Below, piece by piece: positions 1 through 35,806 of a DNA stretch of 35,806 bases. Origin of the DNA: Cryptosporangium minutisporangium (GTDB lineage: Bacteria; Actinomycetota; Actinomycetes; Mycobacteriales; Cryptosporangiaceae). The stretch is from positions 181,610 through 217,415 of the forward strand of contig NZ_BAAAYN010000011.1 of NCBI RefSeq assembly GCF_039536245.1, in the 5' to 3' direction. The position numbers and the translations under genes are program-made. Positions within the stretch are counted from its first letter, which is position 1, and every line of letters starts with the position of its first letter. The notes beneath the pieces are model-generated. The model ran no database searches. It was not told where the DNA came from and saw only the letters and a program-made list of their open reading frames with translations.

Positions 1-1668
1 CTAGCCCTGCGCGGCCGCGGCGAGGCGCGCCAGCATCGGCGGCGTGTCGTGCGCGGGCAGCACGGCCTCGATGAACACCATTCGGTCCGGCGCCGCCGAC
101 GCCGCCGTGAGTGCGGACCGCAGCTCCCGCCTGCTGGTCGCGCGGTAGGTGTAGGCCTGCGGCGCGAACGAGCGCACCACGCCACTCCAGTTCCACGGCG
201 TGATGTCGTGATAGGACGCCTCCGGGTTCCGGAGCGCGCGCTCGATCGTGTACCCGGCGTTGTTCACGACGATCACGACCGGCGCGAGGCCGTTCGCCGC
301 CATCGTGCCCAGCTCCTGGACCGTCATCTGCGCCGCGCCGTCGCCGATCACCAGCACTGGCCGACGGTGCGGCTCGGCCAGCCCGGCGCCGAGCGTCGCG
401 GGCAGGGTGTAACCGATCGAGCTCCAGACGGGCTGGGCGACGAACGCGGTGTCGGCCGGGAACGTCACGCTGACCGCACCCCAGAACGCCGTTCCGATCT
501 CGGCCAGCAGCGTCGACCCCGCCGGCAGCCACTCCTCCAGGCTCTCCCAGAGCGAGATCTGGGTCAGCGCATCGGTGACCGGCGCGTGCTCGTCCTCGGC
601 GCGGCGTCCGAGAACGGCGGAGGCCGGCAGCCCGGCGGCAGGCAGCGTCGCGTACTCCCCGGCCAGGCCGGTGAGCGCCGCCAGAGCCGCGCGCATCGGC
701 ACGCCTTCGAACCGCTCCCCCGCGACGTACGCGGTGGTTCCGCGGAGGTCGATCGTGTGCGCGACGTCCTCGCGGGCCGTGAACATGCCGGCGACCACGT
801 CGGTCATCAGCGTGCCGACCGTGATCAGGACGGCCGCCTGGTCGACGGCGCGCCGCGCGGATTTGACGCCCAGGTCGCCGCAGTAGACACCGGCGAAGCA
901 GGGGTGGTCCTCGTCGAGGCATCCCTTGCTGGACACCAGCGTGACGAACGGCAGCGGACCGGCTTCGACCAGTGCCCGCAGCTCCCGGGCGGCGCCCCGG
1001 CGCTCGACCTCGTGGCCGGCGACCACCGTCACCTGACCGTCCTTGGCCCGCAGCAGCGCCCGCGCGGCGTTGGCGAACGCGGCGAGCGCCGGTGCGTCCA
1101 CCGGGGCGGACCAGACCGGAGTCGCGAGCCGCTGCGCGTCGACCAGGGCGTCCGCGACGTCGACCGGGATGCTCAGGTAGACCGGCCGGGACGTCGCCAG
1201 GGCGGTGGCCAGGACGTCGTCGATCTGCGACGCGGCGTTCTCGTGCGTCAGGACTTCGGTCGCCGCGGTGACCTCGCGGTACGCCCGCGCGAAGTGCCCC
1301 AGGTCGCCGTCGGCCAGCGTGTGGTGGAGCAGCGCCCCGCCTGCGTTGGTGGCCGGAGCGCCGGTGATCTGGACGACGGGCACCTGCTCGGCGTAGCTGC
1401 CGGCGATCGCGTTGAGGCAGCTCAGCTCGCCGACGCCGTACGTCGTCACCAGCGCGGCGAGTCCTCGGCGGCGGGCGTAGGCGTCCGCCGCGTATCCGGC
1501 GTTGAGCTCGTTCGGGGAGCCGATCCAGCGCTGCTGACCGCCCGCGAGCAGGCCGTCGATCAGCCCCAGGTTGAAGTCACCGGGGACGCCGAACAGGTGC
1601 GCCACCCCGTGCTGCCGTAAACGCTCGGCCAGATACGTCGCGACAGTGACCTCACGTGTAACGCCCAT
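1..1668 (-). CDS. Thiamine-diphosphate-dependent 2-keto acid decarboxylase (pyruvate/indolepyruvate decarboxylase family)
   Basis: A 555-residue cytoplasmic enzyme, the usual length for the pyruvate/indolepyruvate/branched-chain keto acid decarboxylase family, which removes CO2 from 2-keto acids to give aldehydes. The N-terminal PYR domain carries the proton-relay glutamate (NELNAGYAADAYAR, Glu54), followed by the HH motif (LLHHTLADGD). A ThDP site of the form GDG...NN lies in the C-terminal third (GDGAAQMTVQE... VVNNAGYTIE). The frame is open 12 codons further upstream, but the ATG at 1668 begins the family-typical start (MGVTREVTVATYLAERL). The stop codon occupies bases 1-3, so the gene is complete. 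It diverges from an AsnC/Lrp regulator across 60 nt. That context suggests use on amino-acid-derived keto acids (Ehrlich-type breakdown or indolepyruvate), but the substrate is inferred, not seen. Confidence 0.93.
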   Translation of the reverse strand: MGVTREVTVATYLAERLRQHGVAHLFGVPGDFNLGLIDGLLAGGQQRWIGSPNELNAGYAADAYARRRGLAALVTTYGVGELSCLNAIAGSYAEQVPVVQITGAPATNAGGALLHHTLADGDLGHFARAYREVTAATEVLTHENAASQIDDVLATALATSRPVYLSIPVDVADALVDAQRLATPVWSAPVDAPALAAFANAARALLRAKDGQVTVVAGHEVERRGAARELRALVEAGPLPFVTLVSSKGCLDEDHPCFAGVYCGDLGVKSARRAVDQAAVLITVGTLMTDVVAGMFTAREDVAHTIDLRGTTAYVAGERFEGVPMRAALAALTGLAGEYATLPAAGLPASAVLGRRAEDEHAPVTDALTQISLWESLEEWLPAGSTLLAEIGTAFWGAVSVTFPADTAFVAQPVWSSIGYTLPATLGAGLAEPHRRPVLVIGDGAAQMTVQELGTMAANGLAPVVIVVNNAGYTIERALRNPEASYHDITPWNWSGVVRSFAPQAYTYRATSRRELRSALTAASAAPDRMVFIEAVLPAHDTPPMLARLAAAAQG

Positions 1669-1682
1669 GCTCGTCAAGTTGC

Positions 1683-1700
1683 CGTTCAGAATGCAGAACG
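1683..1700. promoter_or_regulatory. Dyad in the decarboxylase/AsnC intergenic region
   Basis: Arms CGTTC (1683-1687) and GAACG (1696-1700) enclose 8 nt, 15 nt upstream of the decarboxylase start. With the AT-rich dyad at 1721-1735, its centre lies about 36 bp away (3.5 helical turns), an arrangement that would suit an AsnC/Lrp multimer. Candidate operator by position and symmetry only. Confidence 0.3.
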
Positions 1701-1720
1701 ACAAGATGTACGCGGTTCAC

Positions 1721-1735
1721 TGAGCAAAATGCTTA
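1721..1735. promoter_or_regulatory. AT-rich Lrp-like dyad overlapping the AsnC-family start
   Basis: TGAGCAAAATGCTTA has AGCA/TGCT arms around AAA and outer T/A pairs, resembling the A/T-centred AG...CT operators of the Lrp family. It overlaps the ATG at 1729. This would suit autoregulation if translation really starts at the downstream TTG (1762). Confidence 0.35.
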
Positions 1736-2238
1736 ATGTTGACGCCGGGGGCGAGCGAAGATTGAGCGAAACGCGCATCGTTGACCGGACCGACGCCGCC
1801 ATCCTGCTGGCCCTGGACGCCGACCCGCTGGCGACCACCACCGCGCTCTCGGAGCAGCTGCGGTTCGCCCGGAACACGGTGCAGAGCCGGCAGCGACGGC
1901 TGGAGGCCGACGGGTCGCTCGCACCGCCGTCCAGCCGGCTCAACCGTGCGGCGATGGGGTACTCGCTGCTCGCGTTCGTCTCGATCGAGATCAGCCAGGG
2001 CGAGCTCGACCCGACCGTCGAGGCGCTGTCGGCGATCCCCGAGGTACTGGAGCTCCACGCGGTGACCGGCGACGCCGACCTGATCGCGCAGGTCGTGGCG
2101 ACCGACCCCGAGGATCTGCACCGGGTGACCCGGCAGATCGTCGGGGCGTACGGCGTGATGCGTACCAGCACGAGCCTGGCCGCTCGCGAGCTGATCCCCC
2201 GCCGGATGCGCCCCCTGCTGGAGCGAGCCCTCACGTAA
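1729..2238 (+). CDS. AsnC/Lrp family transcriptional regulator
   Basis: A 169-residue protein (158 if started at the TTG at 1762). An N-terminal helix-turn-helix (DRTDAAILLALDADP... LRFARNTVQSRQRRLEADG) is followed by an Lrp-type RAM/ligand domain (FVSIEIS... AIPEVLELHAVTGDADLIAQVV). This is the normal two-domain AsnC layout at normal length. It sits head-to-head with the 2-keto acid decarboxylase, and Lrp-family proteins commonly control the divergent neighbour in response to an amino acid, so it is probably the local regulator (inference). The start is uncertain: the ATG at 1729 lacks a Shine-Dalgarno sequence and lies inside a dyad, whereas the TTG at 1762 is preceded by a weak purine stretch and begins closer to the usual N-terminus of the family. 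Confidence 0.88.
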   Translation: MLNVDAGGERRLSETRIVDRTDAAILLALDADPLATTTALSEQLRFARNTVQSRQRRLEADGSLAPPSSRLNRAAMGYSLLAFVSIEISQGELDPTVEALSAIPEVLELHAVTGDADLIAQVVATDPEDLHRVTRQIVGAYGVMRTSTSLAARELIPRRMRPLLERALT

Positions 2239-2269
2239 GCCGCCCCGCCGACGCGGCGACCGCGGGTAC

Positions 2270-2746
2270 CTAGCGCATCGCGCGGACGCGGTCGGCGTGG
2301 GCGAGTTGGAGCGCGCGCCCGCGCTCCAGGAACCGGGTCACGATCCGCAGCTCCTCGTCGGTGTACTCGGCGAGCAGCGCCGTGCCCTCGGTGCCGATCG
2401 GCTCGTAGATCGCGGCGATGAGTTCCCGGGCGGTCTCGGTGAGCACGAGCACCGCCCGGCGCCGGTCGGCCGGGTCGGGCGTCCGGGTGAGGTAGCCGGC
2501 GGCGGCCAGTCGTTGGATCGCGGTGCTGGTCGCGGCGGGGCTCAGCCGGACCGCGGTCGCCGCCTCCCCCGCCGTGAGCCGCTCCCGGACGGCGAGCGTG
2601 GCGAGGATCGAGGCGTCGGTCGGATTGATGCCGAGCACGGCGCACGCCTGCTCGTCGACCGCGCCCGCGGCGGCGCCGAACTCCGCGGCGGCCCGCGCCG
2701 CCCGGTCGATCAGGTCTTGCCGCCCGTCCGACGATTGCTTCGACAC
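2270..2746 (-). CDS. MarR family transcriptional regulator
   Basis: A 158-residue winged-helix DNA-binding protein. The visible core runs from a dimerisation helix (LIDRAARAAAEFGAAAGAVDE) through the winged HTH (LTAGEAATAVRLSPAATSTA... LAAAGYLTRTPDPADRRRAV), including the conserved D-x-x-D-R-R wing of MarR proteins, to C-terminal helices. The frame is open 60 codons upstream, but that stretch runs into the divergent gene, so I place the start at the GTG at 2744-2746, which gives the normal MarR length. It diverges from a deazaflavin-type nitroreductase 49 nt away and probably controls it and itself in response to a small molecule (inference). Confidence 0.88.
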   Translation of the reverse strand: MSKQSSDGRQDLIDRAARAAAEFGAAAGAVDEQACAVLGINPTDASILATLAVRERLTAGEAATAVRLSPAATSTAIQRLAAAGYLTRTPDPADRRRAVLVLTETARELIAAIYEPIGTEGTALLAEYTDEELRIVTRFLERGRALQLAHADRVRAMR

Positions 2747-2761
2747 TCGAAAGAGCCTACC

Positions 2762-2780
2762 GTGAGCAAAACGTTTCGAG
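2762..2780. promoter_or_regulatory. Candidate MarR operator between divergent genes
   Basis: The 49-nt gap between the MarR gene and the divergent oxidoreductase contains AAACGTTT (perfect palindrome, 2769-2776). Its right half also belongs to a wider dyad TCGAAA (2747-2752)/TTTCGA (2774-2779). Position and symmetry are the only evidence. Confidence 0.3.
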
Positions 2781-2795
2781 AACCGAAGGAATCTC

Positions 2796-3266
2796 ATGAC
2801 CACGCTCCCCCGCTGGCTCCCGACGGCCAACCGCGTCGTCCGCGCGCTCAACCGGGCCAACCTGCGGCTCGGCACGATCCACGTGCTCACGGTTCCGGGC
2901 CGCGTCTCCGGCAAGCCGCGCGCCACCCCGATCTCCCCGCTGCGGGTGAACGGTCACCGCTACGTGATCGCCGGCCTCGTCGACGCCCAGTGGGCACGCA
3001 ACGTCCGCGCGGCCGGCGTCGGCACGCTGGCCCACGGACGCCGCACCGAGCCGGTGCGGCTGACCGAGGTCACCGACCCCGACCTCCGCCGTGCGGTGAT
3101 GCACGCGTTCCCGTCCGAGGTACCGCACGGTGTGCCGTTCTTCGTCCGCATCGGGCTCGTGCGCGGCGCCGACCCGGACGAGTTCGCAGCGGCCGCGGAC
3201 CAGGTCGCGGTGTTCCGAGTGGACAGCGAACGGCCCGGGAGCCACGAGGGCTCCCGGGCCGGATGA
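2796..3266 (+). CDS. Deazaflavin (F420)-dependent nitroreductase-fold protein, DUF385/Ddn-like
   Basis: A 156-residue protein of the split-beta-barrel DUF385 family, which includes the mycobacterial F420H2-dependent nitroreductase Ddn. The recognisable part is the strand/loop segment HVLTVPGRVSGKPRATPISP followed by YVIAGLVDAQWARNVRAAG, matching the family pattern of a sugar-phosphate/cofactor loop and a W-x-x-N segment. No signal peptide or membrane span is present. The ATG at 2796 has a good purine-rich site (GAAGGA) 5 nt upstream. The last dozen residues (ERPGSHEGSRAG) are encoded by a terminator-like hairpin. It is divergent from a MarR regulator, so it is probably inducible; the substrate is unknown. 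Confidence 0.82.
   Translation: MTTLPRWLPTANRVVRALNRANLRLGTIHVLTVPGRVSGKPRATPISPLRVNGHRYVIAGLVDAQWARNVRAAGVGTLAHGRRTEPVRLTEVTDPDLRRAVMHAFPSEVPHGVPFFVRIGLVRGADPDEFAAAADQVAVFRVDSERPGSHEGSRAG
3231..3261 (+). terminator. 13-bp hairpin inside the 3' end of the deazaflavin-type gene
   Basis: CGGCCCGGGAGCC (3231-3243) pairs perfectly with GGCTCCCGGGCCG (3249-3261) around the 5-nt loop ACGAG. The stop codon follows at 3264-3266 and the convergent gene ends at 3276. Strong enough to terminate in either direction, although no T-run follows. Confidence 0.6.
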
Positions 3267-3275
3267 AACGGGGCG

Positions 3276-3899
3276 TCAGTGCGTGGTGTGCTCGCGGCGG
3301 AACCGTCCGAGCTTGCCGAGCTTGCTCCGGCCGATCGGCTCCCGGGTCTCGGCGTCCTCCACGATGACCTCGCGGTCCGGGTCCTGGCGGACGTCGGCGT
3401 CGTTGGTCACGACGCGGTCGTCACGGTGGTCGTCACGGACGTCCTCGCGGCGGCTAGCGCGGTCGGCGTGAACGGTGTCCTCACGGCGGGCCTCGTCGAG
3501 GGCGGCGTCCTGGTCCTGGATGCGGTGGTCACCGGGAGCGCCGACGACGTCGACGTCGGGCGACAGCCGCCGGGCTTCCTGGGCGAGGCGCTCGGCCTCG
3601 GCGTGCTCCTGGTCCGCGCGACGGCGCCGCTCGGCGGCCTCCCGCTCCTCGCGGGCCAGCTCCTGCTCCACCTCGGCGCGACGAGCCTGCGCCTGCGCGG
3701 CCTGCTGCTGCGCGGCGGCCCGCTCGGCCTCGGCGCGGGCGGCCTTGGCCTTCGACTCCTCGAGGTGCTCCTGCGCCTTCAGACGACGCTGCTCTGCTTT
3801 CCTGGCCTTCGCACGGCGCTGGCGCGGCAGGACGACCGCGGCCACGATGAGCGCGAGGAGCACGATCACGACGAGCGTGATGATCAGCCCGGTCGACAT
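3276..3899 (-). CDS. Membrane-anchored coiled-coil protein with charged C-terminus, function unknown
   Basis: A 207-residue protein. One N-terminal membrane helix (LIITLVVIVLLALIVAAVVL, residues about 5-24) is followed by basic residues (PRQRRAKARKAEQRR), predicting a short outside N-terminus and a cytoplasmic body. Residues about 35-115 are an Ala/Glu/Arg/Gln-rich heptad region (long coiled coil). The C-terminal 90 residues are very rich in Asp, Arg and Val, low in hydrophobics and probably disordered, ending in a basic RSKLGKLGRFRRE tail. The ATG at 3899 has GGAGG 7 nt upstream. A SigB-like promoter precedes it, suggesting stress or general-response expression. I recognise no enzyme family. 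Similar one-TM coiled-coil proteins occur in actinomycetes without known function. Confidence 0.8.
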   Translation of the reverse strand: MSTGLIITLVVIVLLALIVAAVVLPRQRRAKARKAEQRRLKAQEHLEESKAKAARAEAERAAAQQQAAQAQARRAEVEQELAREEREAAERRRRADQEHAEAERLAQEARRLSPDVDVVGAPGDHRIQDQDAALDEARREDTVHADRASRREDVRDDHRDDRVVTNDADVRQDPDREVIVEDAETREPIGRSKLGKLGRFRREHTTH

Positions 3900-3915
3900 T
3901 GTCGGCCTCCGTGTG

Positions 3916-3938
3916 TCTCGATATCTGCTCTGTCGAGA
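3916..3938. promoter_or_regulatory. Dyad in the leader of the coiled-coil gene
   Basis: TCTCGA (3916-3921) and TCGAGA (3933-3938) form a dyad with an 11-nt spacer. It lies between the SigB-like -10 and the start codon, where a repressor or an RNA hairpin could act. Confidence 0.35.
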
Positions 3939-3944
3939 TACGGA

Positions 3945-3969
3945 GTACCCGCCCCTGCGCCGCGTAAAG
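3945..3969 (-). promoter_or_regulatory. SigB/SigF-type promoter for the coiled-coil gene
   Basis: Read on the minus strand the sequence is CTTT, 15 nt, GGGTAC (CTTT at 3969-3966, GGGTAC at 3950-3945). This is one base away from the GTTT-N14-16-GGGTAY form used by actinobacterial SigB/SigF stress sigma factors. It sits 46 nt upstream of the start codon at 3899. No experimental support is available here. Confidence 0.4.
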
Positions 3970-4005
3970 ATCGGCCTGTTCTCGCCGGGCGTCCACAACG
4001 CCATA

Positions 4006-4035
4006 TGGACGCTACGCGCGCGGTCGTAGCGTCCA
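4006..4035 (-). terminator. Hairpin downstream of tesB
   Basis: TGGACGCTACG (4006-4016) and CGTAGCGTCCA (4025-4035) form a perfect 11-bp stem with an 8-nt loop, 26 nt beyond the tesB stop. A third half-copy (GCGTCCACA) occurs at 3989-3997, so GCGTCCACA is directly repeated at 3989 and 4029. Probable terminator. It lacks a T-run, as is common in actinomycetes. Confidence 0.5.
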
Positions 4036-4060
4036 CATGCGGTCGATCAGGTGGGCGGCG

Positions 4061-4915
4061 TCAGGCTTGGCCGACGTCGACCGCGCCGCGAGCGTCCGAT
4101 TCGCGCTCGTACCGCATCAGGCCCTCCTGCGTCACCGCCGCCACCAGCCGACCCTGCCGGTCGAAGATCCGGCCCTGGGTCAGGGCCCGGCCGAAGCCGG
4201 CGGCCGGCGAGGTCTGGTCGTAGAGCAGCCAGTCGTCGGCGCGGAACGGCTGCAGGAACCAGAGCGCGTGATCGAGCGACGCCCCCTGGGTGTTCGCGTC
4301 CGGATGGGGCACCCGCGCCGACCCGAGCAGCGTCATGTCGCTGAGGTACGTGAGCACGCAGACGTGGAACACCGGGTCGGCGGGCAGCTTGTGCCGGTAG
4401 CGGATCCACACCTGCTGCTGCGCGGCCACGCCGGGCACCCGCTCCACCGAGTCGGCGGGCACCTGCCGCAGATCCCAGTCCGGCCACTCCCGGGCATGCC
4501 AGGCCGCGATCTGACCCTGCAGGCCGGTCGGGTCGGGCAGGTCCTCCGGGAACGGGACGTCCGGCATCGTGTCCTGATGCTCCGGCCCCTCGTCCTGGAC
4601 GTGGAACGACGCCGACATGAAGAAGATGGCCTTGCCGCCCTGCACCCCGGTGACCCGGCGGGTGGCGAACGACCGTCCGTCGCGGATGCGGTCGACCAGG
4701 TAGACGGTGGGGATCTCCGGCTTACCGGGGCGGATGAAATAGCCGTGCAGCGAATGCACGGTGTACCCCTCGGCAACCGTCCGCACAGCCGCCACCAGCG
4801 CCTGCGCCGCGACCTGGCCACCGAACGTCCGCTGGAGGAACGTGTCCGGGGTACTTCCCCGGAAGATGTCGTCCTCGATCCGCTCGATCTCCAGGACCTC
4901 ATGGATGGTCGCCAC
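4061..4915 (-). CDS. tesB: Acyl-CoA thioesterase II
   Basis: A 284-residue double-hotdog enzyme that hydrolyses medium- to long-chain acyl-CoA to free acid and CoA; the length matches TesB. The first hotdog holds FLQRTFGGQVAAQALVAA and the HSLHGYFIRPG segment. The second holds the family's catalytic residues: Asp in SLDHALWFLQPF, the Ser/Thr position in LYDQTSPAAGFG, and Gln in AVTQEGLMRYE. The start is a GTG at 4913-4915 preceded by a strong GAGGAG site. It is divergent from the DnaG-like gene and transcribed alone. It fits the acyl-CoA dehydrogenases and acyl-CoA ligase in this window as part of fatty acyl-CoA turnover, though not in one operon with them. Confidence 0.93.
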   Translation of the reverse strand: MATIHEVLEIERIEDDIFRGSTPDTFLQRTFGGQVAAQALVAAVRTVAEGYTVHSLHGYFIRPGKPEIPTVYLVDRIRDGRSFATRRVTGVQGGKAIFFMSASFHVQDEGPEHQDTMPDVPFPEDLPDPTGLQGQIAAWHAREWPDWDLRQVPADSVERVPGVAAQQQVWIRYRHKLPADPVFHVCVLTYLSDMTLLGSARVPHPDANTQGASLDHALWFLQPFRADDWLLYDQTSPAAGFGRALTQGRIFDRQGRLVAAVTQEGLMRYERESDARGAVDVGQA

Positions 4916-4988
4916 TGATCTCCTCTTCCGCCCGCCCCACCCTATGTGTCCCGCTCCGAATGGCTACGAGCGGGTACGTGTGTCCGGC

Positions 4989-4994
4989 GACAAT
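4989..4994 (+). promoter_or_regulatory. Possible -10 box of a leaderless DnaG-like transcript
   Basis: GACAAT ends exactly 6 nt before the ATG at 5001 and no Shine-Dalgarno sequence is present. The spacing matches three other genes in the window. The first base departs from the TANNNT consensus, so this is the weakest of the set. Confidence 0.3.
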
Positions 4995-5000
4995 GTGCGC

Positions 5001-6002
5001 ATGAACCGCCTGGTCGAGGCGCACCAGCGCGCGGCCGCCTACTACGCCGGTCAGCTCGCCCGACTGCCCGGCGGCCCGGCGGTGGACTACCTGTGCAGCC
5101 GGGGCATCCCGCGCGCACTCGCGCGTGCCCGTCCGTGGCGACTGGGGTACGCGCCGCCGGCCCGCACCGGGCTGCGCGACCACCTGCGCCGGCTCGGCTT
5201 CACCGACGACGAGCTGGTCACCGCCGGGCTGGCGATCGCACCCCGGGGTCGCCTGCTCGACGCGTTCCGCGACCGGGTGATGTTCCCGGTCCGCGACCGG
5301 AACGGCCAGGTCCGCGCGTTCGTCGGCCGCGACCTGTCGGGTAACCCCCGCGTCCCGCGCTACCGCAACAGCGCCACGACCCCGATCTACACCAAGAGCA
5401 ACCACCTCTACGCCCTCGCCGAGGTGCTCGCGTCGGCCTGGCGGCCTCCGGGCGCGGTGGTGATCGTCGAGGGGCCGGCCGACGCGGTCGCGCTGGCGCG
5501 GCTCCCGGCCGGCCCGGACGGACGACGCCTGGCGGCGGTGTCCACGTGCGGGACGGCCCTCGCCACCGGCCAGGTCGCGCTGCTCGCCGCCACGGTGGCT
5601 CCCGGCACGCCGGTGGTGCTCTGCTTCGATCCGGACGACGCCGGGCGGCGCGCCGCCGACCGCGGCTACCACCTGCTCCGGGACTGGGACGGGCCGGTGG
5701 ACGCGGTCGTGCTGCCGCCGGGTACCGACCCGGCCGCGTTGGTCGCTCGACACGGGCCGCGGCGCGCCGACCGGCTGTTCCGGGAGTCACGCACCTCGCT
5801 GCTCGCCGCGCTGGTCGACGCCCGGCTGGACGGACGCCGGCTGGACGAAGTGGAGGGCCGGGTGACCGCGCTGCGCGCCGCGGGAGCGCTGTTACGCCGC
5901 GGGGTGGAGCGCGACGCCCCGCTCCTCCCCGAGATCGCCCGCTCGTTGAGCGTCCGACTCGGATTCGACGGCACCACCGTCTTCGAGCACATCTATCCCT
6001 GA
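5001..6002 (+). CDS. Solitary DnaG-like catalytic core/TOPRIM protein (primase-related)
   Basis: A 333-residue protein matching the middle of bacterial DnaG primase. The RNA-polymerase N-subdomain pattern (AVDYLCSRGIPRALARARPW, RDRVMFPVRDRNGQVRAFVG, RYRNSATTPIYTKSNHLYAL) is followed by a TOPRIM domain with the catalytic Glu (VIVEGPADAVAL) and the acidic pair (LCFDPDDAGRRAA). It lacks the N-terminal CHC2 zinc finger and the C-terminal DnaB-binding domain of a housekeeping primase (about 600 aa). The last 80 residues form an uncharacterised helical tail. I start it at the ATG at 5001; the frame is open further upstream but runs over tesB. It could be a relic or captured mobile-element primase, or a repair/RNA-processing TOPRIM enzyme. 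No other replication gene is nearby. Confidence 0.8.
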   Translation: MNRLVEAHQRAAAYYAGQLARLPGGPAVDYLCSRGIPRALARARPWRLGYAPPARTGLRDHLRRLGFTDDELVTAGLAIAPRGRLLDAFRDRVMFPVRDRNGQVRAFVGRDLSGNPRVPRYRNSATTPIYTKSNHLYALAEVLASAWRPPGAVVIVEGPADAVALARLPAGPDGRRLAAVSTCGTALATGQVALLAATVAPGTPVVLCFDPDDAGRRAADRGYHLLRDWDGPVDAVVLPPGTDPAALVARHGPRRADRLFRESRTSLLAALVDARLDGRRLDEVEGRVTALRAAGALLRRGVERDAPLLPEIARSLSVRLGFDGTTVFEHIYP

Positions 6003-6137
6003 CGCGCCTCGGGCGCGTGCAACTGCTTGAACTTTGAGCCCGCTGAGAGCGTCGGGGACAGTCGAGCGGGAGGCCGCCGCGACCTCGGCTGTGGTCTCAA
6101 GGCCTCGCGCTCGCCTGTCATCCGTCGCTCTCAGCGG
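6002..6137 (-). ncRNA. Copy 1 of a structured element (shared with 8638-8769)
   Basis: The element contains, in plus-strand order: a 7-bp hairpin ACGCGCC/GGCGCGT with a 3-nt loop (6002-6018); an outer stem CCGCTGAGAGCG (6040-6051) with CGCTCTCAGCGG (6126-6137), perfect; GACAG (6057-6061) with CTGTC (6115-6119); and an inner stem CGAGCGGGAGGCC (6063-6075) with GGCCTCGCGCTCG (6101-6113), one mismatch, 25-nt loop. The same order of stems occurs at 8638-8769 with compensating differences. It fills almost the whole 143-nt gap between two convergent genes and starts 8 nt after the minus-strand ACAD stop. The strand is inferred from the fact that both copies sit directly behind a minus-strand stop. 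A palindromic DNA repeat is the alternative. Confidence 0.5.
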
Positions 6138-6145
6138 ACCGTGCA

Positions 6146-7285
6146 CTACAGGCCGAACCTCTCGGCTAGCACGGAACGGTGGTGAAGGGGATCGCCGAAG
6201 AGGAGCTGGGACGCCTTGGCGCGCTTGAAGTAGAGGTGAGCGGGGTGCTCCCAGGTGAACCCGATCCCACCGTGCACCTGGATGTTCTCGGCCGCGACCG
6301 AGAAGTACGCCTCACCCACGTACGACTTCGCCATCGACGCGACGACCGGCAGCGACGGATCGTCGGCCTGCGCCATCGCCGCGGCGTGGTAGGCGGCCGA
6401 ACGCGAGCCCTCGACCGCGACCAGCATGTCCGCGCACCGGTGCTTGATCGCCTGGAACGACCCGATCGGGCGGCCGAACTGCAGGCGCTCGGTCGCGTAC
6501 CGCGTCGCCTGTGCCAGCACCGCCCTGGCGCCGCCGACGCTCTCGTTCACCAGCGCGACGCAGGCCATCCACAGCACCCGGTCCAGGACGCCGTCCGCCG
6601 CGCCCTCCGCGCCGATCAGCCGAGCCGGGGTGCCGTCGAACGAGAGGTCGGCCTGCTTGCGGGTGAGATCCATGGTGGACAGCGGAACCGCCGACAGCCC
6701 GGCCGCGCCCTTCTCGACCGCGAACACCGACGGACCGGCGTCGGCGCACGCGACGACCAGGATCAGGTCGGCCAGCGCACCGTCCAGCACGAAGTGGCGG
6801 GTGCCGGTCAGCGTGTACCCGGACGGGGTGCTGGTGGCCTCCACCGCACCGTCCGGCCGCCCGGTGTCGTTCGCGTACGCCAGCGTCGCGATCGTCTGGC
6901 CGCTCGCGATGCCGGGCAGCAGCTCCTTCTTCGCGTCCTCGTCGTCGGAGAGCAGCAGCGTCTCGGCCGCGAGCACCGCGGAGGCGAAGAACGGGGCCGG
7001 GAGCAGGGTGGCGCCCATCTCTTCGAGCACCAAACAGAGCTCCACGAAGCCGAACCCGGCGCCGCCGTACTCCTCCGGGACGTGGATCCCCTGGAGACCG
7101 AGCTGCTCCCCCATCTGCTTCCACACCGCCGGGTCGTAACCCTCGTCGGTCTCCATCAGCCGGCGGACCGCGGCCTCCGGCGACGTCCGCTCGAGGAACG
7201 TCCGGACCGTACGGCGCAGCTCTTCCTGCTCTTCGGAGAAGACCCCGGCGCTCGCCGAGTTTCCGATCGTCGCGCGAGCGCTCAT
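6146..7285 (-). CDS. Acyl-CoA dehydrogenase, smaller subunit lacking the usual catalytic Glu
   Basis: A 379-residue ACAD-fold flavoprotein. The N-terminal helical domain (FSEEQEELRRTVRTFLE, IHVPEEYGGAGFGFVELCLV), the middle beta domain and the C-terminal helical domain (ATERLQFGRPIGSFQAIKHR, HGGIGFTWEHPAHLYFKR) are all present. Where typical ACADs have the catalytic glutamate of the (Y/I)EGT segment, this protein reads KASQLLFGD, so that base is missing. Its ATG overlaps the stop of the upstream ACAD (ATGA), implying coupled synthesis. This is the layout of heterotetrameric actinobacterial ACADs such as FadE26/27-type pairs used on sterol side chains, where only one partner supplies the base. 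The substrate is inferred by family only. Confidence 0.9.
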   Translation of the reverse strand: MSARATIGNSASAGVFSEEQEELRRTVRTFLERTSPEAAVRRLMETDEGYDPAVWKQMGEQLGLQGIHVPEEYGGAGFGFVELCLVLEEMGATLLPAPFFASAVLAAETLLLSDDEDAKKELLPGIASGQTIATLAYANDTGRPDGAVEATSTPSGYTLTGTRHFVLDGALADLILVVACADAGPSVFAVEKGAAGLSAVPLSTMDLTRKQADLSFDGTPARLIGAEGAADGVLDRVLWMACVALVNESVGGARAVLAQATRYATERLQFGRPIGSFQAIKHRCADMLVAVEGSRSAAYHAAAMAQADDPSLPVVASMAKSYVGEAYFSVAAENIQVHGGIGFTWEHPAHLYFKRAKASQLLFGDPLHHRSVLAERFGL

Positions 7286-8466
7286 CGCGGTACGTCCTTC
7301 CAGGCGACGCCCTTGTCGACCCGGACGTCGCCGGGCAGGCCGAGCACTCGTTCACCGAGGATGTTGCGGAGGATCTCGGACGTCCCGCCCTCGATCGTGT
7401 TGGCCCGGGTCCGCAGGAACCAGGTCGTGGTGGCCGGTATGCCGCTGCTGCCGTAGGGCAGCGTCGGCTGGCGCACCTCGTAGCCGGGCACCAGCGCACC
7501 GGCGGCGCCGAGCAGGTCCACCTGGAACTCCGCCGCCCGCCGGTTGTACTCGGCGGTGGTGAGTTTCAGGACCGAGCCCTCCGGCCCGGGTTTGCCGCGG
7601 TTGCCGCCGGCGGCGGCACGGATCGCGGTGAGGTGGTTGACGTTCGCCTCGATCCAGAGCCGCACCGCCTCGTCGCGGCGCACCGGGTTGCCCTCGCCCT
7701 TGGACGCGGCGACTCGGTAGCCGTCGAGGATGTCGCTGCCGGGTTCGGCGCGTACGGCCAGCGCGCCGCCGAGCGAGACCCGCTCGTTCATCAGCGTCGT
7801 CGTGCCGACCCGCCAGCCGGCGCCGGGGTCGCCCACCCGGTCACTGTCGGGAACGCGCACGCCGTCGAAGAACACCTCGTTGAACTCGGCCGCGCCGGTC
7901 ATCTGACGCAGCGGTCGGACCTCGACGCCGGGGGCGTGCAGGTCGACGACGAACGCCGTGATGCCCTGGTGTTTCGGCAGGTCGGGATCGGTGCGCGCGA
8001 GGATGAGACCACGGCGGGCCAGGTGTGCGTAGGACGTCCAGACCTTCTGGCCGTCGAGGATCCACTCGTCGCCGTCGCGCCGGGCGCGGGTCGCGAGCCC
8101 GGCGACGTCCGAACCGGCGGAGGGCTCGCTGAACAGCTGGCTCCAGACCTCCTCGCCGGTGAACAGCGGCCGCAGGTATTTCGCGCGCTGCTCCGGGGTT
8201 CCGTGGGCGAGCAGGGTCGGGCCGCACATCCCGATGCCGATCGGGTTGTAAGCGCCGGGGTGGGGTGCGCCGGCCGCGGTGAGCCGCTGCTCGACCAGCG
8301 CCTGTAACGCGGGGGCGGCCTTGCTTCCACCGTCGGACCGGTCGACCCAGACCCATGCCAGGCCCGCGTCGAAGCGGGCGCCGAGGAAGTCGTGCGGGTC
8401 GGTGGTGGTGGGGGGATGGTCGCGTATCAGCGTGTCGATCGCGGCGGTGAGCTCCTCGGGGGACAT
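7282..8466 (-). CDS. Acyl-CoA dehydrogenase, larger subunit
   Basis: A 394-residue FAD-dependent acyl-CoA dehydrogenase, which desaturates an acyl-CoA at C2-C3. Visible are GIGMCGPTLLAHGTPEQRAKYL, the FAD-contact block SQLFSEPSAGSDVAGL, WILDGQKVWTSYAHLA, and the C-terminal segment with the catalytic-type glutamate (TIEGGTSEILRNILGER). It starts at the ATG at 8466, with AGAGGAG 6 nt upstream; the frame extends upstream into sequence that does not look like protein. Its stop overlaps the next gene's start by 4 nt. The two ACADs are probably transcribed together from the region between this gene and the MFS gene and form one enzyme. Confidence 0.92.
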   Translation of the reverse strand: MSPEELTAAIDTLIRDHPPTTTDPHDFLGARFDAGLAWVWVDRSDGGSKAAPALQALVEQRLTAAGAPHPGAYNPIGIGMCGPTLLAHGTPEQRAKYLRPLFTGEEVWSQLFSEPSAGSDVAGLATRARRDGDEWILDGQKVWTSYAHLARRGLILARTDPDLPKHQGITAFVVDLHAPGVEVRPLRQMTGAAEFNEVFFDGVRVPDSDRVGDPGAGWRVGTTTLMNERVSLGGALAVRAEPGSDILDGYRVAASKGEGNPVRRDEAVRLWIEANVNHLTAIRAAAGGNRGKPGPEGSVLKLTTAEYNRRAAEFQVDLLGAAGALVPGYEVRQPTLPYGSSGIPATTTWFLRTRANTIEGGTSEILRNILGERVLGLPGDVRVDKGVAWKDVPR

Positions 8467-8566
8467 CAGCGTCTCCTCTCCCGATGCCGGGCAGATCACT
8501 ACCCGTGCGCCGAAGTTAACAGACGCTTCTCGTGCAGCTACCGCCTTCTCGCCCACCCGGACGCAA

Positions 8567-8599
8567 ATCGCCCCTCCACGGTTCCCGTGGAGGGGCGAT
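8567..8599 (-). terminator. Strong intrinsic terminator behind the MFS gene and element copy 2
   Basis: A perfect 15-bp stem (8567-8581 with 8585-8599) closes on the 3-nt loop TTC. Its core is CGCCCCTCCACGG/CCGTGGAGGGGCG. On the minus strand it is followed by TTTGCG, the only nearby T-run, so it ends minus-strand transcription coming from the MFS gene before the ACAD pair begins. Confidence 0.8.
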
Positions 8600-8778
8600 C
8601 ACGCGCACAACGTCCGCAACCAGTACTTGCTCATCAAGCGCCGCCAGGCGCGTGTCGTTGCCCGGACCTGGAGCCCGTCCAGGGCGACGGTGGCAGTCGA
8701 GCGCGAGACCGCCTCGTATTGGTTCATACTCAAGGTCTCGCGCTCGCCTGTCAGCGTCGTTCTGGGCGGGCGGCCCAC
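8599..8778 (-). CDS. Candidate small protein, 59 residues (doubtful)
   Basis: A GTG directly after the MFS stop opens a 59-codon frame running through element copy 2 and ending in a TGA that touches the terminator stem. An internal ATG at 8727 would give 42 residues (MNQYEAVSRSTATVALDG...). The C-terminal half is basic and aromatic (RAWRRLMSKYWLRTLCA). Copy 1 at 6002-6137 reads a similar stretch (SRST..AL.GL.V.A..RA) but is frameshifted by its loop-length difference and has no stop in place. The similarity is better explained by conserved base pairing, so coding is doubtful. Confidence 0.18.
   Translation of the reverse strand: MGRPPRTTLTGERETLSMNQYEAVSRSTATVALDGLQVRATTRAWRRLMSKYWLRTLCA
8638..8769 (-). 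ncRNA. Copy 2 of the structured element (shared with 6002-6137)
   Basis: Same architecture as copy 1: small hairpin GCGCC/GGCGC (8638-8642, 8647-8651); outer stem CCGTCCAGGGCGACG (8675-8689) with CGTCGTTCTGGGCGG (8755-8769), pairing fully if three G-U pairs are allowed; GGCAG (8692-8696) with CTGTC (8748-8752); inner stem CGAGCGCGAGACC (8698-8710) with GGTCTCGCGCTCG (8734-8746), a perfect 13 bp with a 23-nt loop. It starts 9 nt behind the minus-strand MFS stop and is followed by the 15-bp terminator, so it would be the 3' UTR of that mRNA or an RNA processed from it. Confidence 0.5.
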
Positions 8779-10329
8779 TCAGTGCATCATGACGGGCGGG
8801 GCGCCCTCTGCCTCGTCGTCGAGGAGGTGCGTCTCCTCCTTCTTCCGCGGCAGGAAGAGGGAGGACACGAGCGTGACCACGCAGAGCGCCAACGCCACCC
8901 AGTAGGTGTCCGCGAACGCGGCCGCGGCCTGCTCCAGACCCGTTGCGACGACCTCCGGCCCACCGAGCTGCTGCTCGAGCTGCGGGTCCTTCTGGGCGGC
9001 GATCGCCAGCAGCGCCAGCTCCGCGTCCTTGAGCCCGTTGGTGAGCAGCACCGACATCAGCGCGACACCGACCGAGCTGGCGATCTGCTGGGTGATGTTG
9101 AGCAGGGTCGAGCCGCGCGCGACTTCGTGGTTCGTCAGCGTCCGCAGGGCGGTCGTCATGATCGGCATCATCGTCAGGCCCATACCGAGACCGAGAACGA
9201 ACAGCCACGCGATCAGGATGGTGTACGAGGTGGTCGCGGTGATCTGGGTCAGGCCGGCCATACCGATGATGATCGCGATCAGACCGATCGGCACGATGCG
9301 CCCGACCGGCATCTTGTCCGACAGCGCACCGGCGATCGGCATCGTGCACATCGCGCCGAGCCCCTGCGGAGCCACCAGCAGACCGGCCCACAGCACCGAC
9401 TCACCGCGGATCTGCTGGAAGTACGTCGGCACCAGCAGCAGGCCACCGAAGAACGCCACCGCGAACAGGAACATCGTGATGACGCTGACCGTCAGGTTCC
9501 GGTTGCGGAACAGCCGCAGGTCGAGCAGCGGGTGCTTCGGCTTGAACGAGTAGACGACGAACGCGAGGACCAGCAGGATGCCGATCAGCGCCGGGATCCA
9601 GACCTTGTTCGCGGTGACCGTGCCCGCCTCCGGGATCGAGGAGACGCCGTAGAGGAACAGCGCGAGGCCCGGCGACATCATCAGCATGCCGACGAAGTCG
9701 AACGACTCGGACGGCTGCGCCGTGTCGGCCGGCAGCACCACCCAGGCGTAGATCAGGGCACCGACACCGATCGGCAGGTTGATCAGGAAGATCCAGTGCC
9801 AGCTCGCGGCGTCGATCAGCCAGCCGCCGAGGATCGGGCCGCCGATCGGACCGAGCAGCATGGGAACGCCGAGGATCGCCATCAGACGGCCCATGCGCTT
9901 CGGGCCGGCCGCCTTCGTCATGATCGTCATGCCGAGCGGCATGAGCATGCCGCCACCGAGGCCCTGGAGCACCCGGAAGCCGATCAGCGCTTCGATGCTC
10001 CATGCGGCGGCACAGAGCGCGGAGCCGAGCGTGAACAAAGCGACCGCGGCCATGTAGAGCCGCTTGGTTCCGAACCGGTCGGCCGCCCACCCGGTGAGCG
10101 GGATCACCGTGGCGAGCGCCAGGGTGTAGGCAGTGACCGTCCACGCCACCTGGGCGTAGTCGAGCGGCGCGCCTGGCTCGCCGAACTCGACCTGGAACGT
10201 CGGTAGCGCGACGTTGACAACCGTGATGTCGAGGATCGACATGATGGCGCCGAGGACGACTACCCCGGCGACCTTGAGTATGTCCGGAGTGATCTTGTCG
10301 TCGTTGGCCGCCGCGGTCACGTCTGCCAT
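8779..10329 (-). CDS. DHA2-family (14-TM) MFS drug/proton antiporter, EmrB-like
   Basis: A 516-residue integral membrane exporter. Typical features are the first-helix motif SILDITVVNVALPTFQ, MFS motif A (GWAADRFGTKRLYMAA), and motif C with the DHA2-style segment (GGPILGGWLIDAASWHWIFLINLPIG). About 14 hydrophobic segments and a charged cytoplasmic tail (PRKKEETHLLDDEAEG) follow. Length and motifs match the EmrB/QacA group, which expels hydrophobic drugs using the proton gradient. It starts at the ATG at 10329, 10 nt after GAGGGG; the upstream extension of the frame (66 codons) is not protein-like. The 222-nt gap upstream carries a palindrome and a possible promoter. No periplasmic adaptor gene accompanies it, as expected in a monoderm. 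Confidence 0.93.
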   Translation of the reverse strand: MADVTAAANDDKITPDILKVAGVVVLGAIMSILDITVVNVALPTFQVEFGEPGAPLDYAQVAWTVTAYTLALATVIPLTGWAADRFGTKRLYMAAVALFTLGSALCAAAWSIEALIGFRVLQGLGGGMLMPLGMTIMTKAAGPKRMGRLMAILGVPMLLGPIGGPILGGWLIDAASWHWIFLINLPIGVGALIYAWVVLPADTAQPSESFDFVGMLMMSPGLALFLYGVSSIPEAGTVTANKVWIPALIGILLVLAFVVYSFKPKHPLLDLRLFRNRNLTVSVITMFLFAVAFFGGLLLVPTYFQQIRGESVLWAGLLVAPQGLGAMCTMPIAGALSDKMPVGRIVPIGLIAIIIGMAGLTQITATTSYTILIAWLFVLGLGMGLTMMPIMTTALRTLTNHEVARGSTLLNITQQIASSVGVALMSVLLTNGLKDAELALLAIAAQKDPQLEQQLGGPEVVATGLEQAAAAFADTYWVALALCVVTLVSSLFLPRKKEETHLLDDEAEGAPPVMMH

Positions 10330-10401
10330 GAGCCCGTACCCCTCACAAAAATCTGGTCTCTCGTGCTGATCCGCAGTGGGCGCAGGACAGCCTGTTTCCG
10401 T

Positions 10402-10430
10402 GTCTACTGCATCGATGCACTGAACAGAAA
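10402..10430 (-). promoter_or_regulatory. Possible promoter with palindromic operator for the MFS gene
   Basis: TGCATCGATGCA is a perfect 12-bp palindrome at 10408-10419. On the minus strand it lies between TTCTGT and TAGACA, hexamers separated by 17 nt. The -35 match is poor; the palindrome in the spacer is the better evidence and would suit a TetR- or MarR-type repressor. Confidence 0.35.
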
Positions 10431-10551
10431 TGGAATTAACCGCACAACTCGTCCGGCGACCGATACCGGAGTGAAGCAACCGCGAGTTTTTGGTGGCTAT
10501 TCCGTGCCGCCCAGTTACTTGCATCACCCAAACTTCGCCACGTTCGTGAAA

Positions 10552-11490
10552 CTACCCCACCCGGGTTTCGCCCTGGCTCTCGCCCCGGTGCGGCTCGGGT
10601 GCATCGAGCGGCTCCGCCACGGGGGCCACCGGAGCGGGTGCGTCGCGCGACGTCGCCAGCACCGAGCCGAGCAGAATCGCACCGAACGCGACCACGATCA
10701 GCGCGGTGAGCGGCTCGTCCAGCACCAGGACGCCGACCAGCACCGCCACCGCCGGATTGACGTAGGTGAAGACCGTCGCCCTGGCCGGGCCGACCTCCCG
10801 GATCAACGCGAAGAAGACCACGAACGCGACCGCGGTGCAGAGCAGCCCCAGACCCGCCAGCGCCCAGAGAACCTGCGGCTCCGGACGCTCGTCGGGCCAC
10901 GTCACGATCGCCGCCGGGGCATAGACGATCGCCGCGAGACTGAGCGAGACCGCGGTGAGCGGCAGCCCGGGGACGTCGTTCAGGTAGCGGGCCACGATGA
11001 GCGGCGCGATCGCATACCCCAGCGCGGTGAACAGCACCTCGATGGTCGGCCAGGCGTCCCCGCCGCTGAGGTTCGGACCCACCAGGATCGCGACGCCGAC
11101 CAGGCCCACCGCGAGGCCGATCCACCGCGCCCGTCCGAGCCGCTCGGTGCCACCGGTCGCCCGAACCGCGATCGCGCCGATGACCGGAACCGTCGCGATG
11201 ATCAGCCCGCACAGCGAACTGGGCAGCGTCCGCTCGGCGTCGGTGAGGAAGAACCAGGGACCGATCATCTCCAGCGCGGTGAACGCGACCACTGGACGCC
11301 AGTGCTTGAGCACCCGGCGGATCCCCCCGCCGCGCAACGCGAGCGGCAGCAGCAGCAAGCCGCCGATCGCCGTGCGCGCGAACACCACCATCGGGACCGA
11401 AACGCCCTCTACCGCAACCTTGATCATCAGGTAGGGGACGCCCCACAGGACGCTCATGATGACGAACAGCAACCACCCTCGCCGGGACAC
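10552..11490 (-). CDS. EamA/DMT family transporter
   Basis: A 312-residue membrane protein with about ten hydrophobic helices in two EamA repeats. The first begins at WLLFVIMSVLWGVPYLMIKVA and the second around EVLFTALGYAIAPLIVARYL. The second repeat ends in the typical VGPARATVFTYVNPAVAVLVGVLVLDEPL block. The family exports metabolites or amino acids; the substrate is unknown. A GTG at 11490 is chosen as start because GAGGGAGG lies 6 nt upstream; the frame also has an earlier start at 11544. The C-terminal 35 residues are Pro/Ala/Glu-rich and cytoplasmic. It is codirectional with the MFS gene 222 nt downstream but probably separately transcribed. Confidence 0.9.
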   Translation of the reverse strand: MSRRGWLLFVIMSVLWGVPYLMIKVAVEGVSVPMVVFARTAIGGLLLLPLALRGGGIRRVLKHWRPVVAFTALEMIGPWFFLTDAERTLPSSLCGLIIATVPVIGAIAVRATGGTERLGRARWIGLAVGLVGVAILVGPNLSGGDAWPTIEVLFTALGYAIAPLIVARYLNDVPGLPLTAVSLSLAAIVYAPAAIVTWPDERPEPQVLWALAGLGLLCTAVAFVVFFALIREVGPARATVFTYVNPAVAVLVGVLVLDEPLTALIVVAFGAILLGSVLATSRDAPAPVAPVAEPLDAPEPHRGESQGETRVG

Positions 11491-11616
11491 AGCGACCTCC
11501 CTCGTGAAAGACGCCACGGTAAGTGACGAAACGGCGTTGGCCAATCGGGTTCCGCGCGCGGTGGAACAGTCGAGTACCGGACACCGGGTAGGGCTCCGGG
11601 CACCGGAACGGCGGCC

Positions 11617-11622
11617 TATGGT
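11617..11622 (+). promoter_or_regulatory. -10 box for a leaderless Hsp70-WD40 mRNA
   Basis: TATGGT fits the actinobacterial -10 form TANNNT and ends exactly 6 nt before the GTG start at 11629. No ribosome-binding site lies in between, so transcription would start at or next to the start codon. Confidence 0.45.
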
Positions 11623-11628
11623 GTCGGC

Positions 11629-14469
11629 GTGGCGGCAGCAGGGACTCGGCTCGGGATCGACTTCGGCACTTCGAACACGGTGGCGGTGCTCGCCAGGGCG
11701 GACGGCCGGGTCAACCCGCTGCTCGTCGACGGTCAGCCGCAGCTGCCGTCCGCGGTGTGCGCGACGCCGGCCCAGGAGCTGCTGGTCGGGCGGGCCGCAC
11801 TACACACCGCACGACTGCACCCCGAAGGCTTCGAGCCCAACCCCAAGCGCCGGATCGACGACGGGGTCGTGCTGCTCGGCGCCGGCGAGTTCGGCGTCAC
11901 CGACCTTTTCTCGGCCGTGCTGCGCCGCGTCGCGGACGAGACCCGGCGGGTCACCGGCGAGGCGGCACCCGGCGAGATCCGCATCACCCACCCGGCGGTC
12001 TGGGGCAGCGCACGGCGCGACCTGCTCCGTCGGTCCGCGGCCGGTGCCGGTTGGCCGGCGCACGCGGTCGGGCTGGTGCCCGAACCGGTCGCGGCCGCGG
12101 CTGCGTTCGCCGAGGTCCACGGCGCGCGGTTACCGGTCGGCGGCAACGCGCTCGTCTACGACTTGGGCGGCGGCACGTTCGACGCGACGGTGCTGCGCCG
12201 GACCTCGACCGGGTACGACGTCCGGGCGACCGACGGTTTGGTGGACGCGGGCGGCCTCGACATCGACCACACGATCCTCGAGTACCTGGGGTCGGTGGTC
12301 GAGAAGCGCAACCCGGACGCGTGGCGGGCGCTGACGTCGCCGCAGACCCCCGCCGAGCGTCGGGCGCGCTGGCTGCTGCAGGACGACGTGCGGGCCGCGA
12401 AGGAGCTGCTCTCCTCGGCGGCGTCGACGCTGATCCCGGTGCCGCTGATCGACGACGAGGTGCCGCTGACCCGCGCGGAGCTGGACCAGTTGGTGCGGCC
12501 GTTGCTGGAGCGCACCCTCGTGTCGGTGCAGGGTGTGCTGCGGGAGGCCGGGATCACGCCCGGTGACCTCTCGGCGGTGTTCCTGGTCGGTGGGTCGACC
12601 CGTATTCCGCTGGTGGCGACGTTGCTGCACCGGACGCTGGGGGTGCCGGCGACCGTCCTGGAGCAGCCGGAGCTGATCGTGGCCGAGGGGGCGCTGCGGG
12701 TTCGGGCGTTCGACGCGCCACCGTCCTCGGTCGCACCGCCGCACTCCGCCCCGCCGGCGTACCGCGGGCCGCAGTCCGCGCCGCCGTACCCCGGGCCGCA
12801 GTCCGCGCCGCCGTACCCCGGGCCGCAGTCCGCGCCGCCGTACCCCGGGCCGCAGTCCGCGCCGCCCTACCCGGGACCGCAGTACCCCGGCCCGCACTCG
12901 GCACCGCCGCACTCGGCACCGCCGCAGTCGGCACCGCCGCACGGGGCACCGCCGCACGGGGCACCGCCGCACGGGGCACCGCCGCACGGGGCACCCCACT
13001 CCGCACCACCGCACGCGGCGCGGCACGCGCCTTCCCCGCCGTACCCGGGGCAGCACGCCGCTCCCCCGGCGTACCCGCAGCCGGTGCCGCGGTCCGGTCC
13101 GCCGTTCCCGCCGCAGCCGGCGCACGGTCGCCCGCCCCAGCACCCGGGGCCGTGGCAACCGCCACAGCACCGTGCGCCGGAGCACCGTGCGCCGGAGCCG
13201 CAGGCGGCACCCGGGATCGCGCGCGGCGAGCGTGACGTCCGCGCCGCGGAGGCCGCGCCGGCCCCGTTCACCGCTCCCGCCCCGATCGTCGTTCCGCTGC
13301 CGAGCGGCCCGGCGGGCCCGGTCGCGCCGTCGGCGCCCAGCCCGTCCGCGCCGTCGGCGCCCAGCCCGTCCGCGCCGTCGGCACCGGGCGCCCCACCCGC
13401 GCCGATCCCGGTCAGCGCCGCCCCGGTCAGTGCCGCCCCGGTCAGTGCGGCCCCGGTCAGCGCGGCCCCCGTCAGTGCGGTCCCGGTGAGCGCCACGCCC
13501 GTCAGCGCCGCCCCCGTGAGCGGCACTGCGCCGGTGAGTGGGCAGCCTCCGGCGTTCGCGCCACCGCAGATCCGGTCGACGTTCGAGCCCGGCGACCCGA
13601 TCGAGCTCCGCGGCCACGACGAGGCCGTGTCCGCGCTGGCGATCAGCCCGGACGGCACCCGCCTGGCCACCGCCAGCGCGGACAGCACCGTCCGGATCTG
13701 GGAGCTGCCCACCGGACGCCGGATCGTCAACCTGACCGGCCACTCCGGACGGATCAACGGCATCGCGGCCAGCTCGGACGGCTCGCGGCTGGCCAGCGTC
13801 GCCGACGACCGGACGGTCCGGATCTGGGACCCGGCCGCCGGCACCGAGCTGGCCACCCTGACCGGCCACACCGACATGGTGCGGGCCGTCGCGTTCCACC
13901 CCGACGGCCGCCGTCTCGCCACCGGCAGTTTCGACTCCACCGTCCGGATCTGGGACGTCCGCTCCGGCGAGACCGTCGGCACGCTGCGGGGGCACACGGA
14001 CGTCGTCCGGGCCGTCGCGTTCCACCCGGACGGCCGCCGGATCGCCACCGGCAGCTTCGACGAGACCGTCCGGATCTGGGACGTCACCACCGGCCGTCAG
14101 CTGGCGTCGCTCACCGGGCACGGCCTGGTGCACGCGGTCGCGTTCAGTCCGGACGGTCGGCTCCTGGCGACGGGCGGCGTCGACGGCACCGCCCGGCTCT
14201 GGGGCGCCGACACCGGCCGGCCGGTCTCCGAGCGCCTGGCCGGGCACGCCGGTGCGGTCACCGCGGTCGCGTTCAGCCCGGACGGGCGGGCGCTGGCGAC
14301 CGGGAGCGCCGACAGCACCGCGCGGCTGTGGAGCACGAGCACCGGCCGCGTCCTGGCACCGCCGGTCAAGGGCCACGAGGCGGCACTCACCTCCCTGGCG
14401 TTCACCCCCGACGCCCACCACCTGATCACCGGCAGCCACGACACCACCGCCCGCGTCTGGCCCCTCTAG
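11629..14469 (+). CDS. Hsp70-type ATPase fused to a seven-bladed WD40 propeller through a repetitive Pro/Ala linker
   Basis: A 946-residue protein. Residues 1-360 form an Hsp70/actin-fold ATPase: phosphate-1 LGIDFGTSNTVAVL (8-21), VPEPVAAAAAF, phosphate-2 VYDLGGGTFDATVL (176-189) and the adenosine motif VFLVGGSTRIP (317-327). The Hsp70 peptide-binding domain is absent. Residues about 364-655 are low-complexity Pro/Ala/Ser/His with tandem repeats. From residue 662 to the end there are seven WD40 repeats of the form GH...VRAVAFHPDG..LATGS.D.TVRIWD, enough for one closed propeller. Repeats 3 and 4 are nearly identical. No membrane segment is seen. Presumably an ATP-switched cytoplasmic scaffold whose partner recognition lies in the propeller (inference). 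The GTG start fits a leaderless mRNA. Confidence 0.9.
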   Translation: MAAAGTRLGIDFGTSNTVAVLARADGRVNPLLVDGQPQLPSAVCATPAQELLVGRAALHTARLHPEGFEPNPKRRIDDGVVLLGAGEFGVTDLFSAVLRRVADETRRVTGEAAPGEIRITHPAVWGSARRDLLRRSAAGAGWPAHAVGLVPEPVAAAAAFAEVHGARLPVGGNALVYDLGGGTFDATVLRRTSTGYDVRATDGLVDAGGLDIDHTILEYLGSVVEKRNPDAWRALTSPQTPAERRARWLLQDDVRAAKELLSSAASTLIPVPLIDDEVPLTRAELDQLVRPLLERTLVSVQGVLREAGITPGDLSAVFLVGGSTRIPLVATLLHRTLGVPATVLEQPELIVAEGALRVRAFDAPPSSVAPPHSAPPAYRGPQSAPPYPGPQSAPPYPGPQSAPPYPGPQSAPPYPGPQYPGPHSAPPHSAPPQSAPPHGAPPHGAPPHGAPPHGAPHSAPPHAARHAPSPPYPGQHAAPPAYPQPVPRSGPPFPPQPAHGRPPQHPGPWQPPQHRAPEHRAPEPQAAPGIARGERDVRAAEAAPAPFTAPAPIVVPLPSGPAGPVAPSAPSPSAPSAPSPSAPSAPGAPPAPIPVSAAPVSAAPVSAAPVSAAPVSAVPVSATPVSAAPVSGTAPVSGQPPAFAPPQIRSTFEPGDPIELRGHDEAVSALAISPDGTRLATASADSTVRIWELPTGRRIVNLTGHSGRINGIAASSDGSRLASVADDRTVRIWDPAAGTELATLTGHTDMVRAVAFHPDGRRLATGSFDSTVRIWDVRSGETVGTLRGHTDVVRAVAFHPDGRRIATGSFDETVRIWDVTTGRQLASLTGHGLVHAVAFSPDGRLLATGGVDGTARLWGADTGRPVSERLAGHAGAVTAVAFSPDGRALATGSADSTARLWSTSTGRVLAPPVKGHEAALTSLAFTPDAHHLITGSHDTTARVWPL
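12760..12867 (+). repeat. 27-nt in-frame tandem repeat, four units
   Basis: Four head-to-tail 27-nt units (starting at 12760, 12787, 12814 and 12841) encode Y(P/R)GPQSAPP. The middle units are nearly identical at the DNA level, which indicates recent slippage or unequal exchange. Partial units follow to about 12894. Confidence 0.9.
12940..12996 (+). repeat. 15-nt in-frame tandem repeat
   Basis: Consecutive copies of CACGGGGCACCGCCG encode HGAPP, with the last unit truncated. They follow diverged HSAPP/QSAPP units from about 12895. Confidence 0.85.
13411..13515 (+). repeat. 15-nt in-frame tandem repeat, seven VSAxP units
   Basis: Seven units of 15 nt encode VSAAP four times, then VSAVP, VSATP and VSAAP. 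They lie at the end of the linker just before the propeller. Confidence 0.9.
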
Positions 14470-14475
14470 AAATGT

Positions 14476-14494
14476 GGCCGCCCCGCCCGCGGCC
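14476..14494. terminator. Hairpin between the convergent Hsp70-WD40 and MATE genes
   Basis: GGCCGC (14476-14481) and GCGGCC (14489-14494) enclose 7 nt inside the 31-nt gap between two convergent stop codons. It is short but very GC-rich and could serve both directions. Confidence 0.4.
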
Positions 14495-14500
14495 CCCGCA

Positions 14501-15814
14501 TCAGAGCGACGCGCCCACCCGCGCCCACGCACCCGAGCGGATCCGCCACACCATGCCGACGAACCGCACCACGATGAACACGGCGAGCCCCGCCCAGACC
14601 CCGGCCAGGCCCCAGCCGAGCGCGGCCGTCGCCAGCGTCACCGGGACGAACCCGAGCAAGGCTGAGCCCACGGTCACGTTTCGGATGAACGCGTTGTCCC
14701 CCGCCCCGAGCAGGACGCCGTCCAGCGCGAACACCACGCCGCCGACCGGCACCATCGCGACCAGGAACGGCCACAGCACCCCGAGCTGCGTCCGCACCGC
14801 CGGATCGTCGGTGAACACGTAGGGCACCACGAACCATCCGAGCGCGAACACCACCGCGAAGGCCAACCCCGCCACCACACCGAAGCGGCTCACCCGCCAG
14901 GCCGTGCTCTTCGCCGACCGCACGTCCCCGCTGCCGAGCGCCGCTCCCACCAGCGACTGAGCGGCGATCGCGAACGAGTCCAGCAGCAGCGCGGCGAGGT
15001 TCCACAGCTGCAGGCCGACCTGGTGCGCGGCGAGTTGTGCCGCACCCGCACGCCCGGCGACCGCGGCCGCGGTGAGGAACGCGATTTGGAACGCCGCCGA
15101 CCGCACCACCAGGTCGCGGCTGACCGCCAGCTGCCGCCGCATCACCGACCACTGGGGTCGCAGCGGCACCCGCTCCCGCGCCAGCGCCCACAGGCAGAAG
15201 CCGCCGCCGAGCCACTGCGCCAGGACGTTCGCCCAGGCCGACCCCTCCAGCCCCAGCCCGACCGGGTACACGAGCACCGGCGAGACCACCGCCGACACGA
15301 TGTTGGCGACCACCACGACGACGACCGGCGTCCGGGTGTCCTGGACGCCGCGCAGCCAGCCGTTCCCGGCGAACACCAGCAGGATCCCGGGGAGGCCGAG
15401 GATCGCGATCCGCAGCCACGACTCGGCGGCCGCGGCGACCTCCCCCTCCCCCGCGATCGCTCTCGTCGCCCACCCGGCCGACAGCTGACCGGCGACCACC
15501 CCGAGACCGCCGAGCCGCAGCGCCAACCAGGAGGCCTGGACCCCCTCGCCGACCGCGGCGTCCCGCTGCCCGGCGCCGAACCACCGGGCTGCACGGCCGG
15601 TGGTGCCGTAGGCGAGCGTCGTGCCGACGATCGCCAGCAGGCCCATCAGCGTGCCGCCGGCGCCGAGACCGGCCAGCGCGACCCGGCCGAGGTGACCGAC
15701 GACCGCGGTGTCGACCAGCAGGAACAGCGGCTCGGCCGCGAGCACGACGAACGCGGACGCCGCCAGCCGCACGACCCGCCCGGCCGAGGCGTCCTCGGAC
15801 GACGCCGTGCTCAC
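14501..15814 (-). CDS. dinF: MATE family efflux transporter, DinF-like
   Basis: A 437-residue polytopic membrane protein with about 12 hydrophobic helices in two halves. The first half starts RLAASAFVVLAAEPLFLLVDTAVVG, with the family's D-T-A-V-V-G-H-L-G stretch. It continues through GVQDTRTPVVVVVVANIVS and ends ALGWGLAGVWAGLAVFIVVRF. The AEPLFLLVDTA opening and the length place it with the DinF branch, which exports cationic or bile-acid-like compounds by Na+ or H+ exchange. The GTG start at 15814 overlaps the methyltransferase stop by 4 nt (GTGA), so the two are translationally coupled. A much longer open frame upstream runs over the methyltransferase and is rejected as the start. Confidence 0.9.
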   Translation of the reverse strand: MSTASSEDASAGRVVRLAASAFVVLAAEPLFLLVDTAVVGHLGRVALAGLGAGGTLMGLLAIVGTTLAYGTTGRAARWFGAGQRDAAVGEGVQASWLALRLGGLGVVAGQLSAGWATRAIAGEGEVAAAAESWLRIAILGLPGILLVFAGNGWLRGVQDTRTPVVVVVVANIVSAVVSPVLVYPVGLGLEGSAWANVLAQWLGGGFCLWALARERVPLRPQWSVMRRQLAVSRDLVVRSAAFQIAFLTAAAVAGRAGAAQLAAHQVGLQLWNLAALLLDSFAIAAQSLVGAALGSGDVRSAKSTAWRVSRFGVVAGLAFAVVFALGWFVVPYVFTDDPAVRTQLGVLWPFLVAMVPVGGVVFALDGVLLGAGDNAFIRNVTVGSALLGFVPVTLATAALGWGLAGVWAGLAVFIVVRFVGMVWRIRSGAWARVGASL

Positions 15815-16644
15815 CGTGGCTTCGTGGCCTGCACCGTGTAGGTCAGCGGCGCCCGCCAGCGCCGGTCGGTCAGCCGGTACTCGCCGTCGACCTTCTCCAT
15901 CCGGCCGGGGAACGGCTCCCACGGAACCGAGTCGTGCTCGACCAGCTGGGTCAGCGTCAGCCCTTCGTCCAGGAGTGCGGTGACCACCTGACCGAGCCCG
16001 TGGTTCCAGTTGTGCACCTTGTTGTTCGTGAAGTGGGCGTCGGTCTGTACGTAGGAGCCCTCGTCGTGCCAGACCAGCGGCTCGTCCCGCTCGAAGTACG
16101 GGTACTCCAGCACCAGCTGCTCGTCGGTGCGGGCGTCGTCCAGCGCCCAGAGCACCGGATGCCCCTCCCGCATGAACAGCCGACCGCCCGGCCGGAGCAA
16201 CCGCGCGACCACCCCGGCCCAGCGCCGCACGTCCGGCAGCCAGCAGAGCGCGCCGACCCCGGTGAACACCAGGTCGAACCGCTCCGCGCCGAGCACCTCC
16301 ACCGCCTCGTACACGTCCGACTGCACGTACTCGATCGGCGCGCCGGTCGCCGCGGCGAGTTCCCGGGCCTGCGCCAGCGACTCCCCGGAGAAGTCGAGGC
16401 CGGTCATCCGGGCGCCCAGCCGGGACAGCGACAGCGTGTCGGTGCCGATGTGGCACTGCAGGTGCAAACCGTCCAGACCGGTGATGTCGCCGAGGCGTGG
16501 CAGGTCGAACTGCACGACGTCGCTGAGGAACGTCGGGTCGACCCGGAAGCGGTCGACCGCGTAGTCCTGGGAGGCCGCGTGGGCCGCCGCCCGGTCGTCC
16601 CAGCTCGCTCGGTTCAGTTCGCGGTAGTCGTCGATGTCCGTCAC
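15811..16644 (-). CDS. Class I SAM-dependent methyltransferase
   Basis: A 277-residue methyltransferase. The Rossmann nucleotide-binding segment (LHLQCHIGTDTLSLSRLG then MTGLDFSGESLAQA) holds motif I and the acidic ribose ligand. Later come YVQSDVYEA and FDLVFTGVGALCWLPDVRRW (motifs III/IV) and LLRPGGRLFMREGHPVLWAL (motif V). The C-terminal third is rich in Tyr, Trp and His and probably selects the substrate, which I cannot name. The start is set at the GTG at 16644; another GTG lies at 16653 and neither has a clear ribosome site. Its stop overlaps the MATE start, so it may modify or be co-induced with a compound the MATE pump exports (inference). Confidence 0.85.
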   Translation of the reverse strand: MTDIDDYRELNRASWDDRAAAHAASQDYAVDRFRVDPTFLSDVVQFDLPRLGDITGLDGLHLQCHIGTDTLSLSRLGARMTGLDFSGESLAQARELAAATGAPIEYVQSDVYEAVEVLGAERFDLVFTGVGALCWLPDVRRWAGVVARLLRPGGRLFMREGHPVLWALDDARTDEQLVLEYPYFERDEPLVWHDEGSYVQTDAHFTNNKVHNWNHGLGQVVTALLDEGLTLTQLVEHDSVPWEPFPGRMEKVDGEYRLTDRRWRAPLTYTVQATKPR

Positions 16645-16720
16645 ACCGAGCACCGTGCCATACGCGCACGAGCGATGTTTCCGAGACCGCGTCGTTCGCA
16701 CGCGCGTTCGAAGAATGCAG

Positions 16721-16726
16721 TAGGGT
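16721..16726 (+). promoter_or_regulatory. -10 box for a leaderless AlkB-like mRNA
   Basis: TAGGGT (form TANNNT) ends exactly 6 nt before the ATG at 16733. An 8-bp palindrome GTGATCAC (16725-16732) overlaps it and abuts the start codon, a possible operator. Confidence 0.45.
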
Positions 16727-16732
16727 GATCAC

Positions 16733-17440
16733 ATGACTGCAAATGAACCCTTTTCGATCTCCGCTCTTCCTGGAGGTCGCGCGACCTCAGCAGTGGCCGA
16801 TCGAAAAGAGTTCATTGCGTACCAGCCGTCGATCTTGGAGCTCGCCGACACGGACGCTCGGCTCGGCCCGCTGGCCGGCCGCATCCGCCGTCATCCGCTC
16901 TCCGCGGGCGCCTGGGTCGACCATCTGCCGGGCTGGGTCCGCGGTTCCGACGCGGTGTTCCAGACGCTGCTCTCCGACGTCGACTGGCGCGCCGAGCGCC
17001 GCGAGATGTACGACCGCGAGGTCGCCGTCCCCCGGCTGCTGCGCTGGTACGGCGGCTCCGAGACGCTGCCGCACCCGCTGCTCACCGAAGCGCGCGAGGA
17101 GCTCTCCGCCTACTACGCCGACGAACTGGGCGAGCCGTTCGTCACCGCCGGGATGTGCCTGTACCGCGACGGCCGGGACAGCGTCGCCTGGCACGGCGAC
17201 ACGCTGGGGCGCTCCGCGGTCAGCGACACGATGGTCGCGATCGTCTCGTTCGGCTCGGCGCGACCCCTGCTGCTGCGCCCGCGCGGCGGTGGTGCCAGCC
17301 TGCGGTTCCCGGTCGGCCACGGCGACCTGATCGTGATGGGCGGGTCCTGCCAGCGCACCTGGGAGCACGCGGTCCCGAAAACCGCCCGCGCCGTAGGCCC
17401 TCGCGTCAGCGTCCAGTTCCGCCCCGTCGACGTGGCCTGA
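16733..17440 (+). CDS. AlkB-like 2-oxoglutarate/Fe(II) dioxygenase
   Basis: A 235-residue protein of the AlkB family, which oxidatively removes alkyl groups from nucleic-acid bases. The iron ligands are visible as H154-x-D156 (WHGDTLG) and H212 (TWEHAVP), with 2-oxoglutarate-binding arginines R224/R230 near the end (GPRVSVQFR). The family-typical N-terminus (AYQPSILE) begins near residue 29. The preceding residues 5-27 are encoded by a 69-nt inverted-repeat element also found at the start of the beta-galactosidase gene. I keep the ATG at 16733 because a -10 box lies exactly 6 nt upstream. An ATT at 16814 occupies the place of the ATG at 22971 in the other copy. It is divergent from the methyltransferase. 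Confidence 0.87.
   Translation: MTANEPFSISALPGGRATSAVADRKEFIAYQPSILELADTDARLGPLAGRIRRHPLSAGAWVDHLPGWVRGSDAVFQTLLSDVDWRAERREMYDREVAVPRLLRWYGGSETLPHPLLTEAREELSAYYADELGEPFVTAGMCLYRDGRDSVAWHGDTLGRSAVSDTMVAIVSFGSARPLLLRPRGGGASLRFPVGHGDLIVMGGSCQRTWEHAVPKTARAVGPRVSVQFRPVDVA
16745..16813 (+). repeat. 69-nt inverted-repeat element, copy A (5' end of the AlkB-like gene)
   Basis: Left arm GAACCCTTTTCGA (16745-16757) and right arm TCGAAAAGAGTTC (16801-16813) pair with one mismatch around 43 nt. Copy B at 22901-22969 has the same arms, the same 43-nt spacer and the same right flank (CAWTGCGTA). The spacer contains a perfect 16-bp palindrome GAGGTCGCGCGACCTC (16773-16788) and is otherwise unlike that of copy B. 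The T/A-rich arms stand out against the GC-rich surroundings. Confidence 0.7.
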
Positions 17441-17464
17441 TCCCTATCGACGCCTGCCGGGTGA

Positions 17465-17490
17465 ACGCCGGTCCCTTCCGCGACCGGCGT
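17465..17490 (+). terminator. Hairpin terminator after the AlkB-like gene
   Basis: ACGCCGGTC (17465-17473) and GACCGGCGT (17482-17490) form a perfect 9-bp stem with an 8-nt loop, 25 nt behind the stop. No T-run follows. Confidence 0.6.
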
Positions 17491-17668
17491 CCCCCGCCAC
17501 CGGCCGTGACGTCCCGCCCCGCCGTAGGTGGCTGCTGACCCACCCTCCGGTGGCTGGGGGTATGCAGGGCGCGCGCCTCGGCCGCCCGCCACCGCACGGC
17601 CACAATTCGCCGTCCCGAGCCCTCGCCGCACCACCGCAGACGCGGCCTTCCCGAAAACCACCCGCGCG

Positions 17669-17698
17669 CCACCGCCACCCGGGGCGCGCGGGCGGTGG
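17669..17698 (-). terminator. Possible hairpin terminator after the acyl-CoA ligase gene
   Basis: CCACCGCC (17669-17676) and GGCGGTGG (17691-17698) enclose 14 nt, 22 nt beyond the minus-strand stop at 17720. The rest of the 279-nt convergent gap holds only this, the hairpin at 17465-17490 and a small CCACC/GGTGG hairpin (17540-17553). Confidence 0.4.
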
Positions 17699-17719
17699 TC
17701 GCGAGAAGTCGGCGCGACC

Positions 17720-19270
17720 CTAGTGCACCTGGCGGGTGTGGCCCTTCCAGAACGGCTCGCGGAGCTTGAACTTCTGGAGCTTGCCCGTAGCAGTACGCGG
17801 CAGCGCGTCGACGAACTCGACCCGCTTGGGGCACTTGTACCCGGCCAGCCGCGCCCGGCAGTGCGCGATCACGTCCTCGGCCGTCACCGGCGTGCCGTCG
17901 GTGATGATGAGCGCCGTCACCAGCTCGCCCCACTTCTCGTCGGGGATGCCGATCACCGCCACCTCGCGCACCGCCGGGAGCGAGTTGAGCACGTCCTCGA
18001 CCTCGATCGACGACACGTTCTCGCCGCCCGAGATGATCACGTCCTTCTTCCGATCGGTGATCGTCAGGTAGCCGTCGGAGAACTCCCCACCGTCCCCGGT
18101 GTGGAACCAGTTGCCGGCTTGAGCTTCGACCGTCGCCTCCGGGTTCTCCCAGTAGGCGTCCAGGTTGTGGTTGGTCTGCGCCAGCACCTCCCCACCGGCG
18201 TCCACGGCCAGGCGGACGCCGATCGCGGGCGCGCCCGCGCGGCCGAGCAACCGGGCCTGCTCGGACGGGTCGAGGTCGTCCCACTCCGCCCGCATCCGGT
18301 TGATCGTCAGCAGCGGGGCGGTCTCGGTCAGGCCGTAGATCTGGATGAACTCCCAGCCGAGGTCGGACCGGATCCGCTCGATCGTCCGGGTCGGCGGCGG
18401 CGCGCCGGCGAGGACCACCCGCATCCGGTCCCGCCCGGGGATCTCGCCGTCCCACGACTCCGCAGCTTCCAGCACCGCGTTCAACACCGCGGGCGCCGCG
18501 CACGCCAGCGTCACGCCGTGGTCCCGCACCCGGCGCAGGATCTCTGCGCCGTCCACTTTGCGCAGCACCACCTGGGGCACGCCCAGTCCGGTCATCGCGT
18601 ACGGCATTCCCCAGCCGTTGGCGTGGAACATCGGCAGCGTGTGCAGGTAGACGTCCCGGTCGGTGACGCCGGTGTGCAGCGCGAACACGGTGGCGTTCAG
18701 CCAGTTGGCCCGGTGGGTGAGTTGTACCCCCTTCGGCCGGGCGGTGGTGCCGGACGTGTAGTTCAGCGTGCAGGTCGCGTTCTCGTCGCCCTCCCAGGGG
18801 CGAGGAGAGACGTCGGACCCGTGGCCGAACATCTCCGCGTCGTTCTCACCCAGCACGACCGTGTGCTTCGCGGTCACGCTGTCCAACAACCCGCGCAGCT
18901 CCGGGTCGACGAGGAGCACGTCCGCGTCGCAGTGCCCGACGATGTAGGAGATCTCGTCGGCGCCCAGGCGGAAGTTGATCGGCACCAGGATGCGGCCCCA
19001 TCCGGAGACGCCGAACAGCGAGGTGAGCATCCGGCCGGCGTTGTGGGAGACGATCGCCACCCGACCGCCCACCGGCACACCGAGCCCGTCCAGCCAGGCC
19101 GCCTGGTGGCGGGCCATCGCGGCGAGCCGGCCGTAGGTCACGCTGCCCAGCGACGGCGCCGGCTGGTTCGGCTCGTCGACGAAGCCGATTCGGTCCGGGT
19201 ACACCGTCTCGGCCCGGTCGAGGAAGTCCTTCACGTTGAGCGGATAGAACACCGACCACCTCCGCGACAT
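17720..19270 (-). CDS. Fatty-acyl-CoA synthetase/ligase (AMP-binding, ANL superfamily)
   Basis: A 516-residue adenylate-forming enzyme that activates a carboxylic acid with ATP and transfers it to CoA. The P-loop motif is YTSGTTARPKGVQLTH (171-186), with Ala in place of the common Gly after TT. Next come the aromatic motif YGLTETAPL, the adenylate motif WFHTGD, the hinge (TITDRKKDVIISGGENVSS) and the C-terminal catalytic lysine (PRTATGK, Lys497). Length and motif wording match actinobacterial FadD-type medium- or long-chain ligases; the chain length used cannot be read from sequence. It starts at the ATG at 19270; the longer open frame upstream is Arg/Ala-rich and not protein-like. It is divergent from the galactoside operon and probably unrelated to it. 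Confidence 0.92.
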   Translation of the reverse strand: MSRRWSVFYPLNVKDFLDRAETVYPDRIGFVDEPNQPAPSLGSVTYGRLAAMARHQAAWLDGLGVPVGGRVAIVSHNAGRMLTSLFGVSGWGRILVPINFRLGADEISYIVGHCDADVLLVDPELRGLLDSVTAKHTVVLGENDAEMFGHGSDVSPRPWEGDENATCTLNYTSGTTARPKGVQLTHRANWLNATVFALHTGVTDRDVYLHTLPMFHANGWGMPYAMTGLGVPQVVLRKVDGAEILRRVRDHGVTLACAAPAVLNAVLEAAESWDGEIPGRDRMRVVLAGAPPPTRTIERIRSDLGWEFIQIYGLTETAPLLTINRMRAEWDDLDPSEQARLLGRAGAPAIGVRLAVDAGGEVLAQTNHNLDAYWENPEATVEAQAGNWFHTGDGGEFSDGYLTITDRKKDVIISGGENVSSIEVEDVLNSLPAVREVAVIGIPDEKWGELVTALIITDGTPVTAEDVIAHCRARLAGYKCPKRVEFVDALPRTATGKLQKFKLREPFWKGHTRQVH

Positions 19271-19565
19271 CGAGCCCACCGTTGCGCTCCGCTCCGGCGG
19301 CCGCCCGATCGGGCCCAGCCCGGTGCGTAGCGCCAGGCTCGCGCGCCGCTCGGCACAGCGCAAGCGGAACCGCGGTGTCCGCCCTGGACGTCATCGGACC
19401 GCGCCGACTCGTCGCACCGTGTTGCCTTACCGACGGTCACTGTGAGCGCAACAACATCCACCCAAAAATCGACAAGGGACAAATCCGACGTTGCTCGTTC
19501 CAGTGAGGCAGTTCACCCTTCAAACCTTCAGCTGGTCACTAACTGTTTACGAAGAGTTGTCGCGT

Positions 19566-19580
19566 GTTGCGCAAACGTTA
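19566..19580. promoter_or_regulatory. LacI-family-like operator upstream of the galactoside operon
   Basis: TTGCGCAA (perfect, 19567-19574) runs into AACGTT (perfect, 19574-19579), giving the CpG-centred A/T-flanked look of LacI/GalR-family sites. It lies just upstream of the candidate -35. No LacI-type gene is in the window, so the protein that reads it is unknown. Confidence 0.35.
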
Positions 19581-19590
19581 CCGGCGCCCG

Positions 19591-19619
19591 TTGACGGCCC
19601 CGATGGGTTCTGGTGAAGT
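19591..19619 (+). promoter_or_regulatory. Candidate promoter of the galactoside operon
   Basis: TTGACG (19591-19596), a 17-nt spacer, then TGAAGT (19614-19619). The -35 is a near-consensus hexamer; the -10 is weak. TAATGT at 19628-19633 is an alternative -10. Confidence 0.45.
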
Positions 19620-19633
19620 GTGCGCACTAATGT

Positions 19634-19652
19634 TGGATCCCGTCGTGATCCA
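19634..19652. promoter_or_regulatory. 19-bp dyad in the operon leader
   Basis: TGGATC (19634-19639), 7 nt, GATCCA (19647-19652): a perfect dyad just downstream of the promoter, in the usual place for a repressor site. Candidate target of the DeoR protein encoded in the operon (inference). Confidence 0.45.
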
Positions 19653-19658
19653 CACGGC

Positions 19659-19665
19659 AAGGAGG
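19659..19665 (+). promoter_or_regulatory. Strong ribosome-binding site of the solute-binding protein
   Basis: AAGGAGG lies 7 nt before the ATG at 19673, the best ribosome site in the window. It fits the high output needed for a binding protein. Confidence 0.85.
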
Positions 19666-19672
19666 CGCACTG

Positions 19673-20983
19673 ATGCCCACCCCTTCGCTTGACTCCCTGG
19701 TCAACCAGAGCGGCATGAACCGTCGCTCCGTTCTCCGCGCGTTCGGGCTCGGCGCTGTCGGGATCGCGGCGTCCCCGCTCCTGGCGGCGTGCACCGGCGC
19801 GGACAGCGGCTCGGGCAGTGGTACCGGCACCGTCACGTTCGGCTCGAACGGCTCCGACGAGGTGCCGAAGCGGGCGTTCGCGGCCATGATGAAGACCGCG
19901 AAGGACTCCGTTGATCTCGAAGTCAAGATCAACACGGTTCCCCACAACGACTTCCAGAACAACATCAACAACTACCTCAAGGGCAGCCCGGACGACGTCT
20001 TCACGTGGTTCGCCGGCTACCGCATGAAGTCGTACGCGAAGCAGGGCCTGCTCGCCGACATCGACGACGTCTGGGAGAAGGTCGGCGGCAACTTCTCCGA
20101 CGCGTTCAAGACGGCCTCCACCGCCGACGACGGCAAGAAGTACTTCATTCCGAACTACAACTACCCCTGGGGCTGGTTCTACCGGCCGAGCGTCTGGAAG
20201 GAGAAGGGCTACACCGAGCCCAAGACCTGGGACGAGCTCATCGCGCTGACCAAGAAGATGAAGGCCGACGGGCTCACCCCGATCGCGTTCGGCGACAAGG
20301 ACGGCTGGCCGGCGTTCGGCACGTTCGACTACCTGAACATGCGCCTCAACGGCTACCAGTTCCACATCGACCTGATGGGTCACAAGGAGAGCTGGGAGGA
20401 CGCGAAGGTCAAGCAGGTCTTCACGACCTGGAAGGAGCTCTTCCCCTACCAGGCCGCCGGCGCGCTCGGCCGCACCTGGCAGGAGGCGGCGCAGACCGTC
20501 GTCCAGAAGAAGTCCGGCATGTACCTGCTCGGCACGTTCGTCGGCCAGCAGTGGCCCAAGGGCGACACCGACATCGACTTCTTCCCGTTCCCGGAGCTCG
20601 ACAGCAACGTCGGCGCGGACGCGGTCGAGGCCCCGATCGACGGCTTCATCCTGAGCAAGAAGGGCGGCGAGAACGACAGCGCCCGCAAGCTCATGGAGTT
20701 CCTCGCGTCCGGTGAGGCCCAGGACGTCTACCAGTCCGAGGACCCCAACAACGTCGCCGCGTCCAAGGAAGCCAGCACGGACAAGTACACCGCGCTGCAG
20801 AAGAAGTCGGCCGAGGTGATCGGTTCGGCGAAGAACATCTCGCAGTTCCTCGACCGGGACGCCGAGCCCGCGTTCGCGAACAACGCCGCGCTCCCGGCCT
20901 TCCAGGAGTTCCTCAAGGACGGTGACGTCAACGCCGTGACCAAGGGTCTCGAGGCGCAGGCCAAGCAGATCTACGGCAGCTGA
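19673..20983 (+). CDS. ABC sugar-binding lipoprotein (family 1 extracellular solute-binding protein)
   Basis: A 436-residue receptor for a carbohydrate ABC importer. The N-terminus has a twin-arginine segment (NRRSVLRAFG), a hydrophobic stretch and a lipobox (LLAAC, Cys40), so it is predicted to be Tat-exported and lipid-anchored on the outer face of the membrane. The mature body shows the periplasmic-binding-protein family 1 pattern, including YNYPWGWFYRPSVWKEKGY and PKTWDELIALTKKMKADGLT. It is the first gene of the operon, followed 5 nt later by the permeases. The operon's GH42 enzyme suggests the ligand is a beta-galactoside or galacto-oligosaccharide (inference). Confidence 0.93.
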   Translation: MPTPSLDSLVNQSGMNRRSVLRAFGLGAVGIAASPLLAACTGADSGSGSGTGTVTFGSNGSDEVPKRAFAAMMKTAKDSVDLEVKINTVPHNDFQNNINNYLKGSPDDVFTWFAGYRMKSYAKQGLLADIDDVWEKVGGNFSDAFKTASTADDGKKYFIPNYNYPWGWFYRPSVWKEKGYTEPKTWDELIALTKKMKADGLTPIAFGDKDGWPAFGTFDYLNMRLNGYQFHIDLMGHKESWEDAKVKQVFTTWKELFPYQAAGALGRTWQEAAQTVVQKKSGMYLLGTFVGQQWPKGDTDIDFFPFPELDSNVGADAVEAPIDGFILSKKGGENDSARKLMEFLASGEAQDVYQSEDPNNVAASKEASTDKYTALQKKSAEVIGSAKNISQFLDRDAEPAFANNAALPAFQEFLKDGDVNAVTKGLEAQAKQIYGS

Positions 20984-20988
20984 TCGGC

Positions 20989-21963
20989 ATGACGACGACC
21001 CCCCAGGCCACAGTGGCCACACCCAGCACACCGGCCCAGCGCTCCACGACCGGCGGGAAACGGAAGAAGCTTCGCCGTCTCACCGGGCGGGACAAGCTCG
21101 TCCTCGGGCTGATGGTCGGTATCCCGACGCTGATCGAGCTGCTGCTGGTCTGGGGGCCGGCGCTGTTCTCGGTCCTGCTCGGGTTCACCGACGCGCGGAC
21201 CGACATCGACCAGCCAGGCGGAGTCAACTGGGCCGGGCTGGACAACTACGAGTTCATCACCGGGGAGTACCCGCCGTTCTGGCCCGCGGTCTGGCACAAC
21301 GTCATCTGGCTGGTCTTCCTGGCCGTGCTCGCCACTCCGCTCGGCCTGTTCATCGCGGTGCTGCTCGACCAGAACCTCCGCGGGTCCCGGGTCTACCAGA
21401 GCATCTTCTTCGTCCCGGTGATGCTCTCGCTCGCGCTCGTCGGCATCATCTGGCACCTGATCTACAGCCCGGACGGCGGTCTGCTGAACAGCGTGCTCGG
21501 CACCGCGGGCACCGAAGACCAGATCGACTGGTTCGGCGATTCGAGCATCAACCTCTGGGCGGCGCTCGTCGCGGCGTCCTGGAAACACGTCGGCTACATC
21601 ATGATCCTGTACCTGGCCGGCTTGAAGGGCGTCGATCCGTCGCTGCGCGAAGCCGCTCAGATCGACGGCGCCAACGCGGTCCAGACGTTCTTCCGCGTGG
21701 TCTTCCCGGCGATGCGCCCGATCAACATCGTGGTCGTCGTCATCACGGTCATCGAGGCGCTCCGCGCGTTCGACATCGTCTACGTGATCAACCGCGGCAC
21801 GAACGGCCTCGAACTGCTCTCCGCGCTCGTCGTCCAGAACCTGGTCGGTGAGGGCACCCAGATCGGCGTCGGCGCCGCGATCGCGACCGTGCTGCTGGTG
21901 ATCTCCCTGGTACCGATCGTCACCTACCTCTGGCAGACCTTCCGGAAGGAGGAGGAGCGATGA
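20989..21963 (+). CDS. ABC sugar permease, MalF-type
   Basis: A 324-residue inner-membrane component with six or so hydrophobic helices and a long basic N-terminal tail (TGGKRKKLRRLTGRDK). The EAA loop that docks the ATPase is visible (REAAQIDGANAVQTFFRVVF). Only 5 nt separate it from the binding-protein stop, with no clear ribosome site, so translation is probably coupled. Its stop overlaps the next permease start (ATGA). Confidence 0.93.
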   Translation: MTTTPQATVATPSTPAQRSTTGGKRKKLRRLTGRDKLVLGLMVGIPTLIELLLVWGPALFSVLLGFTDARTDIDQPGGVNWAGLDNYEFITGEYPPFWPAVWHNVIWLVFLAVLATPLGLFIAVLLDQNLRGSRVYQSIFFVPVMLSLALVGIIWHLIYSPDGGLLNSVLGTAGTEDQIDWFGDSSINLWAALVAASWKHVGYIMILYLAGLKGVDPSLREAAQIDGANAVQTFFRVVFPAMRPINIVVVVITVIEALRAFDIVYVINRGTNGLELLSALVVQNLVGEGTQIGVGAAIATVLLVISLVPIVTYLWQTFRKEEER

Positions 21964-22892
21964 CCGTGCTCACCGAGCCGACCGGGGAGACCACAACGCC
22001 GATCGCCCCGTCGAAGTCCACTCACAGCGGCCCGAAGGTGAGCCGCGGCGGACGGATCTTCAGCTACTCGTTCCTGACGATCACCGCGGTGCTCTGGATG
22101 ATCCCGCTGGTCTGGACGATCTACACGTCGCTGCGCCCGGAGAAGGACACCCAGAAGTACGGCTACCTGAGCACCGGCGGGTCGTTCAACTTCGACAACT
22201 ACGCCCAGGCGTGGAACCAGGGCGGGTTCTCGAACTACTTCCTGAACTCGGCGATCATCACGATCCCGGCGGTCGTCCTCACGCTCGTGTTCGCCTCGAT
22301 GGTGGCGTTCGCGGTCTCCCGGTTCCGGTGGCGGTTCAACATCACGCTGCTGATCCTGTTCACCGCCGGAAACCTGCTGCCGCAGCAGATCCTCGCCGCA
22401 CCGCTGTTCCAGCTCTACAAGCACTTCGAGCTGCCGTACTCGGTGAGCGACTCCGGGTCGCTGCTCAACACGTACTACGGCGTGATCGCGGCGAACATCG
22501 CGTTCCAGGTCGGCTTCTGCACGTTCGTCCTGAGCAACTACATGAAGGCGCTGCCCGGCGAGCTCACCGAGGCCGCGATGGTCGACGGCGCCGGCGTCTG
22601 GAAGCAGTTCTGGAAGATCATCCTCCCGCTGTGCCGCCCGGCCTTGGCCGCGCTCGCCACGCTCGAGGTGATCTGGGTCTACAACGACTTCTTCTGGGCC
22701 CTGCTGTTCATCCAAACCGGCGACCGGCTACCGGTCACGACCGGTATCAACAACCTGTTCGGCCAGTACGCGCAGAACGACAACCTGATCGCGGCCGGCG
22801 CGCTGCTCACCGCCATTCCGGTACTCGCCATCTACGTGGCGCTCCAGCGCCAGTTCGTCGCCGGTCTCACTCTCGGCTCCAACAAGGGTTGA
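21960..22892 (+). CDS. ABC sugar permease, MalG-type
   Basis: A 310-residue membrane protein pairing with the preceding permease. The EAA loop (LTEAAMVDGAGVWKQFWKII) and the MalG-like ending (ALQRQFVAGLTLGSNKG) are clear. It starts by a 4-nt overlap, with GGAGGAG just upstream. No ATPase gene follows. In actinomycetes a shared ATPase of the MsiK type, encoded elsewhere, commonly energises such importers (established for the family; inferred here). Confidence 0.93.
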   Translation: MTVLTEPTGETTTPIAPSKSTHSGPKVSRGGRIFSYSFLTITAVLWMIPLVWTIYTSLRPEKDTQKYGYLSTGGSFNFDNYAQAWNQGGFSNYFLNSAIITIPAVVLTLVFASMVAFAVSRFRWRFNITLLILFTAGNLLPQQILAAPLFQLYKHFELPYSVSDSGSLLNTYYGVIAANIAFQVGFCTFVLSNYMKALPGELTEAAMVDGAGVWKQFWKIILPLCRPALAALATLEVIWVYNDFFWALLFIQTGDRLPVTTGINNLFGQYAQNDNLIAAGALLTAIPVLAIYVALQRQFVAGLTLGSNKG

Positions 22893-22898
22893 TAAACG

Positions 22899-25040
22899 AT
22901 GAACTCTTTTCAACCTCAGGTATCGCCACAGGCTGAACAATCTCCGTTCGAGTCGGTCGAAAAGAATTCAATGCGTAACGCGGGCCTGCGGGCGGTCACC
23001 GCCCGCCTCGGCGGCAAGCTGGCCTACGGCGGCGACTACAACCCCGAGCAGTGGCCGGAGTCGGTGTGGCTCGAGGACGTCGCGCTGATGAGGGAGGCCA
23101 AGGTCAACCTGGTCTCGGTCGGCATCTTCTCGTGGGCCAAGCTCGAGCCCGCCGAGAAGGAGTACGACTTCGGCTGGCTCGACCGCGTCCTGGACCTGCT
23201 GCACGACAACGGCATCGCGGTCGACCTGGCCAACGCGTCGGCCACGCCGCCGCCGTGGTTCTCCCGCCGGTACCCGGACTCGCTCCCGGTCGACGCGGAC
23301 GGCCAGCGGCGCTGGTACGGGGCGCGGCAGGCGTTCTGCCCGTCGTCGTCGGACTACCGCACGGCGACCGCCCGGCTGACCCGGACGATCGGTGAGCGGT
23401 ACGCCGAGCACCCGGCGGTGGCCATGTGGCACGTCCACAACGAGTACGGCTGCCACAACTGGCACTGCTACTGCGACGCGTCGGCCGAGGCGTTCCGCGC
23501 CTGGCTGCGCGAGCGCTACTCCACCCTGGACGCTCTCAACGAGGCTTGGGGAACCGCGTTCTGGAGCCAGCGCTACTACGACTGGGCCGAGGTCATCCCG
23601 CCGCGCACCCCGGCCTACAACACGTTCGCGAACCCGACCCAGCAGCTGGACTTCTGGCGGTTCTCCTCGGACGAGCTGCTGGACTGCTTCCGGGCCGAGG
23701 CGGAGATCCTCCGCGAGGTGTCCGCTAGGAACCCGGTGCCGGTCACCACCAATTTCATGACGTTCTTCAAGCCGCTGGACTACTGGGCCTGGGCAGCCGA
23801 GCAGGACCTGATCTCCAACGACCACTACCGGATCGCCGCGGGCTTCGGCGAGGTGTCGCCGCAGACGGACGCCACGCACGACCTGGCGATGTCCGGCGAC
23901 CTGATCCGGTCGCTCGCCGGTGGCCAGCCCTGGCTGCTGATGGAGCACTCGACGTCGGCGGTGAACTGGCAGCCGCGCAACCCGGCGAAGCTCCCCGGCC
24001 AGCTCCGGCGGGACAGCCTCACCCACACCGCCCGGGGCGCCGACGGTGCGCTGTTCTTCCAGTGGCGGCAGTCGAAGGCCGGTGCCGAGAAGTTCCACTC
24101 CGCGCTGGTACCGCACGCCGGCACCGACACCCAGCTCTGGCGCGACGTCACGCAGCTCGGCGCTGACCTGGAGAACCTCGCCGAGGTCGCCGGGTCGACG
24201 GTGCGCGCCGAGGTCGCGATCACCGTGGACTGGGAGAGCTGGTGGGCGATCGAGCTCGACTCGCACCCGAGCGTCGAGGTCACCGGGCTGGGTGAGCTGC
24301 GGCGGTTCCACCGGGCGCTGTGGGAGCGCGGGGTCGCCTGCGACTTCGTCCACCCCGACCACGACCTCTCGGCGTACCGGCTGGTCATCGTGCCGACGCT
24401 GTACCTGACCGGCGGCGAGGCCGGACCGAACCTGACCGAGTTCGTCGAGGCGGGCGGCACCGCGCTCGTCACCTACTTCTCCGGGATCGTCGACCACAAC
24501 GACCACGTCCGGCTCGGTGGTTACCCGGGCGCGTTCCGCGAGTTGCTCGGCGTCCGGGTGGAGGAGTTCAACCCGCTGCTCGCCGGGGACAGCGTCCGGA
24601 TCGACGGCCTGGAGGCCGCCGGCATCGGCACGCTCTGGGCCGAGGCCGCGACCGCCACCACGGCGGAGGTGCTCGCCAGCTACGGAGACGGCCCGCTCGC
24701 GGGCCGGCCGGTGCTCACCCGCAACGCGGTCGGCAACGGCGAGGCCTGGTACCTCGGCACCCGGCTGGACGGGGCGAGCCATGCCGCCCTGGTCGGCCGG
24801 TTGCTGCGGACCGCACGCGTCGAGCCGGTGCTGCCGCTGGCCGAGTGGCCGGCGGGGCTGGACGTCGTGGAGCGGGTCGGCGGGGGGACCCCGGCCGCGC
24901 GGTACCTCTTCGCGATCAACCACTCCGACTCCGCGGTTGCCCTGCCGGTGCGGGGGAAGAACCTGCTCACGGGCCTCGACTGGGCCGAGACCGACGAGGT
25001 CGGTGCCGGTGCGGTGGCCGTGATCTCGTTGGTCCCCTGA
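22899..25040 (+). CDS. Beta-galactosidase, glycoside hydrolase family 42
   Basis: A 713-residue cytoplasmic enzyme (no signal peptide) that splits terminal beta-galactosides with retention. The TIM barrel begins at KLAYGGDYNPEQWPE. The acid/base glutamate is E182 (HVHNEYG) and the nucleophile E349 (LLMEHSTSAVNW). Cys147, 185, 190 and 192 resemble the zinc cluster of several GH42 enzymes. A glutamine-amidotransferase-like trimerisation domain (residues about 420-640) and a small C-terminal beta domain follow, the usual GH42 layout. The first 24 residues overlap a 69-nt inverted-repeat element; the true start may be the ATG at 22971 rather than 22899. The length is otherwise normal. It lies between the importer and galK. 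Confidence 0.94.
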   Translation: MNSFQPQVSPQAEQSPFESVEKNSMRNAGLRAVTARLGGKLAYGGDYNPEQWPESVWLEDVALMREAKVNLVSVGIFSWAKLEPAEKEYDFGWLDRVLDLLHDNGIAVDLANASATPPPWFSRRYPDSLPVDADGQRRWYGARQAFCPSSSDYRTATARLTRTIGERYAEHPAVAMWHVHNEYGCHNWHCYCDASAEAFRAWLRERYSTLDALNEAWGTAFWSQRYYDWAEVIPPRTPAYNTFANPTQQLDFWRFSSDELLDCFRAEAEILREVSARNPVPVTTNFMTFFKPLDYWAWAAEQDLISNDHYRIAAGFGEVSPQTDATHDLAMSGDLIRSLAGGQPWLLMEHSTSAVNWQPRNPAKLPGQLRRDSLTHTARGADGALFFQWRQSKAGAEKFHSALVPHAGTDTQLWRDVTQLGADLENLAEVAGSTVRAEVAITVDWESWWAIELDSHPSVEVTGLGELRRFHRALWERGVACDFVHPDHDLSAYRLVIVPTLYLTGGEAGPNLTEFVEAGGTALVTYFSGIVDHNDHVRLGGYPGAFRELLGVRVEEFNPLLAGDSVRIDGLEAAGIGTLWAEAATATTAEVLASYGDGPLAGRPVLTRNAVGNGEAWYLGTRLDGASHAALVGRLLRTARVEPVLPLAEWPAGLDVVERVGGGTPAARYLFAINHSDSAVALPVRGKNLLTGLDWAETDEVGAGAVAVISLVP
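22901..22969 (+). repeat. 69-nt inverted-repeat element, copy B (5' end of the beta-galactosidase gene)
   Basis: Left arm GAACTCTTTTCAA (22901-22913) and right arm TCGAAAAGAATTC (22957-22969) pair with two mismatches around exactly 43 nt, as in copy A (16745-16813). ATG (22971) follows the right arm by 1 nt. The element starts 8 nt after the permease stop, so it lies within the polycistronic mRNA. Confidence 0.7.
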
Positions 25041-25063
25041 GAGGTCTGGAAAGGACAGTGGGC

Positions 25064-26239
25064 ATGCGCGAATCAGCCAGCTGGCTGGCGCCGGGTCGGG
25101 TCAACCTGATCGGCGAGCACACCGACTACAACGACGGCTTCGTGCTGCCGCTGGCGATCGAGTTCGGCTGCAGAGCGACGGTGTCGCCCGGGCCGGACGG
25201 GCTGCTCCGGTTCGTCTCGGCGCAGGAGTCGGAGCCGGTCGAGGTGCCGGTCGAGGGCCTTGCCCCGGACGGTGTCCAGGGGTGGGCCGCCTACCCGGCC
25301 GGCGTCCTGTGGGCGCTCGGGGTTGACCTGCCCGGCCTGACGGTCACGGTCGACTCCGACGTCCCACTGGGTGCCGGGCTGTCCTCCTCCGCCGCGCTGA
25401 CCTGCTCGGTCGCGGCGGCCGCGAACGACCTGCTGGAACTCGGGCTGTCCCCGCGCGAGCTGGTCGCGGTCGCCCGCAAGGCCGAGAACGGCTTCGTCGG
25501 CGCGCCGACCGGCGGCATGGACCAGCTGGCCTCCATGCTCGGCGAGGCCGGATCCGTGCTCTTCTGCGACATGCGCTCGCTCGACGTGCGGCCGGTCCGG
25601 TTCGCGCTGGACGACGCGGGACTCGCCCTGCTCGTGGTGGACTCGAACGCCCCCCACCGGCACGCCGACGGCGAGTACGCGGCTCGCCGAAAGGCCTGTG
25701 AGCAGGCGGCGTCGGTGCTCGGCGTCTCCGCCCTGCGGGACGTGACCCTCGACGGTCTGGACGAGGCGCTGGCGAAGCTGGCGCCCGAGCCGGACGGGGA
25801 CGTCCTGGTGAAGCGGGCGCGGCACATCGTCACCGAGAACGCCCGGGTCACCGACGTCGTAGCGCGGCTGGACGCGGGGCAGATCCGCGAGATCGGGCCG
25901 CTGCTCACCGCCTCGCACGCGTCGATGCGCGAGGACTTCGAGATCACGGTGCCGGAGGTCGACGTCCTCGTCGAGGCGCTGCTGGCCGCAGGCGCCCACG
26001 GCGCCCGGATGACCGGCGGGGGCTTCGGTGGGTGCGTGATCGCGCTGGTCGACAACGACGCGGTGGCCGCCGCGGCGCGCGCCGCGGCGGACGCGGCGGC
26101 GGCACACGGCTTCGCCGCACCGCGGACCTTCGTCACCGCGCCCGCCGCCGGTGCGCACGCCGTGGACCCTTCCGGGGCCGAGCCACCCCGGCAGCCACCG
26201 GTCGACACGAACGCATCGGGGGCGCCCGATGCTGGCTAG
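25064..26239 (+). CDS. galK: Galactokinase
   Basis: A 391-residue GHMP kinase that phosphorylates galactose at C1 with ATP, the first Leloir step. It has the galactokinase signature (GRVNLIGEHTDYNDGFVLP, 11-29), the GHMP ATP loop (PLGAGLSSSAALT, 101-113), the catalytic-base segment (GGMDQLAS, Asp153) and the C-terminal glycine motif (GARMTGGGFGGCVIAL). The ATG at 25064 is chosen over the GTG at 25058 because AAAGGA then sits at the normal distance. The last 30 residues are Pro/Ala-rich, and the final 11 nt overlap the DeoR gene. Its place directly after the beta-galactosidase fits use of the released galactose. Confidence 0.95.
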   Translation: MRESASWLAPGRVNLIGEHTDYNDGFVLPLAIEFGCRATVSPGPDGLLRFVSAQESEPVEVPVEGLAPDGVQGWAAYPAGVLWALGVDLPGLTVTVDSDVPLGAGLSSSAALTCSVAAAANDLLELGLSPRELVAVARKAENGFVGAPTGGMDQLASMLGEAGSVLFCDMRSLDVRPVRFALDDAGLALLVVDSNAPHRHADGEYAARRKACEQAASVLGVSALRDVTLDGLDEALAKLAPEPDGDVLVKRARHIVTENARVTDVVARLDAGQIREIGPLLTASHASMREDFEITVPEVDVLVEALLAAGAHGARMTGGGFGGCVIALVDNDAVAAAARAAADAAAAHGFAAPRTFVTAPAAGAHAVDPSGAEPPRQPPVDTNASGAPDAG

Positions 26240-27029
26240 TCAGCGGCAGGCGCGCATCGTCGAGGAGATCCGCCGCGGCGGCGGGGTGCGGGTCAGCGAC
26301 CTCACCGAGCTGCTCGGTGTCTCCGACATGACGGTCCGGCGCGACCTGGAGGTGCTGGCCAAGGCCGGCGTGCTCCACAAAGTGCACGGCGGCGCGGTAC
26401 TGGCCAACTCCCGGCGCACCGACGAGCCGGGGTTCGCGGTGAAGAGCGCACTGCAGCAGCCGGCGAAGGAGGCGATCGCCGCGCGCGCGGCCGAGCTGAT
26501 CACGCCGGGCACCGCGATCGCGCTCTCCGCAGGCACCACCACGTGGACGCTGGCCCGGCACATCACCGCGATCCCGGAGCTGACCGTGGTGACGAACTCG
26601 ACGACGGTCGCCGACATCCTGGAGGCCCAGGCGCCCCGGGCCGGCTTCACGGTCATCCTCACCGGTGGAGTACGGACGCCCAGCGCGGCGCTGGTGGGGC
26701 CGGTCGCCGACCAGTCGATCGCGTCGCTCCACGTCGACCAGCTGTTCCTCGGCATGCACGGCATGGACGCGGTGGCCGGGCTCACCACGCCCAACCTCGC
26801 CGAGGCCCAGACCAATCGAGCGCTGATCAACAGCGCGCGCGAGGTGGTCGTGCTCGCCGACTCCACCAAGTGGGGCATCGTCGGGCTCGCCGACTTCGGA
26901 CCGCTCTCCACCGCCGACGTCCTCATCACCGACAGCGGCCTCCCCCCGGCCGCGCACGACATCCTGGCCGAGGCCGTCGGCGAGCTCATCGTCGTCGACG
27001 CCGCTGCCGACCACCCCGCCGTCCAGTAA
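26229..27029 (+). CDS. DeoR family transcriptional regulator of the galactoside operon
   Basis: A 266-residue repressor-type protein. The N-terminal DeoR HTH (RQARIVEEIRRGGGVRVSDL, SDMTVRRDLEVL, LHKVHGGAVL) is followed by the sugar-phosphate-sensing DeoR C domain (ALSAGTTTWTLARHI, VTNSTTVADIL, VILTGGVRTPSAALVGP, VVVLADSTKWG). The length is typical. It starts 11 nt inside galK and is followed 19 nt later by galT, so the regulator is made with the enzymes. DeoR proteins of this type are usually released by a phosphorylated sugar, here plausibly galactose-1-phosphate or a related metabolite (inference). A candidate site is the dyad at 19634-19652. Confidence 0.92.
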   Translation: MLASQRQARIVEEIRRGGGVRVSDLTELLGVSDMTVRRDLEVLAKAGVLHKVHGGAVLANSRRTDEPGFAVKSALQQPAKEAIAARAAELITPGTAIALSAGTTTWTLARHITAIPELTVVTNSTTVADILEAQAPRAGFTVILTGGVRTPSAALVGPVADQSIASLHVDQLFLGMHGMDAVAGLTTPNLAEAQTNRALINSAREVVVLADSTKWGIVGLADFGPLSTADVLITDSGLPPAAHDILAEAVGELIVVDAAADHPAVQ

Positions 27030-27048
27030 CCGTCGTCGAGGACCGCAC

Positions 27049-28134
27049 ATGAGCAACATCACCGAGATCAACCTCTCCGACGGACGGGAGCTGTTCTACT
27101 TCGACGACGCCCCCGGCACCGACCGATCCGCCGTCGACGAGCGCGGGCTGCCCGCGGTGACCAGCACCTCCGAGCGCCGGTGGGACGCGCTGGCCGGTGA
27201 GTGGGTGGTGATCGCCGGGCATCGGCAGAGCCGCACGTTCCTGCCGCCGACCGACCAGTGCCCGCTCTGCCCCACCCGCGACGGACACCAGACCGAGATC
27301 CCGGCGTCCGACTACGACGTCGTCGTGTTCGAGAACCGGTTCCCCTCGCTCTCCACCGCGGCGACCGGGGCGTCGTCGCTGACCGGTCGAGGGCTGTTCC
27401 ACACCGAGCCGGGGCACGGGCGCTGCGAGGTCGTCTGCTTCACCAGCGACCACAACGGCTCGTTCTCCCAGTTGCCGGCGGCGCGGGTCCGCACGGTGCT
27501 CGACGCGCTCGCCGACCGGACCGCGGCGCTGGGCCGGATCGAGGGCGTCGAGTACGTGTTCTGCTTCGAGAACCGGGGCGAGGAGATCGGCGTCACGCTC
27601 TCCCACCCGCACGGGCAGATCTACGCGTACCCGTTCGTGCCGCCCCGGATGGAGCGCATCCGGCAGTCGCTGCGGGATTACCACGAGACCACCGGCGAGT
27701 GCCTGCAGTGCGCCCAGCTCGCCGCCGAGCACGCCGACGGTGCCCGGGTCGTGGAGAAGGGGACGCACTTCACCGCGTACGTGCCGTTCGCCGCGCGCTG
27801 GCCCTACGAGGTGATGATCGTCCCGCACCGGCACGTCCCGGACCTGCCCGCGCTGGACGAGGCGGAGCGGGCCGAGCTGGCCGAGCTCTACCCGGCCGTG
27901 CTGCGCCGGTTCGACGGCCTCTTCGATACGCCCGCGCCGTACATCGCGGGCTGGCAGCAGGCCCCCACCCGCCAAGACCGGGACCAGTGGCACCTGTCCC
28001 TGCAGGTGTTCTCGATCCGGCGCGCGCCGGGCAAGCTCAAGTACCTGGCGGGTTCGGAGTCCGGCGCCGCGGTGTGGATCAACGACATCGCGCCCGAGCG
28101 GGCCGCCGCGGCGCTGCGCGGCGAGGACCGGTAG
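27049..28134 (+). CDS. galT: Galactose-1-phosphate uridylyltransferase
   Basis: A 361-residue enzyme that exchanges UMP between UDP-glucose and galactose-1-phosphate, the second Leloir step. The active-site H186-P-H188-G-Q190 is present (LSHPHGQIYAYP), where the second histidine carries the UMP. The zinc cysteines appear as C71-x-x-C74 (CPLC). The C-terminal segment HLSLQVFSIRRAPGKLKYLA is typical. The ATG at 27049 has GAGGA 8 nt upstream. It is the last gene of the operon. galE, needed to complete the pathway, is not in the window. Confidence 0.95.
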   Translation: MSNITEINLSDGRELFYFDDAPGTDRSAVDERGLPAVTSTSERRWDALAGEWVVIAGHRQSRTFLPPTDQCPLCPTRDGHQTEIPASDYDVVVFENRFPSLSTAATGASSLTGRGLFHTEPGHGRCEVVCFTSDHNGSFSQLPAARVRTVLDALADRTAALGRIEGVEYVFCFENRGEEIGVTLSHPHGQIYAYPFVPPRMERIRQSLRDYHETTGECLQCAQLAAEHADGARVVEKGTHFTAYVPFAARWPYEVMIVPHRHVPDLPALDEAERAELAELYPAVLRRFDGLFDTPAPYIAGWQQAPTRQDRDQWHLSLQVFSIRRAPGKLKYLAGSESGAAVWINDIAPERAAAALRGEDR

Positions 28135-28167
28135 CTCCCGGTCGGCAGGACGGTCGTACGGTCCGGT

Positions 28168-28173
28168 TAGCCT
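28168..28173 (+). promoter_or_regulatory. -10 box for a leaderless nitroreductase mRNA
   Basis: TAGCCT (TANNNT) lies 7 nt before the ATG at 28181, with no ribosome site between. This suggests the nitroreductase is transcribed separately from galT, which ends 46 nt upstream. Confidence 0.4.
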
Positions 28174-28180
28174 TCCGACC

Positions 28181-28825
28181 ATGACCGTTCTGCCACTGAC
28201 GCCGGATGAGCTGCTGACCACCACCCGCAGCGTCCGCAAGCGCCTCGACCTCACCCGGCCGGTGCCGATGGAGCTCGTCCGCGAGTGCCTGGAGATCGCT
28301 CTCCAGGCGCCGAGCGGCTCCAACCGCCAGGACTGGCACTGGGTCGTCGTCACCGAGCCCGGCAAGCGCAAGGCGATCGCCGACTACTACGCCGACTCCT
28401 GGGAGCGGTACATCGCGTCCGGCCATTCGGCGGGGGTGCTCTACGCCGACGATCCGGACCGGGCGGCGGTCCAGCGGCGGATCGGCGACTCCGGGCAGTA
28501 CCTCGCCGACCACATGGCCGAGGTGCCGGTGCTGGTCCTGCCGTGCATCCGGGCCGGATCGCTCGGCGCGGGCAACCAGGCCGGGCTCTGGGGTTCGCTC
28601 CTGCCTGCCGCCTGGAGCTACATGCTCGCCGCGCGCGCCCGCGGCCTCGGCTCCGCGTGGACGACGCTGCACCTGCGGCACGAGGAGGCGATCTCCCAGC
28701 TGCTCGGCATCCCGGACGGGATCGCACAGGGCGCACTGATCCCCACCGCGTACTACACCGGCGAGACGTTCAAACCCGCTGCTCGGCAGCCCTTGGACGA
28801 GGTTCTGCACGTCGACGGCTGGTGA
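28181..28825 (+). CDS. Nitroreductase family flavoprotein
   Basis: A 214-residue FMN-dependent oxidoreductase. The N-terminal TTTRSVRKRLDLTRPVP gives the family's R-S-x-R phosphate contact, followed by EIALQAPSGSNRQDWHWVVV (the P-S-x-x-N-x-Q-x-W motif). The C-terminal half has the glycine-rich ARARGLGSAWTTLHL and LLGIPDGIAQGALIPTAYYTG. The length is normal and no membrane segment is seen. It probably reduces nitro- or quinone-like compounds with NAD(P)H; the physiological substrate is unknown. Confidence 0.9.
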   Translation: MTVLPLTPDELLTTTRSVRKRLDLTRPVPMELVRECLEIALQAPSGSNRQDWHWVVVTEPGKRKAIADYYADSWERYIASGHSAGVLYADDPDRAAVQRRIGDSGQYLADHMAEVPVLVLPCIRAGSLGAGNQAGLWGSLLPAAWSYMLAARARGLGSAWTTLHLRHEEAISQLLGIPDGIAQGALIPTAYYTGETFKPAARQPLDEVLHVDGW

Positions 28826-28889
28826 CCGATCGCCCGCGATTCGTCAGAGCGCTGTCTAGACTCGCCGGAGAGGGAGAAGGAGCGCGACG

Positions 28890-29249
28890 ATGGATCAAGC
28901 CTGGAAGCTGGAACGGCACTTCTGGGAGGAGTTGAGCGAAGGCCGAGCGGGAGGGTTCTACGCCCGCCACATGACCGCCGACGGCTACGTCGTGCTCCCC
29001 AACGGTGTCATGAACCGCGACGAGCTGATCGTCCGCTGGGAGCAGCACGAGCCGCTCACCTACGAGCTCTCCGAACCGCGTCTGCTTCTCGTCGACGGCG
29101 GGAGCGTGCTGATCCAGTACCACGCGTCCGCTGACGGCAGCTGGTTGTCGAACTACCGGGCCTGGATCACCTCGCTCTACACCTGGGAGGGTGCGGACTG
29201 GGCGCTGGTGTTCCGACAACACACCCCCGAGGGCCCGTTCGCGTTCTAA
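28890..29249 (+). CDS. Small NTF2-like (SnoaL/DUF4440-type) protein
   Basis: A 119-residue cone-shaped alpha+beta protein. The pattern [33 protein letters not shown]...[10 protein letters not shown], then strands [44 protein letters not shown] matches the DUF4440/NTF2-like fold used by small isomerases, polyketide cyclases and binding proteins. The ATG at 28890 has a strong GGAGAAGGAG site, and TAGACT at 28857-28862 could be its -10. Catalytic function cannot be assigned. Its stop codon overlaps the stop of the convergent histidine kinase gene. Confidence 0.85.
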
Positions 29250-32020
29250 GCAGGCCCGGCGGGCGCCATCTCGGCGATCAGCGTCGACAGCACCCGCTGG
29301 GCGAGGTCGAGTTCGTCGGCGGCCTGCGCGAGCGCCGGGTCGTGGTCGGTCGTGGCCGACAGCCGTCCCAGGGTGGCCATCTCCTCGAGGCTCGCGCAGA
29401 CGGCCGCCAGCGCCGCGGCCCCGATGTTGTCCGCGGAACCCTTGAGCTTGTGCGCTCGCTCGGCCACCGCCCGGGAGTCCCCGGCCCGCAGGGCGTCGCG
29501 GAGATCGGCCAGCGTCTCGGGGGCGGTCCGGACGAACGCGCTGACCATCTCGACGAGCAGCATCTTCTCGGCGTCGAGCGGGTCCGGCCCGGCGAACTCG
29601 GCGAACCGCTCCCGGATGCGCCGCTCCCGGTCGTCGGTCGCCCGCGGTCCGGGCTCCTCCCCGGCGTCCCCGGCCAAGGCCTCCACCCGGTCACGGGCGA
29701 GGTCGTCGAGCAGTCGTCGCAGGTCGTCGGCGCGCACCGGTTTCGGCAGGTAGTTGTCCATGCCGGCCGCGCGGCAGGCCGCTTTGTCCTCGACCAGCAC
29801 GCTCGCGGTCATCGCGACGATGTGCGGCTGCTGGTCCGCGGGCAGCCCCGCGCGGATCCGGCGGGTCGCTTCCAACCCGTCCATCGTCGGCATCTGCACG
29901 TCCATCAGGACGACGTCGTACGGCGCGCGCTGCACGGCCTGCACGGCCTCGAGCCCGTCGGCGACGGTGTCCACCAGGTGCCCCTGCTTCGACAGCATCA
30001 GCTGCGCGACCTTCTGGTTCACCGGGTTGTCCTCGGCCAGCAGCACCCGTAGCGGCGTCGAGACCGGGCCGGCCGGTGCACCGACGTCCTCCCGGACCGG
30101 CTGAGCCCTGGCGAGGGTGCGAGCCAGCGTGGCGTGCAGCACCCCGCCCCGGGCCGGCTTCGTCAGCACCGCGTCGAACAGCCGTTGCTGGTCCGGGCCG
30201 GGCCGCCACGCGACGCTGGTCAGGAGGATCAGCGGCAGGCCGGCGGTCTCCTCCCCGGCGCGGAGTGCGGCGGCCAGCTGCGCCCCGTCCATCTCCGGCA
30301 TGTGCATGTCCAGAACGGCCACGTCGAACTGGGCCGAGGCCCGGAGCAGCTCCAGCGCCTCGGCAGCCGAGCTGACGTCGCTGCAGCGCATCCCCCAGCC
30401 GGTCAGCTGCAGCCGCAGCACGCGCCGGTTCGTCGCGTTGTCGTCGACGATCAGCGCGTGGGCCCCGCTGAGCGCCGCATGGTCCGGTGGACGCAGCTCG
30501 GCGTCCGCGCAGCCGGTCAGCAGGGCGGTGAGCGTGAACGTCGAGCCGACACCCACCTCGCTCACCACGGCGATGTCGCCGCCCATCGCGTGCGCCAGCC
30601 GACGGCTGATCGCCAGCCCCAGCCCGGTCCCGCCGTAGACCCGGGTCGTGGACGAGTCGACCTGCGCGAACGACCGGAACACCCGGTCCATCCGGTCGGC
30701 CGGGATGCCGGGCCCGGTGTCCCGCACCTCGGCGGTCAGCTCGACCGGCCCGTCCGGCGATTCGTCCAGACGCCGGCCGCGGACGGCGAGGACGACCTCG
30801 CCCTGGGCGGTGAACTTCACCGCGTTGCTGAGCAGGTTCACCATGATCTGCCGCAGCCGGGTCACGTCGCCGCGCAGGATCGGCGGCGTACCCGCGTCCA
30901 GGCTGCCGACCAGCTCCAACCCTTTCCGCTCGGCGTCCAGGGCGACCAGCGCGAGCGCGCTGTCCATGCACTCACGCAGGTCGAAGGGGCCGTCGTCGAG
31001 CTCCAGCTCACCGGACTCGATCTTGGAGAAGTCCAGGATGTCGTTGATGATCCCGAGCAGCGCCTCACCGGAGTCCCGGACCGTCTTCACGAACTCCCGC
31101 TGCTCGTTGTCGAGGTCGGTATCCATCAGCAGCCCCGTCATGCCGATCACCGCGTTCATCGGTGTGCGGATCTCGTGGCTCATCGTGGCGAGGAACGCGG
31201 ACTTGGCGGCGGCCGCGGCGACGGCCTCGTCCCGGGCCCGCGAGATCACCTCGATCGACGTGTTGACGGCCTGGCCCATCCGCTCCAGCTCCACCGGGCC
31301 GGACACCTCGGCCGGGCGGGACAGATCACCGGCAATGATCCGGTTCGCCGCGGCGGTCACCTCCGCGATCGGCCGGGTGACTCGTCTCGTCACCCACCAC
31401 GCCCCGAGGCCGAACACCACGACCGCCGCCGTCGAGCCCCAGAGGATCAGCGCCCGGGTACGCAGCGCGCTCTGCTCGCTCGCCGCCTGACGCTCGTCCA
31501 GCAGCCGGAGCTCCTCGGCGCGCATCAGGTCCAAGCGGGCGAAGATCTGGATCATCGCGGCCGAGCCCTGGCCGGACACCGTGAAGCTCCGCGCCGCCTC
31601 GAATCCGCTGGTCCGGCGCAGCTCCACGATCTCGGCCATCACCGCGAGCTTGACCTGCACCGGAACGTCGAGCGCGTCGAGTGCCCGCTGCTGGCGCGGG
31701 TTCTCGGCGACGGCCGTGCGCAGGTCCGCCAGGTCGGTCGGGACCCGGCTGATCGCCTGCTGGTACGGGTAGAGGTAGCTCGCCCGGCCGGTGATCACGT
31801 ACCCCCGGTGGCCGCGTTCGGCGTCCAGGAAGCGTTCGCGGACCGTCTCGATCCGGTGCAGCACGTCGTAGCTCTGGTCCACCGGCTCCCGGTCGCGGAG
31901 CAGCGTCCCGATGCGCACGGAGGCGCTCAGCCCGATGACCGCGAGCGCCACCATCGCGAGCACGAAGCCGAGCGCGAGCAGGCGGCCGACGGTCAGCCGG
32001 AGGCGGGGCACGGTGAACAC
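29246..32020 (-). CDS. Hybrid sensor histidine kinase (CHASE3-HAMP-HisKA-HATPase-REC-REC-Hpt)
   Basis: A 924-residue membrane sensor from the GTG at 32020; the frame stays open to a GTG at 32149, but those 43 residues are Gly/Ala-rich and neither start has a clear ribosome site. Order: TM1 (about 12-33), CHASE3-like extracytoplasmic domain ([19 protein letters not shown]), TM2 (about 191-212), HAMP, HisKA with phosphorylated H282 (SHEIRTPMN), HATPase (N box [10 protein letters not shown] boxes DTGPGIP and [10 protein letters not shown]), REC1 (VDDN, Asp571 in [11 protein letters not shown]), REC2 (AEDNPVNQ, Asp707 in [14 protein letters not shown]) and Hpt ([10 protein letters not shown], His857). 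A complete internal phosphorelay is thus present. The output regulator is not adjacent and the signal is unknown. Confidence 0.93.
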
Positions 32021-32473
32021 GGAACGCCGGGGTTCGGACGGCGCTCCGCCCGGACCCGCGGTGGTCCACGCCGTCCCCGCGCCAGCCAGCGCTGCCCCCT
32101 CGTCCGATGAACGGCGTGCAGCCGCTCCCGAAGAGCACCCGAACGGCACTCGTCAGCCCATCGGCGAGGACCCCGCGTCCTGAAGCATTTCGGCGCTCCG
32201 TCCGAGCATTCCGCCGGAGGAGCGGCTCGGTGGCTCCCGGGCGCCGAGCAGTTCCTCCGGGAGGTGGTGGCCCGGGAACCGTCCCCGGTGAGTGCCACCG
32301 TCCTCGGCGCGACGCTCATCGACGCCGGCTGGCGGATCCGGAGCAGCCTCTCGTCCGAGCCGTCCACGCGTCGCGGCCTACCCCGGGCTGCTGCATTCCG
32401 TCGGCGCCGGAAGAACTCCGCCTAGTCGCCTCGATCCAGGAAGAAGTCGCGCGCCGAGGAGTAGAAAGGCCCG
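32021..32473. other. 453-nt divergent region between the kinase and the Ddn-like gene
   Basis: No gene I can support lies here. Both strands have open frames, but they are Arg/Ser/Pro-rich and unlike any family. The last bases carry AAAGG 5 nt before the ATG at 32474. Promoters for both genes must lie here, but I see no convincing hexamers. Confidence 0.5.
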
Positions 32474-32875
32474 ATGGGACTCCTCAAGAACCTGATGATC
32501 AAGCTGCACCGGCGCAGCGGCGACCGGTTCATGGGCATGGATCTGCTGTACCTGACGACGGTCGGTGCGAAGTCCGGAGAGAAGCGACAGTCTCCGGTGG
32601 CGCGCGTCGCCGACGGTGACGACGCCTGGCTGATCGCCGGCACGAACGGCGGGAAGTCGCAGCACCCCGCCTGGTACCACAACGTCAAAGCCCACCCCGA
32701 CCAGGTCTGGTTCGAGTACGGCGGCCAGACCGTCCAGGCCCAGGTCGAGGAGCTGCACGGTCCCCGCAGGGACGAAGCGTGGCAGCAGATCCTCGTCGAC
32801 CAACCACGCTTCGCCGACTACGCGCGCAAGACCGATCGGGTCATCCCGATCCTCCGGCTCACGCGGGCGGTCTAA
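32474..32875 (+). CDS. Deazaflavin (F420)-dependent nitroreductase family protein (Ddn-like)
   Basis: A 133-residue split-barrel protein close to the Ddn family. LLYLTTVGAKSGEKRQSPVA, WLIAGTNGGKSQHPAWYHNV and the K-x-H-P-D-Q-V-W-F pattern are hallmarks of the F420-binding loop and the WYHN segment. The length is nearly that of the conserved domain alone. These enzymes use reduced F420 to reduce quinones, enones or nitro compounds (established for the family); the substrate here is unknown. Its stop overlaps that of the convergent PLDc_N/SHOCT gene. It is the second member of this fold in the window, after 2796-3266, and the better match to Ddn. Confidence 0.9.
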   Translation: MGLLKNLMIKLHRRSGDRFMGMDLLYLTTVGAKSGEKRQSPVARVADGDDAWLIAGTNGGKSQHPAWYHNVKAHPDQVWFEYGGQTVQAQVEELHGPRRDEAWQQILVDQPRFADYARKTDRVIPILRLTRAV

Positions 32876-33303
32876 GACACCTCGGCCGGCGGTCGGCTCG
32901 TCGCCAACACCTTGGCCTTCAGCGTCTGGAACTCGCTCTCGTTGATGGCGCCGGAGTCGAGCAGCGCCTTCGCCGAGGCGATCTCGTCCGCCGGGCTCGA
33001 CGTGCCGCCGCTCGGCGCCGCCACCGACCTGATGTAGGCAGCCTGTTGCTTCTGCGCCTCGGCGCGGGCTGCGACTGCACGTTCGGTCATGCCGTTGCCA
33101 CGGGCGATCATGTAGACCAGCATGCCGAGGATCGGGAGGATGATCAGGAAGAGCGCCCACGCCGTCTTGGCGAAGCCGCCGAGGTCCCGGCTGCGGAAGA
33201 GGTCGCCGAAGACCCAGAAGAGGCACATGAACCAGGCGAAGAAGATGAAGAACTCGAACATCGCCAGCAGGAACGAGCCGTTGTCATCGAACACGATGGA
33301 CAC
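32872..33303 (-). CDS. PLDc_N/SHOCT-domain membrane protein
   Basis: A 143-residue protein with two hydrophobic helices (FLLAMFEFFIFFAWFMCLFWVFGDLF and AWALFLIILPILGMLVYMIARG) separated by RSRDLGGFAKT, the phospholipase D N-terminal (PLDc_N) pattern, here without any PLD catalytic domain. A linker follows, then a SHOCT domain at the C-terminus (ADEIASAKALLDSGAINESEFQTLKAKVL). Such short PLDc_N-SHOCT proteins are common in actinomycetes and have no established role. The start is a GTG at 33303 or, with better spacing from AAGGG, a GTG at 33294. Confidence 0.88.
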   Translation of the reverse strand: MSIVFDDNGSFLLAMFEFFIFFAWFMCLFWVFGDLFRSRDLGGFAKTAWALFLIILPILGMLVYMIARGNGMTERAVAARAEAQKQQAAYIRSVAAPSGGTSSPADEIASAKALLDSGAINESEFQTLKAKVLATSRPPAEVS

Positions 33304-33467
33304 CCTTCGGAATCGCCGCTGAACACGTCGGCGGCGCGTGGAGTCATCTCCTGTCTCCCAGTCCAGCGGATCCGGGTCGTCTCCGCCTCATCCGCTACGA
33401 GTGGTTCCGAGCTCGCGGTGCGGGGATCGAGGACGGCCACGACGGCCCGCGCAGGCAACGCGGCGAC

Positions 33468-34235
33468 TCAGTGGCTTCCGGCGAAGCCCTGCTCCCGGGC
33501 GCGGGCAGCGGCGTCGCGGAGCGAGCCGCGGTACATCGGGCCGTGGCCCGGCAGCAGTATCTCGGCGTCGAGCGCTTCGAGCGTGTCCAGGGCCTCCAGC
33601 GTCTGCTGCTGATCGTGGTGGAACAGCGGGAGCAGCAGCTGCGGCCCCTCGAGCCGGGACGTCGGATGACCGGTCACCAGCGTGTCGCCGGTGACGATCA
33701 CGCCCACGTCCGGCACCAGGTAGCACGTGTGGCCGGAGGTGTGGCCCGGCGTCGGCACCGGCACCGGACGGCCGGGCAGACCGAGGAGGCCGCCGGACGG
33801 GAACGGCATCGCGTCGGGGAGCGTGACGTGCTTGGTCCCACCGGCCCGCACCACGTGCATCGACCAGCCGAAAAACCCGTGGCGGTGCACGTTGCGCACG
33901 ACGTCGAGCGGTGTGGCCTGCTCGCGGTACTCGCCGTGGACGTGCCGCACCTCGGTGGACGACAGGTACACCGGGATGTGGTTCGGCACTCCACCGAGCA
34001 GCGCGGGCAGCGAGCCGATGTGGTCGATGTGTCCGTGCGTGATCAGCACGGCGGCGATCTGATCGGGCCGGTAGCCGATCAGATCCAGCGACTGCCGGAC
34101 GGCGTCGACGTCGCCGGGGTAGCCCGCGTCGATCAGCGTCACCGCGTCGCCGTCGGCGAGCACGACCCAGTTGACCGCATCACCCTCGACGAAATGCACG
34201 CCCTTCGCGACTTCGGTGACCGTCGGTGCACCCAT
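33468..34235 (-). CDS. Metallo-beta-lactamase-fold hydrolase
   Basis: A 255-residue MBL-fold enzyme. The metal-binding core T-H-G-H-I-D-H (ITHGHIDHIGS) is followed by downstream ligands in PTPGHTSGHTCYL, VIVTGDTLV and the final LLPGHGPMY, so the dinuclear zinc set looks complete. The extended middle (residues about 95-150) is probably the substrate-specific lid. It starts at the ATG at 34235; the frame is open a further 18 codons. The pattern resembles the glyoxalase II/lactonase side of the family rather than a true beta-lactamase. It is transcribed alone or with the RsbW-like gene 54 nt upstream. Confidence 0.9.
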   Translation of the reverse strand: MGAPTVTEVAKGVHFVEGDAVNWVVLADGDAVTLIDAGYPGDVDAVRQSLDLIGYRPDQIAAVLITHGHIDHIGSLPALLGGVPNHIPVYLSSTEVRHVHGEYREQATPLDVVRNVHRHGFFGWSMHVVRAGGTKHVTLPDAMPFPSGGLLGLPGRPVPVPTPGHTSGHTCYLVPDVGVIVTGDTLVTGHPTSRLEGPQLLLPLFHHDQQQTLEALDTLEALDAEILLPGHGPMYRGSLRDAAARAREQGFAGSH

Positions 34236-34289
34236 GTCCGCTCCGATCCCAGAGCCCGGTTGGGCTTGCGACCGTAGCAGCAGCCTCAC

Positions 34290-34685
34290 TCAGACCGGGA
34301 TCGCGGCCCAGACCGTTTTGCCGTCGCGCTCCTCCGAGCAGCCCCAGCGGTCGGCGATCGCGCCGACCAGCCGGAGACCGCGCCCACGGGTGGCTTCTGG
34401 GTCGAGCGGCCGGACGACGATCGGTCGCCGGCTCGCGTCCTGCACCGAGACCTGCACGAACGAGTCACACAGCTTGATCGCCAGGCGGAACGGCGTCCGC
34501 GCGTGGTCGACGACGTTCGCGACCATCTCGTGCACCACCAGCAGAATGTCCTCGGCCGCGGTCCCGGCGATCCGCCACTGGGCGAGCAGCGCCCGGACGG
34601 AGCCGCGCACTTCGGCGGTCGCCGTGGCGGTCGGTTCGTGGGCCTCGTCCAGCTGCTGGGCCGTCGGCTCGCACTCGATACTCAT
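34290..34685 (-). CDS. RsbW-like ATP-binding protein (anti-sigma factor/serine kinase type)
   Basis: A 131-residue single-domain GHKL ATPase. The N box HEMVANVVDHA and the G box (ATRGRGLRLVGAIADRWG) are clear. The family includes anti-sigma kinases that phosphorylate STAS antagonists and hold SigB-like factors. The N-terminal 30 residues are polar. It starts at the ATG at 34685, 11 nt after GGAGG. No STAS partner or sigma factor gene is adjacent, so it is an orphan here. The SigB-like promoter at 3945-3969 shows that such regulation may exist in this genome (inference). Confidence 0.88.
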   Translation of the reverse strand: MSIECEPTAQQLDEAHEPTATATAEVRGSVRALLAQWRIAGTAAEDILLVVHEMVANVVDHARTPFRLAIKLCDSFVQVSVQDASRRPIVVRPLDPEATRGRGLRLVGAIADRWGCSEERDGKTVWAAIPV

Positions 34686-34774
34686 CGGACGGACCACCTC
34701 CACCGCTCGCCTCTCTGTCCCCACCTACGACAGGAGTATCCGGTGCAGCTTCGCCGGAAACGAATCGGACCGTC

Positions 34775-35746
34775 CTATTTGCCGATCAGGCGCTCGGCGG
34801 TGTCGACGTCGGTGATCAGGACGTTAACCCAGTCGTTGAGCAACGCCGCCCGGATCGCGGACAGCTTCTGCTCTCCCCCGGCCACCGCGACCCGCCGCTC
34901 GATCGTCCGCAGGTCCGCGCTGGTGATGCCGACCACCCGCTGGTCGAGCCGCGACTTCACCGGGCGTCCGTGGTCGTCGAAGAACCGCAGGCACACGTCC
35001 CCCACGGCGCCGAGCGCCCGCAGCTCGTCCTGGTCGGCCGCGGCCACCGCGTTGCCCGACTGCAGCAGCAGCGGCGACGGCTCCAGACTGCCGATCCCGA
35101 CGAGCGCGACGGTCAGTTCCTTCCACTGCGCCATCACCGCGGCGACCGCGTCGTCCTGGGTCAGCGCGCGCCGGATCGCGGGCGTCCCGACCAGGCCGGG
35201 CGACGGGACGAACACCGGCCGCGCGCCGGTCAGCTCGGCCAGGCGCCCGGTCAGCCGGGTGGCCTGTACCTGCGCTTCCGGGCTGCCGACCCCGCCGACG
35301 ATCTGCACGACCCGGTCGGCGACCTGCGTGTGCTTCGGGTGCATGGCGTCGACCGCGGCGAGCAGCGTCTCGCTCCAGGACGAGATGCCGATGACGTCGC
35401 CGCCCTTGAGCGTCGCGTCCAGGTAGACGGCGGCGGCCGCACCGAGCGCGGGGATGACGTCCCCGTTCGAGCCGTCGGTGTCGACCACGACCGCGTCCCG
35501 CAGGCCGTAGCGCTGCTGCAGTTGCTCTTCCAGCTCGATGTGGACGCCCGGCGGCAGTACGACGACGGTGCGGACGATGCCGCGGGTGGCCGCCTCCTTG
35601 AGCAGCCGGGAGACGCGCGGCTGCGAGATGTTCAGCTGGGCGGCGATTTCGGGCTGGCGCATGCCCTGCTCGTGGTACATCCGGGCGACCTTGGCCAGCA
35701 TCCGCAGCTGCTCGGCGCCCGCGGTGCGCACGCCGGTGACCGGCAT
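34775..35746 (-). CDS. SorC/DeoR-like sugar-binding transcriptional regulator
   Basis: A 323-residue regulator. An N-terminal sigma-70-region-4-like HTH (VARMYHEQGMRQPEIAAQLN, SQPRVSRLLKEAATRGIV) is followed by the SorC sugar-binding domain (LGAAAAVYLDATLKGGDVIGISSW, VVQIVGGVGSP, GIGSLEPSPLLLQSG, VVGITSADLRTI). The length is typical of the SorC group, which binds phosphorylated sugars and controls sugar or polyol operons. The ATG at 35746 is chosen because GGGGG lies 6 nt upstream; another ATG at 35761 is in frame. The target is probably beyond the right end of the window, though control of the galactoside operon cannot be excluded. Confidence 0.92.
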   Translation of the reverse strand: MPVTGVRTAGAEQLRMLAKVARMYHEQGMRQPEIAAQLNISQPRVSRLLKEAATRGIVRTVVVLPPGVHIELEEQLQQRYGLRDAVVVDTDGSNGDVIPALGAAAAVYLDATLKGGDVIGISSWSETLLAAVDAMHPKHTQVADRVVQIVGGVGSPEAQVQATRLTGRLAELTGARPVFVPSPGLVGTPAIRRALTQDDAVAAVMAQWKELTVALVGIGSLEPSPLLLQSGNAVAAADQDELRALGAVGDVCLRFFDDHGRPVKSRLDQRVVGITSADLRTIERRVAVAGGEQKLSAIRAALLNDWVNVLITDVDTAERLIGK

Positions 35747-35806
35747 CTGAGTCCCCCTCATATCTATTCAGCGCGAGTGTATCCATCGCCGCGGGCGGGG
35801 CCCCCC

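Follow-up and report, generated by a model that had tools for sequence, protein, structure and literature searches.

A small mobile DNA palindrome of Cryptosporangium minutisporangium with copies in an AlkB-like gene and at the start of a beta-galactosidase gene

A 35,806-nt stretch of the Cryptosporangium minutisporangium genome (the window) carries closely similar inverted repeats at the 5' ends of genes for an AlkB-like protein and a beta-galactosidase, raising the question of whether the repeat is a mobile element that added residues to both proteins or a leader hairpin that controls their translation. Both copies (16745-16813 and 22901-22969), their arms and the right flank CAWTGCGTA were found in the sequence as an earlier note had described them. 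An arm-spacer-arm pattern gave 24 matches in the window's genome (i.e. G000), corresponding to 23 places as one palindromic copy matches both strands, whilst the reversed pattern gave none, indicating that the window's repeats are not due to chance. In four genomes of a single genus the census listed 103 places with the element, 76 of them in G000. The refuting condition of the earlier note that the genome holds no other copy therefore fails, as 74 places besides the two in the window are listed. Both of the window's repeats belong to a small mobile DNA palindrome that C. minutisporangium carries in approximately 70 copies.

The consensus of this dispersed family is TGAAYYCTTTTCRACC-N39-GGTCGAAAAGARTTCA, a palindrome of 71 nt with 16-bp arms, a 39-nt loop and no transposase coding. 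The closest listed copies were >1 kb apart. Comparison across the family showed that the arms are more conserved than the spacer and that 12 of 16 arm pairs co-vary, with 28 double-change cells as compared to 7.3 +/- 2.1 in shuffles. There are two spacer subtypes, and the window's spacers, previously regarded as unrelated, belong to subtype 1 (AlkB copy) and subtype 2 (beta-galactosidase copy). The 69-nt unit originally proposed is present as the repeat core, but the element itself spans 71 nt and empty sites reveal a typical gain of 72 nt.

The AlkB-like 2OG-Fe(II) oxygenase ORF (16733..17440, + strand; 235 aa, domain match at residues 121-229) contains its copy in frame. As a 71-nt element this copy extends one base beyond the core on each side (16744-16814, +), with a left arm, TGAACCCTTTTCGATC, at 16744..16759 (+) and a right arm, GATCGAAAAGAGTTCA, at 16799..16814 (+) whose final A is old target sequence. 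The 72-nt insertion (16742..16813, +) comprises AAT and the 69-nt core GAACCC...GAGTTC and forms codons 4-27 of the ORF (NEPFSISALPGGRATSAVADRKEF). A location at the 5' end of the gene holds for both copies, but the AlkB ORF begins upstream of the element, at the ATG at 16733, and is interrupted after codon 3. Three congeners (G001, G002 and G003) read ATG-ACY-GCG-ATY-GCG at this site with no insertion, the empty site of G002 being ATTGCGTAC. From this alignment, the AlkB-like protein is predicted to have gained a 24-residue internal insertion after codon 3.

The second copy (71-nt element at 22900-22970, +, again one base longer than the core on each side) has arms at 22900..22915 (TGAACTCTTTTCAACC, +) and 22955..22970 (GGTCGAAAAGAATTCA, +). 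Its 72-nt insertion (22898..22969, +), i.e. GAT and the core GAACTC...GAATTC, supplies an ATG at 22899 from which a GH42 beta-galactosidase ORF of 713 aa runs to 25040 (22899..25040, +), with PF02449 beginning at residue 46. Comparison with G002, which lacks the copy and reads GATAGATATGAGTAACGC (site sequence ATGAGTAAC), places the native start at the ATG at 22971. A likely ribosome site, AAGGG (22884..22888, +), lies 10 nt before the element's ATG; in G002, whose site is empty, the corresponding distance to the native ATG is 9 nt. Alignment to G002 gave a gain of 73 rather than 72 nt, as G002 also differs by one base just upstream. G001 and G003, which are more divergent around this start, also lack the copy. 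The insertion has provided the beta-galactosidase with an upstream in-frame ATG and, likely, a 24-residue N-terminal extension, and annotated starts near such copies, this gene's included, are uncertain. The CAWTGCGTA flank is indeed common to both copies but is no part of the element: it is old target sequence, present in the empty G002 sites, and its likeness between the two genes reflects coincidence plus target preference. The absence of insertions from both genes in three congeners, together with the copy family, bears out the suggestion of a small palindromic mobile element that added residues.

Aligned empty sites in a congener were obtained for 43 of 72 G000 copies. The net gain was exactly 72 nt at 20 of these 43, including 8/8 sites within ORFs as compared to 12/35 others (Fisher p = 0.0009, for a grouping chosen after the data were seen); for two of the eight, one further relative gives another gain (71 nt for AlkB, 69 nt for L103). 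The other 23 gains differed from 72 nt, which is partly decay and partly alignment noise. No spanning empty site was present among the loci compared for 29 of the 72 copies, five of which were outside the queries. These observations very probably reflect a short, palindromic, non-autonomous element that has spread within the genus, most of all in this genome, by insertions that typically add 72 nt and can be read through, its movement presumably being provided in trans. It works like a miniature inverted-repeat transposable element (MITE) and is in this sense MITE-like; strict MITE membership is not claimed.

Target preferences were derived from 95 copies, i.e. 99 copies of at least 65 nt minus four whose site had already entered the count. 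The TTC of the right end is followed by A (0.86), any base, T (0.66) and G (0.44), and many targets lack the TGA; the element's ends resemble this target, YC|ANTGA. At empty sites the gain consisted of 70 nt and a dinucleotide that differs from the target. A target duplication, which the earlier note had expected of a mobile element, was not found at 2, 3 or 5 nt among the 95 copies and the empty sites. Inheritance of the left dinucleotide with the element was likewise rejected, as nearest-neighbour copies share it in 6/65 cases as compared to 11.4 expected.

A classical MITE, i.e. a DDE insertion sequence reduced by deletion, with a 2–5 bp target duplication whose left copy has drifted, would account for the short length, the many copies and the precision of insertion. 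The inverted ends of the palindrome start with TGAAC, as do those of some IS3-family elements, and equal dinucleotides flank 16 of the 95 copies. However, this number is only slightly above the 10.2 expected and the empty sites add non-target bases, so target-site duplication was rejected; at L072 and L077, where three empty relatives agree, the bases on the left of the copy are not those of the target. Nor was a long element, or autonomous partner, with the same arms found when arm ends with at most one mismatch were sought in G000 and G002. Such ends either have a partner at the spacing of the element itself or are unpaired. Inspection of 13 unpaired ends (L182-L194) revealed no second end at insertion-sequence distance among ends with at most one mismatch, four being visibly short or decayed copies (L183, L187, L189 and L193); three further places (L195-L197) carry more of the element. 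An origin of this classical kind is rather unlikely, whilst an autonomous partner may be extinct, diverged or missing from a draft assembly.

The positions of the 99 copies relative to genes were assigned with a home-made ORF caller, on which the start, stop and within-ORF classes depend. Only 19 of the 99 lie at, or no more than 30 nt upstream of, a start on the same strand; the remaining 80 are intergenic, overlie stop codons or are located within ORFs of either orientation. This distribution bears on the proposal that a 5'-leader RNA hairpin or an operator jointly regulates the AlkB and beta-galactosidase genes, with the left arm masking a ribosome site in the right arm. Each window copy lies at the 5' end of its gene and folds when read as RNA (-37 kcal/mol, z -5.65 for AlkB; -21.8 kcal/mol, z -2.0 for beta-galactosidase) and the arms co-vary across the family. 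Against this, the element lies downstream of the start codon of AlkB, with the hairpin in coding sequence, the congeners lack the element in both genes, three other copies fold with z of only -2.8, -1.8 and -0.5, and the scanned proteins that carry or neighbour the element share no common theme. Translational control is therefore a very improbable general function, although the copy at the beta-galactosidase gene may have a local effect on translation.

A mobile element that can be read through is consistent with the copies in and at the ends of genes. The element's TGA exactly ends a gene in 16/99 copies as compared to about 26/1296 CANTG sites, an excess that is weak against the full YCANTGA motif (7/107, p = 0.044). 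Eleven same-strand and three opposite-strand copies are inside ORFs, some of these ORF calls being doubtful. Empty sites or homologues back such insertions for riboflavin synthase, QueA, GGDEF, Mca-like, TROVE and GH51 proteins. Translations showed 24 codons inserted in frame into riboflavin synthase, QueA, a GGDEF protein and a GH51 arabinofuranosidase; the first and last of these have extra residues relative to solved homologues, and the GGDEF domain match is interrupted at the insert. The NTG-AAC frame was open in 62/67 copies on the forward strand and 51/67 on the reverse, and the peptides read from the two strands have ends of one kind, NSF(Q/R)P...VEK(N/S)S. A second forward frame (GAA) was open in 40/67, less often than with shuffled spacers (50.6/67), indicating that selection does not in general keep the spacer open.

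No match to the element was detected, using strict filters, in 393 other genomes of the order. An exact pattern scan, which may leave out records near the window's genome, gave 25 stretches in genome contigs and one in viral contigs. All 26 were model-scored and five were inspected by eye; only a Pseudonocardia MAG contig (L237, 35.8 bits) was element-like, and an exact pattern built from it occurred once in the Pseudonocardia MAG genome (a pattern match, not a model search). L244 (31.6 bits) was rejected as a copy because spacer and flank features are absent. A convergent or ancestral repeat kept by selection (protein-binding, nucleoid or terminator-like) and lost in congeners would fit the conserved, co-varying arms but is hardly credible, as the order sample gave matches in a single genus only, the coding frames of AlkB and other loci are intact in relatives whose sites are empty, and at many loci two or three congeners are empty together and show an identical difference of 72 nt, such that many independent exact losses would be needed.

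A typical insertion of the mobile element places a variable dinucleotide and TGAAC...GTTC (70 nt), 72 nt in all, after the C of a target near YC|ANTG(A), leaving the right-hand target unchanged, and an enzyme acting on the palindromic ends would presumably provide movement in trans. As 72 nt equals 24 codons and both strands mostly have an open NTG-AAC-TCT frame, a copy within a gene can be translated through. On either strand the ends, TGAA...TTCA, reproduce the TGA of the target in register, so that a start or stop codon would be rebuilt at insertion; copies would persist where harmless, i.e. at gene ends, at starts and in tolerant places of proteins. More tentatively, the two ends might mimic a palindromic codon-boundary target, TC-AN-TGA, re-creating a stop or start on either strand and adding 24 tolerated residues inside proteins. 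The element could then be adapted to be invisible to translation, perhaps integrating via a circle junction (TTC-NN-TGAA x YC-AN-TGA).

Several known systems share some of these features. REPs and REPINs, moved by Y1 transposases, form hairpins and insert without duplication beside a short fixed flank, as does this element, but carry a GTAG-type foot that it lacks; it has 16-bp arms and a 39-nt loop instead. Prokaryotic MITEs (Correia, ERIC and RU-1 to RU-3) are characterized as non-autonomous, with terminal inverted repeats, tens of copies and some in-frame fusions (PMC10969869, PMC2759123). The element agrees with that outline in being short, non-autonomous and multicopy with terminal inverted repeats and empty orthologous sites, but has no simple target duplication, no parent insertion sequence that was found, a codon-multiple length and a start/stop-codon register. 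Mycobacterial interspersed repetitive units (MIRUs) are described as small, apparently mobile actinobacterial repeats whose insertion at start codons barely disturbs expression of the host gene and whose own ORF is coupled at -4 nt to the gene that follows (PMC12548453). Small size, an actinobacterial host and start-codon insertion are shared with MIRUs as so described, whereas our element is a palindrome whose frame, in both copies of the window, continues into the host gene, with no separate coupled ORF. MIRUs insert at DTGA start/stop overlaps and occur in tandem arrays that lack a strong dyad.

Rickettsia palindromic elements (RPEs) are presented as short palindromic mobile repeats of ~150 bp, located in frame in unrelated conserved genes with a seemingly tolerated peptide (PMC10969869). 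The element resembles RPEs and MIRUs, and identity with either is not claimed. Short palindromic form, mobility and in-frame insertion into unrelated protein-coding genes are common to it and to RPEs in that portrayal, from which it differs in its length (72 nt), its phylum, its location mostly at gene ends, its YC|ANTGA-like target and the same kind of peptide ends from both strands. RPE-like selfish DNA within conserved enzymes of Actinobacteria is apparently undescribed in the open-licence literature searched. The natural 24-residue insertions, with empty sister species, constitute a set for studying how proteins tolerate new peptides, and also allow one to ask how a palindromic element can be translation-neutral; the codon-multiple length and codon-matching ends set the element apart from RPEs.

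The two copies in the window, one in an AlkB-like ORF (copy A) and one at the 5' end of a GH42 beta-galactosidase gene (copy B), were confirmed as real by reading the sequence. The earlier note had offered a mobile element as one reading, and this was borne out by comparison of the window's own genome (i.e. G000) with three congeners (i.e. G001, G002 and G003), in all of which both genes lack the element. The AlkB start reads ATG ACT GCG ATT GCG TAC in G002 and ATG ACT GCA [72 nt] ATT GCG TAC in G000, such that NEPFSISALPGGRATSAVADRKEF is inserted between codon 3 and old codon 4 of this PF13532 gene. For the beta-galactosidase, a usable junction was obtained from G002 only, because the region before the start is shorter in G001 and G003; GATAGAT ATG AGT AAC in G002 corresponds to GATAAAC [72 nt] A ATG CGT AAC in G000. 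The native ATG (22971) now lies behind the right arm. An AAGGG motif (22884-22888) precedes the ATG of the element (22899) by 10 nt; in the empty site of G002, it precedes the native ATG by 9 nt. As judged from sequence, initiation would occur at 22899 with a 24-residue extension (MNSFQPQVSPQAEQSPFESVEKNS); the PF02449 domain starts at residue 46. Genes for a sugar ABC transporter, the beta-galactosidase and a galactose-1-phosphate uridylyltransferase are close together (19673-28134), a possible galactoside-use cluster.

Of the 74 other G000 copies, 64 were used to seek empty sites in the three congeners, with their flanks joined and 32 copies pooled in each query. G000 has 72 copies of ≥65 nt, window copies included. 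Among the loci examined, a spanning empty site was obtained for 43 of these, with a net gain relative to the best relative of 72 nt at 20 sites and of 69-73 nt at 37. No spanning empty site was found for the other 29 copies, five of which (L096, L108:2548, L127, L128 and L129) were never queried. Three sites (L075/L149, L078:14574/L138 and L106/L145) are filled in both G000 and G002 and are therefore older, while a similar-looking filled pair (L099/L151) may reflect paralogy. The palindromic mobile element is therefore real, its length preserves the reading frame, and it has been active in the genus after divergence of the species.

Further copies, for which the earlier note had proposed a search, were found in G000 (9.23 Mb in 152 contigs), where the arm-spacer-arm pattern matched 24 times as compared to none for a reversed control. 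Alignment of these 24 copies gave a 71-nt unit, TGAAYTCTTTTCRACC-N39-GGTCGAAAAGARTTCA, and a covariance model with 107, 46, 7 and 2 matches in G000, G002, G003 and G001, respectively, both strands counted. Rescoring of fetched stretches with one strand per place yielded at least 103 distinct places (at least 76, 22, 4 and 1 in the same order; four of those in G000 are <65 nt), excluding two further G002 places (L196 and L197); as the first pass scored at most 150 candidates per genome, these counts are lower bounds. In an order-wide sample of 397 genomes, scanned with stricter filters and 12 scored candidates per genome, matches at E ≤ 1e-4 occurred in those four alone. A lone look-alike in a Pseudonocardia MAG (contig JAQSWF010000066.1, L237 93-159; TGAGCACTTTTCAACC...GGTCGAAAAGAGCTCA then CTG) spans 67 nt and reaches 35.8 bits under the covariance model. 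An exact-match pattern derived from this look-alike has a single match in the 3.4-Mb MAG, and the look-alike may be a pointer to a wider, patchy family. The spacers of the two window copies had been described as unrelated, but both belong to the family, copy A to subtype 1 and copy B to subtype 2. The latter was taken as younger because its copies have diverged less from one another (median pairwise identity of 0.845 versus 0.718).

Junctions were compared across 95 copies. The target consensus is close to YC|ANT(G)(A), with C at -3 in 64 copies and, after the terminal TTC, A at a frequency of 0.86, T two bases further at 0.66 and then G at 0.44. In aligned empty sites the right side is unaltered target sequence; the left side consists of two variable bases followed by TGAAC. 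These two bases are neither a target copy (equality in 16/95, 10.2 expected) nor inherited (common to the most similar copies in 6/65, 11.4 expected), and are nearly free (14 of 16 dinucleotide types, with GA 26 times and AT never). The base left of GAAC was T in 8/13 copies with a non-A right of TTC versus 73/82 otherwise (P = 0.022); in four copies (L080:2577, L093:2502, L091:2571 and L122:2477) it complements that non-A base. Recombination of a circle junction TTC-NN-TGAA with YC-AN-TGA would generate the observed product.

Covariation between arms was examined in 67 distinct copies. Changes on both sides were present at 12 of 16 pairs, and the 28 double-change cells exceeded both shuffles (7.3 ± 2.1) and every slid control (23 in the nearest one, +1), such that palindromy seems to be maintained. 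The signal came from this larger, more diverged set, as the 24-copy consensus had almost none. In the simplest account, the enzyme that moves the element, or an intermediate in hairpin form, would require palindromy. A leader hairpin controlling translation had been the other reading of the earlier note. RNA folding was strong for copy A (z = -5.65) but weaker for copy B (z = -2.0) and three other copies (z = -2.8, -1.8 and -0.5), so that a conserved RNA function is little grounded.

The mobile element, by adding 72 nt, inserts 24 codons. Across 67 copies of 71 nt, the NTG-AAC-TCT frame is free of stops in 62 copies on the forward strand and in 51 on the reverse, and on either strand specifies NSF(Q/R)P...VEK(N/S)S, i.e. 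a coding palindrome with the same relative frame. The TGA-first frame is interrupted, usually by that TGA alone, in 55 copies on the forward strand and 58 on the reverse, and 40 forward and 7 reverse copies have an open GAA frame. Shuffling of the inner 39 nt predicted 52.6 and 50.6 open copies per 67 for the first and GAA frames; as the former is open more often and the latter less often than expected, and the copies are related, spacer selection for openness is not supported. In a post hoc grouping, eight G000 sites have both flanks inside an ORF (AlkB, L074:3803, L083:2529, L073:2548, L103, L091, L110:2539 and L119). All eight showed a net gain of 72 nt when set against their best relative, as compared to 12/35 other sites, a group that includes the beta-galactosidase site with 73 (Fisher P = 0.0009). 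Another relative gave a differing value for AlkB (71, G003) and L103 (69), and only 24 nt separate the L119 insertion from the ORF end.

Positions relative to genes were classified with an in-house ORF caller for the 99 copies from the four genomes that reach 65 nt, four repeated sites counted. The TGA of the element is an exact gene end in 16 copies (seven same strand, nine opposite), 19, including copies A and B, are located at a same-strand start or no more than 30 nt away, 14 are inside ORFs, 32 are intergenic and 18 are other, 12 of the latter having an opposite-strand start at a distance of up to 30 nt. Background sites in the same loci were on stops or inside ORFs in about 2% and 64% of cases for CANTG (n = 1296) and 6.5% and 45% for YCANTGA (n = 107). 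Relative to CANTG, copies were in strong excess on stop codons (P = 5e-9, with counts derived from rounded fractions); relative to YCANTGA, the excess was weak (P = 0.044), indicating that this preference is partly just the target motif. In two such copies with a known empty site, insertion changed CAC TGA to CAA TGA (L072) and, on the opposite strand, kept AAG TGA (L077). The scarcity of inside-ORF copies relative to motif sites fits a loss of harmful insertions.

Several host proteins carry the insert. Riboflavin synthase (L091) has 29 residues between domains 1 and 2 as compared to 6 in 1kzl, and the GGDEF match of a GGDEF-EAL protein (L110) ends at residue 372, where the insert starts; both sites are empty in congeners. 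QueA (L074; PF02547), whose alignment with 1wdi is loose near the insert, has a site empty in G002 and G003. A G002 GH51 arabinofuranosidase (L144), with the element read from the opposite strand, has 22 residues unpartnered in 1pz3 between SASED and SLFAVNR. Inserts are near the N-terminus in an Mca-like PIG-L protein (L103) and an MqnC/CofH-like radical-SAM protein (L147), internal in a TROVE protein (L073:2548), and opposite-strand in a protein kinase tail (L073:14341) and a cutinase-PKD protein (L141). L137, L123 and L127 were set aside as inside-ORF copies, their protein context being unconvincing. Two copies in opposite orientation, separated by 1-3 kb, were observed in each of L072 (2511-2581 and 3948-4012), L074 (2585-2654 and 3803-3873, one in queA) and L110 (2539-2609 and 5643-5713, one in a GGDEF-EAL gene).

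A literature search, mostly without subscription papers, found no paper under the genus name Cryptosporangium, and nothing relevant-looking on actinobacterial in-frame palindromes among the matches listed. Enterobacterial repeat units occur in annotated ORFs according to PMC2759123, and MITEs are described as normally intergenic in a 2024 MITE review (PMC10969869). In its logic, the element is like RPEs, which are ~150 bp and in-frame in Rickettsia metabolic genes (PMC10969869), and MIRUs, described in PMC12548453 as mobile units at start codons with -4 spacing.
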